A DNA stretch of 64,000 bases from Gymnothorax reevesii (taxonomy: Eukaryota > Chordata > Actinopteri > Anguilliformes > Muraenidae): positions 15,533,667 to 15,597,666 of the forward strand of contig CM056587.1 of assembly GCA_029721435.1 (NCBI GenBank). The letters are read 5' to 3'. Below, in pieces: positions 1 through 64,000 of this stretch. Under the pieces are notes generated by a model. That model was given only the letters and a program-made list of their open reading frames with translations, was not told the origin of the DNA and searched no databases. A program made the translations under genes and the position numbers. Position 1 is the first letter of the stretch, and every line of letters begins with the position of its first letter.

Positions 1-770
1 CAGACATGCAAGCCTGTAATCCATCACCATGAAAACAACATTAACGAAGGACAGATTTGGGGCATTTCACCATCCAAAGTGCGCAATCCAATGAAAAGAT
101 CATGGGAATCTGGTCGAATCCTGATGCATAAAGGGCAAGGCCAAAAGCCATTTATAAATGTGCATGGCATCTGATATCACTGGCTTAAAATCATCACGCG
201 TCTGTAATGGACATCACAATAGCGACTTGAAAATGCTTAAATAAACCGTTGTCAGTCAACAACATTTGCCACTGCATCCATTAATCCAATTTTAAGCTTA
301 CTGTTAAAAGCCAAAGCAGTTAACCAACATTGTCCAAAAACATAGCCAAATTCTCTGGGCTGGGTGTCATCCGAAATGGACAGATGTAGCACAGTCAAAA
401 CGTGTTGTGTGGTCTGACACATCGACATTTTAAGTAGTTTATCCAAAAAAAAAAAAAAAAAGGCAACCCTATTTTTCAGACCAAAACTGAAAAGGACAAT
501 CCAAGCTTTTACACCATCAGGTCCAAAAGCCATGTCTGTCTATGATGGTACAGGGGTGTCAGTGCACATGGCAGGGGCTCCACTATTACAAGGATACCAT
601 GAATGCAGAAAATTCAAGTAAATTTTGGAGCAACATATGCGACTGGATATTGTCTGCATTTTCTTGCAAGACAATGCTAAATCACATTACTTCGTGGATT
701 AAGTGCATGGGAGCAAAAGTGGGGAGTCTGGGTGCAATCCTGACCTGTCTCCCAACTGACAATGTTTAGT
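1..770 (+). pseudogene. Degenerate Tc1-like transposase relic
   Basis: This is an old, heavily mutated plus-strand copy of a Tc1/mariner transposase gene. From about 70 to 770 it keeps, in order, blocks typical of the fish element family flanked by 'tacaacccc..aagttggga' ends: a helix-turn-helix stretch around 85-160 ('aaagggcaaggccaaaagcc'), a 'tgtgtggtctgac' block at about 405-420, and the 'gaatgcag..ttttggagcaacatatg..agacaatgctaaatcacatt' blocks at 600-690. Several frames are broken and a 17-base A run lies at 447-463. The left terminal repeat lies outside the window. A better preserved relative is at 54761-56672. No function is expected. Confidence 0.6.
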
Positions 771-3700
771 GCCTTTATATATGAAGTGATATACCGCGAA
801 TGGTACTGAAGGCCCTATACAACTGCGCAACTGAAGGCCTGCACAGTGGAGGAAAGGGAATGAACTTCCACTCGTTAGACGTTATCAACTGGTGTCTTCA
901 GTGCCTAAATGCTTCATGAGCGCGACGAAAAGACATGGTTATGTTATACAGTGGTACACAGTCAAATGAGCAAACTTTATTGGATTTTGCTGCAGTCATC
1001 ACACTGTATGTTATCAATAAGCAATTAAATTCACGTTAGATCATCCAATAATGCATCAATATGGTGGAGGATGAATGGACATCCCAGGTCATACGTTTTT
1101 CATTTTATTTGCGTTTTCCATGATGAGCCAACGTAGATGTTCAGCAGCAGTACTAGCAGACTCTCCACAGTATGGCATGTCTGTCATACAGCGCACACTG
1201 ATGTAATAAAAATTAAAAATAAAAAAAAAGCAGAAATAAACAATTTCATTTCACTCCATAACAAAATGCTGAGAAAGTGACTTAAAGAATGAAACTAGTC
1301 ATTCACATAATAATGGTCTATATCACTTTGTCCAGATTCATGCAAGTTTTCTAAATATGTGTACAACATATATTTTCAACAACCGTGGGCCCTTCCCTCA
1401 CTGCACATCCTCACTTGTATAAGATAGGCCGCATGCAAGCATGAAGGCAGCTCCTTTGTTCGCATGCAGTCAAGAAACTAATCTTTCATTCCCCAGTTGA
1501 CTCCTTGAGCATCCGGGGAGATACTCCAGGGCTGCCTTTGATTAGTCAAAAAATTGTGTCCCATCATCTAATTCTTAGCCAATTACATCCTATCATCTAA
1601 TTCTTTACCAATTTTCTCAAACTTCAAACGAAAACGTCATCGGGTAGAGGAGAGCTGTAAGGGAGAATTCACAGGGGCTTTGGAAGACAACCACTCAGCT
1701 GAGAGAATCCAAATGCATTAACACTTGGCAACTTGATCATGCGTCTCTCGCCCATTATGTTTGTTTGTTTTCGTGATTGGCCAGATGGATGGTCTTCGCT
1801 ACAAATACTGCTGCCGCACAGAACTGTGGGATGGCATCATTTCCTTTCTTTTCAAAAAGGATGGTTCACTGTTCCCTGTGCCAGCAGGGTTTCCCGCAGA
1901 GCTTTATAGTTATGGTGGCCACCTAGACAACAAATGCCCCCCGCCTTGACTACGTCCCCCCGAAAAAAAATAAAAAAATCTGCTGCATCCACGCATGCAT
2001 AGACAGTAAAATAAGGCTGCACTGCGATGAGGCCGAATAGGGCCGGTGTTCCGTCAAATTTTGCTACCTATCAAAATATGCTCCCTCGCAGTTCTGCGCT
2101 TCCGCAAACCTAAAATCTTGGGATCTATTTTTTCGCTTACATCTCAAGTATCTTCAAATATCATAGATATAACTTTTTCTGTGCGCCTTACTACTTGCAA
2201 GCGTATATACATTTGCATATACACGCTGGGTTTTCCTTAAAACGCAGAGATTGGATGATAATGGCATGCGGCATACATCTTTAAACAAACTCACCCAACT
2301 TGTAACATCTGCTTTTGTTATAATAAGCAAACAAATAAAGTTACTACGGCTATCTGAGTCGTATTAGCAATATTTAGGCCAAAGCAAAGACTTGACTATC
2401 GCTTTGCATTACAGTAGCATTTTTTGACAAGGCAGTGCAAATTGTCAGAACACCAGCCTACTTCACCATCTGCGACGCCTCCTCCTCCACCACCCCCCGC
2501 CACCTCCAGGGCCACAGCCCCAGTCCTCGAAACACCACCCCCACAGCCCCAGCCCCAGTCTTCCAAACATTGAGGTAGTGAGTGGAACCCAGAGTGGGCT
2601 GTGGAACCGAAATATTCAGGTTGGCTCTATCACACAGAACACGGTTAGTGAAGCATTAATCTCTTCACAAGATCTCGTAATTACGAGATAAGGTTTATAT
2701 ATTTTTTTATCCTGTGAATGCAATGCGCTTCCGTACGTAGTACCATTCTCCTCTCCCCAAACATAACCACAACCGCAAAGCATTTGGGGAATTGGAGTCA
2801 AAACAGATAAGAAATACATTTTCCGTTCTTATGTTAATTTTTGTTTAACCCTTAGAGACAGTTGTTTACACGCTTTTCATTCTTCTTCTACTTCTTCTTT
2901 TTTTTGATAATTTTGGCTGTGTTCATGCATGTAGCATGAATTTTGGTGAGATTGTGTGTTTTTATTTGACCTTGTTATTTCCAGCTCAGCTCTAACAGTA
3001 AGTCTAAAATACACTGTGTACAAGCAAATGTGACACTATAAAAAACTTTGTAATAAAGTTATGACTGTTAATTTTATCCCTTTGTGACTGCATTTTAACT
3101 GCTTTTTTTTAATTTACAACGAGTAAAAACCTCATATCTTTCCGGGTCATTTTCTCAGAGACAGGAAATTTCCTCAGCAAAAAAGACTATTCAAATGCAG
3201 CCCAGGAGTGAGACGCCATTGAGTCATAACTCTTTTCATTTGTACCATTTTAATCCTGTGTAATTGTGTAAGAAGATCGCTGAAGGAATCAAAGAGGGAG
3301 ACTGTGTTCGCACAGTCGAATAAGTGGAAAACTTTCGATGTATGAAGTTATGGCAGGCATAGCAAACAACGCTTTCTGTCGACTTCAACCTTGTCATTAT
3401 GTTTGAAACATAATTTTTCACGAGAAATCAATAGCTATGTACGTATGAAAAATGCACATTTTAGTTGTTTGCCGTTTCAAAATTTTATTGATTTATTTCA
3501 TATCAAACGGAAGGTCACCGGAAGAAATGTAAGCCCTCGCACATTCTTTTTTTCAGTCATTTTGTGATGTAATGCTGGAATTAATTAAGTTCACTCACAA
3601 GATCAAGCTTGCTTCTAAAGTCAAAGTTTGAAAGTTATTTATTTAAAATGCATTTTAGACAAATTATCAGAATGTTATCAGAATGCAGAATATTTCCGCA

Positions 3701-6020
3701 AATCCTATGCGAAAAAAAACTCAACAGCATTGGAATCGTTAAAAGTACTGTGGTGTAGGATTTATCTGCCCATTTCATTTGCAGTAGTCACTGAGGTCAG
3801 AATAGGCACTGCAAACACAATGGTCTGCAAGGTGCAGGAGTCTTTTAATCCTTGAGTAACACAAATATTCACAACTTCAGAGTGTTCCCCCAACTTGAGT
3901 GCTCCCTCAACGGTAGTCGATGAAAGTGTCATTTTGTTTCCACAATTTAGCTATGCGCACACCTGAACTATTGTTTATTTTTTCATCTTTTAGATAACAA
4001 AAAGCTACACTTACTGTACTACCACTCTGGCCCGATCGCTATCCCTACACTTGCGGACTCACAGACATTGAAGCACACTCCCGCAAAGTCAGCAAGGGTT
4101 AAAGGCGGGCCCACAGTCTCATAACGAACACCTGAGGGCTCTATCACTGACATTCTGAGCATGTTGCAAAAATTTTACCCAAATCCGCATTTCTGTATAC
4201 TTTGGCCATATTTCAATAGTCATTCAAAATGCCCTCGTCCATTTACCTCGACCCCATGCATTTCACAGCAGTGTAAGTCGCACAAAGGCAATTTGGGGAG
4301 TAGAGGCAAGCTGGTTGTGGAGGAGCAGAGGATTGAAATGAAATGCACCTGCTCTTGCAAACATTCAAACCAAACGATCATGGATCGACAACTAGGTGTG
4401 GCGCCATTCTGCTTTTCATAAGCCAGAGGTACCTGCAGACTCATTTCAATGTGGCGAAGGCATATTCCATAGACAAAAGCAACCCATCCACACTTGGTAG
4501 CAAAATTAGTCGCACAAGTTTCTAATTAACTTAATTTACCAGTTTAGTCATTTACCCTCTTAATACACAGAATGTATAAAGTAGCTTTGCAATGCCCCAA
4601 AGATTACCAAATTTGAGCTTATCGTACTATAGACGAAAAAGAGGTCATGAAAGAATGAGATTAATTGGCCAACTTAATGATTTAATAGGTTACTGAGTTA
4701 AATGGTATATATGCAATAACTAGCTATTTTTCCGTACACTTCGATTAAAAAAAGGTGGGTCTCATTGTCATATGCCTTATTATTGAATTCCTCACCATCT
4801 TCCAAATGTTTACGATTGGTGGTCAGGCGTACATACCAATCAAGAGCTTTCTGATTGACCTCAGTCTTTAATTTGATCGGTGATAGATGATTTACCTCTT
4901 TTCATAAATGTTGAAATTAACTGTTTGCAATTAATACTACATGCTCATAGAAGATGCAGGCAAAGCTATTTCTGGCAAAAATCTAGGATTTTAAGCAAAC
5001 CCCCAGTATAAGCTCTTATTTGGGAAAATTAATAGCTTGTTGAAATTCTGGGATGGTCATTGCAGTTTGAACAAAAACCAGCAGATAGGGGTCTGCAAGG
5101 ACCAAGTTTGAGAACAACAGACGTGATATTGTACGGATAGTAATAATCTGACTACATCTGAAAAATCCACACTTTCATCTGTCGTTTTAGAATTTTTTTC
5201 AGTAACGTAATTAATCAAATTAATCACAAGATGCCACTTGATTTCATCAGTATTTTGTATGCGTTTGAAAAAAAAAAAAACGTATGAAGAGAAAAAAATC
5301 TTAGGTATATCAAACAAAACTGAACTTTGGAGCAAAATGTTTTCATTACAATAAACCTTGCAAAGTAATTCAGGCAAATCGGCACCATTTCATGAGCCAC
5401 GAGTTCATAATCTTCAAAAGACATATGTATCAACGTTTCACGTGCATGGGAAAAGGCCTAATAACTTTCTGATGCCATGTACAAGCAAGCGAAATAAATG
5501 CTTTGCAACTGAGCAAATGAATGTTTGGTTGCTAATTAAGCAGAGTAAACTGACAGATTTAGCATAATTAAGCATTCGCTTTCAGCAGAGCACAGTTTGC
5601 TTGATAAACTTAACGCTGCTCAGATTTATCATGTATTTATTTATCGATCATCTTCATCTGTGGCAAGCAAGCTTTACGTACATCATTGCCGCCTAACTGT
5701 AGATGAATGTAGTAGCACCAAATGCGCAATAGCAAGGTATTGTGGGCGATTCCTCTGGAGTGAATATTGTTGTTAACTCGCTCCCTCATGCCATGAGGGT
5801 AGATCTCTCAAAGTTCCCCTCAGTTTTTCAGACAAATGGAATCACACCAATGATGGAAGCGGGAATTCCCCTGAAGGCAAGTGTCGAGGGGGAGTCAACG
5901 AGGGCAAGTTGCACGACTACTGAAACACAACCTTGGCGTGAGGTTATTACTCACAGAGTGTAAAGCGTGAAAACGGTCAAAACATCACTTGAAATCAGGA
6001 ATGCAAACAAAACACTAATT
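771..6020. other. Unrecognised intergenic DNA
   Basis: No gene, splice-linked exon or clear repeat could be supported here. There is a C-rich low-complexity patch at about 2470-2570, with runs of CCACC and CAGCCCC, and scattered A or T runs. The short open frames are unconvincing: no recognisable domain and A/T-rich composition. Confidence 0.5.
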
Positions 6021-6375
6021 GAAGGGGGGCAAATAATTGGGCCCACATATACTCTTCCAAAAAAGAAAATATACAAATATTGAATTATTGATTATGCTTT
6101 CTTTTCAATATGTTTTCCACATTTGTCAAAACATTTCATGTATAATAAATTGATGCTAAAAACAATGTATAGTTTCTTTTTTGGAAGAGTATATTGTCGA
6201 GAAAAATATTTGTAACATGACAGAAATGTAATATTTCTTTCAATAATTTTACTTAAAGGTCAGATCTTTTTGAATGTTTTGAACAAAAGATCATTCGGAC
6301 AAATAGACTTTTTTTGCATTTCGTTTTGATCATTTGAACTAAAGGGTGCCAATAATTATTGAGGGCTCTGAAAAG
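6020..6375. mobile_element. Tc1-type terminal sequence remnant
   Basis: Both edges carry wording typical of Tc1-like ends: 'ggggggcaaataattggg' at about 6026 and 'gggtgccaataattattgagggc' at about 6346-6368. No transposase remains. The copy is split by the small inverted-repeat element at 6048-6193. Confidence 0.5.
6048..6193. mobile_element. 146-bp MITE with near-perfect terminal inverted repeats
   Basis: The left end 'tatactcttccaaaaaagaaa' is the inverted complement of the right end 'tttcttttttggaagagtata', about 21 bp each. The interior is A/T-rich and has no ORF. TA dinucleotides abut both ends, which suits a Tc1/mariner-type TA target. It sits inside a Tc1-type remnant, so it inserted later. 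Confidence 0.65.
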
Positions 6376-7164
6376 ATATAAAGCAGGAGAACGCCATCAG
6401 CTGAGTCTAAGTAAGCTGCAAAAATTCATCCTGAGTTCTCCTGCAAGTGTGTAAGATTCAGCTCCACAGCCAGTTAAGGCCCCCAATTTACCAGACTATA
6501 TGCTGGGCCACGCTCTTTGGAAAGCCACTGTGCAAAAGGCCCAGGCAAAAACATGCAGCACAAATATCCTGCTGTAACATCAACCATTGTATGTACATTT
6601 ACGTTAATTGTTTAATTGCTTTTGCTGACATAATGAAGGTGATATCCACAAGATATTCAAACAAATTTCACTCATCATTGACATATTCCTCAATATGCTC
6701 ACAGCATAAATCCTACCATTTTATCTTAACATGGATATTATTATTATTATTATTGTTAGCTTATTCTTCATTTTGCGATAAAGTCTTCCTGTTATATTCA
6801 AGGTCACTTTTCAGAGGGGGAAAATGATGAAATATTTTACAGGACAAATTCCATTTTCTGACCAAATTATAACTGAATGGTTGATAGGGGTTGATTAGTG
6901 AAATGGTTTAGAATAACTGGTATTTGACTGGGCTTTTTCTGAGCCAGTGTTCTCACATTATCCTTTTGCAATGCTAACACCAGATGCCTAATTAGATTTA
7001 ACAAAAGAGTGAAACTTCTCTTAGCTTCTTACAAAATATTTCAGACATAAGTAGTGCATATAAGCAGTCTATGTTTGCATAGAGAGAAAAGTGCTTTGAC
7101 ACATCAGCTTCTTTGATCGTGTAATCATACAGGTCCATACTCATGAAGTTTTGCGGACAGAACC
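6376..7164. other. Downstream flank of the glutaredoxin-DEP-DUF547 gene
   Basis: Noncoding; a simple ATT repeat lies at about 6731-6755. It should contain the 3' UTR of the minus-strand gene that ends at 7165. I could not choose a polyadenylation signal with confidence. Confidence 0.4.
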
Positions 7165-7293
7165 TCAGTCCTTGCTGTTGGTGGACCAGTCATACGGCAT
7201 GTAGCTCACTTTGTACCTGCCCGCCTTAAGGAGGTCCTCTAAACTGGACTTTTTCTGAGAGTCACTCATGTGGTTTGATATCCACAGCAGCAT
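7165..7293 (-). CDS. Terminal coding exon of the glutaredoxin-DEP-DUF547 gene
   Basis: 42 codons plus TGA after acceptor tcctgcag|ATG. The tail includes YKVSYMPYDWSTNSKD, ending the DUF547 fold in the usual way (Y-x-x-YDWxxN). It lies 5.5 kb from the previous exon because the intron holds the 146-bp minisatellite and two Tc1 relics. Confidence 0.85.
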   Translation of the reverse strand: MLLWISNHMSDSQKKSSLEDLLKAGRYKVSYMPYDWSTNSKD

Positions 7294-10200
7294 CTGCAGG
7301 AGAAACACAAAATGGAGGGCAATACCTCACAGTGATTTCCCCGTCAGCTGCGAGTCCAGTACAGATTTACCATGATTTGCAAAATGGAAATAACCTGCAC
7401 CGAGTCACTTACAGTACAGACCAAAAGTTTGGACACACCTTCTCATTCAATGCGTTTCCTTTATTTTCTCGACTATTTACATTGTAGATTCTCACTGAAG
7501 GCATCAAAACTATGAATGAACACATGGAATTATGTACTTAACAAAAAAGTGTGAAATACCTGTAACTGAAAACATGTCTTATATTCTAGTTTCTTCAAAG
7601 TAGCCACCCTTTGCTCTGATTACTGCTTTGCACACTCTTGGCATTCTCTTGATGAGCTTCAAGAGGTCGTCACCTGAAATGGTTTTCACTTCACAGGTGT
7701 GCCTTGACAGGGTTAATTAGTGGAATTTCTTGCCTTATCAATGGGGTTGGGGCCATCAGTTGTGTTGTGCAGAAGTCAGGTTGATACACAGCCGACAGCC
7801 CTATTGGACAACTGTTAGATACATACGTACATAATTCCACATGTGTTCATTCATAGTTTTGATGCCTTAAGTAATAGACAAGGTTAAAGTTTTTGTTATG
7901 GGCAAGGTTAAAGTTTTTTAAAGGTTGGGTGAAGGTTAAGGTGAAGGTCATCAGGTCAAACTTCGGTATCAGTAGGTAGGTCTTGCACCAAGGAGTACAC
8001 ATGCAAAGTATGAAAGCCCTGTCTGTCACGGTTCAAAATTTATGGGCAAGATTAAAGTTTTCTAAAGGTCGGTCAAAGTTCAAGGTCAAGGTCACGAGGT
8101 CAGAAAATTTGGCATCAGTAGGTAGGTCCGGCATCAAGGAGTACACATGCAAAGTATGAAAGCCCTATCTCTCACAGTTCAAAAGTTATGGGCAAGGTTA
8201 AAGTTTTCTAAAGGTCGGTCAAAGTTCAAGGTCAAGGTCACGAGGTCAGAAATTTTGGCATCGGTAGGTAGGTCCGGCATCAAGGAGTACACATGCAAAG
8301 TATGAAAGCCCTATCTCTCACAGTTCAAAAGTTATGGGCAAGGTTAAAGTTTTCTAAAGGTCGGTCAAAGGTGAAGGTGAAGGTCACAAGGTCAGAAATT
8401 TTGGCATCAGTAGGTAGGTCTGGCATCAAGGAGTACACATGCAAAGTATGAAAGCCCTATCTCTCACGGTTCAAAAGTTATAAGCCAGGTTCAAGTTTTC
8501 TAAATGTCGGTCAAAGGTCAAGGTCCCATAGGTCAGAAATTTTGGCATCGGTAGGTAGGTCTGGCATCAAGGAGTACACATGCAAAGTATGAAAGCCCTA
8601 TCTCTCACGGTTCAAAAGTTATAGGCAAGGTTAAAGTTTTTCTGCACGCGGACGGACGCGAACGCCGGGGGTACGACAATAGCTCTCCGGACATTCGTCC
8701 CCGCGAGCTAAAAAGAGGAAAATCCAACCTTTAATTCAAGTGCATTTATTCAGTGGGAAAAAAAATCCCACATTAAGAAATAATTATTTTACATCAAATC
8801 ATGTGTGCCACAATTATTAGCACCCCTGATGTTAATACTTTGTACAATCCCCTTTTGCCAACAAAACGGCACCTAATCTTCTCCTATAATGTTTCACAAG
8901 ATGGGAGAATACAGAAAGAGGGATCTTTGACCATTCCTCTTTGCACAATCTCTCTAAATCATCCAGCGACCTGGGTCCTCTCTTCTGCCCTCTCCTCTTC
9001 AGCTCACTCCACAGGTTTTCAATGGGGTTGAGGTCTGAGAGCTTGATTCTGTGTCTGGTGAACCATTTCTGTGTAGATTTGGCCACATGTTTAGGGTCAT
9101 TATCTTGCTGAAAGACCCAGTGAGTGTTTGTAGCCAAAAAGCTCTATCTTGGTCTCATTTGACCAAAGCACACGGTCCCAGTTGAAGTCCCAGTACCGCT
9201 TAGCGAACTCCAGACGTTAGCATTTATGATTGTGAGTTAGAAAGGTTTTTTCCTTGCATGCCTCCCAAACAGCTTGTTGACATGTAGATAGCGCCTGATG
9301 GTTGTTTTGGAGACTTTGTGACCCCAAGATGCTGCCATTTGTTGCAATTCTTTAACAGTGAGCTTTGGAGAACTTTTTATTTATCTTACTATTCTCCTCA
9401 CTGTGCGTAGTGGCAATATAACCTTGCGTCCTCGTCCAGGCTTGATTACCACTGTTCCAGTTGTTTTAAAATTTCTTAATGATTCCTCTGACAGTAGATA
9501 TGGGCAGATGCAGGCAAGTGGCTATTTTCTTGTAGCCATTGCCTGATTTGTGAAGGTTGACACACATCTGCCTTACTTGAATGGTGTGTTCCTTTGTCTT
9601 TCCCATGTTGAAGAGTGGATAAGAGAAATGGCCTCTGTGTCACGTCATATTTATACCCCAGGGAAACAGGAAGTGATGATTTACTAATTAAATGCTCCTA
9701 GATACTCTGATCAACTTTGTAAACTACTGTAGAAATGACAGAAATACTTAAATTACATTTATTTCCTAGGAATTGTTAGGGGTGCCAATAATTGTGGAAC
9801 AGGTGATTTTATGAAAAATTATTATTTCTTAGTCAGGGATTTTTTCCCCCCTTAAAATTCACTTGAGTTGAAGGTTACATTTTTCAACAATTTTCAGTGA
9901 GAGAGTATGCTTCTGCAATAAAAAATGAATTTATTTTAAGGCTTTTAACAAATCTTAGCCATTAATAATTATGGAGGGCACAGTTGGGTTTAAATGATAT
10001 GCAAATAGTTCTGTTTTTATTTACATTTTACACATCGTCAAAACTTTCATGGACATGGGTTTGTACTCATCAATAGCAAAGTAATGCGAACAAGATTTTA
10101 AAAAATGTAGTAAAGAGGACAATAAAAAGCATACAATTAGCTTCTGAAACAGTCTAACACTGCTGTAGACCTATAAGTAGTGGATCAATTTCCTTTTGAC

Positions 10201-13200
10201 TACGTGGCTTACAAATGCTGCTAATAGGTAAATTGTATTTGTACCTTCCCATAATGAGCACCTCAGACTTGTTCTTTTTTCCTATTTGAATAAAAAAAAC
10301 AGGAATGCAATAGTCTAAATTTCCAAGTGAATAGGCTGCAGTCTTCTGTCACTAAATCCTCTTAAGCACAGTTTAGAAATCTCTCCTTAGCCTAATGCTC
10401 ACTGGCTTTGTAGCCACACTTTGCAGTAATCCTAACCCCTCCTTAGAGGCTGGATTTCACAAAGGGCAGGACGCAGTCCCACAGCTGAGCACAAAGACCT
10501 GCATGCGTCCATAGGAAAAAATTTTTAAATAATGAGTCTATTTTTAGGCTGCGGGCAGAGAACTAAGAGTGCAGAATGATCAAAAAAGACCGCAGATAAT
10601 GCTATGTAATGAGAAAAAAACTGTTTTGCATATATTGGCAGTAGCTGTAACATTCTGCCAAAATGCACAGCACAGGGTCAGTGCGCACAGCATTCATCTA
10701 TTTAACCACAATACCTAAGGTAGTAGCAGCTGTTGAAGTATGCTTGATTGTATACAAAGACTCATACTGTGCTTCTGTGACGTTGTTCCTACAGCACTGG
10801 ACTCATTTATACTGAGGAGAAGGAATTTTGAGTCAAACGAGCTTCGTAAATATGACAAACTCACTATATTAGGTACACCATTCTTAATTGGTGGGGCCTC
10901 CCTTTTCTCTCAAAATGGCCTGAATTCTTTGAAGCTTTGAAAAATGGCCATTGACAGATGCAGCAGTTCACAAACACTACCAGGTCAAAAGCTTGACTAT
11001 TCTTCAGAAAGCACAAAAGCTTCCATTTGAGTCTGAGCTCAAAGAACAAGTGTCAATAGTTTCTGAACTGTGGTCCGAAAACAAATTTCCAGGCCATTTA
11101 AGCCTAATATCAAAGTTCCAGTGCTAAAGGTGCGCTCCATAGAGAAATGTCGAGGTCAAGGTCATTGTTGCATGGTTACAGGTCACATCTGGCACAAAGA
11201 TCATATAAATAAGCTCCATGACTTCCCATAAGCAAGTATTTTCATTAAAATGAAGCACCCGCACTGTATACACAAGATAATAAATGTGCCAAAAAGACAT
11301 TTTAGTTTCAAAGTCAATGTAGCATAATTCCTAATGACTCAAAAATCGCAGCTGTGGAGTGAAAGCTTTCATTTGAGCTAAATATGAAGGCTCTAGTGAT
11401 CCGGAGGTGCACTCTGGAAACATATTTCAAGGTAAGTGTCACCGTGTCAAGGGTCAAAGGTCAGATCAACCCGAACGGCCATGCACAATCTCCCCGCCTT
11501 AGGTCTATATGAGTCCAGTATCAAAAAGACACATAAATCGTTTATGAGACATAGCGCTGTGAAGTACAGTAGTGTGCATTAATGATTATGCAGCACTACT
11601 TTCAAAGGGGTCCCAATACATTACTTCTTTAGAATTTTTTGGTGAAAATTATTGAAAAATACTATTGTAGGCAATGAGAACAAAAAATAATAATAATTCC
11701 CACAAGTATATTGAGGTAAAAATGTGTTTCAAAGAGACCAGTTTGCTGAAAACTAGCGGCAATAGAGGTGCAAAATGGAAGTTATGTTTGTTATCTGTGC
11801 GACCAATTTAAAAAAATAAATCAGTTCAACAATTTCAAGACGCCTGTGTGAAAATGGTCCAGTTGGTCGTGTTGCTGCCAAAAGCTGACATCGAAAAAAA
11901 AAAAAACAATGAGTTTGCAGAGAAATTCAAGGATTGGATACCGATGGACAGAGAACTGTCTGTCCTTTGGACTGATGAAGCAAAATTCGAAATTCTCACC
12001 CAATCACAGAACTTATGTGCACCATAGAGTTGGAGAACGTTTCAAAAATGACTGTTTAACTCCTTCAAGTAACACATGCAGGTGGTAATATTAGATTTTG
12101 GGGTTCAGTCTGCTCGAAAGGAGCCCGTGATCTCATAAAAATGGATGAAATTATGGATTACAAGCAGTATCAGAGCACCCTTGTGAGGCACGACTGCCAT
12201 CTGGAAAGAGACTGATTAGTCTGGGATTTTATTTTCAACAAGATAATGACCCTAAACGCATTTTAAGTTAGGCAAGAATTCTCTCAGCTGCAAAGAAACA
12301 AAAGCCGAAATAAAAGTTCTGACTTGGCCGTCTCAAAGTCCAGACCTTCATTCGATAGAGCAAATCTGTTTTTAACATCAAAAGAATCTCTTTGGAATGA
12401 ATTTAAAACCATATGGAATGGTTTAGCGAGTGAGGAAATAAAAAAGATATTGACCTTTTCTTTCAAAAGGGCATTATTCTTGTTTTTACCATATATTTTA
12501 TTTGTTTAGTTGTTTTCATCTATATGATCCAATATTACATGAAATAAATACCTGAATAGTACTTGGTTTCTGATTTATCTTCATTTAGTTAAGTACATAA
12601 TCATCTCTGCCCACTACTGTTGTGACTGACTGTCACCCTGCACACCCAGACAGTGCAGGGGATGACAGCACTCCACACAACCCATCAGTCCTTGGGCTAG
12701 AAACCACAAGAGTAGTGTCACTATGGCAGTGTTAGAAAAATATTACCTTCTCATCCGTGTCCCCGAAGTCTCCTTTGTACCACTGAAAGATCTGGCTGAG
12801 CTTCACCTCGCCCTTGTCAGTGTCAACTCTGCAGCTGTCATCGTTCTCCAGAAAGGCTTCTGCCGCGATCCGCAACTGGCTGTCAATGTCCTGAGGTCAA
12901 AGGTCATTTCTAAGCTGAGTTCACACTTGCCAACAATGGAAAAAATATTTCAAATATTAGGAACTCAAAACATATTTCAATTGCACCCTCCTTGCGAAGG
13001 ACAACTAAAAATGCGATGCAGTATGCAAATAGTAAAACCTAATGTGACAAAACAGTAAAAATTCAAAAATGATTATATCTGTTCATTTATTTTACCTTAG
13101 CTGTGTATGTTTTTATCGGGGGGCATCCTTTCGCACCGCAGTTCAAGGCAAAGTGAATGAGAGGCTCGACACGTGGAAGCGCCACCTAGTGGATATTAAA

Positions 13201-16200
13201 AGACACCAAAGATACCAACAAACCTCACTGCTTCCTCTTGAACAAGGGAGTGAAATAAATTCACTGACATTAGCTACCCATCCATTGTTAAACCCACTCA
13301 TTCCCAGATAGGGTAGTGGGGGTGTGGTGGTTTGGACAGTGTTGGGAGACTGGCATCCCAATATCACGGGAATAGCAGGAATACACCCTAAGGAATTCAC
13401 TAATTCATCTCAGGGAGCATAAATAACCATTCACTCACATGCTAGTCGCTATGGGCTATTTTAAATCTCCAGTTAGACTCATATGCTTGTCTCTGTACTG
13501 TGAGAGGAAAGCAGGAGTCCTGGAAGAAACAACCCATTTGCACACAGGAAGAACATTCAAAAGCCATATAGAAAGGACCAGGCCAGATGCAAACCCAAAA
13601 TAAATTGTTGCAAAAATATTTATTTATTTCCATATCCTTATGGTAATGGGCCTCCAACAACATAGGTTATGTTACTAAGTCTACGTCATTATCATTTGAG
13701 CTAGTTCCGTTGTTCCCGACAAAAAGTGACAAATACATTTTTGTTCTCTCAACAGCATTTTGACTGTATTAGGACGTTTGTATTTGTATTCTCGTACGGG
13801 ATAGTATAAGCTGAATCATACTGTATACATTAATTGTTGTTACTCTACTGAATTGGTTTGCATCACATCGTAGCTTGTGATTTTCAAATATAAAACCCAC
13901 TGCCTCAAGAATAAAAATCAATCTACTGTACTCAATCCTGAGGTTTCCAGTGTTCGAATGTATGAGTGAATACATGTCAAGTCTGGTTCCATTGAAACAG
14001 TCGTCTCATGAGTGTGGAGGTACCTTTAGCCGGGGGTCACTCTTTGAGAAAGGCTTCATCAGGTTTCCAAGGCCCTTTTTGTTCCCTCGAAGCACTCCAT
14101 TCTCGATGTCCTGCAAGGTGAACACCTCCCCACCAATGAGGTAGCTGACGCAATTAAAGAACTGCAAAGCAATCGACATATTTACTAAAAACTTAGAACA
14201 TTTTGATTGTGAAATCAAGATGAAATTGACAAAATCATCAGCTTATATCATTTAACCTGGACTCCATTTCTGGCCCAGTCACAATTTTTAGAACAATACT
14301 TTAAACTGGACCATTTCTGACCCCACACATGGATAAACAACATGCTGCGTCAGATTCCATTATAAATGTGCTTACAACTGATCACAGAATGAATATTTTT
14401 TTCATTCCCAGCTTCCTGAGTTGAATCTGAGCACCTCTGACTTGAACTTTAATTGGACATAAATACCGGATGACCTCACGTGACTTGGACTCATTGGTGA
14501 CTGGCTCGACCACGACACAGTTGGTCACACAAAGATATGAACACTGTTATTCACAATATGTCTCTACGCAACAGTACAGACAACAAGTGTTAGAACTCTG
14601 ACACTGTATAAAATGGAGGAAGGTAAAAAGGTGCTGCCATTCCCAAATAGTACAGAAACTATGTATCTAAACGTCTGCAAATTAAAGCCGACAACCTCAT
14701 ACTTGTTGTTCTCAAATCCAATGAGCTGGAGCCCACAGCTTAAAACCTAAAATGGTCTCACAGTCGAAGCCTCACAAACTGCACACACAAAGAAATAAAT
14801 TACAAACATGAAAGCTGAAGGCTTCACGTTCCCGAGAAGATGAGAAACCAGAGGGTTTGTACGGGCTACAACAACACAGCTCGGGCAACATGAACTTTAG
14901 CTGGACATCATTGGAGCCATGAAATAACAGGAACTGTAGTTATTGTCGCACTGGAAGCTCTGGAGTACGCGCACTTACCCGGTACCTCTGCCAGGTATTT
15001 TTTGGGGCCCCCCGCTGTACGTTTCCGTGGATGACCAGAGCGTTGTAGATGTTGATGAAGAAGGCTAGCTTTTCTGCCTCGCTCAGGCCAAGCAGGTCGA
15101 CCCGCTGCAGCTGTACAGCCATCTCACAGTACTGTTCAAAAGACGGGCTCTGGGACATGGCCTTGTAATCCACCGACTAACGAACAGAGAAGGCAATACG
15201 TTGTATGATTCACCATTGTTCAACAAAAAAATAAGCATAGAAGTATGTGCACATAATACATAATATTACATTTTAATTGATTAGTATCATTTTTAAACCT
15301 TTCTTCCATTATATGTTTGTATATGTGCATTCCTCCCAAATGCCCTTTTACAAACCCACACCTGTTTTTCTAGGGAAGAGAATGCAATTTATTTGGAGAT
15401 TCTTTACTCAGTACTATATTGTGCAGTCCTCAAGTATGTGAGTGACAAGAAACTTTGGTTTTTGGCTTGGGAACTCAACCACAGCGGGTTTTAAAACAAT
15501 GAAGAAAAGGTCCAAGCACAGACTGCTTTAGTATGGAAGTGTTAACATCCTGATCTCATAAACCATCAGCCATCTTTGCACGGGATCATTGTGCGAATGC
15601 TGCATAACTGCAGTGGGTATGCCAGCACAGCAAAAACCAAAATCAGTCAACTGTAAGTACTTCAGTGCCAAGACTAAAACAGTTTAAGGCTGAACACTTA
15701 ACCCTGCACTCTAAAAAATGTAGAGTCGAGGCTTAGGGGTAATGAGGACTGGCAATATGGAACAACTGTCGTATGCTTTCACTTTTTGCGTTAACGTGGA
15801 ATAAAATACTACAAACCAGGGTTATTAATAATCTGGCTAAGTGAAACCCAGGACAGCAAATTTTACTTTTGCAATGTTCCGAATCTGCAGTTTTTTACTT
15901 GGTGCGGTTATCCAGCTAACTCATTGATCCTGCTTTATAAAAACAAGACTCAGGTTTAAACTTGCAACAGGTGTAACGTGACCCACAAGGACAGGTGTGG
16001 GATTTCAGCGGTGGGAAGGTGATACCTTGCCGTCTGGGGAGATGTGGTCTGCGTACAGCCTTAGCATCATATTTCTGAGAATCTCAGAGAGCTCAGCAGC
16101 TAAACACACAGAGGAGAAGACAGTTAACCGACACTTCCTCTCCTGACTCCACTAAAGCTTCACAAAGCTTCATGTTGCAAAGATGTCTACTAGCTGCCAT

Positions 16201-19200
16201 TTCTCAGAATAGGGAATGTGGCATAATTGCTTCCTGTCTTGAGGGCTAAATTGTTCTCATTTTATTTGACAGAACAACACAGTGGTTTGTGAAGGCTATT
16301 CAGTTCTTTAATTATCATCACAACTTGAGATTTCACAAGTGAAAACTTGTGAAAAATGTAAGTTTTAATCAGCTTTATGGGACATTGCCACTGATGTCAA
16401 AAAGCCTTTGAGAAATTTCCTTATTCCATGGGCAAGTCTTAATATCAGTCAAGATTATCTCTCCGCATTGGCAGAGTTTTTGTTTTACTGAGAAAAAGGT
16501 AATAGAAGTGCTTTAAATCTTAAGACAACTATAAAATGCTTGATGAGATGGACTTATTTTTCATTTGCAGTGTATCGTTAATTCAAAAAGCCACACCTGA
16601 TAAGAAGCATATCCCAGAAAACATGCAACCAGCTTATTTTAACTTTGAGAAAAGCTATTTGCCCAGATTCTGTTTGTTAAGCATGCTGCAGCTTGTGAGA
16701 TCGGTTAGCGAGATTCCAGCCAGCATTGTGTTACAGAGCAGAGGCTCACTAGTCATGGATTCCCACAATTTATCATATCATGTATGAGCACAGTAAATGA
16801 TTTGGTAACAAAAAAGCACAATTAAGGCAATTACACTGGAATATAAGGATTGAAGACCAACAGTATCCAGTGACCAAATTGGCAAGTGAAGTCTACATAT
16901 CGTAGCAATCCAGAATCCACACAGGTAGGTATGGATAATCCATGGGTTTTCATTGGTTCCTACAAATTTAGTAGATCCAATTTAGAACTGTCCGCCACAC
17001 TCCTAAGAGGTTCCAGCACAACATGCTTAATTAAACTGGGTGTGGCATTCTGGTGTCCCCTGAGGACTACATATGGCAGAGTAGCGTCCTCTCGGGGAAA
17101 GCGCTGTGTTCCACTGTCGTTGGCGGTATCACGGCAACGGAGACACAGAGCACAGTAGTCTGGATTGTACTCATGTTGATATAGCTGGGAGCAGAGGGCA
17201 GGGTTATTGGCGTTAAGAAGCAACACTGCACAAAGAGACAGAGGCCACAGCCAAGAAAAGAATCACAGAACTACCCCAGCTTATTTCACACGACATGCTC
17301 AAACACCAACTGAGAGAGGAGATCATTAGTTCTTTGATCCCCGAAAGGCCATTTTTAAGTAACAATTCAGGTCCTGTAAATGTATTCTAAAGTATCTTGG
17401 AATGAACATATCTGGGCTAAAAACAAGACATTAGTCATAATAATATCCAGTTAAGCAGCTTGACCTGAATTGAACCTGTTAAGGCAGCAAAGCTCAACAA
17501 GGAAAATGCATTCATATCTCCCTCAACCCTCCCCCACGCTTTAAAAGCAGAACTTCCTCAGCACACAGCCGAGGCAGGTGACGCAGAGATAAGAGGCGCA
17601 CAGCAGTCAAGGGAGTTAGAAACCTGCAGGACAAATACTTGTGGTCACTGACAGACTTGCGCCCGCACACACGCGCGCGCGCACACACCCGCACACACAC
17701 ACACACACACACACGCATGCCCACGCACACTCAAACGAGTGATTCAGTTGCATTAGCTTGCACTGGCCTACACAGAGCCTGCAGAAAAGCAAACAGAAAC
17801 AGCAGCAGAGTGTGGTGCAGCTCTTAGCAGCAGTCTAGACCCCATTTCATCGCAGCTTCTAATTATGCACCATCCTATGGGGCATGAACGCCCCTTTGGA
17901 TTCGGCAAAAATGGTATCTGCTCACATTCTTACTTCCTGCAATGTGTCACCACCTCATTTAACAAGAAGGGGCAGGAATTTTTGAAGAAATGGAAAGTCC
18001 TGATAAACAGCACAGATCTTCCGGGACTGGGACAAGGAAGTTTGTCGTATTATTCAGCGTATTATTCTTAACCCTTCGAGTACTGAGATCGCAAATGTGT
18101 GAACAGGATGTTCCTGACTCAACATTATACTGGTGATGTTACAATCACCACAGAAAAAACAATGGAGTCCTAGAGCACAGATTCCAGATGACATTTTGGA
18201 AAAAATAAATAAAAATAACCTCTGGAAACTTTTTTCAGCGTTATGAACAGCTAAACTCATCCACAAAGATTTACCTCAATCAAGGAAAGTGTTTGGCTTC
18301 ATGTATTAAGCATTTCTAAATTAAATGTCTAATGCATTGCATGCATGTCCAATTATATTCTTGAATTTAATCTTCTAATTTACTTCCCCCAAACAAATGT
18401 TTTTTTCCCTATCAGTAAGAAGTGATTATGGTTTTTTACCTACAACCCTGCTGATCCTACACACCCGTGTGGCCGCACTTATGTGAAAGCTGTTTTCAGA
18501 TGTACAAAAAGCATTTCCTGTCTGCACAGGAAGAGGTGTGCCCTGACAGGTAGCAAAAATGGGAAGGTGATCCTCACATTTTCAAAAAAAAATGTAATTA
18601 TGGAAGAAGGCTACTCCGATCCTGATAGGAAAACTTATTCATAGGGAATAAAGGTGATCACTCGGAATAACTGCATTCATTTGCAAAGACCCTTCTGTCT
18701 TTAAGAGGATGAGTGGACCCAAACTACACTGGGGAAAAAAATGAGTAGTAGCCTAAGTATTTGTTATGTCTGTCCACGCATTTATTTTTTCCTTTAATTT
18801 GTCACCTGTCTGAATGTGCCCAATACCTTGGAAAGGATACTAAACAAAAGGACCATGCTCCTCTGAAATCTAAACCAGCACAAAGAAGAACATGGCTGGG
18901 AGTGTGTATAGTGGTGGGATCCCTGATGTCCATTGACACATCCGTAATTTGCATGCGCTCACGGCAGCACAAACACAAAAGCAGCTGTGTGAGTTCACAG
19001 CGAGCGCATTCTCAGCTCTCTCCATACCCCACTTCAGTAGTGCAAGGGCTACTGTGGCCCATCCTAATCCACCATTTTTTAGAATGGTGTACCCCTCGTC
19101 CATCTCACCATTACCCGACTGCCAGATTCCTCTCTACATACCCTGCAGGGGACTGCACTCGGCCGTCTTGCCTCCGTTCAGCGCAGAATTAGGGTCATGC

Positions 19201-22200
19201 TCCACCAATCTGAACAGTGCGTTACCCTCTTCAAACTTGCTTTTCCTCTGGACAGAGTTAAAAAACTTCCTGTCCATCAAAATTTTGCTCGTCTCAATGG
19301 CTTTACTCCTGTCTACAGGGTTCAAGTGAGAAGGGGTTAGCATGTCACAGGAAATAAGACTTCTTTCACGTCCACTTCTGGCTCATAGGCCAGAGACATA
19401 TACAATGGAAATCAAAATTCTATTTATTCACCGTGCAAAGCTACGTTGAGGCCATTAAGTACTTAGACCGTGGCACAATTATAAAAGGCTCTAATACTCA
19501 CAGTTTGCTTCATCTGGTTATACATAGTTGGGAGTAGCCTGAACTTAGCTCTTAACTTGAGGGAATTCATATCCCTCTAAAGCGACCCATGCAGGAGTCA
19601 CTGCCTTTTAAAACTGTTGCTGTCTAAATACTTACGCACCTCAGTGCTTGTGAGGGCTGGTTGATCGATTGAATCACATTTATTTTGCACATAACAAGAA
19701 AAATTACCACCATGGAGCAAACAGTCGAGTCTGCGCCTTTTCTTTTTTATGAATCATCCCTGATGTGGTCTCAAACAAACTGCAATCAAATTTCAGAGGT
19801 CATGTGAAACGCATCGGAATTTGTGTTGAGAGGTCGGCTAATTACCAGCGCAGTAGGACTGCTTCCATCACCTTTAAATACATAATTAACCATCCATCCA
19901 ACCATAAACCTGTTGCCATGTACTTTGCTTGAATAACAACAAGGCAATTTATTTACCAATAATAAATCAAAACCATAATAATTACGAAGTGATAATTAGA
20001 AGTAGATAGGCTTAACTAGGTCACTAGGTTTAATTAAAAATAAATTGATTCATTTTAAGATGACCCTGGAATTTAAGTCTCTAAAAATATACACAAGGTT
20101 GAAAAAAATTTTGTTAAGCGTATTGAACCTGAAAGTGAGGCATTAATTATTTTTGTACTCGCACAAAAAGCAAAAATGTGCAAAAATGCAAGCAAACACA
20201 TTCACGCATCTGTGTAATTTCATGAGCATCTAAATATCAAAATACTAGACAGAAAAGTGTAATCTAAACACACTGGCCAGACTACCAGTTGGAGTAAGTA
20301 ATTGAGGAAACCTATTAGATTGGTAATCAAGCAAAGTAAAGGTGAACTGGGTCAGAGTAATTGTTACACAAAAGGTAATGATTCCACAGAACTTAACAAA
20401 GCACTCATGAGCACGTCACTGCTACAGCAAACAGTGATATCAATGAAGTTTTTTTTCATGACTGGTCACCCAAAGGGAGCAGTTACTCTTATTGTGGTTA
20501 AAATAATTGTGATTCAGTTAATCAATCAGCCTCATTGTTTGCCACAAATTTGAGCATTTACAATGTGATCAGACACAAAGAATTTCAATCATGGCATTAT
20601 TGACACAAGTGTTATATTCTAGAATTCTAAAAATACTCTGCATATTGTCTAAACCTTCACTGTAATATGCACAGAGCACAATTTAGAATGAAATCTAATA
20701 CAGACCAAAAAAGACCACATGATTAATGACTTTGAGTAAAGCTTGTTCCAAAGACAAAGCTAATTATCCTCAGATTATGTAGTTACATACGCCTCACCAT
20801 TTGCAGTACTGGAAATTGGGATTAACTGTCTTTGCAAAGACAGCAATGATTACAGCATTTCAAAAAGTATGATTAAGTAAAAACAGTGAAAGTATCTTGC
20901 ATGACACTTCAACTAACTTAAGTTCAACATTAGCCAGAAAAATGAATTTTACAACTGTATCCCTTTTCTCTCCTGTAAGAGAAGACTACTTCAAAGTCCA
21001 CCTCTAATTCAATTATGAAAGGCCAACAACAAATCACATAACATGGTGAAGATACTCAACAAATCAGCTGCCGTCAAATGAAAGGGCAGGCGTGGTGCCA
21101 GCTTTCTGATTGACTCCAAGAAAAGCTCAATGTTGGCCACAAAATGAGCCTGATAAGCGCGCAAGACAGACTTACCCAGCCCCTTCACTTTCATTAGCCA
21201 ATCCAGCAGCTGCTCTCCTGTGAAGCTGTTTTTGTACACTTTCAGGCCCCTCCAGTGGTTCTCGATCACACCGCTATGCTTGAACTCTGCCATTGTGTCC
21301 ACAAAATCATCCCTCTCACAATTAATTTCTGTTAGGGGGGCAGACAAAACCAGTAGAGTTCTTCTGTGGAGGCGTCATATTAAGATAATTGAGAGCGGGG
21401 ATTGCAGGATTGATTTTCAGATATGACACAGCCCTTGTGCTCTTGGAAAGGTGGGCTACTTAAGCTTAATTCTTTCAATGACTGTTTGGCTTTATAAATG
21501 GATGAAAAGTTACACAAGCCACTTTGGTAATGACCACCAGCAAATGCGTGTGAGGCCAGAAATGTAAGTAATGACCAATGTACTGCACTGCTTAATGGCC
21601 AGGCAAGAACTACAGACTGCAGTAAGGGCTTTTCTAACATATCCCATATCGGACATAACCACACAGAACACTGGTGGGTGGATTCAGGAATTCTCCACCA
21701 ATTCCTTCTTAGCGTTGCAGAACAACCTAAATCGTTAATGATTTGAGCAGAGCACTGCTTCTCTCAATGTGGATGTAGAAATGGCTCCTTGCTTCCAACA
21801 CCAGAATAGAAGTTTTCTTCTTGGTAACTAAACAAATTACTGGAGGTGAATTTTTTCGGATGTCTGGGTAGCCCAAGACAGAGATTTATTTCAGAAAAAC
21901 ATATCAGACACCAAATAGGCGGCGAGCTGGCTAGCCATTATTAATTAATCCCTTTGCTCAGACACAATAAAACGAATTTTTCCTGTTATTCAAGAGCTGA
22001 CTTTACAACTCAGTATTTGTCTCACAGAGACTTTGGAAAATTATTCCAGTGAAACAAGATATTTGGAAATTCTACTACATAATTATTTAGGAATTAAAGT
22101 TTGGAATTTACAGATGTCGGCATCTGTATCTGCCCAAAGGGGTTAACGGAAAAGGATCAAATAAATTGAGACCCCTGTGCCAAAGTAACTCAGGCTGATC

Positions 22201-22709
22201 TAGCTAACCTACTGAACTCAAGCACTTTGTAGCCAAGGTAGAGAAATCTGCACTGCAGACTAAGGTAACTTCATTCTACTGAGTCAGTAAAATGGGTCAT
22301 TTTTGAATAAATCAACATACATCCAAGATGAAAAATGGTTACATTTGAACCAGTGGTGCCTGCTAGGCTAAAAATAGACCAATTAAATATAAAATCCATT
22401 TTAATCGACAATTAGTCAACCCGTTTTCTATCATTTCCCATATGACTGCATTGACTTGTTCAAATATTGAAAGTATTTTCATTTTTATACAGTAAATGTT
22501 ACTTTTTGTCTCAAGAATTACTGTATGTACTTTTAACATTGTGTGACAAACTTTACAGTGCATTCCCCTCTGATATTTTTAATCTACCCACTATTCTGCA
22601 GCATTTAATTTCAGTAACTGCCAAGTCATGGGGTTGGCCTACATTTGAGGCCAACTGAATTGCACCTTGTCCTTTTAGGCTGACCAGAAGAGACATATCT
22701 CTCGCTCTC

Positions 22710-22773
<64 letters not shown>

Positions 22774-25700
22774 CAGTAGAATCCTTTATTTAATTTCTGA
22801 CAGCCAAACAGTGAAACACAAATGCATCAAAGGTAAATCATACAGTGTCTCAGTTTTCAAGGGAATAAAAGCAGACATTTTTCAATTTTTGGTAATAAAT
22901 GATACCATTTCTTGTTTAACAGCCCGCTTCTATGATCCTGAATTTGCCATGGGGTATTTGGCAAACCTATAGGCCTGCGGACCTTTAAAAGTGCAATTTG
23001 TGGGTTCGAACCTCGGCGTACCCACCGGCAGGGGTCGGCAGCTTTTTCAGAGTAGCGCACAATTGGCTATCGCGCTACAGGGTTACAAATTGGGAAGGGA
23101 CTGTCGGATTTGAGTAATCGATAACAGCTTTGTTCGTTGCTCCAGCGCCTCCTGTTGGCCAGACGGGCGCTCGTCAGGAAGACTCCGGCTTGGTTCATGT
23201 CCGGGTATCCTCCGCCCTCGCTCTGAACTTCAAAGATTCAACCAGCGAGTGTATAAGAATCAGTGGCTGACAGGCACGTGCTTCGGAGGAGAGCCGTGAA
23301 CTGTCTTCACTATCCTGAGTTGGCAGCAAGGGGTCGCATACGAGCAAGCTTTGTACATAGTTCCCCAATATGGCATTCCAGATTCGGGTGGGATTGGAGA
23401 TGCCAAATTTAAAAAAAAAAAAAAAAAAAAGTGCAATTTGTGCACTTCCCTTCATACAACATTACAAAATACACCGAGAGTGTGAAATCAGCAGAAGAGT
23501 GAAATGCAGGTTCAGACTAAGAGTTCTGCCCAATATTCTGTTCCAACCATGAGAACATTATCCTGACTCCGCCAGCCTTCGTACTTCCGCTTAATTTCAT
23601 TTCACTTCAGTACTCAGTCTGATCACTCGGAGCTCTGCCTTGTTTACCATCCGCAGAAAATACGCCGGACCAACCAACGAACAGAAGACGTGGCCAAGAG
23701 CCATGATGTAGCAGCTGCGCCGAGTTTGAAATTGTAGTCTCCGAAATCAACAATGGCTACGGACATGGATACCCTGGAGGCCATTTGCTCTGCCGTGGAG
23801 AAAATCCCGGGTATCAGTGGCTTATGGCCACAACAAGATGAATGTTTGGTTAGTTTTTTGAATGGAAATAATGTTGTAGCACTACTCCCTACAGATTGTC
23901 ATATCTACTTAATAGCCATCATGAAATAGGCACCCTGTACATCTCTGCGAGAGACAGGCAAACCATCTCAGCTAGCTTGTAGCTTCTAGTGTTACATTGC
24001 CCGCGAATTTCACACAATTTAAGTTAGCAGTGAACTTTTTCAAAGCCGTGTTTTTGTTCATGTCACAAGAGCTATTCGCTGTCTCAGTGTTATGTTGTCA
24101 TTATCCATGAATAAAATTGCGGTCTGAGACAGCCAAACACTTAAAGCCAAACTGTGCTGCTATAAAGTTAGACACCGAGCTGGGTATGTTGTCAGCGCAA
24201 GTATGGTTAACGGTTCAGTTTTCTTGTTAACACAGATTTCATCCTGATGTAAATAATGCGTTATTCTCACCAATTCTGCCATTGGTTTCGGGTCTCTTAA
24301 GTTTTTTTTTTTTAACAGCAGCAGTATCTGCAGGAAATATGATAGCTCAACAGTTTGTTTCTTGTTTGGAGAACAGTGTTATGGCCCCAATTTGTTATTA
24401 CATTTACAACGTAACAGCAGCAGCAAGGGATGACAGACACAATTTAAAACTCAAACACATTTAATTAACAAACAAAGACTTTAACTAAACTACTGACCAA
24501 GATTGATTAATAACAAGAACAAAAAAATATTTACAGTCCCTTGTTTTGGTGGGGTGGCGTGGTGATGTCCTGGGTTAGGAAAAATGCTCAAATCCAGGCA
24601 AAAATCCACAAAAGAAACTTCTCAGGTTCTGAACAGAAATGACAGGTCTGGTCACATGTATCCTTCTTCTTGCAATTTCTCCTACTACTTTACTGTCTCA
24701 ATTCTTTTCCTTATATACTCTTTTGCAGACCCCACCCACATTTAGACCTCTTTTTTTTATTTTCTGAGACTTGCCCCAGACATGTCCAGGACATGTCTAA
24801 ACATGACTCCAGTCTGAGCTTAACAAAAAAAGGTAAATACTGCCATCTAGTGGCCTATATTCACATTACACCTCCATTCCAAAAGGGAAAAATTTTGACT
24901 CATAAAGGCAAAATTTTTCTTTTCAATACAAAATGGTAAAGTGAACACTTGTCTATATATACATATCATACACATTCAAACACGGGATAAGCAATCAGCA
25001 ATTACATTGTCTGTACCCTTCACATGCATAATTTCCAAGTCAAACTCCTGTAAAATCAAACTCCAATTCAACAATCTCCGATTCTTGCTTTTCATCTTAC
25101 TCAAAAACATTAATGGATTGTGGTCAGTGTACACAATCATTGGCTTTTGTCCTGTACAAACATAAACCTCAAAGTGTTGTAAAGAAAGGACCAGAGCCAA
25201 CAGTTCCTTCTCTATTGTGGAATAGTTCCTTTGGTGGCGATTGAACTTCCTGGAGAAGTATGCCACGGGATGCTCAATGTCATCAGAGTCACTTCTCTGT
25301 AGGAGCACAGATCCACAAGCTTGGTCGCTAGCATCGACCGCGATGGAGCACGGTTTGTTGAAGTCAGGAGATTTGAGCACGGGGAAGTGACACAGCAGAG
25401 ACTTCAGGCGATCGAAGGCTCTCTGGCATGCATCATCCCAGGTGAACTTTACGCCTTTCTTCAGTAGGTTAGTTAGACTGAGAGCAATCTCAGCAAAGTT
25501 CTTGCAGAACTTGCGGTAGTACCCGATCATTCCAAGGAAGCAGCGCAAAGCTTTTTTGTTGTCTGGAACTGGAAAGTCCATGATGGCTTGGACTTTAGCA
25601 TTTATGGGTGCCACCTTACCCTGGCCTATGACGTAGCCAAGATAGGTGACAGTAGCACAACCAAAGTCACTCTTGCTCAGGTTAACAGTCAGGTTAGCCT

Positions 25701-28700
25701 GGGTCAGGCGCTGGAACAACGTCTCTACATCTTTTAGATGTTCTTCCCAGGAGTCACTCCATGTGATCAGGTCATCGATGTACGCACCCGTGTGTGGCAA
25801 TCCGGCGATTGTAGACTGTATCATCCTTTGGAACGTGGCTGGGGCATTTTTCATGCCAAAGGGTAGGACTTCATACTGGTACAATCCAGATGGTGTGGCA
25901 AAAGCAGAGATGCTCTTGGCCCTCTCAGTTAAAGGCACACACCAATAACCCTTCAATAAATCAATCTTGGTCAGAAACTTTGCTTGCCCTACACTATCAA
26001 TACAATCATCAATCCTAGGTATTGGAAACACATCAGTTCTAGTTACAGCATTGACTTTGCGGTAATCTGTACAGAATCTAGTGCTTCCATCAGGTTTTGG
26101 AACTAGCACACAGGGTGAACTCCAATCGGAGTTGGAGGGTCTGATAATATCATGTTTTAACATGTACTCAACCTCTTTCTCAGCAATCTTTCTCTTTTCA
26201 GGATTCATCCGGTATGGATGCTGTTTTATTGGTTTGGCATCACCAACATCTACATCATGAGAGGCTATAGTAACTCTCTTTGGAACATCAGGAAACAAAT
26301 CCTCATATTTCTTGATCAACCTTTCAAACTGATCTCTCTGTGAGGGTTCTAAGTGCTGGAGTTTTACATCAAGATTTTGCAACACTTCAGTGTTTGACAA
26401 TTTACATGAAAGAACTTCAGCTTTAATTCTTGGTTCATCATCTTGAAACTCCCCCTCATCTTCACACGTTTCGACCATTGGAGAATCTGAAGTGACAGCT
26501 GCAACCCTAGCATTTCTGTCATGATAAGGCTTTAGCATGTTAATGTGACACAATTGTTTTGGTTTTCTCCTATCTGGAGTCTTCACAATGTAATTGAGAT
26601 CATTGAGTTTTGTCAGAATTTCATAAGGACCATGAAATCTAGCCTGCAATGGATTGGACTGCAAGGGAAACAACACAAGGACCTTGTCTCCTGGTTTAAA
26701 CTCACGGCTTCTAGCCTTATGATCATACCAAGTTTTCATTTTTCCCTGACTTGATTTCAAGTTCTCTTTGGCAAGGTCACAAGCTGCACGCAATCTTTCC
26801 TTGAACTTGCTAACATAGTCTAACAGACTGATATGCGGCTCTTTCTCTTGCCATTGTTCACTCAATAATAGCAAAGGTCCTCTCACTTCATGACCAAACA
26901 CTAGCTCAAATGGACTGAATCCAGTAGACTCCTGCACTGCTTCTCTAGCTGCAAACAACAGCAAATGAACCCCTTCATCCCAGTCTTTCTCATGGTCATA
27001 ACAATAAGTCCTCATCATTGTCTTGAGAGTGGAATGAAACAGCTCTAAGGCACCCTGACTTTCTGGATGATAGGCACTAGAAAGAATCTGTTTTGCACCT
27101 AGTTCATACACAACCTGCTGAAACAATCCTGAAGTGAAATTGCTACCTTGGTCTGACTGAATTTCCCTGGGAAGACCAAACAACGTGAAGAACTTTATCA
27201 AAGCCTTCGAGATTGCAGTTGCCTTGATGTTACGTAGAGGTATGGCTTCGGGGAATCTGGTAGATGCACACATGATTGTCAACAAATACTGATTTCCAGA
27301 TCTAGTCTTGGGTAATGGACCAACGCAATCAACAATGACCGTAGAGAATGGCTCCCCAAATGCTGGGATAGGCTGCAATGGAGCTACAGGTGGGTTTAAC
27401 TGGTGTTTTCCAACTACCTGACAAGTGTGACAGGTTTTGCAAAAGTTGGAAACGTCTTTCCGAAGCCCAGGCCAAAAGAAGTGTTTCATGATCTTATCAA
27501 CAGTCTTGTTAACACCAAGATGACCTCCTAAAGGTAAACTATGAGCCATTGTTAAGATCTCATTCCTATAGACCTTCGGAACAACAATTTGCCTGACCAC
27601 TGCCCAATCTGCATTGGCAGGGATATCAGGAGGGCGCCACTTCCGCATCAACACACCATCCTTGAGATAATACCCAACTGAAACTGCGTCTATTTCTTTA
27701 TCAGGAAGGGCTCTCCTCTGTAGTACACAAATTTCAGGATCATTAGTTTGCTCCTCAATCAACCGCTTTCTGGACAGAGACAAGTCTGCAGACACATCAG
27801 AATCACCAGACCCATCCGGCTGGCTGAATAGAGAACTGATAAAAGTATCTGATAAGTCCTCAAACGGAGAAACCATAGTAGGCCAATCAGAGTCATGAGG
27901 CGAACCACCTGAGTCCTGACTATTCAATGTACTGGACGGCACCACATCATCTTCTTCTTTAGCCTTCTTGGCCATAGCACGAGTCACTGCGCAAGAAGGA
28001 TACAGAGATGGGTCCTCATCCCCATCTTCAGTGCTCGGCTGTGAAGTAAGATGTACAGGGGGAACTACTTTGCCCCCAGCCAGGTCATTGCCTAGCAACA
28101 GAGAAACACCCTTTATAGGTAGACTTGACATAAGTCCCACCTTTACCTGTCCTGTAACTAAATCTGACTTCAAGAATATAGAGCGCAGGGGTACAGATAC
28201 AGTCCTCCCTTCAATACCTTGTACAAGTATGAAATCCCCTGAAGCGGTCTCATCACGTAACTCCAAAGAGTCCATCAACAAAAGTGACTGAGAAGCTCCG
28301 GTATCCCTTAGGATATATATGGGGACAGGAGTAGTATGCTCATTCAGAGCCACAAATCCCTCTGACACAAATGGAAGAAATTCCTCCCTCACGAAGTCAG
28401 CTGTATCAGGCTTTTTAGCCCCACAAGAAGCAGGTAATTTAGCAGATCGGTTATCTACTACAGGGGTTTCTAACCTTGTTTTCACAAAGGCATTTGGTTT
28501 GGTATCCTTTTCTTTTTCTTTCTTAGCTTTAAGGAACCAACAGTTAGTTGTAACATGACCAGATTTCTTGCAATAACTGCAAACTAGACCACTTTTGTCA
28601 CTGTCAGCTTTCACACTTTGATCAGACCTGTTACTGGATTTCTGAGCACCATCACCAGATTTGTCTTTGGGTGAGGAATCTTGGGTATCACCATAACCCT

Positions 28701-31700
28701 TTTTCTGAAATTGGGACCATCTATTGTTACTGCTAGACTGAAATTTGGACTTATGTGTGAGAACATATTCATCTGCAAATTTGGCAGCTGATTGCAAATT
28801 CAGTGCTTGCTTCTCATTAAGGTAGGTCTTAACATCATCCTTAACACAGTTCTTGAATTCTTCAACTAACACCATCTCTTTTAGTGAGTTGAAATCATCC
28901 TTCACCTCCATAGAAGTACACCAGCGCTCAAAGCAAACTTTCTTCTCATTAGCAAATTCCACATAAGTCTGATTTTCAGATTTCTTCAGACCTCTGAATT
29001 TCTGTCGGTAAGCCTCTGGAACCAACTCATAAGCTCTCAAAATAACCTTTTTGACAACCTCATAATCAGAGGAATCATCGGCAGACAAAGCCGAATAGGC
29101 TTGTTGAGCTTTACCCTTGAGGACAGTTTGCAACATCAGAGGCCAGTGCTCCTTTGGCCACTGGCAACTCTTTGCTACCTTTTCAAAACACTGGAAATAG
29201 TTGTCAACATCCTTTTCCGAAAATGGAGGCACCAATTTTACCTCCTGGCTAGCCCGAAATTTATTTTCAGTTGCTATTTTAATTTTTAGTTGCTCCATTC
29301 GGAGTCTTTCTTCTCTATCAAATCTCTCTAATTCAAAATCTCTCTGTCTCTGTCTCTCTCTTTCTGCTCTTTCCTCTTTCTCTCTTTCTTTTTTCTCTTC
29401 TCTTGCAAATTTTTCTAACTCAAATTCTCTTTCTTTCTCTTTTTCCTCCCTTTCTTTCTTCTCTTCTCTAGCTAATTTTTCCAACTCAAACTGCCTTTGT
29501 TTTTCTTTTTCTTCCCTTTCAATCTCTAGCATTTTTAATTTAAGTTCCATTTCTATATTTGGATTTTCCACTGGAAACTGTTCCAGATCTCCTGGTGCAA
29601 ACACATTTTCATCAATGTAATATTCAACTATCTCTCTAGCCAGTCTTGCTTTTCGCATGGCTGGTTTTACCTCTGTCAGCTCCAAATGTCTGCATATTTC
29701 CAACAGTTCGGTCTTTTTAAAAGACTTCAAAACCCCTACGGTTGGTGATGCCAAGAAATCATCCATTGCTGTTGTCAATATATTTATATAGGAAAATTCA
29801 CAAAAACAATTTTACAATCTGAAATGTTAGATTTTTAATAAATGACTCACAAAATGGTCTATCCCGGACCTTGAGCCCCCAATTTGTTATGGCACCAATT
29901 TGTTATTACATTTACAACGTAACAGCAGCAGCAAGGGATGACAGACACAATTTAAAACTCAAACACATTTAATTAACAAACAAAGACTTTAACTAAACTA
30001 CTGACCAAGATTGATTAATAACAAGAACAAAAAATATTTACAGTCCCTTGTTTTGGTGGGGTGGCGTGGTGATGTCCTGGGTTAGGAAAAATGCTCAAAT
30101 CCAGGCAAAAATCCACAAAAGAAACTTCTCAGGTTCTGAACAGAAATGACAGGTCTGGTCACATGTATCCTTCTTCTTGCAATTTCTCCTACTACTTTAC
30201 TGTCTCAATTCTTTTCCTTATATACTCTTTTGCAGACCCCACCCACATTTAGACCTCTTTTTTTTTTTATTTTCTGAGACTTGCCCCAGACATGTCCAGG
30301 ACATGTCTAAACATGACTCCAGTCTGAGCTTAACAAAAAAAGGTAAATACTGCCATCTAGTGGCCTATATTCACATTACAACAGAAAGAGCACCTTTGGT
30401 TCTTTTAAGTGAATGAGTGAAGGCTAAAATTTGGTAGATGGGTATATGTACGGGTACAGTATTAACATTAATGTACTGATCAGTTTGTTTTCGCTGAATT
30501 CCTGGTATGAAGGACTGTAGTTTCCAGCGGAAGTACTAGGCGGCTGAGCCGGTGCATAACATGCGTCATCGCCAAACGTTTAGCATTAGTTTGCGGGTAC
30601 ACCATTGATTTTAAACTTCTGACAAGCCCCCACCCACCAGGAAGTAAACACTTGTCAATCACTTCTACCGCTACTCTGTGTATGAAGCAAAGCTAAGTAG
30701 CGGAGTCTGGTTTTACCAGGCTATGAGGACATGTTCATCAGAGGAAATCTGCATTCAGAATGTAGAGCTAATAAGCAAAATCAGTGATCCAAGTTTTTGG
30801 TTGGAAAACAATAACAACATAACAAACCATTTACTTCCTGACCCTGGAACTTCACAGTACTCAAAGTAAGGAGGAAAGGCCAGTACCAGAAAGGAAAAAA
30901 GATGAACTCAAAAAATTTGATATAAGAGACTAACTGTTTTCCTGAATGACTGCATACACACCTTCGCCCTTCGTCCCAGTACGCCCTGATTGGGACTCCT
31001 CAGGAAGAGGGGGTGCGTCCGAAGGTACGGGCTCCTCCCTAACCAGGGTAACCAGGTGCTCCAGCTCCTCTCGAGTCTGAAAGGGCCAAGAAAATTACAT
31101 ACGTTAAGAACAGCTGCATTTCCATGGGTGCTTTTCATTATGCTGACTTAAGCTTCCTCGCCTCCCCACTCCTCCCATACCTGGACATCTTTACCCCTCA
31201 GCCATCATGCAGGATCCTCCAATACTTTAATTGTACCTCCAGGAGACAAGGAGTGAGGAGGGAGGAGACTTCTGGAGGAGCTCAGAGCGAGGAAACGCTA
31301 GTGTATCCAATGTGGAAGTCTTTTATCAACTGGGGGGACATGTAATGCCAAACCTTATCTTAATTGGGCCAAGGATTTCTCATCTGGCAGCTTTGACTCC
31401 TCCAGCCTTGCAGCACTTCCTCGCATCTCGCTCATACTCACTGGAGGAGCTGAGATGCGAGGAAAAGACGCAAGTGTGGATGGCGAGGAGACATGCTGGC
31501 GTAATGAAAAGCACCCTTGTCTCAGGAGAAAGTGAATCAAAATTAAAGGCAACAACAAAATTTAATGCGCCGGAGGATGACTGTTCAACCAGGTGCTATG
31601 AAGGCAAATCGGATGAGCCATACTGTTAAACGAGACATAATGAGTGAAATTGATTATCCATCCTTGTATTTATTGCTCTTTCAATAAAATTTGAAGGGCT

Positions 31701-32227
31701 GGTATCATTGCTAACTTAGATGACAAAGAATTGTGTAATGCATTTACATTTTCATTATCAAATTACTGGGTATTTCACAAGCAGAATTGTACAGTTGCCC
31801 GGATAGAAGCCAACAGCAAAATCCAAAACTTTTTACTTCAGACCATTCTCCAGATATGGAAAGGTTCCTGGTCATTTTACAAACTCAGTAATCTAGTTTT
31901 GTGACCCAGTACCCAATCTGTATGTTGGAGACAGGATTTCATGGTGAAAGGCAGGCATTTGTTAATGCTAGGCTGAGTGCTGCTCACCAGTTTACTGAGG
32001 TCATCGTTCCCCCCCACGTGGACGCTGTTGAAGAATATCTGAGGCACAGTGCTGCGACCAGTGAGCTGCTTCACCTGGGCCCACAGCTCCCCGTGCTCGT
32101 TCATATCCACATCATGCAACAAAAGCCCAAGCTCCGAAAGGCGAGATTTGGCCTGCTTACAGTGTGGGCAGCCTGTCACAGAATATATCGTAACCCGCCC
32201 TTTCTGGCCTTTCTCTGTTCCTTCCAT
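7165..32227 (-). CDS. Glutaredoxin-DEP-DUF547 multidomain protein, 10 coding exons
   Basis: Coding exons in transcript order: 32227-31988, 31076-30962, 21328-21176, 19312-19142, 16099-16026, 15176-14979, 14161-14024, 13185-13096, 12890-12747, 7293-7165. They total 1452 nt, giving 483 residues plus stop. Every junction has AG/GT and the phases agree (0,1,1,1,0,0,0,0,0). The N-terminus (residues about 10-80) is a glutaredoxin with CPHC active site, TVP motif and GG motif. A linker rich in E and P follows, then a DEP domain (about 122-210), then DUF547 from about 225 to the end, with the motifs FFINIYNALVIHG, YLIGG and CGAKGCPP. The glutaredoxin suggests glutathione-dependent thiol chemistry and DEP suggests membrane or G-protein-linked targeting; the role of DUF547 is unknown. 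No signal peptide or membrane segment is seen, so it is probably cytosolic. Function is inferred from domains only. Confidence 0.85.
7406..7868. mobile_element. Tc1-like element, internally deleted
   Basis: The left end reads 'cagtacagaccaaaagtttggacacacc', a widespread fish Tc1-like terminus. The right part 'taattccacatgtgttcattcatag' mirrors 'tatgaatgaacacatggaatta' at 7510-7531. Coding sequence is almost gone. It lies in the last intron of the glutaredoxin-DEP-DUF547 gene. Confidence 0.65.
7869..8640. repeat. 146-bp tandem repeat (minisatellite), about 5 copies
   Basis: The word 'gtacacatgcaaagtatgaaagcc' recurs at 7995, 8141, 8287, 8433 and 8574, so the period is 146, 146, 146 and 141 bp. 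Units differ by a few substitutions and the first and last are the most diverged. Each unit contains 'aaggtcaaggtcac' and 'ggcatcagtaggtaggtc'. A distinct 3' tail follows at 8641-8715. Confidence 0.92.
8641..8715. repeat. GC-rich hairpin tail following the minisatellite
   Basis: The tail 'gacggacgcgaacgccggggg..' runs into 'agctctccggacattcgtccccgcgagct' and then 'aaaa'. The outer agctc/gagct pair forms a short stem. The array plus this tail looks like one dispersed repeat. The stem followed by CTAA recalls Helitron-like 3' ends, but that assignment is only a suggestion. Confidence 0.4.
8716..9990 (-). mobile_element. Tc1-like transposon, decayed
   Basis: The ends are inverted: 'gaaaatccaacctttaattcaag' at about 8717 against 'ttgagttgaaggttacatttttc' at about 9865-9889, and 'caattattagcacccc' against 'ggggtgccaataattg'. 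The minus-strand transposase starts at about 9606 (MGKTKEHTIQVRQ). It is frameshifted in the middle and ends in a 101-codon open piece at 9137-8832 with the DDE-domain block FQQDNDPKH and PIENLWSELKRR. The coding span is shorter than the usual 1.0 kb, so part is deleted. It is intronic. Confidence 0.8.
9991..11566. repeat. Intron DNA with a diverged tandem duplication
   Basis: Mostly unrecognised intron. Two related units appear to start at about 11009 ('aaagcttccatttgag') and 11361 ('aaagctttcatttgag'). Each is followed by 'ggtgcnctc' and then an 'aaggtcaaggtca'-like stretch, so the period is roughly 350 bp with strong divergence. Nothing coding was found. Confidence 0.35.
11567..12560 (+). 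pseudogene. Tc1-like transposase relic
   Basis: Plus-strand wreck of a Tc1 transposase. Recognisable blocks are 'LWTDEAKFEI' at about 11966-11995, 'GGNIRFWGS' at about 12081-12107, and 'FQQDNDPKR' at about 12234-12260. Frames shift repeatedly and a 13-base A run lies at about 11894. It is in the last intron of the glutaredoxin-DEP-DUF547 gene, opposite to the gene. Confidence 0.7.
12747..12890 (-). CDS. Exon: DUF547, C-terminal part
   Basis: 48 codons between acceptor cctcag|GACATT and donor AAG|gtaata. It reads IDSQLRIAAEAFL, then KLSQIFQWYKGDFG, the usual end of DUF547. Confidence 0.88.
13096..13185 (-). CDS. Exon: DUF547, Cys-containing core
   Basis: 30 codons between acceptor ccactag|GTGGCG and donor AAG|gtaaaa. 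It carries EPLIHFALNCGAKGCPPIKTY. The H and two C residues are among the most conserved positions of the family. Confidence 0.88.
14024..14161 (-). CDS. Exon: DUF547, middle part
   Basis: 46 codons between acceptor tttgcag|TTC and donor AAG|gtacct. It contains VSYLIGGEVFTLQDIENGVLR and the KPFSKSDPRL block. Confidence 0.9.
14979..15176 (-). CDS. Exon: DUF547, N-terminal part
   Basis: 66 codons between acceptor cgttag|TCGGTG and donor CGG|gtaagt. It contains VDYKAM, LQRVDLLGLS and EKLAFFINIYNALVIHG, the signature block of DUF547. Confidence 0.9.
16026..16099 (-). CDS. Exon: helix leading into DUF547
   Basis: A 74-nt exon with acceptor tgtttag|CTGCT and donor AAG|gtatca. With the G left over from the previous exon it reads A-AELSEILRNMMLRLYADHIS. 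Such a helix normally precedes DUF547. Only this phase is open, and it joins the preceding exon directly. Confidence 0.8.
16100..19141. other. Intron with CA microsatellite
   Basis: Intron between the DEP and DUF547 exons. A (CA)n tract with CG interruptions occupies about 17662-17715. No other gene is supported. An open frame at 17226-16960 on the minus strand was considered as an exon and rejected. Confidence 0.6.
19142..19312 (-). CDS. Exon: second half of DEP domain
   Basis: The exon follows acceptor ccctgtag|ACAGG and ends at donor gtatgt. RSKAIETSKILMDRKFFNSV, then FEEGNALFRLVEHD, complete the DEP fold. The split codon GAC joins it to the previous exon. Confidence 0.88.
19313..21175. 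other. Intron within the DEP domain
   Basis: A/T-rich intron sequence. No repeat or gene recognised. Confidence 0.5.
21176..21328 (-). CDS. Exon: first half of DEP domain
   Basis: The exon follows acceptor ctaacag|AAATT and ends at consensus donor gtaagt. Residues DDFVDTMAEF, VIENHWRGLKVYKNSFTG and QLLDWLMKVKGL match the first helices and beta-hairpin of a DEP domain, including the conserved F/Y-x-G-x-x-L-L-W pattern. Confidence 0.88.
22707..22763. repeat. (CT)n microsatellite
   Basis: An uninterrupted run of CT dinucleotides of more than 50 bp lies in the large intron between the linker and DEP exons. The surrounding 21329-22986 shows no gene. Confidence 0.95.
22987..23442 (+). mobile_element. 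tRNA-derived SINE with target-site duplication
   Basis: The direct repeat 'aaaagtgcaatttgtg' flanks the insert at 22987-23002 and 23427-23442. The insert opens with a pol III B-box-like 'ggttcgaacc', continues with 'cccaccggcaggggtcggcag' and 'cgcacaattgg', and ends in a run of about 20 A at 23411-23430. The A-box is missing, so the copy is truncated at its 5' end. Confidence 0.75.
23753..23929 (+). pseudogene. RecQ-like helicase N-terminal fragment (58 codons)
   Basis: An open frame starts MATDMDTLEAICSAVEK and contains LWPQQDECLVSFLNG followed by NNVVALLPTD. This resembles the Q motif and the start of Walker A (LPTGxGKS) of RecQ-type superfamily 2 helicases. The ATP-binding loop breaks at the D replacing G and a stop follows 14 codons later. 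GC content around the start is higher than in the flanks. It could be the first exon of a captured or transposon-borne helicase gene, or a dead fragment. It is antisense to the host intron. Confidence 0.4.
24377..24870 (-). repeat. 3' LTR of the Gmr1-like element
   Basis: 494 bp. It matches the other LTR over its whole length except one substitution near the right-hand start of the alignment (cccc versus cacc) and two homopolymer differences. On the minus strand it carries a TATATAA box at 24717-24711 and an AATAAA at 24761-24756. Confidence 0.95.
24976..29778 (-). CDS. Gag-Pol polyprotein of Gmr1-like retrotransposon
   Basis: One 1600-residue frame with no stop or frameshift. The N-terminal ~55 residues are helical and SAP-like. 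About residues 75-170 form a highly charged E/K/R coiled coil. About 180-345 is a gag capsid-like region. A CCHC zinc knuckle (CSYCKKSGHVTTNC) lies near 396-410. The aspartic protease motif DTGA lies near 493. Integrase follows with its HHCC zinc domain (about 744-785) and catalytic D, D, E near 817, 877 and 911. Reverse transcriptase follows with YIDD near 1332, then RNase H (AVDASDQ near 1480, TIEKELLAL, VYTDHNPL) to the end. Integrase before RT is the reverse of normal Ty3/Gypsy order. All catalytic residues are present, so the element may be active. There is no env and no chromodomain seen. Confidence 0.95.
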   Translation of the reverse strand: MTTAMDDFLASPTVGVLKSFKKTELLEICRHLELTEVKPAMRKARLAREIVEYYIDENVFAPGDLEQFPVENPNIEMELKLKMLEIEREEKEKQRQFELEKLAREEKKEREEKEKEREFELEKFAREEKKEREKEERAERERQRQRDFELERFDREERLRMEQLKIKIATENKFRASQEVKLVPPFSEKDVDNYFQCFEKVAKSCQWPKEHWPLMLQTVLKGKAQQAYSALSADDSSDYEVVKKVILRAYELVPEAYRQKFRGLKKSENQTYVEFANEKKVCFERWCTSMEVKDDFNSLKEMVLVEEFKNCVKDDVKTYLNEKQALNLQSAAKFADEYVLTHKSKFQSSSNNRWSQFQKKGYGDTQDSSPKDKSGDGAQKSSNRSDQSVKADSDKSGLVCSYCKKSGHVTTNCWFLKAKKEKEKDTKPNAFVKTRLETPVVDNRSAKLPASCGAKKPDTADFVREEFLPFVSEGFVALNEHTTPVPIYILRDTGASQSLLLMDSLELRDETASGDFILVQGIEGRTVSVPLRSIFLKSDLVTGQVKVGLMSSLPIKGVSLLLGNDLAGGKVVPPVHLTSQPSTEDGDEDPSLYPSCAVTRAMAKKAKEEDDVVPSSTLNSQDSGGSPHDSDWPTMVSPFEDLSDTFISSLFSQPDGSGDSDVSADLSLSRKRLIEEQTNDPEICVLQRRALPDKEIDAVSVGYYLKDGVLMRKWRPPDIPANADWAVVRQIVVPKVYRNEILTMAHSLPLGGHLGVNKTVDKIMKHFFWPGLRKDVSNFCKTCHTCQVVGKHQLNPPVAPLQPIPAFGEPFSTVIVDCVGPLPKTRSGNQYLLTIMCASTRFPEAIPLRNIKATAISKALIKFFTLFGLPREIQSDQGSNFTSGLFQQVVYELGAKQILSSAYHPESQGALELFHSTLKTMMRTYCYDHEKDWDEGVHLLLFAAREAVQESTGFSPFELVFGHEVRGPLLLLSEQWQEKEPHISLLDYVSKFKERLRAACDLAKENLKSSQGKMKTWYDHKARSREFKPGDKVLVLFPLQSNPLQARFHGPYEILTKLNDLNYIVKTPDRRKPKQLCHINMLKPYHDRNARVAAVTSDSPMVETCEDEGEFQDDEPRIKAEVLSCKLSNTEVLQNLDVKLQHLEPSQRDQFERLIKKYEDLFPDVPKRVTIASHDVDVGDAKPIKQHPYRMNPEKRKIAEKEVEYMLKHDIIRPSNSDWSSPCVLVPKPDGSTRFCTDYRKVNAVTRTDVFPIPRIDDCIDSVGQAKFLTKIDLLKGYWCVPLTERAKSISAFATPSGLYQYEVLPFGMKNAPATFQRMIQSTIAGLPHTGAYIDDLITWSDSWEEHLKDVETLFQRLTQANLTVNLSKSDFGCATVTYLGYVIGQGKVAPINAKVQAIMDFPVPDNKKALRCFLGMIGYYRKFCKNFAEIALSLTNLLKKGVKFTWDDACQRAFDRLKSLLCHFPVLKSPDFNKPCSIAVDASDQACGSVLLQRSDSDDIEHPVAYFSRKFNRHQRNYSTIEKELLALVLSLQHFEVYVCTGQKPMIVYTDHNPLMFLSKMKSKNRRLLNWSLILQEFDLEIMHVKGTDNVIADCLSRV
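29861..29881 (-). promoter_or_regulatory. Primer-binding site, tRNA-Pro-like
   Basis: Starting a few bases after the 5' LTR, the minus strand reads TGGGGGCTC, then AAG, then GTCCGGGAT. Without the three inserted bases this equals the 18-nt site known to pair with the 3' end of tRNA-Pro. Confidence 0.6.
29885..30380 (-). repeat. 5' LTR of the Gmr1-like element
   Basis: 496 bp; the promoter-side LTR for the minus-strand ORF. Its TATA-like TATATAA lies at 30224-30218. The T-run is 3 bp longer and one A-run 1 bp shorter than in the other LTR. Confidence 0.95.
30385..30961. other. Intron between retrotransposon and linker exon
   Basis: Nothing recognised. The minus-strand continuation of the linker exon beyond 30961 is noncoding. 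Confidence 0.5.
30962..31076 (-). CDS. Exon: acidic/proline linker
   Basis: It encodes 38 codons plus one base after acceptor ttcag|ACT, ending at donor gtgtgt. It begins TREELEHLVTLVREEP and is then rich in P, E and S. It carries no known domain and links glutaredoxin to DEP. The phase fits both neighbours. Confidence 0.75.
31126..31516. mobile_element. MITE with GGGTGCTTTTCATTA termini
   Basis: The left end 'gggtgcttttcattatgc' is inverted at the right end 'gcgtaatgaaaagcaccc', and the similarity extends about 35 bp inward, around the gcgagga words. The interior is noncoding. It sits between the glutaredoxin and linker exons. No clear target duplication was found. Confidence 0.7.
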
Positions 32228-32237
32228 TGGTGACCCT
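31988..32237 (-). CDS. Exon with start codon: glutaredoxin domain
   Basis: Exon bounded by a pyrimidine-rich acceptor (AG at about 32238) and donor CTG|gtgagc at 31988/31987. The ATG at 32227 opens 80 codons. Cys20 and Cys23 form the CPHC redox motif, TVPQIFF is the cis-proline region, and VGGNDDL is the glutathione-binding GG turn. All key residues of a dithiol glutaredoxin are present. Confidence 0.88.
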
Positions 32238-32274
32238 GAAAAAGAAAAGAGTTGTTTAAAGGATGAACATATGA

Positions 32275-32745
32275 TTCAACCCCTAGCAAAAATTATGAAA
32301 TCACCACCTTTGGAGGATGCTAATCCAGCTTTCTTAGTTCATAACAAATAAATCACAGATATGGCACAAAAGAATTTTTATTTATTATCTTAAAATTCAG
32401 GCTTCATGAAACACACCTCAACCAAATTAAATTATTTTAATTTAGGGTATAGTTTTTTCTTAAGCATATTTTTTACTTAATCAAGTTGACAAAAAAAAAG
32501 TATGGAGTCACTATACGTTGAGGAAAAATTATGGAATCGCTGTGTAATTGACATTAATGGAAATAATTTAATTTAATTTTTGAGGCGTGTTTCAAGAAGT
32601 CTGAATGTTAAGCTGATAAACAAAAATAGTTTTGCGTCATATCTGCAATTTTTTATTTCCCAAAAAGTAAAAAAGCTGAATGAATATCCTCTATGTTTGG
32701 TGATTCCATAATTTCAACCAGTGGTTATAATTCTTACCCCTCATC
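32275..32745. mobile_element. Nonautonomous Tc1-type element
   Basis: The left 'aaaaattatgaaatcacca' is inverted at the right as 'tggtgattccataattt'. The interior is A/T-rich with a second copy of the 'aattatggaatc' word at 32528. No coding remains. It lies in the 5' intron of the glutaredoxin-DEP-DUF547 gene. Confidence 0.6.
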
Positions 32746-34080
32746 GAGACAACTTCGAGCACAATCAGTTGAGTTGCGTTGACATTCTGATCATTTAATC
32801 CAATTAAATGAGGAGTGGCAAAATTTAGCGAAGAAACCCTTTGCCGTTCCTGACCCTCCGAAGACCACAATGAATGGCTTTAACCAAAATTCACAAGAGG
32901 ACGGCCTATATAATTTACCAAAAAAAAAAAACGTTTTAAAAAGAGGCAGGGGTCGCTTCAGCTTGGCAGAGTTAATAGGAAATATCACCGTCGACTATCA
33001 AACAATACATTAACATTCGATTTTCATTCAAAAGCAGCAGGGGGGGGGGGGACCTGAAGCCATACGCATTATCTTCATCTTGAATAAAATGACGATAAAT
33101 GTTAACCTCCATTTTCTTGTGCCAATGTAAAACAGAGAAATATGTGGACCTGCGGGCTATTATATAATATGTGTAACACAATGGGGAAATAAAAACGAAA
33201 TAACATTTAAAGTAACATGCTGTCGACCAATAACTACCATAATCTAATACAACAAATTGTGCTGGACATTTATGCGATTCAGTTTTCATATGGGACAACA
33301 GAGCAGTTAATATGTCCCAGAGCAGTTATATCAGACAATTGTAGCAATAAAGGTTTCCGCGAGCAGCAGAACTTACTGCGTGTAGATGCGACGTCGAATA
33401 CTAAGCCAACATACTAAAAGGGCTTGGCGATCTAGCAAATTATTTACCACCAAGCAATCACAATGAATAGAATCAGCAGACCAAGATGTGTTTGTCATTC
33501 GTAATTTCGTAAACAAGGAAGAGTGTGACAGTTGAAACTCATTGCCACATGAAGTGCGACGGCACATCGCCAGCATTAAGCTTCTGTCAAGTCTTGCTGG
33601 GAAACTACTGCCCGCTTAAACGGTGCCGTTTTCAAAACGTTAGTTAGCAGTTTATCCGTTAGATTTTTCAAGAATGTGCTTGCTACTCTGACTGAGGCGC
33701 AATTTGGTAGGGTAACTATTCTGATGAATGATTTCTCTAAATGACAAGCCGTGAGTGAATATGACAAGTCATCTGACTACCTTTATTTTAGTGTCTTTTA
33801 AATTCATGGGCGGGCAGTGCGAATCATCTGCCGAAACCAACTGCCTGGTTTCAAGTTCGCTTGCCACGTAACGTCACTAGCATAAGTCAACACATCATTT
33901 CTATTGCAAATGTGCGTTCGGCCTCAGCGATAATACTAACAATAATAATAATATAATAATGTTACTTCTTCATAGGATATGATTATAATAAGACCCATAA
34001 AAGCAGTCACTACTCCCAAGCTGTGCGCCATTAGCTTTTGATTTGCCGCGTGCGTGCTTTTTTTTTCTTAACCAAATTGT
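32746..34080. other. Unrecognised DNA upstream of the glutaredoxin exon
   Basis: A/T-rich. It has a run of at least 10 G at about 33041-33051 and an AAT-rich patch at 33940-33960. No gene or known repeat was identified. Confidence 0.4.
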
Positions 34081-34110
34081 GGCACAGCTTCCGCGCGAAG
34101 CCGCGCTTTA

Positions 34111-34193
34111 GCCAATAAGATTGTACCTAACTGGAATTGTAAGCCAATCAGATTGTACGTAACTGGAATTTTTCCCCTAACTAGGTTATAAAA
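34111..34193 (+). promoter_or_regulatory. Promoter-like tract: duplicated CCAAT unit plus TATA box
   Basis: A unit of about 32 bp is tandemly doubled: 'gccaataagattgtacctaa..' then 'gccaatcagattgtacgtaa..'. This gives CCAAT boxes at 34112 and 34144, followed by TATAAAA at 34187-34193. The arrangement points to plus-strand initiation near 34215. No coding exon follows that I can recognise. A palindromic CRE (TGACGTCA) lies at 34287-34294. CCAAT boxes work in either orientation, so the tract may instead serve the minus-strand gene. Confidence 0.4.
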
Positions 34194-34382
34194 TGTGCTC
34201 CGGCTTGGCGCCGTATGACTCAACGAAGTGCAGATGATCCACAGCAAATGACGCGTTTTAGACATTTCACTGCTGCTTATTTATTTTGACGTCAGAAATC
34301 ACTTCAGAGTGACCATTCGTAGACACAGTCATCAAAATGCTGGTTGTATTACGCCGAATAAATACATTGAGTTATGCCTTAC

Positions 34383-34500
34383 CTGGTTCGAGGCTTTGTA
34401 TATGAACGTTTCGGGCATGTTATCACCGTGCGGACTGCTCATCAGCAATTTTCTCCCATCGTGAGATTTTAAAAAGCCCCGAGATGAATCCAGGATAATC
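34383..34500 (-). other. Possible 5' noncoding exon of the same gene
   Basis: A strong donor, AACCAG|gtaagg, occurs on the minus strand at 34383/34382, and the coding exon at 32237 has its own acceptor. Joining them gives a plausible 5' UTR. A short upstream ATG (about 34442) opens a frame that would run out of phase across the glutaredoxin start. The 5' boundary is not determined. Confidence 0.35.
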
Positions 34501-34789
34501 GGTCCTGCTCGCTTTCTGTCAAGGTGTTGAGGAATTCACGGAGGACCTCATGTAGGCTACATATTGCGTTGCATTGATGACCCCCTTTGGTTGAAAGTGG
34601 TATTGACTCTGGATTGATCTAATCCAACGTTCTCCGCTTCAGAGGGTTTGCAAATTAAGATATGAATTTGTTTCTAACGGGGCTGCAAGCCTTGTTTTCA
34701 TTTTTATGATTCATTTATTATTATTTTTTTAGGGTTTCTAATGTTTGGGTATTTTTGCCCTTCAAAGACCGGTTGAATCACTGTGGCGA

Positions 34790-35040
34790 GGCGCGCTATT
34801 ACTAAAATGTTCAAGTTTGTCAAGCGTTCCTGCATCTATAGCGATTCAGTGCAGCGAACAGCGAATTGCTGTCCAGCCGATGTACTGTTTATGCAGCCGG
34901 TGGTCCAACCGTGGCATCCAGCAGCTGAGGTGGTTCGTGCATCTGGTCAGGATGCAACCTGGAAGCTCCCTTTCAGAGGTTTTCCAGGCATGTGCAGCTT
35001 GGAGGAGACCCTGAGGCAGACCTCGGAAATTGAACCATAG
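34790..35040 (+). mobile_element. LINE 3' fragment (RT C-terminus)
   Basis: Contains 'gaggtggttcgtgcatctggtcaggatgc', coding for RWF-HLVRM, followed by 'ttttccaggcatgtgcagc..ggaggagaccctgaggcagacctcgg'. This is the well-known end of ORF2 in fish CR1/L2-type LINEs (Rex1/Babar-like). It is heavily truncated at both ends. Confidence 0.55.
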
Positions 35041-36002
35041 ACTTCACTAGACCTCTGAAGGTGTGCTATGGTATCATGCAGCAAGATTTGAGCACCAGTT
35101 CCTTCAAGTCCTGTAAGTTGCAAGGTAGTCTCAATTTTTCCAGTGCATCCCATAGATGCTTGATTGTATTGAGAACTTTTCAATTTTGAGGCTAAGTAAA
35201 CACCTTGAACGCATTGTGTTTGTCAAGCCATTTCTGAACCATTTTTGCAGGGTGCGATATCCTGCTGAAAGAGGCCACTGCCATTGGGGAATACCATTTC
35301 CATAAAGGGGTGTACTTGGTTAGGTAGGTGATGTCAAATTAACATCCACCTGAATGGAAGGACCCAAAGTTTCACAGCAGAACATTGCCCAAAGCATCAC
35401 ACTGCCTCTGTTGGTTTGTCTTCTCATTGTGCATCCTGGTGGCAGCCATCCACATGATGTAAAAGAAAGCATGATTTATCAGACCAGGCCACCTTCTTCC
35501 ATTGCTCTGTGGCCCAGTTCTGATGCTCACATGCCCACTGTAGGCCCTTTGGACAGTGCACAGGGGTCAGCATGGGCACACTGATAGGGCTACAGCTACG
35601 CAGTTCCATAGGCAACAAACTGTGATGCACAGTGTGTCCTGAGTCCTTTTGATCAGAACCAGCATGAACTTTTCCAGCAATATGAGCTATTATAGTTCTT
35701 TTGTTGGATCGAGCCACACAGGCTAGCTTTCGCTCCCCATGCACATCAGTGAGCCTTGGCCTCCAATGACCTGGTTCACCGCATTTCCTTCCTTGGATCA
35801 CTTTAGGTAGGTTCCTCTGCAATGACCTCTGCAGACTGGGAATACCCTACAAGAGCTGCTGTTCTAGTTATCACAATTTGGCCCTCGCCATAGTCGCTCA
35901 CATCATTACGCTTTCCCATTTTTCCTGCTTCCAACTTCAACTTTTAGGACAAAATATTCTCATGTTGTCTAATATATTCCACCCATTGACCAGTACCTTT
36001 GT
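35041..36002 (-). pseudogene. Tc1-like transposase relic (minus strand)
   Basis: A 132-codon open piece at 35822-35424 contains LTPVHCPKGLQWA-EHQNW and WSDKSCFLLHHVDG, the central DDE region of a common fish Tc1-like transposase. Flanking minus-strand sequence continues the family in other frames towards 35041, and the 5' leader extends to about 36000 ('acaaaat..tctaatatattccaccca'). Multiple frameshifts. It abuts another Tc1 relic at about 36003. Confidence 0.75.
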
Positions 36003-37012
36003 AAGCCTTATAGCACTGAGCACAATGCCAATAGCCGGCTGGAGTGGTGTAAAACACACCATCACTGGACTCTGGAGCAGAAAAAAGGTGTCTTGTGGAG
36101 TGACAAATTACGCTTCTCTGCCTGGCAGTCTGATGGACGAGTCAGGGTTTGGCTGATTCTGGGAGAACATTACCTGCCTGACTGCATTGTGTCAACTGTA
36201 CAGTTTTGTGGAGGGGGGATAATGGTTTGAGGTTGTTTTCCAGGGGTTGGGCTGGGCCCCTTCATTCTAGTGGAGGGAAATCTAAATGCTTCAGCATACC
36301 AAGACATTTTGGACAATTCTGTGCTTGCAACTTTGAGAACAGTTTGGGGAGGGAGGGCCCTTTTCCATTCCAGCATGACCCTGCCCCAGTGCACAAAGCA
36401 AGGTCCATAAAGACATGAAGAGTTTGTTTCCAAAATGCAAAAAGTGCCAAAATGACAAAAATTGAGACGATACAATAAAGCAATAGCCCTGTGACTCTTG
36501 CACATGGTGCAAAAATCCATTTTTAGAAATTCCTACTATAAGATGTACAATGTATATTTTTTCATGGTCAAACTTTGTGTTTTTCTATAAAATGCAACTG
36601 GCGTCAACATGGGGGAAAAAGCTGATTTACTCAATGAGAAAAATGTATATATGGCATTTTGGAAACAAACTCTACACATGGTTTGATAAGTTTGGTATGA
36701 ACATCTTGACTGGCCTACACCTCAACCCCAAACAATACCTTTGGGATGAATTGTTGTAGAATGGCGATTGTGAGCCAGGCCTTCTCATCAAACATCAGTG
36801 TCTGGCCTCAAAAATGCTCCTCTGGATGAACAAGCAAAAATTCCCACAGAAACACTCAAAAATCTTGTTGAAAGCTTTCCTAGAAGGGGGTGAGCTATTA
36901 GAGACTGCAAAGGGAGGGAGCAATTTTATATGAATGACTGGATTTCCAATGGGATGTCGTAAAAGCTCCTGTTGATGTAGTAGTCAGGTGTCTCAATACT
37001 TTTATCCATATA
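36003..37012 (+). pseudogene. Tc1-like transposase relic, split by a MITE
   Basis: The plus-strand reading shows WSSDKLRFSAWQSDGRVRVW at about 36091-36155, then a GGGIMV block at about 36214 and FHSSMTLPQCTKQG at about 36364. After an insertion at 36418-36675 it resumes as FDKFGMNILTGLHLNPKQYLWDEL at about 36683. The 3' end is 'caatacttttatccatatagtgt'. Stop codons and frameshifts make it inactive. Confidence 0.8.
36418..36675. mobile_element. 258-bp MITE nested in Tc1 relic
   Basis: The left terminus 'agagtttgtttccaaaatgc' is a perfect inverted match to the right terminus 'gcattttggaaacaaactct'. The word ACATG occurs on both sides (36413-36417, 36676-36680), as expected for a target duplication. 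Removing the insert restores the alignment of the surrounding transposase. Confidence 0.8.
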
Positions 37013-38850
37013 GTGTGTGTATGTGCGTGTGTATGGTTAAGTATAGAAGTATTTGGACACCTCTACATCCTATACCTCCCGTCCACTTATATTTTCTGGC
37101 ATCTCGGAGCATGCCGCGCACATGGCAGTGATGTCTTGGCCACATCCTCTGGGACATTTCGGCAGCCTAATATTTTTAAGTTGGCAATATGGAACTTTAG
37201 ACCGATGACATGGGCACAACCCTTGCTTAATCCTTTCCGTCACTCGCATGTGGCATGTTGAATTGAGAATGGTGACTTGGTGATATCAACCTTAAACCAA
37301 ATAAACTTTTTTTAAGATGCTAATATGGTTCATATAAAATGCTATAACTTGAAATAAATATTTCTTACCCTTAGTTTATATGGCTTCTCACCCTTTTTGT
37401 ACCATTAGAATCGCATGGCTAAAATGGCACATCCATCATCTGATCCTTTCACTGTATGAAAAACTAAGTATCAGTGACATAAATATGAAGGAAAAGTATC
37501 TGTTCACACCCTGCTATTTGCAATAGACACAAAGCTATTAATGGTTGCTCATGTGAACATTTAATTTTCCAATGCAAACTAGTTTACATCAGATGAATAC
37601 ATTCTAATCATCGTCATGATGATGATTTATGATAACATTTTAAATACACTGGGACCACAGGGCCTTTATCATCTCAGTACCAGTTTATTAGCTACGACCA
37701 ACCAGGGCACCACACCCACCCACCTTTGACCAACATGTGGCAGAGGGCTCCTGGCCCGGATCAGCCTCATCATTCACCTACAGACCCATCAGCCCCAAAA
37801 GTGATGGACTTCCAAAGATGCTGGCCATCCTCGAAGACTAGGGACGAACAGCATTATCTGAATACTCATTTCCATATGATTTTATTGCCTGGCCCATGGA
37901 GGCATTAGCGGCGGCCTGATCAGGTCACATTAATGACTAAATTCTAGATGTGGTAACTCACCTTTTATATTCTCAATGTATTTTTCTGAATAGTATTTCA
38001 CACCCTTTGGCACATGTTTCTGTCCCCTGGACTTGTTTTTGGACCTAGCAAACGAATACATGGCAGAACAAGAAGAATCTGGAATGGATCCCAAATCACG
38101 TTTTTTTTTTCATGGGCGACGCCATTGCAAACATCACGTAAACAAACCCGGCGATCCAGTAACCCAGGTTAAGACTTGCTTTGGAGAAAAATGAATGTAC
38201 ATCACCTGAGTATCAAGAGTAGGGTATTAAAGTGGAAAGTCTGCACTTTAATCACATCTTGATGGTTTCATTTCAGATTGATTGTGGTGGTATACAGAGG
38301 CAACATGACAAATATTGTGTCATTGTCCAAATACCTCTGTACCTATAAAAATACACACTGACAAACGGGTGAAAAATTAGGGGAAAAATCTATATAAAGT
38401 CTTAGTACGGTGATGGGCTGGCAAGATCAGCTTAAACATGCCTTGGCATAGAGTTTTGATTTGCAAAAATTTCCGGGAGGAATAGAATGCCTTTCGACCA
38501 CAAGATATTCCCTCATTTAGTGTTTGATGGAGGTAACAAAGAGCACAGTCTAACACATCGTTCCAAGATCTCCCATGGGTTCACTTGGTTTGGGATCTGG
38601 TGACTGTAAAGGCAGTGGCATGTTCATTGGATCATTTTCATACTCATGAAACCATTAAGTGACCCCTTGTGGCTCATAGGGTTTGGGCCGTTGTCATCCA
38701 AGGAGAGACCGGTCCCATCGTGGCTGGAATAGTTCTTCTTATAATTTCTCATCTGTCTGTCCGTGTTTGTGCATGAGTCTGTCTTTGTGCGTGTGTGTGT
38801 GTGTGTGTGCGAGCGTGTATACGACTATGAAGGAATATACTCTAATTATT
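37013..38850. other. Unrecognised DNA with (GT)n
   Basis: A Tc1-like terminus 'aagtatttggacacctctacatcc' occurs at about 37046. A GT microsatellite lies at about 38789-38810. The stretch 38400-38720 has the texture of a dispersed repeat but I could not name it. No gene. Confidence 0.4.
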
Positions 38851-38852
38851 TA

Positions 38853-39505
38853 CAACCCCATTTCCACAAAAGTTGGAACGCTGTGTAAAATGTAAATAAA
38901 ATGCAATGATTTGCAAATCATTTAAAACCTATATTTCATTGAAAATAGGGCAACGACAACATATGAAGTGTTGAAACTGAGAAATTATATTGTTTTTTGA
39001 AAACTATTTGCACATTTAGAATTTTATGACAGCAACATGTTTCAAAAAAGCTGGGACGGTAAGGGTAAGGGATGTTTACCTTTGTGTTGCATCACCTTTT
39101 CTTTTTACAATACTCTGAAAGTGTTGGTGAACTGAGGTGACCAACCGCTATATTTTGGACGCAAAATGTTTTCTGTTCTTGCTTTATACCCAGTCATGTT
39201 ACTGACTTGGTAATGAACAATCTTTGTAGAGAGACATTCCACCAGGTGTATTTTTTTGGCATCATTCAACTTTTTGAGTCTTTTGTAGCCCCTGATCCAA
39301 CTTTTTTGAAATGTCTTTTTGGCATCAAATTCAAAATGAGTGGCTCTTTTTCCAAAAAGAAATAAAATTTCTCAGTTTCAACATTAGATATGTTGTCTTT
39401 GCTCTATTTTCAATGAAATATATGGTTTAAATGATTTGCAAATCATTTTATTCTGTTTTTACTAACGTTTTACACGCTGTCCCAACTTCTCTGGAAATGG
39501 AGGTG
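38853..39505. mobile_element. Tc1-type MITE, 653 bp
   Basis: The TIRs are 'caaccccatttccacaaaagttgg..' and its inverted counterpart '..ccaacttctctggaaatggaggtg', followed inward by 'aaatgatttgcaaatca' words on both sides. TA flanks both ends (38851-38852, 39506-39507). No ORF. Confidence 0.85.
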
Positions 39506-39798
39506 TATTTATTTATTTTAACCTCCCTCACAGAAGAAATTTGATAATTATACAATTTTAATAACAACAATTCAAGTTAAAGCACAAAGGAAACCTAGAG
39601 GCATCAGATAGAGCATAAGGGCATAAAATGATGCGGGTATAATAATGTTTAAAATAAAGCAAACTGAATTAAAACACCTTTGTAAAAAGATTTGCAAGCA
39701 CCCGTTCCACAGCGTTTGGTTTATCAAAATGACTGCAGAATAAAAGACAGCGTAAACTATCCACAGCACCATCCTCAGTCATCGCATCACGTATTCTA

Positions 39799-40810
39799 GG
39801 CCATTGCCTGTGAGCAAAAAGACTGCTAGAAAATGGTTTTGTTCCAATATTGCCAGGTCTACTTGTTCTATGTACAATTGTGGAGGCGTTGGCCCCCTGA
39901 TCACCATGTAAAAAGTTCCCCCTGTGAAACCTTGCAGTTACTTTAGAAATTGAGACCCTTTCAGGGTCTATTGGAAATAAGGAAGGCGTCAAAAAATTGA
40001 TGTCAAAACTAACCAACATGGGTATTAAATTGAAGGTCTTTGCAAGTACATTATGGAAGGGTACGTGCTCACCTAGACCTTCAATTTGATACCCTTGTCA
40101 TAGCCTCACATGAAAGGGGTTAAAATTTGACTATTTTTGGGGCCCTTTTTTCCAATTAAACCCTTGACTTGCTTCAACCATATCAACATGGGTATCAAAT
40201 TGAAGATCTATGTGAGCACATAAAGATAGGGTAGTTTATCTTACATAATCTGATCACCTGTGCCCAGAAATTAGGGAGAAAAGTGCCATTTTAGTCCTTT
40301 TTCGGCCCATTTTAGTATCCCGGGGGCCAGTAAGCGTAATAAAAACCACCCTACCATAATGTACTTGCAACGACCTTCAATTTGATACCCATGTTGACCT
40401 GTTTTGATGACATCAATTTTTTGACCTTCCTTATTTCTGTTATAACACTGGTAGTCAAAACTGGTCCTGGAGAGCCGCAGTGTCTGCTGGTTTTTGATGT
40501 TACTCAGCACTTAATTGATGAATTAGAACAGTTGATTACTTGCTTAACTCATCTCACTGGGTGTCTTAGGTTTAAATAGGTTGAAGAAAACCAAACTCAG
40601 CACACCCTGTGGCTCTCCAGGACCAGGGTTGAATACCACTGCATTAGACGCTAAAAGGGTATCAATATCTGCAGTAACTGCTGGGTTTCGCATGAAGAAC
40701 TTTTTACATGGTGACTAGGGGCCCAAAGCCTACACAGTTGTAAATAGAACAAGTAGACCCGTCGAACGGACCAGGTAGATACAGCGCACAGGCAATGGCC
40801 CACACCAGAA
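39799..40810. mobile_element. Long foldback (inverted-repeat) element
   Basis: The left arm, about 39799-40065, is inverted in the right arm at 40356-40440 plus about 40640-40805. Pairs include 'ggccattgcctgtg'/'cacaggcaatggcc', 'ggtctacttgttct'/'agaacaagtagacc', 'caccatgtaaaaagtt'/'aactttttacatggtg' and 'aataaggaagg'/'ccttccttatt'. The arms are about 80% alike by eye. The right arm is split by a hAT-like MITE at 40446-40636. Confidence 0.75.
40446..40636. mobile_element. hAT-like MITE inside the foldback arm
   Basis: The left end 'cactggtagtcaaaactggtcctggagagcc' is inverted at the right as 'ggctctccaggaccagggttgaataccactg'. These are typical hAT-type CA(G/C)TG termini. Comparison with the intact foldback arm places the insertion precisely. 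The 8-bp flanks are too diverged to prove a duplication. Confidence 0.7.
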
Positions 40811-40839
40811 AAGCTGTCTTTCTCGAGAAAAAAAAGGAA

Positions 40840-42495
40840 CAAGGGAGAAAAACCAATTAGAAAGGGTGGACTTCTTTAAATACCTGGGCGTATGGTTTGA
40901 CCAAAGACTAACATGGGCAGTGCATATACAAAAAATAATTGATAAATGCAAGAAGGTACTAAATGTGATGAAATGTCTATGCAGAGTGGAGTGGGGAGCA
41001 AGTAGACCTGCTCTAACAACAATTTATACAGGATTGATCAGGTCTGTATTTGACTATGGAAGCATAACATATGGGTCTGCAGCTACAACACTACTGAGTA
41101 AGTTGGATGTGATCCAAAATCAAGCATTAAGGTTATGCTGTGGTGCTGTCAAAACCACACCAGTGACAGCTATTCAGGTAGAGATGGGAGAAATGCCTCT
41201 TCACCTGAGGAGAGATCAGTTCGCACTAGTGTACTGGGCAAACCTGAAGGGTCATGATGGAAATCATACGAGTCAGTCAGTTCTGAAGCAATGCCAAGAG
41301 CGTGAAAATATTCATGATAAAAGTTTTGGTTGGGTGGTCAATGATAAAGTTAATAATTGGGTTTAATGAATTAAAGATTAGTCCTACTGTGCCTATGCCA
41401 GTTGCCCCACCATGGATTTTTAAAGAAGTGCCCATTGACTTGGGGCTATTAGAAGAGAATTAGGAAAATGACAGATAAATATAGAGTTCTGAGCTATTTT
41501 ATGGAGAATTACAGAGGAAATAACTTTATATACGGATGCCTCTAAAATGGATAATAAAAGAATGGGAGTTGCTTATGTCATCCCAAAATTAGAAGTAAAA
41601 GTAGGTAAGAGAATAAGTGACGACCTAGCTGTCTATAAAGCAGAGTTAGTGGCAGTGTGGTTGGCTGTGCTATGGGTGGAAGTTACTAGGCCAAGGATGC
41701 AGTAATTACCTCAGACTCCAGTTCAGCTTTGTTCAGCATCAAAACCTTTCAGTCAAAATCAAGGCAGGATATTTCATTTGAAATAATTCAAGTTGCAAAC
41801 AATCTGTTAAATTCAAGGAGAAAGACAACTCTTGTATTGAGTATCAGCTCATATAGGAGTTGAAGGAAATGAGTTGGCAGATAAATGTGCCAAGCAACCA
41901 GCTGGAAACCCCAGCGTAGATATTGAGATTAAATACAGTAAGGCAGAAATTAAAAGTATGGTTAAAAATAATGTTAAGGAAACATGGCAAACATTATGGG
42001 ACAATGGGCAGACTGGAAGACAATTCTTTAATATCCAGAGTAAATTGGGAAAGAGCAGGCACACGATCAGAAGCCAGGAGGAGGAGGATGTATTTTCAAG
42101 AATGAGGTATGGACAAACGAGACTAAATAATACTTTGCTAATAGTGAAGAAGCATGCTGATGGCACTTGTGAATTCTGTGGTAGTCCAGAATCAATGGGG
42201 CATGTCATTTTACACTGTTCTAAATATCAAGAAGAAAGGCTAACATTGCAATTGCAAAGAGAACAGTTAAGTTTAATCCTAGAGGACATTCTGCAAAGAA
42301 GCTTAGGTGAAATCTGTTTTAATTACATATTCAGCTTCCTAAGGAATACAGGACTAATTAAGAGATTTAAGGGGTTTTTTTGCATCATACTTGAGAGGTT
42401 AGACGCTAGTGCCACACCCCAAGCCAGCTGGTGGCGATAATGCATCATTGAAGTAATTCAACAGGCATAAACCAGAAGAAAAAGAAGAAGAAGGA
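40840..42495 (+). pseudogene. I-clade (Nimb-like) LINE, 5' truncated and frameshifted
   Basis: The first open piece (40866-41366) is the C-terminal thumb region of a reverse transcriptase (FFKYLGVWFDQRLTW, then IYTGLIRSVFDYG, then LDVIQNQALRLCCGA). RNase H follows in another frame from about 41521 (YTDAS, later KAEL and SDSSSAL). The third piece (41874-42440) begins with GNELADKCAKQ and ends with a Cys-His cluster (CEFCGSPESMGHVILHC). RNase H after RT, with this CCHC, is characteristic of the I group. The 3' tail is 'accagaagaaaaagaagaagaagg'. At least two frameshifts make it dead. Confidence 0.85.
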
Positions 42496-42647
42496 GTCGA
42501 TGCTGGAACATTTGCAATTCAACTTGTTTCTATACGGATGGCCTTTTTGTAGTGATCCTGTGCTGAACCTAAAGCGACTGTAAATGCCGCCTGGGAAAGT
42601 GCGGGGGGAAGTGTTCGTTTTGTGCTGGTTTGCGATTAACATTAAAA

Positions 42648-42774
42648 ATGTCTGGATTGTCTAAAAGAGAACTTGATGGCTGTAGGAAAATGCTTAGCCG
42701 TCTGTCAGATGCCGATTTAATAGCACTTTGTGATACTGTCACAAACCGCATGATTACAGTCGACAACACAAGAG
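42648..42774 (+). CDS. c3orf38: c3orf38 coding exon 1
   Basis: 42 codons plus one base. The start context is 'aaaaATGT'. It ends at the strong donor gtgagt. Only about 150 bp separate the start from the LINE tail, so promoter and 5' UTR must be compact or lie within the LINE. Confidence 0.85.
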
Positions 42775-45054
42775 GTGAGTTCGCTCGTTGTCAGTCCTAA
42801 GTAACGTTAAGCATATGTCTTCGATTATTTTAGCCAGCGGTGTCCCTTGAATTTTGCCGTATGCTTGTCTATCTGATTACATTAATGATCACAATGTGTT
42901 TATGTTTGTGTTCAGAGGCAATGGACGCAATTCTGACTTACAGTCAGAGTCCTGAAGAATTACTGCAGCGAAGGAAGGTGTATCGTGAAGTCATATTTAA
43001 ATACCTGGCGAGTGAAGATATTGTCATGCCTCCCACCGCAGAGAAGAGTCAGCTTGTGAAGAAAACACTTCAGTTTTGGGGTCGGGATATGAAGGTAATG
43101 ATAATCAATTTCTAAATGAATTGTTGAATTCTGTTCACGGTAGAATGGTACAATGTACCACAGTGCTAAAGTATTTGGCCCCTCCAGTTTTCTTCTATTC
43201 TTATTTAAATTTTTAAAACATCCAACTAATTTTAATATAAGACAAAGGCAACGCGAGTAAACACAAAATGCAGCTTCTAAATGATCCTTTCACTTATTGA
43301 AGGTAGAAAGTTGCTGAAAACCTGCACCACCCATGTGAAAAAATGATTGCCCCCACATAAACCTAATTACTGATTGTGCCGCCCATGGCAGGAACTACTG
43401 TGAACAAACGTTTGCAATAAGTGGCAATTAGTCCGTCAGATTTGTCTGGCCTGCTCTCGTTGGCAGAATTGTTATAACTTGGCCGCATTGGAGTTGTTGA
43501 TGCACTCATTGAGGAATTATGGTGGGAAATCGACTTCTGGGAAGGTTAATCACTGTTTCAGGTTTTTTTTTTTTTTTTTTACATATGTATAGAATGGCTC
43601 ACCATGGCTCTTTGGAGTCCCAGAGCCTTAGAAATTGATTTACAACCCTTTCCAGACTGATGGATGCCAATGATTTTCATTAAATGTCTCTGTTGAATTT
43701 ATTTAGATTGCAGCATAATGTGCTGCTTTCTACTTACTTCTCATTGTCAGACAGGTTTCATTTAGGCGATGTTTAGATTCAGCACGGTTGGCAGTAATCA
43801 AGCCTGGCTTGGTCTTGTGAAATTGAACCCAATTATTAATTATATTTGTTTAATGCCTTGATTTGGTGACTCAGGGATATTACATTTTCATATGGGGCCA
43901 GGAAAAATGCTATCCAACTTTTCCCTTAATAAACTGCATTTTGTGTTTACTGGGGTTAGCTTTGTACCATGTTAGAATTACTTTGATAGTGTGACAAATA
44001 TGCCAAAATAGAAGGAATTGTGAAGGTGCAAATAATTTCTCAGTATTGTATTTGCAAAGGGCTATTTTACTGTTATTGCTCTGACTGCAAAGGAATTAGC
44101 AAAGTAGAATATTATATCTTGTGTGCACGCACTGGAGTGGTTGTGGGTGGCGCCGAGTTGCGTTTTGATGTGTTTTTTGTGTGCTGAAAAATAAATTGTT
44201 CAAATGCATGTTAAAAACAGCATTGTGATCTGACACACTATGTCAATAGATGAGCGGAACATACTTGAACACATTCTGTAAAAGAAATAGAAGGGAAAGT
44301 ACAATAATAAACACTTCCTTTTTGAGGATATTGCACATTTTAAATTCAATCAGATACCATCAAAATTCACTTCCCATCAGCTGGAAGTGAGTGTATAACC
44401 TTTTCTATAGTATGACTTCTGTTCATGCAAAAAAAAAAAAAAAAGAATTCCATTTTGCTATTTATCATTATCGTTATATTTTAGGCGTCTGAGGCAGTTG
44501 ATGCCAATAAGGATCCTCCAAATGCAAGGGCAGAGGTTGCAGAGCCTGACTACATGATGCTGGGTAAGCAGTTCAGCCAGTGGTTCTATCAGCTCCTCAA
44601 CACCCAGAATCCAGCACTGGGTCAGAAGCCGTTAGACTGGGGTCCGCAGCATTTCTGGGAGGACGCACAGCTGACGCTTTCATACAGTACTGACATGCAG
44701 CAGACAGACATGTTTGAGGGGGCAGAGCTGGTCAGCCATCGTTTCCTTGCCCTGGTGCGAGACGAAAGGCTCTATTTCTGCCCAAACCTGGAGCCTCACG
44801 GGCTGATGTGCGGTGCGAGCCCCCACGGGCTCGTGGCAGTGGCAGTAGCGGGAACCATTCACCGCGAGCGAACCTGCTTGGGGATCTTCGAGCAAGCGTT
44901 TGGCCTCATTCGCTCCCCACTGGACGGTCACAGTTGGAAGATCAAGTTTACTCGTTTGAAAATAAGACAGCAGGAGGGAGGAGAGGAAATGGCATCACCT
45001 GCCTTAACATGTGACTCCAAAGGACTGTTGGCGCTGTGTGAACCTGGATCCTAA
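42648..45054 (+). CDS. c3orf38: C3orf38 homologue (conserved uncharacterised protein)
   Basis: Three coding exons: 42648-42774, 42916-43094 and 44485-45054 (876 nt, 291 residues). Junctions are AGAG|gtgagt, ttcag|AGGCA, AAG|gtaatg and tttag|GCG, and the phases fit. The product starts MSGLSKRELDGCR and includes LIALCDTVTNRM, ILTYSQSPEELLQRRKV, REVIFKYLASEDI, DWGPQHFWEDAQL, PHGLVAVAVAGTIHR and TCLGIFEQAFGLIRSP. All these blocks match the human C3orf38 protein family, probably the one called DUF4518. Its function is not established. The ATG is the first in the exon and the N-terminus matches the human protein. The length is a little under the human form owing to a shorter C-terminus. An I-type LINE ends about 150 bp upstream. 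Confidence 0.9.
42916..43094 (+). CDS. c3orf38: c3orf38 coding exon 2
   Basis: 179 nt between acceptor tgttcag and donor gtaatg. It encodes EAMDAILTYSQSPEELLQRR through FWGRDMK. Confidence 0.9.
43150..44060 (-). mobile_element. Tc1-like element remnant in c3orf38 intron 2
   Basis: The left end is 'aaagtatttggcccctccag' and the right end 'ggtgcaaataatttctcagtattgta'. Between them are family words such as 'gagtaaacacaaaatgcag', 'cagaattgttataacttggcc', 'gggaaggtt..cactgtt', 'ggagtcccagagccttagaaat' and 'aactgcattttgtgtttac'. The transposase sense is minus; most of it is deleted. A T-run of 18 lies at about 43563. Confidence 0.75.
44485..45054 (+). CDS. c3orf38: c3orf38 coding exon 3 (terminal)
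   Basis: 190 codons including the TAA. It holds the conserved C-terminal domain of the family (FSQWFYQLLNTQNP to WKIKFTRLKI). The last 20-odd residues are less conserved. Confidence 0.92.
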   Translation, partial: ASEAVDANKDPPNARAEVAEPDYMMLGKQFSQWFYQLLNTQNPALGQKPLDWGPQHFWEDAQLTLSYSTDMQQTDMFEGAELVSHRFLALVRDERLYFCPNLEPHGLMCGASPHGLVAVAVAGTIHRERTCLGIFEQAFGLIRSPLDGHSWKIKFTRLKIRQQEGGEEMASPALTCDSKGLLALCEPGS

Positions 45055-46485
45055 TGCACCCTTTGCAATGCGAATTCGCTGAGTTCACATGGATACAAAA
45101 GAGCACTTTATTTCAACGGTTGCTATTCATTCTCCTGGAATGAAGCTACGGAGAACATTTTTCTTTTCGATAAGCATTTATATTTCAATATACATCTTTA
45201 AACTTTTTTATAACTGATTTTATTTTAACTTGAGTGGATGCCTTGTGTATATAATGTTTGAGAATGTTTTGAAGGCGGCATACACAATCGCAATGGCCTT
45301 TCTCATTGTTTCATGTCCACACACCTGGTAAAGTCACCCATTGGTGTTTTCAGGATTTGAGGATGCTATCGGATATAAGTGAAACCTCATGCACAATTTG
45401 AAAAATTCACAATTGACAGTTTGTTTCCACAAGTAGGAAGTGCAATTGCTCTCGAGCAATTGTGAATATCCAATTCTCCAAACAAAGATCTCCAGGACGG
45501 TATAAATTAGCCTCCTGATTGACGACGTATTCATATTTTGGTCCCACGATGTAATGGTTGTCGCTCTATAAGATGCCATCAGAGGGCGTCGTAGGACGTA
45601 TATTGCTGTATCATGATGGTTGTCTTTAATCCAGCTAATTTAACATACTGAATTAAAAACCGCTGTTGCACTGTCCCTCAGGGCACTTACACCTCAAATA
45701 AGAGTCAAGTGTGTTCCTTAATGTAATATATGGCCAAAGGTAGCAGACCGGTGAGGTCTGGTTGGTGTGTTGGGTCAGATTATCATTTGTTGACATGACG
45801 CATCTTTGTATTCTCTTTCTGAACAGTCACTGCTCTTACCTTGGTTTATTCCTAGTGAAACCCTGAAACGATTACTATGTGCGGCCCATGGTAGATGTTT
45901 AAATTTCACCTCTTGAAAACCATGAGACAGTACCTGGGCTGCTTTCCCAAAAAACTGATCTTGTCATGCTCAATGATCTGCCGACTGTCTTCTTTAAATT
46001 CTCTTCTCAACTTAATGCATATTTTAACCTTTAGTCAAATCTCCTGGTCCCATTACTACTAAGCACACAAATGCATTTCTTAGTTTCTCTAAGTAAAATG
46101 CTGAATGAAGAGGCACTGGAAAAAGATAAAGCAATACTTGAATGCTTATTAACCACAATTAAGGTATTTCAGGATTGCATTTGAAATGGAATCAAATTTT
46201 TACATTTCAATGTAAATAAAATTTACAATAAGCTCATCAATTGTTGGTACTGTTGACAAGAAATGCAGTAAAAATACTGTTAAAAATGTATAGTAATATT
46301 GTATAGAGGCTCAAAATCCCAATGAGAAATGCTGTACTCTCTTCCAGTGGAAGCATCCAAAACTTTTTATTAAGAATGACTTTCCTTCAAATCAAGGTTT
46401 CACTGTGGCACCCACAAAAGTTTTTGTAAATGAAACCTACCAAATTCAAAACGGGAATAAAATTCAAGATACTTTTTTTTTCATC
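45055..46485. other. c3orf38 3' UTR and intergenic DNA
   Basis: Noncoding. The 3' UTR must lie at the start of this stretch; an AATAAA at about 46214 is one candidate end and I see no clear earlier one. No repeat recognised. Confidence 0.4.
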
Positions 46486-48160
46486 TACGTTTTAAGGAAC
46501 TACACAGTGTTTTTACGGCTCTGTTTCACTGGAGTGTAAAAATACGGTAACGCAATGCGCAAAGTCCTTGTATCAGGCAGCAGCACGAAGAAAGAAAAGC
46601 ACTGGCCATTCAGAAGTGACAGACGGACACAGCTTTATAAATCTGGTAATGGCTACTAGAAGATCCACAAATGATCAGCGCTGTCATAGCAATTATTAAA
46701 ACCGGAAATGGTACTGTACAGTTGAAAACCATCCAATGAATTTTTCTCTCCCGGATAAGGTAGGAGGATTCGCATCCCTGAGACGACGGGCCCTAGTGAC
46801 CTCTTGGGGTCAGTAGGTTTCCAAATCACCGGTCATCACCTTTATAAATCAGGGTCTTTGGAAGCTTCAGGGGGAATGCCTTTTTCTTACCTGAGACACA
46901 CAAGCAAGCCCTTGCAGTTTGCTAATGTTTAGGCTATTTAAATCATAACTGGACAAAGGACCAAAATTGAGTGCACTGGCATTTTTGGTGTCGAAACAAA
47001 GATGCATACAAAGAAAGGCATCTCATCTGCAGTGAAATATGATGGTAGATCAGTCATGTTTTGGGGCTGACAATCTGGTTGCCTTCGCCAGATACCTTAG
47101 ACTTCCAAAGCACTCCTGCTAATCGCAGAAATGGTTCTGCATCTATAAAATCTACAACCCCAATTCCGAAATAGTTGGGATGAAGTGTGAATCGTGAATA
47201 AAATCAAAATGTAATGACTTTCAGACCACATGAGCCAATATGTTATTTACCATAGAACATAGATAACATTTCAAATGTTGAAACTGAGACATTTCACATT
47301 TTTATCCACAAAATGAGCTTATTTTAAATTTTCTGGCTGCAACAGGTCTCAAGAAAGTTGGGACACAGGCAGAAAAGGGCTGAAAAATCAATATATAAGA
47401 GAATCAGTTGAAAGAACATTTAGCAAGTAATTACGTTAACTGGCATCAAGTGTGTAACATGATTGGCTATAAAATGGATGTCTGAGAGAGGCTGAGTCTC
47501 TCCGAAGTAAAGATGGCCACAGGCTCTCCAACCTGTGAAGGCTTTTGTAAAAAAATTGTGGAATACTTAAAAAACAATGCGCATTTTGCGGATAAAATTG
47601 TAAAATATCTGTTACAACATTCGTTATGTTATCTCTGTTTTATTATGAATAAAATACTGGCTGGTGTGATTCGAAAGTCATTGCTTTTTGATTTTATTCA
47701 CAATTTACACTTTGTCCCAACTATTTCGGAATTTGGGTTGTACCTTCGGCAATGACCTCCTTGGTCACTAGACCTCTATCCAATCGAAAACCTGTGGGCT
47801 AAACTGAAGAGAGGCATGGATAAGCACAAAATCAAGAATGTGACTGATCTTGAACATTTCTGCATGCAGAAATTATCCATAATTATCCATAACACACTCC
47901 AAGTGAGTGTGTAAACCTTGTCAAACACCAGGAAGACCATGCTGCTACCCTTGCCAGAGGAAATTACCTCAAGCTATAAACCAGGCTTCTCAGCAATTAT
48001 GAAACTTAAATATTGGCTAATTTGTTTACTTATTAAATAACTGTGTGATACTTGTTGGTTCCATTGACCTGAAAATCTGCAACTTTGAGGTAATAAATAT
48101 TGTTATTGTTGTAGATGCAATTTTTCAGTCAGGGAGGCAATAATTCCTGAGTGCACAATA
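46486..48160 (+). pseudogene. Tc1-like relic containing a nested MITE
   Basis: Degenerate plus-strand transposase words occur on both sides of the nested element: 'atgatggtagatcagtcatgttttggggctg' at about 47039-47069 and 'gacctctatccaatcgaaaacctgtgggctaaactgaagagaggc' at about 47770-47815. The right end 'ggaggcaataattcctgagtgcaca' recalls Tc1 termini. Stops are frequent. Confidence 0.65.
47155..47740. mobile_element. 586-bp Tc1-type MITE
   Basis: The TIRs are 'caaccccaattccgaaatagttggga' and its inverted partner 'tcccaactatttcggaatttgggttg', about 28 bp each. TA is duplicated at 47153-47154 and 47741-47742. A single 80-codon open frame inside shows no transposase domain. It is a deletion derivative of the family seen at 54761-56672. 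Confidence 0.88.
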
Positions 48161-48360
48161 CGGTTTAACAAACGCTATTTTACAAAGTAGGGTTATTAGA
48201 TGCTGCTTTAACGAACTTTAAGGTTACCGTTTTTCGCAGGCAGAATCGAGAAGAAAACGAAGCGTTGGCACAGTGAAGGAATCTGAAATATTTGGCTCTC
48301 GCTTCTGGCGAGCGGATTAGTTTAATCTGCACACTGTGGGCAGGGATAGCGGAATTCCTC

Positions 48361-48516
48361 AACCAATCACAGCGCTAGATATTGATCATTATCCAATAAA
48401 GCAGTTGGCTCAATCTTGTAGGATGATTGCCTTTAGTATATCTTTCTGCATATTAAACCGTAGAGTTATTGTGCACGTTTTCAGTGAAGCCATCGAAAGC
48501 CCGAATACACATTGAG
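48361..48516 (+). promoter_or_regulatory. ap1s2: Promoter and noncoding exon 1 of the AP-1 sigma gene
   Basis: CCAAT boxes occur at about 48363 and 48392. About 100 bp downstream the sequence ends in a strong donor ATTGAG|gtaagc at 48516/48517. The coding exon at 49600 starts with its own acceptor one base before the ATG, so an upstream noncoding exon is required and this is the best candidate. Confidence 0.5.
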
Positions 48517-49600
48517 GTAAGCATTACGAAGCTTCGGATTCGTATGAATCCCCTTCATCTTAATTTAGATTAAAATGAAAACATGCTCTGCTGAGTTGGT
48601 TTATGTTAGCTACAATAGATTACTTGGCAAACTTGATGTCACCAGTTAGCGTCGTATACTTAGAGAGAACTTTGGCAAATGAACTATTTTTGGGATCTGC
48701 TTGCGTTATTTCAAGTCAACGTTACTCCATTCACTAGCTGCTACGCTAAAATATATTACACCACACATCGACAGAGATCTAGCGGCGACTATTTGCCCCA
48801 GTTGCTGCTGCTGATAGTTTTTGTAGGTGTTCCACGGTTGTTCAGTAACTAACATCATCATGTGATCACAATGTATTGTTTGTAAGCGGGGGTATAGGGC
48901 AATGAGATTGTTATTTTTATTTATTTTTTTATTATTATTATTCAAAAATCGCCGTTTTAATGAGATGTAGTTTTGCTTAAACCGTTCCTGTAATCCTAAG
49001 TGAAGGCTGAACCTAATCGATTCGGGACTTGAAGTGGTGTTGACTTCGCCGCATTTGACCTGATCTGTTGTACCCGAAAACAAACAAGTTATAAATCTAC
49101 CCTGTGGAACGATGACTATTGGCTGTGCGACCAGTGAACGGCACTGCTTGAGATGTAGGTCGCTCCTAGTCAGCCGTGGCGGGTCTTCGTGGACTGTATA
49201 GAGCTATAGGATGATCGCCTTAACGGCGTCTCTCTGCTGTGCTAATCACTTGGAAGCCAATTCCTCCATAGGGCAGAACAGTGGACGATGGCATCCAGAG
49301 TGGATGATGTGGAGGCAGTTGAAATAAGGGGAGGAAGAAAGTGGCTGTTGCAGAAAAGTATATTGGCACTGGACTCTGCATATTGAACTATTAAATATTG
49401 TGTTGCGCTGTGTCTCCGTTGTGCGGATGGCCTCTGTCTTATGTTCATTTTCCATCCGAATGGCACCAGCCCTGAAAGTATCAAAGGGCCTGATGAAGAG
49501 AGAAGAATTCTACATAGATTTATTGGGCTGACTTCATTTAATCTGGGGAAAAGAGGTATGCCGAGCCTCACCATTGCTCTTTTATAACCCCCTTCACAGA

Positions 49601-49779
49601 ATGCAGTTCATGCTCCTGTTTAGTCGACAGGGAAAATTAAGGTTGCAGAAATGGTACATACCACTGTCGGACAACGAGAAGAAGAAGGTGACGCGTGAGC
49701 TGGTGCAAACTGTTCTGGCCCGTAAACCCAAGATGTGCAGCTTTCTGGAGTGGAGAGACCTTAAGATTATCTACAAAAG
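49601..49779 (+). CDS. ap1s2: AP-1 sigma coding exon 1
   Basis: The ATG lies one base after acceptor cttcacag|A. It carries 59 codons plus two bases, ending at donor AAAAG|gtcagt. It encodes the first beta strands and helix 1. Confidence 0.92.
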
Positions 49780-50619
49780 GTCAGTGAAGGTTCTTCTCCA
49801 TTTGTGGCGAATGAAAAGTTAGTGAAATGTTGTCATGACCCTCAGTTGAAAATCTCTCCAAATTGTTTTTTTTTCTCTCTCTCTCTCTGAATGGGACATG
49901 GCCAGTTTTTTTTTTTTTTTTTTTCAGCATCCTGCTCGATTTATTTAAAATGCTGTTACCTCAAATTTACATGCAGTCTAGGAAACGCTTTATGATTTAG
50001 GATTTTTTTTTTTCATTCTCCATGGCATACATGAATATTCTTGTAGAAATGTGGCTTTAAGCCAGGCACGCACCATACAATATCGCAGACTATTCAGGCG
50101 TCCTAGACGTTTTAAAGATGGGGCTTAAAACAGTAAATCTTTGCTTGCATAGTGTGAGAAGGTCGGCACGTCACGGTCCCGTCTCCCAAAGATGTATTGC
50201 GCCACCTGGGACGTCTTGATTGTTTTCCAACTTGATGGAATTTTTTTGTTGTCGCTCTTGTCAGAGGGCATTGCGAGCAGGGTGGCGCAGTGGTTGGCAT
50301 TGCTGCGTCACAGCAAGAAGGTTGTAGGTTCAAATCTGGCCTGGGGCCTTTCTGTGTGGAGTTTGCATGTTCTCCAAGTGTTTGTGTGGTTTCCTCTGGG
50401 TACTCTACTTTCCCCCACCCAAAACAACATGCATTACAGGAACACTCCCACCAGTATCCCTGACCAAGGAACTGGCTTAAAACTGGGGCATGTTCAAGAT
50501 TGCGAGGTCAAGCGAGAACCTGTGAGTTCTTGTATCTGGAGTTCTTGTATTCTCGCGTAGATGAGCGGGAACAAAAGTGAGCAGTCTCGCCTCGCTTTGC
50601 AATATGATGTCAACTTCTG

Positions 50620-50656
<37 letters not shown>

Positions 50657-53600
50657 TTTTTTAATGAAATTTGATGCAAACCCTAGTTGACAGCCATGTT
50701 GGAAAACGTGCGAGTACTGGTGAGTCGTTCAAAACGCGCGGGTCCTACTCTTGTAAGACCTTGCGTCAGACCCTGTGATCTCGAACATGCCCCTGGAGTT
50801 GGTCCCTGGGCGCTGCTTTGTGGCTACCCACTGTTCCTACCTATAGGATGGATTAAATGCAGTGGACAAATTACCCCACGGGGTTCAGTTAAGTATCTAT
50901 TTGTCAATCTGGCCAGATTGTAGCAAGGCCCTACCTTAGACGTCAACATTTCGTCAACTTCTGTTAGTTGCTGTGCACTTGCAAGACTGTTGTCTCTTGT
51001 CATTGTGTTGTGATGCGGGTAATTCAAAGTCAAAGCTTTTTGGCCTGACACCCACCATCTCAGATGTGGCTGAAACTCAATCCGATGGTGTACACTGATT
51101 CAGAAATGCTGCTAAAACTGTTCCAAATCTGTTTTTGAGAGGAAAAAACATCTGCGACTAAAATGGCCAACTTGGCCCATATAAATTATTTATGAAACCA
51201 ATAAACATTTAAAAAAAAAAAAAAACTTCTACAAAGTATATTTCAGCAGAAAGTAGAATTCTTGAAGTGTGTAAAACTCATATTTTAATTTGATGATAAT
51301 CCAGTGCAATGCATTTTTAAACCAGCGAATCTTCAAATTGGCTTCAATATCAGAGGGCAGACATTTTTACTTGTAATCTTCTGATTTTGAATTTGACCTT
51401 CAGAAAACTCACCTTTTTTAAATGCTTAATAACCTAAACCTCTCGCAGTTTATATCTCCCGATTAGCCACAGTTACTCAAACTAATTCGTAAAAACCGAC
51501 GACAGTCTAATTTACTTTTGATAGCATTTTCATGCATTGCACCACAAAATTGAGACGTCATCTTCTGAGAATAAATGACAACGTAAAATATTGATATGTC
51601 TTTATAATTTCAGCACTTGTGTTGCTCGATAAGCAGCACAGATTAGCGTAAATTAGTTTGCGAGGCTGCAAGAATCCGTTCTATGTTCTGAATGTAGTCA
51701 TGGCTAAAGGGTGCTGTAAGGCAAGTTGCACAGCTGTGTGACAATCCTAAGGACAGAGAAAATAAATTCTGCAAAGTCAGCAGAAGTTTTGGATTTACAA
51801 TGCCATATCAATTGTATAAATTCACCTTTTCATTATCATTTCCACATCCTTCCTGTAATTGTAGGTCATGCATTGGTCTTGGTGGCTCAGTCAATAAATT
51901 GTTTGATTGTTAATCAGGCCAGCTTAAAAACAGCTTGCAGTCAGTCTGTAAATATCTGAGATGGTGGTTTTTGGGCCTTAGTGATTTCCTATAAAGGTTA
52001 CGCTTATAAAGATTATTTCAAAATCAGTCACATTTTAGGTTTGCACCCTTGCAACCTTTCCAAAGAGCCTGTGGTTATGGAGGTGGTGTCTGACTGTGCT
52101 TTTGGAAACCTGGTTTCTCCAAGATTCCACCAAGGCCTGGAGTTCTTCTGTGGATTTTTTAAAAAATTAATTTTATTTTTTTACTTCTTTCATCATTCCT
52201 TCCTATCCTGGGGGCCAAAATGCATCTGCATAGTGTACCCATCAGGTTTTCTGCTGTTGCGTTTTTTTAACATTTTTGGATGACTGCGTTGACAGTTTTC
52301 AGTGGTATATTTAATTGTAGATCTTGTAGCCATTGGATTTACAATGGACTAAAACCATCTCTCATGAACTGTCTAGCTAAGACTCTCAATTATTAGATGG
52401 TTGCGTGTGTGCGTGCGTGCCTTCGTTCGTTCGTTGTGTGATATTATTTTTCTTTTTTTTTTTTTTGTAATTTTTGAAAGGGTGTCATCCATTACAGCCA
52501 AATCGAAAGGAAACTACCCAAACTGGGCATGACCTCCTTTCTTAGTTACTCCCATTCTCTGCTCAACTCACAAAACTTATCAGTGTTTACAGCCATGCTT
52601 TAACATGGTCATGTGAAGTTGCCATGATGTTGGCCCCCGTATCACTGCTTGCAGCTATATTTTGTGAGTGTGTTTCTAGGAACATTTTTTTTTTTTGGTA
52701 GAAATGAATTATTTTCTCTGGAGCACAAGCAAAAAATTTGATTATTAACTGCAGTTGGCTAAAAACAAAAGCTATTGCTCGATGGGAAATTCTCCATATG
52801 TCTGAAGAGCTAGTCAGTTTTTTCCTTTACCTCAGAAGAAATCATGATCTAAATGTTGCTGGTTCTATTGGCAGGTTGCTATGGTACCCAGTTTCAACCC
52901 CTGCTGTGGCTCATCATTTCATGTCAATGCAGTCCTTGTTTTGTGTCTTTGAATTGAGTTTTGCAGGGATCCATAAGTTATTTCCCAAAGAATGAATACT
53001 TCTATCCAGAGTGGCTTTCAGAATGGTTTCCTTGAAAGTGAAATTGGTGTTTGACAGCAAGGAAGATTTGTAATCGTGAGAAGGGCTGGGTTGTTGAGTC
53101 CTCCGAATAAGTTGATTTTCTTTTTGGTGCTTCGTTTGAATTGTTAAAGTAATAATAATGTACTGCAGGCTATTGGCAGTTGTAAAAATCTGAATGTGTG
53201 CATCACTGTTCATGATGCTGTATTGTGACACTACATCTTATTAGTTATGTAACTGTGGGACAGTACGCTCATATTTTGTCAATGACTGTGTTATTGAGTT
53301 GGTGTGTTTTATAATGACTTTGTGCTATTGCATCACAGCATGGGTAGGAGGCGTACTGTTTTCCGGTAATCTGTTCATCCATCCGTCACACATCTAGTGT
53401 GCACAATATTTACTGAAGGATAGGACCGAGTATGACCAAATCAGACAATCCAACTTGCCTCAAATGGCAGCCAACTTTTAGGTCATATGAAGCTATGGCA
53501 TGTGGGGGCATTTTAATCAATGCTTTGACCTCTACCTTGTTGCGATTTGGTGTTTTATATTGTGTGGTTGTGGTGGTGTGTTTTTACGATGTTATGAAGT

Positions 53601-56600
53601 GATAAGTCATAGGGTGTGCATATACTGACACTGATGTCGGCCCACGGCCTACTGGCTGAAAAAGGCTTCTAAGTGTGAGAGTGCTCCAACCTACTTGGTG
53701 AATAAAAGAACAAAACACCAAAATTCTCTTTGTTTATTTTTAATTCATGAAATATAAAGTTCTACCAAAAATGTTTGGATGTTAAGTGACTGTACCTGGA
53801 TGAATATATCATATACACTGAAAAAAAATATAAATGCCCCATGTCAGATATTGATGCTACACGGAGTTAACCACTCTAAGTGAGCATATGCTGACTTTTA
53901 CTTGTGCGATAGGGATATTTCTCTTGATTTCTATTAATCCATCTCTTTGTCTGAGAGCATTTGCTCAGTGATGCAATGATTTCACTCGGTACATGGGTGT
54001 GGCATTTCCAGACAGTGATCAGAGAGAATGAGCAGTACCCAGACACTCCTTATACTGGGGTCAATAAAAGGCCACCCCAAAATATCAAATTTTGTCAAAG
54101 GTCATCATGCCTCAGATGTCTCAGGTCATGCGGGACGTGTCATTGGCATGCTGGATGCAGGGATGTCCACCAGAGCGGTCGCTGTGCAGCTGAATGTTAA
54201 CTATCGGACGACAGGCCGTTTGAGAGTTCGTTTCCGACAGACGGGCAGTACTGCAAAACGACCTCATCCACGTGTGACCACACCAGCACGAGATCGCTAC
54301 ATACCGCTCGTCCACCTACGGGATTGGCTCAGATGAGCGACGCGCAGCGGATGAGACCGTTGGTCTGCACAACAGACGCATCACACCACAGACAGTCCGT
54401 AACCGCCTGCGAGAAGCCAACTTGCACGCTCGGCGTCCTCACCGTGGTCTGGATCTCACCGCTGTCTGGCATCGGAACCGACTCGCATGGGCAAAAGCAC
54501 TTGTTCGATGGCCCTTGGCACGCTGGAGAAGAGTGCTATTCACAGACAAATCCCGGTTCCAGTTTTTTGATAACTCAAATCTGTCATGGGGCGTTTTATA
54601 TTTTTGTTCAGTGTAGATTCACATGAAGTTCAAATTTCAGCTGGGCTCTCAACAGTTTGTCTTAACATTTCTCTCTAAACTCTTGCATTTGTAATTTCAG
54701 AAAAGTACTCAGCTTCATTTTCCTTCAAGTAAACGGTATTCACATCTGCAGATCTGCCTACAACCCTCTTTCTGAAAAAGTTGGGAAGCTGCATAAACTA
54801 GAAATACAAGGAATGCAATGATTTGTAAATCTCCTGAACACTGAATTTAATGGAATATAGTACAAGCACAACATATCAAATGCTTAAAGTACAAAAGTTT
54901 ATTGTTCTCTGAAAAATATCTGCTGATTTTGAATTTGATTCCATTTTTCAAAAGAGTTGGAACAGGGGCAATAAAACACTGGAAAAGATGTAGGATGCAA
55001 AAAAAAAAGAGACCTGGTGGAATACCTTGCAGATAAATACAGCTAAAAATGGCAAGAGCCAAAATACTCTGAAAAACTGCTCTGGCAATGAGGTCAGTAA
55101 TTTTAAGGATAATGTTTCTCAGCCTAAAAATTCAAAGAATATGGGGGTTTTATCCTCTGCAGTTCATAATACAGTTCATTGATCAAAGATAACATTTCAA
55201 ATGTTGAAACAAAAACATTTTACATTTATCCACAAAATGAGCTCGTTTCAAATCTTCTGGCTGCAACAGGTCTCAAAAAAGTTGGGACACAGGCAAAAAA
55301 GGGCTGAAAAAGCAATTAATATATAAGAGAATCAGCTGAACATTTAGCAAGTAATTGCGGTAACTGGCATCAGGTGTTTAACATGATTGGCTATAAAGGG
55401 ATGTCTTAGAGAGGCTGAGTCTCTCAGAAGTAAAGATGGCCTGAGGCTCTCCAACCTGTGAAGCCTTGTGTAAAAAAAAAAAAAAAAAAAAGAAAATTCT
55501 GGAATACTTTAAAAACAATGTTCCTCAACGTCAACTTGCCAAGGTGTTGACAGTCTCATCATTGACAGTGGATAAAATCATCAAAAGATTCAGAGAAACT
55601 GGAAAAAATCTCTGTGCGTAAGGGACAAGGCCGAAGACCTTTACTGGATGCTGTGATCATCGGGTCCTCAGACACCACTGCCTCACTCCCCGGCATGATT
55701 CTGTCATTGACATTACTAAATGGGCCCAGGAATACGTAAAGAAACCACAGTCTGTAAAAACAGTCTGCCATGTCATCCGCAGATGCCACCTAAAACTCTC
55801 ATGCAAAAAGGAAACCATTGTTGAGCATGATCCAGAAGCGCTGCTGTGTTCTGTGGGCCAAGTCTCATTTAAAATGGACTGTAGCAAAGTGTCCTGTGGT
55901 CAGACAAGTCCAAATTTGACATTCATGTTGGAAATCATGGGCATTGTGTCCTCTGGGCTAAAGAGGAGAAAGACCACACCTCCTGTTATCAGAGTTCAGT
56001 TCAAAAAACAGCATCTCTGATGATATGGGGATGCATTAGTGTATATGGTGTGGTACACTTGCATGTTTTAAAAAGCAACATGAATGCTGAAAGATATATA
56101 AAGGTTTTAGAGCAACGTAGGCCCCCCTCCAGACAACATCTATTCCGGGGAAGGCCTTGTGTATTTCAACAGGACGATGCAAAACCACATACTGCAGCCA
56201 TTACAACAGCATGGCTTCATAGTAGAAGAGTCCGTGTGCTGAACTGGCCTGCCTGCAGTCCTGATATTTCACCGCTTGAGAACATTTTGCGCATAATTAA
56301 ATGAAAAGTCTGTCAAAGGAGACCCAAAACTCTCCAGCAGCTGGAAGCCTGTATTAAACTAGTGGGATCAAATTCCAATGGCTAAACTCAAGAAACTTGT
56401 CCAGACGCTTCCACTCTGTGTTAAAAAGACGAGGGGATGCTATGCAATGGTAAACAGGCCCCTAACCCAACTTTTTTGAGATCTGTAGAAGCCATCAAAT
56501 TTTAAATGAGCTCATTTTGTGGATAAAATTGTAAAATTTCTCAGTTTCAACATTTGAAATGTTATCTCTGTTTTATTTTGAATAAAATTCTGGCTGGTGT

Positions 56601-59600
56601 GATTTGAAAGTCATTGCATTTTGATTTTATTCACAATTTACACTTGTCCCAACTACTTTGGAATTGGGTTTGTAACTTGGCATCTATGCTTTTTGGAAGC
56701 GCTCGGTTGTATGGAAGAAAACAGCCTTGCTGTTATCTGATAGGCCAATTTTACACTGCACCCATGGCAACGAACAAAACAAATTTGCTGTCTTTAAGTA
56801 CATTTTTCTGGTTAACGACCACATGCGCAAAGTAGAACTTTTTCATTTTCGTGTTATTTCATCATATTTTTGATAAAATGAAGAGGCATGCTCTTCACCT
56901 TTTTGACAGGAGCACTATGAAACGATATCGGGGCTGGGCCCATGGCCTAATGGTGATTATGGGTGCGTGCAGTTTGAACCTTACAGTGGAAGACTATTCA
57001 TAAATAATTGAATTCACAAGTTAACACATCAAATAATGTGTTGCATTGTTTTCAACATAGTGGGTGGTGAATAGACTTTTCATACCTGTGCTTTTTGATC
57101 TTATTTTCATTTTCCACGATGGCCCAACTTGTCAGGATTTGGGGTGTGATCATATTAAATGATGTGTTCTCTCATCCCAGATATGCTAGCCTGTATTTCT
57201 GCTGTGCTATCGAGGCCCAGGATAACGAACTCATTACATTGGAGATCATCCACCGATACGTGGAGCTGCTGGATAAATACTTCGGTAGTGTAAGTCATCA
57301 TGTCCTTCACTGGCTACTCTTGGAAGGAAAACTAATCTAATTTGTGCACAGAGAAAATTGATGTTTTGCTTATATCACTTGAGTCTCTTTCAGTAGCACC
57401 ATCTGAAAAAGCTGAGGATTAAATTCTGTAAATCATGATAGGGGTGTGTTTTGTTCCCTGCGGACGATGGTAGTGCTGTAATGGTTTTTCATTCTCTGTC
57501 GATGTCTCGGTTAATGAGAACGAAACAATGTTCTGATCAGTAAGGTATTATCGGGAGATTATAATGGCATGTGTTATGAAGCAGGATTGGTAAGTTAGGT
57601 GGGTTACTGCAGTAAGTAAAATTGAGATGAGTCCTTTCCTACAGCCCATGTTCCAGATTTAAGACTTGGTTTTACTTAATGCAGTCATCAGACTGTGTCA
57701 GTAATCCCACTTAGTGCCTCACAGCAAGAAGATTAGGGGCTCGAATTCAGCCTGGGACTCTTTTGTGGAGTATGCATGTTCTCCTGTGTTTGTGTGGGTT
57801 TTCTCTAGGTACTCTGCTTTCCTCTCGCAGTCCAGTACTGTTCACTAAGCTAACTGGATTTGCTAAGTTATCCCAAGACATGACATGAGTATTGCTAATG
57901 TGATTTTATTCCTAGTCATGTTTAGAGGAGTAAGTCATGGCATTATATAGCTGTTGAAGTGCTGAAATTGTCAATAAAAAATAACCAGTGGGCACTCAGA
58001 GAGCGCATACCTCCACCAGCAGATTTTGATCCACTCGCACTTATCAGCTGAGGAACCCTGATCTGTATCCGGATTGGTCTGGAAATTTAGTCACCTTTTT
58101 CGCCATTCATACAGTCCAACTTCCCATGAAATTTCATGTTAGTCTATTGAATAGTTTTTTAGTAATCCTTCTGATAACACTCACGCAATTGATCACAATA
58201 CCTCCTGGCTGGGGTGATGAACAAACTTGTAATCTCACTCCACAATACAGTGCCCATGTTGTTTGGCATTTTCATGCATGGGAATAAATTAAGACTGTAT
58301 TTTGATTAACATTAGAGAGGTTAACTACTGCAATCTCAAATGGAATGTTATTATTGCTCCCGATGTCAACAAGAAATGACTTAGACCCATCTGTTTTGGC
58401 GCGGTCCTTTCGATTTCTTAGCAGGTATGCGAGTTGGATATTATCTTTAACTTTGAGAAGGCGTATTTCATCTTGGACGAGTTTCTGCTGGGCGGGGAGC
58501 CACAGGAGACCTCAAAGAAGAACGTCCTGAAGGCCATTGAGCAGGCTGACCTGCTGCAGGAGGTACAGTCCAGGTGTTCCAGTATGTCTTGCGGAGCAGA
58601 AAATGTATCATCTGTCTATAATGTTTGGAATAGATCAATGAGCCAAGACATTATGCTCACTCTCAGATGATGTGTTAATGACCTTGTAACAACTGAGCAT
58701 GTCAATGTCCTGGATAGATTAGGCTGCAACTGCCATATTGGAATGCAGGAGAAATGAGCCGGTGTAAAGGCTGGAGTGACTTTGACAAGGGCCAAACGGT
58801 AATGAGCAGGTGGCTGATTTGGAGCATGTCTGATGCAGCAAGGCTTGTGTGGTGATTCTGGCCAGCGGAGGTGAGGACCTTGTTATTCTCTCTCATCTGC
58901 AGAATGACAAACCACAAACCAGTGACAGGATGTTGGGCGCACAAGGGCAATAAAGGTTCTCCCGTCTAGTGCGAACCAACAGAAGGGTTACTTCGGCACT
59001 AGTCGCAGAAAATGTTTCTGATTGTTACGCAAGGAATGTGTTGCAACTTAAAGTGCATCACGCCTTGCTGTCTATAGGGCGGTTAAGCCTCTGACTGGTC
59101 ATAGTGCCCATTGTAATCCCTGTTCATCATCAAAAGCACCTACAATGTTTAGGAGAGCATTAGAATTGCACCTTAATCAATTGAAGAAGGTTCCTTGCCC
59201 GATTGAGACCATTTTCTTTTATGACATTGTTTTGCTGGGAAAACATGGGTCAGGGCATTCATGTGGGTGTCGGTTTGACACGTTCCTGCTACCTCAACAT
59301 TGTTGTGGGCCATGTACAACCCATTATGGCAATGGTATTCCCTGAGGGCAGTGACCTCTTTCGTCTTGATGGTGTGCCTTGTCACTATGTGATAGATTGG
59401 TGAGCCGTTCAGGGTGTGTCTCTGCCTGTTGCCCATAGTCTGCTGGGATTGGGCATCTGCTTCCCATGACACAAGTGAGGAAGCGGTATAGAGGATGGAT
59501 GGATGGATGGATGGATGTGCCCTGCCACACTGCGCAAGTTGTTTGGGAACAGTTTGAGGAACCTAAGAGCTGAGGGATTTGCCCTGGCCTCTGCATTCCT

Positions 59601-61849
59601 CAGATTTTAACCCTATCGGGGATCTGAGGGACGCAGTTGAACAAAAAGTCCTGTCTGTGGTGCTTCCATGCAGCTTGCAGGTCTTTGCTGCCAATGTCTC
59701 GGTACCTGATAACACAGGGCACCTTCAGGGGTTTTGCAGGGTCCATGCTTTGGCAGGTAGGAGTTGTTCTGGCAGCACTGGTAGGACTGATGGCATATTG
59801 GGCATAATGTTTCGGCTCATTAATGTTTATATTGAGTTCTGCTTGGCTTCACGCAGTGACACGTATTCAAAGGGCTGCAATGCTTGCAATTTTTGCTATG
59901 GGTGTTAATATTCAAACATTAAAGCCGAGTGTATTCAAAATTTATGCATTAGTTTTCTCTAAACTTGAGTGCTTGGGGCAAAATTGGTGAAGCATGGAAG
60001 ATGCCTTAAAAAATAAATAAATAACATCCCTTCTTGAGTCCATTGACTGCATTTGCCCTGTTATTTTTCAGCCTCAGTTCTTAAAGAATTGGGGCAGTCT
60101 GAAAATCGCAAATTAAGACAGAATTAAGTGGTATGTAGATTATTTTACCTGCAATCAGTTGCAAACAGAACAAAGAGAAAATAATTACTCTCACCTTATC
60201 AACTACATGGGCTCCTTTGGTGCCTTACGACTCAGGGTTTCTAACGTTGGGTCTGTGTCGTCTATATGACATTAAATTATCCTCTTGAATGACTGTGAAA
60301 AGCTTGACTTGTGGAATTACGAAGGAAAAATACTTTTTCACAAAAGGCTATTATACAAAATTTTTTGTCTATATGGTAATGAGAATTTTAGTCATTTTTA
60401 ATTTGACCAAAATAATTGTGTAGGTTGTGACTAAAATGTTTCGTAGTCATTTGAGTATCACCATAATTTCCAGTAAAACTGAAAATCTCATTTTAAAATG
60501 GCTATTTTCAAACTGCAATAGATTGGTGAGCTGCCTACAATGTGTGTCCCTGCCTTGCCCATCATCGACAGAGAGGCTCTCGCTCCTCTAGTGATCCTTA
60601 GGAAGACGCAGTTTTGAAAATTAATGAATGGATGGTATTAATTTCAAAGGACAATTTAAGTTGATGAGTCAAAACATTAATTATTCTGTCCGTGGACTTA
60701 TTTTCAACTGAATACAGGTTTAAATTGATTTTCAAACTACCGCATGCTATTTATATTTACGTTTTACACACTGTCCCGATTATTTTGGAAATGAGTTAGT
60801 ACTTGAATACACTTGTATTTCTGTCAGTATAGAGGAAACTGTAGGAATTTCTCTAAATTTCAGTTGCTGTTCAAATATTCTTTGTATACTGAAGAAAGAT
60901 CAAGTTTTTCACTTACGATCAAGTATTTCTCAGAGAAAAGGCCACAGTGGGTGCAGGACTTTGATAGGTCCAGCATAGGACGTGATTATGCCCTGATTGG
61001 TTGAATGTGTCGTCCAAGTTCTAGGTGAAAACAAAAACCAACATCAGCCTTTGGTTTATGTGTTAGTTCGTGTCAACCTGCTAACTTATGATTGTACTTG
61101 AGCCCGATTTAACATCCTTACAAAATGTCTTATCCATCCACTTTTTCACTTCAAGAAGATGAGATTTGGCTTTTTTGTAGTGTAGCAAAAATGCTTGCCG
61201 TTGTCACTCAAAGAATTAAACCCTCTCTCTTTATGTGCAAATCATTGAGTCTAGTGTAATTAAGACCATGTGTGACATTATTGATGTCCAGCTGTGTGTA
61301 AATCCAGACTTATCACCAGATTAAGTTCTTTTCATACCAGAAAGGTGCCACAGCTTTTCAAGCGAGAACTAATATACTGTTGGGACTCTCAGCTGTATTA
61401 TTCTTCATGACTGACACATTTCAGTTGGCAATTAAAATGTTGCCATGACAACAAAGAAGGCATGTCAGATATGAAACAAGAAAAGAATGAGTGTAATTTA
61501 ATCTGCATCTTAAAATGGTTTTGAAGAATTTCAGACCTTCTCCTGCAGTTCTGATTCTTTAGCTTTTTTTCATAAAAAATGGGAAAATGGAGATACAGGA
61601 AAGAACTGGCCATATTTGCAGCAGTGTTAAAGGCTTGCACTGATAACATGTCACTCAAAATTTGATATAAGTTCTTTTTAAAATGGGACTAATAGTTGAT
61701 TCGCAACTTCTTGTGATCGATTGCTGCTAGTATTTGTCGAAGGAATATGTTGAATTTGTTGAAGCTGTGCATGCGTTGAATGGACTAGCCTTTCCCTTTT
61801 CTCTGTTCTGTAGCCCCGACACGAGTACTTCAATGTGCCTGTGTACTAG
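49601..61849 (+). CDS. ap1s2: AP-1 clathrin adaptor complex subunit sigma-1 (AP1S2-like)
   Basis: Coding exons 49601-49779, 57181-57289, 58425-58562 and 61814-61849: 462 nt, 153 residues. The frame runs [88 protein letters not shown] and [11 protein letters not shown]. This is an almost unchanged sigma-adaptin longin fold. The subunit is part of the AP-1 tetramer, which sorts cargo at the trans-Golgi network and endosomes and binds dileucine signals with gamma-adaptin. The N-terminal MQFMLLF and PLSD favour AP1S2 over AP1S1 or AP1S3. The last exon gives the tail [11 protein letters not shown] instead of the better known acidic tail, so an alternative 3' exon may exist outside the window. Confidence 0.88.
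49780..53815. other. ap1s2: Large AP-1 sigma intron, left part
   Basis: Noncoding apart from the repeats listed separately. It has T-runs at about 49907-49925, a (GT)n at 50624-50653 and a GTGC/TTCG-type simple repeat at 52401-52437. Nothing else recognised. Confidence 0.5.
50272..50470 (+). mobile_element. Fish SINE-like dispersed repeat
   Basis: Contains the tRNA-like head 'ggtggcgcagtggttggca..cacagcaagaaggttgtaggttcaaatc', with A- and B-box motifs, followed by 'tctgtgtggagtttgcatgttctcc..gtgtggtttcctctgggtactc'. A second, more diverged copy is at 57714-57850. Confidence 0.75.
53816..54613 (+). mobile_element. Tc1-like transposon, 798 bp, internally deleted
   Basis: The TIRs are 'cactgaaaaaaaatataaatgcccca' and inverted 'tggggcgttttatatttttgttcagtg', with TA on both sides (53814-53815, 54614-54615). 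The plus-strand coding remnant contains helix-turn-helix words ([20 protein letters not shown]) and [13 protein letters not shown] near the end. About half of a normal Tc1 gene is missing. Confidence 0.88.
54761..56672 (+). mobile_element. Tc1-like transposon pair/composite, decayed
   Basis: The left end 'caaccctctttctgaaaaagttggga' and the right end 'tcccaactactttggaattgggtttg' are inverted, and TA flanks both (54759-54760, 56673-56674). About 54761-55140 belongs to one subfamily. The remainder resembles the MITE at 47155 and carries a plus-strand transposase with a 94-codon open piece (56020-56304: [39 protein letters not shown]). Other parts are frameshifted, and an A-run of 20 lies at about 55472. 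Confidence 0.82.
56935..57000 (+). mobile_element. Possible tRNA-derived SINE fragment
   Basis: The words 'ggctgggcccatggcctaatggt' and 'gtttgaacc' are spaced like A and B boxes of a tRNA-derived promoter. It is too short and diverged to name. Confidence 0.3.
57181..57289 (+). CDS. ap1s2: AP-1 sigma coding exon 2
   Basis: 109 nt between acceptor catcccag|ATATGC and donor AGT|gtaagt. It encodes [11 protein letters not shown] to KYFGS, nearly invariant across sigma-1 subunits. Confidence 0.92.
57714..57850 (+). mobile_element. Second SINE-like dispersed repeat copy
   Basis: 'tcacagcaagaagattaggggctcgaattcagcctggg' followed by 'gtggagtatgcatgttctcc..gtgtgggttttctctaggtactc' matches the copy at 50272, with many changes and no tRNA-like head. 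Confidence 0.65.
57985..58225. repeat. Dispersed fish repeat ('cacaatacctcctggc' end)
   Basis: The words 'cgcatacctccaccagcag', 'cccatgaaatttcatgttagtct' and 'gatcacaatacctcctggctgggg' fit a common interspersed repeat of fish genomes. The class is uncertain. Confidence 0.4.
58425..58562 (+). CDS. ap1s2: AP-1 sigma coding exon 3
   Basis: 46 codons between acceptor ttagcag|GTATGC and donor GAG|gtacag. It encodes [20 protein letters not shown] to ADLLQE. The donor is weaker than the others, which fits alternative choice of the last exon. Confidence 0.92.
58690..59900 (+). pseudogene. Tc1-like transposase relic, split by a LINE/SINE tail
   Basis: Plus-strand words of the same family as the relic at 35041: 'aaccagtgacaggatgttgggcgcac' at about 58917, then [32 protein letters not shown] in two overlapping frames at about 59250-59350. 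After the insertion at 59382-59515 the reading continues as a decayed C-terminus from about 59516. Frame breaks are frequent. Confidence 0.65.
59382..59515 (+). mobile_element. 5'-truncated LINE/SINE tail with target duplication
   Basis: 'gattggtgagccgttcagggtgt..ctgttgcccatagtctgctgggat' ending in (ATGG)n is the 3' end of a common fish retroposon. Flanks are TGTGCCTTG (59373-59381) and TGTGCCCTG (59516-59524), a 9-bp duplication with one change. Confidence 0.75.
60522..60640 (+). mobile_element. Second LINE/SINE 3' tail
   Basis: 'gattggtgagctgcctacaatgtgtgtccctgccttgcccatc' through 'gaatggatgg' is a diverged copy of the tail at 59382. Confidence 0.55.
60745..60805. mobile_element. Orphan end of Tc1-type MITE
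   Basis: 'acgttttacacactgtcccgattattttggaaatgagtt' matches the right terminus of the element at 38853-39505. No left end nearby. Confidence 0.5.
61814..61849 (+). CDS. ap1s2: AP-1 sigma terminal exon ([11 protein letters not shown] tail)
   Basis: 11 codons plus TAG after acceptor ctgttctgtag, in phase 0 with the previous exon. I recall that some sigma-1B isoforms end this way, which supports a real exon, but this is memory and not a search result. Confidence 0.65.
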   Translation, partial: PRHEYFNVPVY

Positions 61850-63395
61850 AGAGATGCTTCCTCGTCCCTGCTTTGCCAGAGCCTCCTCCTTTCTGCTCCA
61901 CCCATAATGAAGACGGAGCCCCTTCCTGTGACCACACCCACCCGATTTCCTTGTCCAGTCACCTCTGTTTTCAGGTCGTTCTTGCCACCGGCCAATCAAC
62001 CGCCAGTTGGCTTGGAATCCAATGAAACCAATTCATGTGGGAAGGGACAATTTCAAATGAAGAATATGTTGGAGGGCAAAATGTTGTATACATTACTGTG
62101 CACTACTCCTGCGACAGTCTGTTTTAGATGGTCCTAAAAATACTTAGTCGTGTTTTAACACCACCTGCACTTTAGTTCAGTAGCATTTTACATTGTCAGA
62201 CTACCTATGCTGTTGCACATAAGTAGCTTCATCAGGGTTGGGGTGAAGAGCTGGATCATTCCAGTTAAGCAGCTTTTTTGTGTGTGGCAAATTCTAAAAT
62301 ATTTTTAACGTTCTTTTCATAGCATTTGATGTTAGCTACTTTAAATTAAAACTTAACGCTGCACACTAAATTCATAGGATTGTGTGTTTGACAGTATTAA
62401 AAATTCAACACATGGCGCAGTTTTGCATTTCAGTCTTCAGTTATTCAGATTTTTAAAAAATCTTCCTCAACTAATGATGCACAATATGTGAAGGATCACT
62501 GTGTACAAAAAACTAATTTGCATTAAAGTGCAAGTATTTGATTTTATGAATTGCCTCTCTGTGAGGATCGTTTGCCTAGTATGATGTAGTATATTGTAGA
62601 TCAATTATGATTAAAATTATAAACTTTGGAAAATGAAGTGGGCATCCTTACAATGTGGGAATTTTCTCATCAACAAATATCTTGACAATTTTAATCATGT
62701 CCACGATGTAGATGGGTTTCATTAAATGATATTGAGTCGTGAGTCACTTCTTTGCTCTTTTTCTGATTTGTACAACTATACAAGCAAAATGGTTCTTGTA
62801 TCCATTTGTGCGCATGTTTTATTTTCTCATCTCTGTAAACACTAATCACATTTTTATTGCAGTCCAGGAGACTGCTGTCCCTCAGCAGCTAAGATGGTGG
62901 CCTATGCATCCTCCAGAGTGGGTGATGTTCCCATACCCATATTTTTGCACAATGTGGATATATTTCTAGAGCCTAAATTTAGTAGTTTTCCCAGCAACAT
63001 AGGCAAATTCCAAAACAAACACATTCCAAAACGGGCTTTGTTCTATTAAGATTCAAAGGCATTTTTTTTTCCTGCGGATAATCTCTCCCCCACAACTAAG
63101 CATTTCTTCCCCGGCGATTTGCCTGAGATTGTTTATGATTGCCACCTGTGGATTTCACATTGTTGAGAATCTTTATATTTCCATAGTTTCAGAGCTGCAA
63201 AGGAAATGGGCTGTATTGTCCCAGAAATAGGGTTTTGACTTTGAAAGTCAGGTACAAACTTTGGTGCAGTGCGGCAAAATATTCAACATTTTCTACAATG
63301 TGCGTTCGTCTGTTCCTTCATGCAAAATGAAGATTAACTTTTAAGGCTAGAAAAACAAACTTGCACCTAGTCTGTATGAGGCAAATGCTGCCGTC

Positions 63396-63426
<31 letters not shown>

Positions 63427-63790
63427 AACCAGTAAGCCTATTTTGCCTTCTTTTTTTCTTCTCGGCCATTATAGAACAATGTTTATAACTTGTCCATATA
63501 AAGGCATATGCTCTTGAGACCCAAAAACCAAACATCTGAGTTGTACTTGTGATGAACACATAGGAGGGAAAGGGTTAATAATGCCTCAACTAAGTTTTGA
63601 GAAATTTGATCTCAAATTGAGCAGAACAACTCCGGGTTGGGTTTAAAGTAGTCGAAAGTAGGCATACACAAATATACCCATTTGAGATCCGAGGGAGAGC
63701 TATTTGTCCAATCTGTCTAACTGTGGAAACAATGTCTCGGGAGGGAAAAGGTCAGTAAACACACAAGAAAAGGCATTAAAAATTAAAATA
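61850..63790. other. 3' region of AP-1 sigma gene and intergenic DNA
   Basis: Contains the 3' UTR following the TAG at 61849. An ATTAAA at about 62523 is one possible polyadenylation signal. A possible alternative terminal exon starts after an acceptor at 62870 and would add about nine residues, but its support is weak. An A-run of more than 20 lies at about 63400-63423. Confidence 0.4.
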
Positions 63791-63831
63791 AGTTTTATTT
63801 ACACTCTGTACTTAAACTCCAGTGAGGCAGT

Positions 63832-64000
63832 TCAACTGGAGGCTGCATTGCTAAGTGAGGCTGCTGGTGAGGAGCTGTTGGAGCACCCAGTGACCTCCTG
63901 CTGCTCTAATGCACCGCCTCCAGGCGCCCCCTCAGGGAGGTGCCGAAGAGGACTCTGCTCCACTGGGTTGACGCAGTTCTCCGCTGTCTCTGCGCTCTCC
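63832..64000 (-). CDS. C-terminal exon of a convergent gene (partial)
   Basis: 56 open codons enter from the right edge and end at TGA (63834-63832). The reading is rich in E, P, S and A (ENCVNPVEQSPLRHLPEG, ending SPAASLSNAASS). GC content is well above the surroundings. An AATAAA follows only 33 nt after the stop (63799-63794). No domain is recognised and the gene cannot be named. The alternative is a chance frame in a GC-rich patch. Confidence 0.45.
   Translation of the reverse strand, partial: ESAETAENCVNPVEQSPLRHLPEGAPGGGALEQQEVTGCSNSSSPAASLSNAASS

What the first reader, a model, noticed from the sequence alone, without database searches (positions are those of the whole stretch)
24976..29778. 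Retrotransposon with integrase ahead of reverse transcriptase (Gmr1-like order)
The single ORF reads gag, CCHC knuckle, protease (DTGA), integrase (HHCC, then D, D, E), reverse transcriptase (YIDD), RNase H. Normal Ty3/Gypsy elements place integrase last. The inverted order was described for Gmr1-like elements of cod and other deuterostomes. Here the frame is unbroken for 1600 codons and every catalytic motif is present, so this may be an active reference copy.
Basis: partly seen in the sequence, partly recalled or inferred. Interest (0 to 1): 0.75.

Follow-up and report, generated by a model that had tools for sequence, protein, structure and literature searches.

The report
Gmr1-like retrotransposon, recently amplified, integrase first
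This is a complete jumping element of a kind already known from fish and other animals, with its integrase gene placed before its reverse transcriptase; it is one of thousands of recent copies in this genome, and small differences at the copies' primer sites seem to record which host tRNA primed them.

Summary
On the minus strand, 24377-30380, lies a complete LTR retrotransposon: 494/496-bp LTRs (1 substitution, 2 indels), a 4-bp target duplication and one open frame. The frame reads Gag (SCAN-type capsid, CCHC), protease, integrase, reverse transcriptase, RNase H. Integrase-first order is the known mark of the Gmr1 clade of Ty3/Gypsy, so this is a new member of a known kind. Of the best 120 relatives listed, 118 share the order, and integrase-first elements form one side of a branch in both RT and integrase trees. 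It is no rare or reference copy: the 112 best integrase matches in the host genome are all 99-100% identical, and the LTR/primer-site junction occurs 5,600 times in four exact forms (sister families may be included).

Less expected is the primer-binding site. Most junctions, and this copy, carry a 3-nt insert (AAG) relative to tRNA-Pro. A quarter lack it; in a sample of 38 copies these are scattered. Bare sites end in T or G, matching two tRNA-Pro 3'-end types found in the genome. This fits the retroviral rule that progeny inherit either the tRNA's or the parent's primer site (inferred, not shown). Gag's charged stretch also varies between copies, mostly by 7 residues.

The parts
29885..30380 (-). 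5' LTR, 496 bp, TGTA...AACA; TATATAAG at LTR position 157, ATTAAA at 408
24377..24870 (-). 3' LTR, 494 bp; 1 substitution and 2 indel events (4 nt) against the 5' LTR
24373..24376 (.). target-site duplication, one copy (ACAG on + strand)
   Evidence: exact 4-bp duplications in 14 of 16 LTR pairs
30381..30384 (.). target-site duplication, other copy (ACAG on + strand)
29861..29881 (-). primer-binding site TGGGGGCTC-AAG-GTCCGGGAT: complement of the tRNA-Pro 3' end with a 3-nt insert
   Evidence: sequence; genome counts; tRNA-Pro in host
24976..29766 (-). single gag-pol frame, ATG to stop, 1596 codons
29233..29574 (-). Gag charged (E/K/R) helix-like stretch; its measured part is 50 to 104 residues long in 31 copies, mostly in 7-residue steps
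28747..29019 (-). Gag capsid C-terminal part = SCAN domain (PF02023)
   Evidence: E 2.4e-11
28540..28581 (-). CCHC zinc knuckle CSYCKKSGHVTTNC
28291..28308 (-). aspartic protease motif RDTGAS
   Evidence: protease piece matched in 105 of 120 relatives
27412..27582 (-). integrase H2C2 zinc-binding domain
27064..27336 (-). integrase catalytic core (rve match); D817 and D876 of the 1600-residue frame lie in it, E912 (27043-27045) just after it
26527..26631 (-). integrase C-terminal domain with GPY motif (Integrase_p58_C)
25627..26103 (-). reverse transcriptase (RVT_1), YIDD at 25771-25782
25042..25365 (-). RNase H (RT_RNaseH)
24871..24880 (-). purine-rich tract GGAATGGAGG (one T) directly before the 3' LTR; the last 18 bases are the same in 16 of 16 LTR pairs

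Best explanation
A complete, recently inserted member of the Gmr1 clade of Ty3/Gypsy LTR retrotransposons. The LTR promoter drives one RNA. It is translated into one polyprotein whose own protease is taken to free capsid, integrase and RT/RNase H. Particles copy the RNA from a host tRNA-Pro, and integrase joins the DNA to a 4-bp staggered target. The integrase-first order is most simply ancestral to the whole clade, not a local rearrangement here. The family has recently spread to thousands of copies. At each copying the new primer site can come either from the parent RNA (the inherited AAG-bearing form) or from the tRNA (the bare forms). Shown: anatomy, LTR pairs, target duplications, copy counts, primer-site forms and tRNA-Pro 3' ends in the host. 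Inferred: processing, packaging, priming, integration and activity.
For: Domains and order. Relatives: 118 of the 120 listed hits (of 3836) have integrase before RT; 91 of 120 list SCAN (my count). Trees: integrase-first rows are one side of a branch in RT (100/99) and integrase (99/97). Own genome: 40 full-length LTR hits at 97-100% (40 scored of 3403 candidates). 16 LTR pairs with divergence 0 to 0.0081, mean 0.0043, and 14 of 16 exact 4-bp duplications. 112 integrase matches scored of 26,699 candidates, all 99-100% identical, 111 without a stop there, 56 with open frames of 1590 aa or more (one of these the copy with the stop). Junction counts: AAG-T 4190, bare-T 1172, bare-G 206, AAG-G 32. 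Bare sites scattered: 6 copies of 38 need 6 changes on the best tree. tRNA-Pro 3' ends of A59 and C59 type in the host. Primer-site rule: PMC4549124 (abstract).
Against: No expression, particle or transposition data. The RT-first rows of the trees are from one pseudoscorpion plus Ty3, Ty3 is a long branch in both careful trees (the RT run warned of it), and the cod Gmr1 sequence was not included. 5 of 89 RT-first labelled proteins also matched the capsid piece by BLAST (not examined). Junction counts may include sister families with the same LTR end. In the tree of 38 copies the well-supported branches force only 2 primer-site changes, and shuffled labels give 5.7 on average, so the scatter is seen on a weakly resolved tree. 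If half of all products took the tRNA form, the AAG form should fade quickly, yet it holds three quarters; this is unexplained. Recombination between copies could also scatter the forms. C59 was seen in two dispersed loci that ARAGORN does not call, one a recognisable but decayed tRNA-Pro(CGG), and in an array that I could not fetch.
Confidence: 0.93

Rival explanations
1. An ordinary RT-first Gypsy element whose order was changed by a local rearrangement or an assembly error.
For: Only the general fact that most Gypsy elements are RT-first (recalled).
Against: 118 of the 120 listed relatives have the same order; integrase-first rows are one side of a branch in both trees; 112 scored copies in the genome carry the same integrase, 56 in open frames of 1590 aa or more.
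Confidence: 0.01
2. A Ty1/Copia element, which has integrase before RT by nature.
For: The order alone.
Against: RT matches RVT_1 and RT_RNaseH, integrase has H2C2 and the p58-type C-terminal domain, Gag has SCAN; the best solved match is Ty3 RT (4ol8) for RT and Ty3 (7q5b) for integrase.
Confidence: 0.005
3. This particular copy is already dead or silenced despite its open frame.
For: No expression data; subtle substitutions would not show as stops. Its LTR-to-early-gag stretch is at most 95% identical to the 37 others compared.
Against: Open frame, all named catalytic motifs present, near-identical LTRs.
Confidence: 0.4
4. The primer-site forms are spread by recombination or gene conversion between copies and not by copying of the tRNA.
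For: Bare and AAG forms are scattered over the tree, as recombination would also give; template switching is common in retroelements (recalled).
Against: The bare forms match the tRNA-Pro 3' end, and the 18th base varies (T or G) almost only in bare sites: G in 206 of 1378 against 32 of 4222 AAG sites, with matching A59 and C59 tRNA-Pro 3' ends. Copies are not independent, so the Fisher p is descriptive only.
Confidence: 0.3

Closest known systems
Gmr1 clade of Ty3/Gypsy (Gmr1 of Atlantic cod and relatives)
   Same: Integrase upstream of RT, as described in passages of PMC8220671, PMC3587641 and PMC2774666; Ty3/Gypsy-type enzymes; SCAN-type Gag (PMC4592553, PMC3424704, passages); single frame.
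   Different: A separate family: the best protein relative listed is 77% identical over RT-RNase H. Two things are seen here that I did not see in those passages: a majority 3-nt insert in the primer site, and a Gag charged stretch that changes length mostly in 7-residue steps.
Gmr families of pufferfish (Gmr1-Gmr4, PMC11117352 Table 2, passages)
   Same: 6058-6465 bp, LTR 337-518 bp, one gag-pol frame of 1506-1634 aa, recent insertions; here 6004 bp, 494/496 bp, 1596 aa.
   Different: There 47 sequences in ten compact genomes; here thousands of primer-site junctions in one 2.17-Gb genome.
Ty3 of yeast
   Same: Best solved match for RT (4ol8, 7q5b) and for integrase (7q5b).
   Different: Ty3 has RT before integrase.
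HIV/SIV primer-site variants set by tRNA variants (PMC4549124, abstract)
   Same: Progeny take either the tRNA's or the parent's primer-site sequence; variant tRNAs give variant sites.
   Different: There seen in replicating virus; here inferred from genomic copies of a retrotransposon.

Membership tests
Gmr1 clade (Ty3/Gypsy) | Integrase upstream of RT in the same polyprotein | tested here: met
Gmr1 clade (Ty3/Gypsy) | RT and integrase both of Ty3/Gypsy type | tested here: met
   (best solved chains Ty3 4ol8/7q5b)
Gmr1 clade (Ty3/Gypsy) | RT and integrase group with other integrase-first elements apart from RT-first ones | tested here: met
   37 integrase-first against 13 RT-first rows; the RT-first rows are one pseudoscorpion plus Ty3
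Gmr1 clade (Ty3/Gypsy) | Grouping with the cod type element Gmr1 itself | not tested
   no sequence named Gmr1 among the 120 + 120 rows listed
Gmr1 clade (Ty3/Gypsy) | SCAN-like capsid in Gag | tested here: met
   PF02023 E 2.4e-11, 43.7 bits against a cut-off of 27
Gmr1 clade (Ty3/Gypsy) | Gag and Pol in one frame, no env | tested here: met
   the stop is 105 bp from the 3' LTR, leaving no room for env after pol
LTR retrotransposon | Paired LTRs with TG..CA ends, primer site, purine tract, target duplication | tested here: met
LTR retrotransposon | Transposition | not testable with these tools
   no expression or insertion-polymorphism data; near-identical copies show recent past spread only
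Ty1/Copia | Copia-type RT and integrase | tested here: not met
   RVT_1, RT_RNaseH, Integrase_H2C2, Integrase_p58_C

The most novel reading that the evidence does not exclude
Thousands of genomic copies of one retrotransposon keep a readable record of their primers. An inherited primer site with a 3-nt insert, for which no tRNA has been found (the genome search for one did not complete), is repeatedly overwritten, in about a quarter of junctions, by the complement of two host tRNA-Pro types that differ at position 59. The element would thus be seen to switch between tRNA isodecoders, while an imperfect primer site still spreads as the majority.
Probability: 0.55. Interest if true: 0.5.

Novelty: new member of a known kind. 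Interest (0 to 1): 0.3.

Why it matters
The integrase-first order is not new; the element confirms how stable that arrangement is across the relatives compared. What is useful is the family size. With 5,600 exact LTR/primer-site junctions in one genome, primer use, primer-site inheritance and Gag repeat-length change can be measured as population statistics without an experiment. The open question made testable is how often a new copy takes its primer site from the tRNA and how often from the parent RNA, and why a site with a 3-nt insert stays in the majority.

Tried and rejected
Searches for relatives in viral contigs and prokaryote genome contigs gave no confirmed match. Rfam gave no match in the window and ARAGORN no tRNA. 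A blastn and tblastn of element pieces against the rest of the window gave no second copy, only chance-length blastn matches of 12-19 bases. The ideas of a local rearrangement and of a Copia element were rejected. A structure prediction was considered and not run, because the Pfam SCAN hit already answered the question. After the quick RT tree two long-branch rows (P0172, P0239) were dropped before the careful trees. The trees used 36 of 114 integrase-first and 14 (then 12) of 89 RT-first labelled proteins; 31 more had no label and 5 of the 239 no long RT match. Primer-site sets: 3 of 41 copies gave no match to the search word and were left out of the tree of 38; one search shows that two of these (L075, L076) carry the AAG form with a point difference and one has no site. 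In 4 of the 38 the LTR start was not found and 500 bases upstream were used. 10 of 41 gave no coil length. A first coil script found only the window because its anchor word was too narrow; it was corrected. Host identity was not pursued.
Full report
What is there. The frame reported at 24976-29778 is real and lies on the minus strand. From its first ATG (29766) it runs 1596 codons to a single stop. It sits in a complete element, 24377-30380, 6004 bp, with LTRs of 496 bp (5', 29885-30380) and 494 bp (3', 24377-24870) that differ by one substitution and two indel events. The ends are TG...CA and the target duplication is 4 bp. The LTR holds TATATAAG at position 157 and ATTAAA at 408. The last 18 bases before the 3' LTR, including GGAATGGAGG, are the same in 16 of 16 LTR pairs from the genome.

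Domains, searched piece by piece: Gag with a SCAN domain (E 2.4e-11, 43.7 bits against a cut-off of 27), then CCHC and RDTGAS motifs. Integrase follows (H2C2 1.7e-21, rve 6.9e-11, p58_C 5.1e-12), then RVT_1 (1.1e-30) and RT_RNaseH (4.5e-34). The integrase triad is D817, D876, E912 with 35 residues between the last two. The protease piece has no Pfam hit. The best solved match is Ty3 for RT (4ol8, 7q5b) and for integrase (7q5b); in 7q5b the two lie in the opposite order (RT/RNase H 583-1008, integrase 1088-1445).

Relatives. A search on the RT/RNase H part gave 3836 proteins, the best 120 listed, the first 77% identical. By best BLAST position, partial matches counted, 118 of the 120 have integrase before RT, one has RT before integrase (P0015, a pseudoscorpion), and one shows no integrase. 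91 of the 120 list SCAN (my count of the listing); the other 29 are P0015 and proteins of at most 1405 residues. A second search from P0015 gave 120 listed rows, all named Cordylochernes; I see SCAN in none of them. Of the 239 proteins held after both searches, 114 could be labelled integrase-first, 89 RT-first, 31 neither, and 5 had no long RT match; 88 of the 114 and 5 of the 89 match the capsid piece by BLAST, and those 5 were not examined. In trees of 50 rows (37 integrase-first with the window, 13 RT-first with Ty3), integrase-first is one side of a branch for integrase (99/97) and for RT (100/99). Weak points: the RT-first rows are from one species plus Ty3, Ty3 is a long branch in both trees and the RT run warned of it, and the cod Gmr1 sequence is not in the set.

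Literature. That Gmr1 elements carry integrase upstream of RT is in print (passages of PMC8220671, PMC3587641, PMC2774666). They are known from cod and Ciona and from an annelid (PMC8220671), crustaceans (PMC3587641), frogs (about 200 copies in Silurana, PMC4131045) and pufferfish (one gag-pol frame, 6.1-6.5 kb, PMC11117352); all of this from passages. The SCAN domain is said to derive from Gag of a Gmr1-like element (passages of PMC3424704 and PMC4592553, citing Emerson and Thomas 2011, which is not held). Goodwin and Poulter 2002, the first description, is recalled and was not read. So the element is a new member of a known kind.

Copies in the host genome (G000, 2.17 Gb). An LTR search scored 40 of 3403 candidates and gave 40 full-length LTRs at 97-100% and two short pieces. 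The 40 form 16 pairs (window included; one pair, C1:193.33 Mb, is only 4.2 kb apart) and 8 unpaired LTRs. The pairs differ by 0 to 0.0081 substitutions per site, mean 0.0043. I give no age, as no rate is known for this host. Exact 4-bp duplications flank 14 of the 16. One of the other two (C8:18.95 Mb) is flanked by a purine tract and a primer site, so it appears to lie in an LTR-sharing array; the other (C3:91.17 Mb) has unmatched flanks. Five of the 8 unpaired LTRs have 4-bp duplications on both sides and are solo LTRs; the other three adjoin a primer site or purine tract, so their partners were not in the list. An integrase search scored 112 of 26,699 candidates, all 99-100% identical; one has a stop within integrase, and 56 (that one included) have open frames of at least 1590 aa. 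One RT hit also carries a neighbouring RNase H of this family at 94-98% (L006). These copies were picked as best matches, so they are biased to young ones. The window copy is therefore one of many, and its own capacity to move is untested.

Primer site. The window has TGGGGGCTC-AAG-GTCCGGGAT after the 5' LTR. tRNA-Pro would give TGGGGGCTCGTCCGGGAT (recalled). Among the 16 LTR pairs 12 have the AAG form and 4 the bare form. Exact junction counts in the genome: AAG with 18th base T 4190, bare with T 1172, bare with G 206, AAG with G 32; reversed-pattern controls were 0 in all four. Bare forms are 1378 of 5600. The junction pattern may also catch sister families with the same LTR end. G at the 18th base (counted without the insert) is found in 206 of 1378 bare sites and 32 of 4222 AAG sites, odds ratio 23 (copies are not independent, so the p value is only descriptive). 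In 38 of 41 copies examined, 6 are bare and need 6 separate changes on a tree of LTR plus leader and early gag that leaves the primer site out; shuffled labels need 5.7 on average. The well-supported branches of that tree (5 of 35) force only 2 changes. So the bare sites do not appear as one lineage, on a weakly resolved tree.

After seeing T and G at the 18th base I expected host tRNA-Pro with A and C at position 59 (tRNA numbering recalled). The pattern GGTTCNANTCCCGGACGAGCCC occurs 372 times, and the 100 listed places show AAAT, AACT and AATT forms. Of 8 loci checked, ARAGORN calls three tRNA-Pro (two TGG, one AGG), all with A59, one tRNA-Arg (L113) and nothing in four, among them both C59 loci. 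One C59 locus is a recognisable but decayed tRNA-Pro(CGG) with CCA. 88 of the 100 listed places lie in an array on C20, mainly C59 type, that I could not fetch. The published rule for HIV and SIV, that progeny inherit either the tRNA's or the parent's primer site and that a variant tRNA explains a variant site (PMC4549124, abstract), would explain the bare-T and bare-G forms. It does not explain why the AAG form keeps three quarters. Recombination remains a rival. Whether any host tRNA carries the AAG-type end is not known, as that search did not complete. I did not search for earlier reports of primer-site variation in Gmr1-like elements beyond.

Gag. Between an N-terminal domain and the capsid lies a charged stretch (114 residues in the window copy) with a 66-bp tandem repeat. 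In 41 copies read over this part, 31 gave a length for its measured part, from 50 to 104 residues. 23 of 31 fall on 75+7k and 7 of 31 on 90+7k, one (50) on neither. So copies that are 99-100% identical in integrase gain and lose 7-residue units in frame, as a coding minisatellite would, which would keep a helix register (inference). Among 74 integrase-first relatives with room before the capsid, 64 have a charged stretch of 40 residues or more.

How it works, steps shown and inferred. Shown: LTRs, primer site, purine tract, domain order, target duplication size, many near-identical copies. Inferred from the family: LTR transcription, polyprotein cleavage, tRNA-Pro priming, integration. Inferred from counts: primer sites overwritten by tRNA. 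Verdict: observation confirmed, interpretation supported, kind already known; the added value is the size of the family and the primer-site record.

Noticed in passing
own genome C20 from 29.87 Mb, minus strand: A large array of tRNA-Pro-like 3' ends (372 in the genome, 367 of them on the reverse strand; 88 of the 100 listed places lie here), mainly C59 type. Not fetched, so it is not known whether the genes are intact.
   Followed up: partly
L108, L109, L113, L114 around position 1500: About 35-40 bases of tRNA-Pro 3' sequence ending in CCA, joined to unrelated DNA; in L108, L109 and L113 the CCA is followed by ATT, as in the element's own junction. They may be copies in which reverse transcription ran beyond the usual 18 bases of the tRNA.
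   Followed up: no
window 29368-29520: 66-bp coding tandem repeat in gag; in other copies the stretch changes length mostly by 21 bp (7 residues).
   Followed up: yes
own genome C8:18.95 Mb and C18:57.88 Mb: Copies about 5.55 kb apart that may share LTRs head to tail (the C8 pair is flanked by purine tract and primer site; the C18 pair is seen only as two integrase matches), as left by recombination between LTRs.
   Followed up: partly
window 44554-45051 (+): Exon with DUF4518 (PF15008, E 8.4e-57); by recall the C3orf38 family.
   Followed up: no
window 31880-32227 (-): Glutaredoxin-domain open stretch (PF00462, E 7.3e-16) 1.5 kb from the element.
   Followed up: no
window 35427-35822 (-): Remnant of a Tc3-type transposase (PF01498, E 3.8e-6, below the cut-off).
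   Followed up: no
window 7895-8640: Satellite-like array, 146-bp unit, 5.2 copies, 91% matches.
   Followed up: no
P0076, P0080, P0090: Gmr1-like proteins filed under bacteria (Candidatus Thiodiazotropha, Campylobacter); most likely animal DNA in bacterial assemblies.
   Followed up: no
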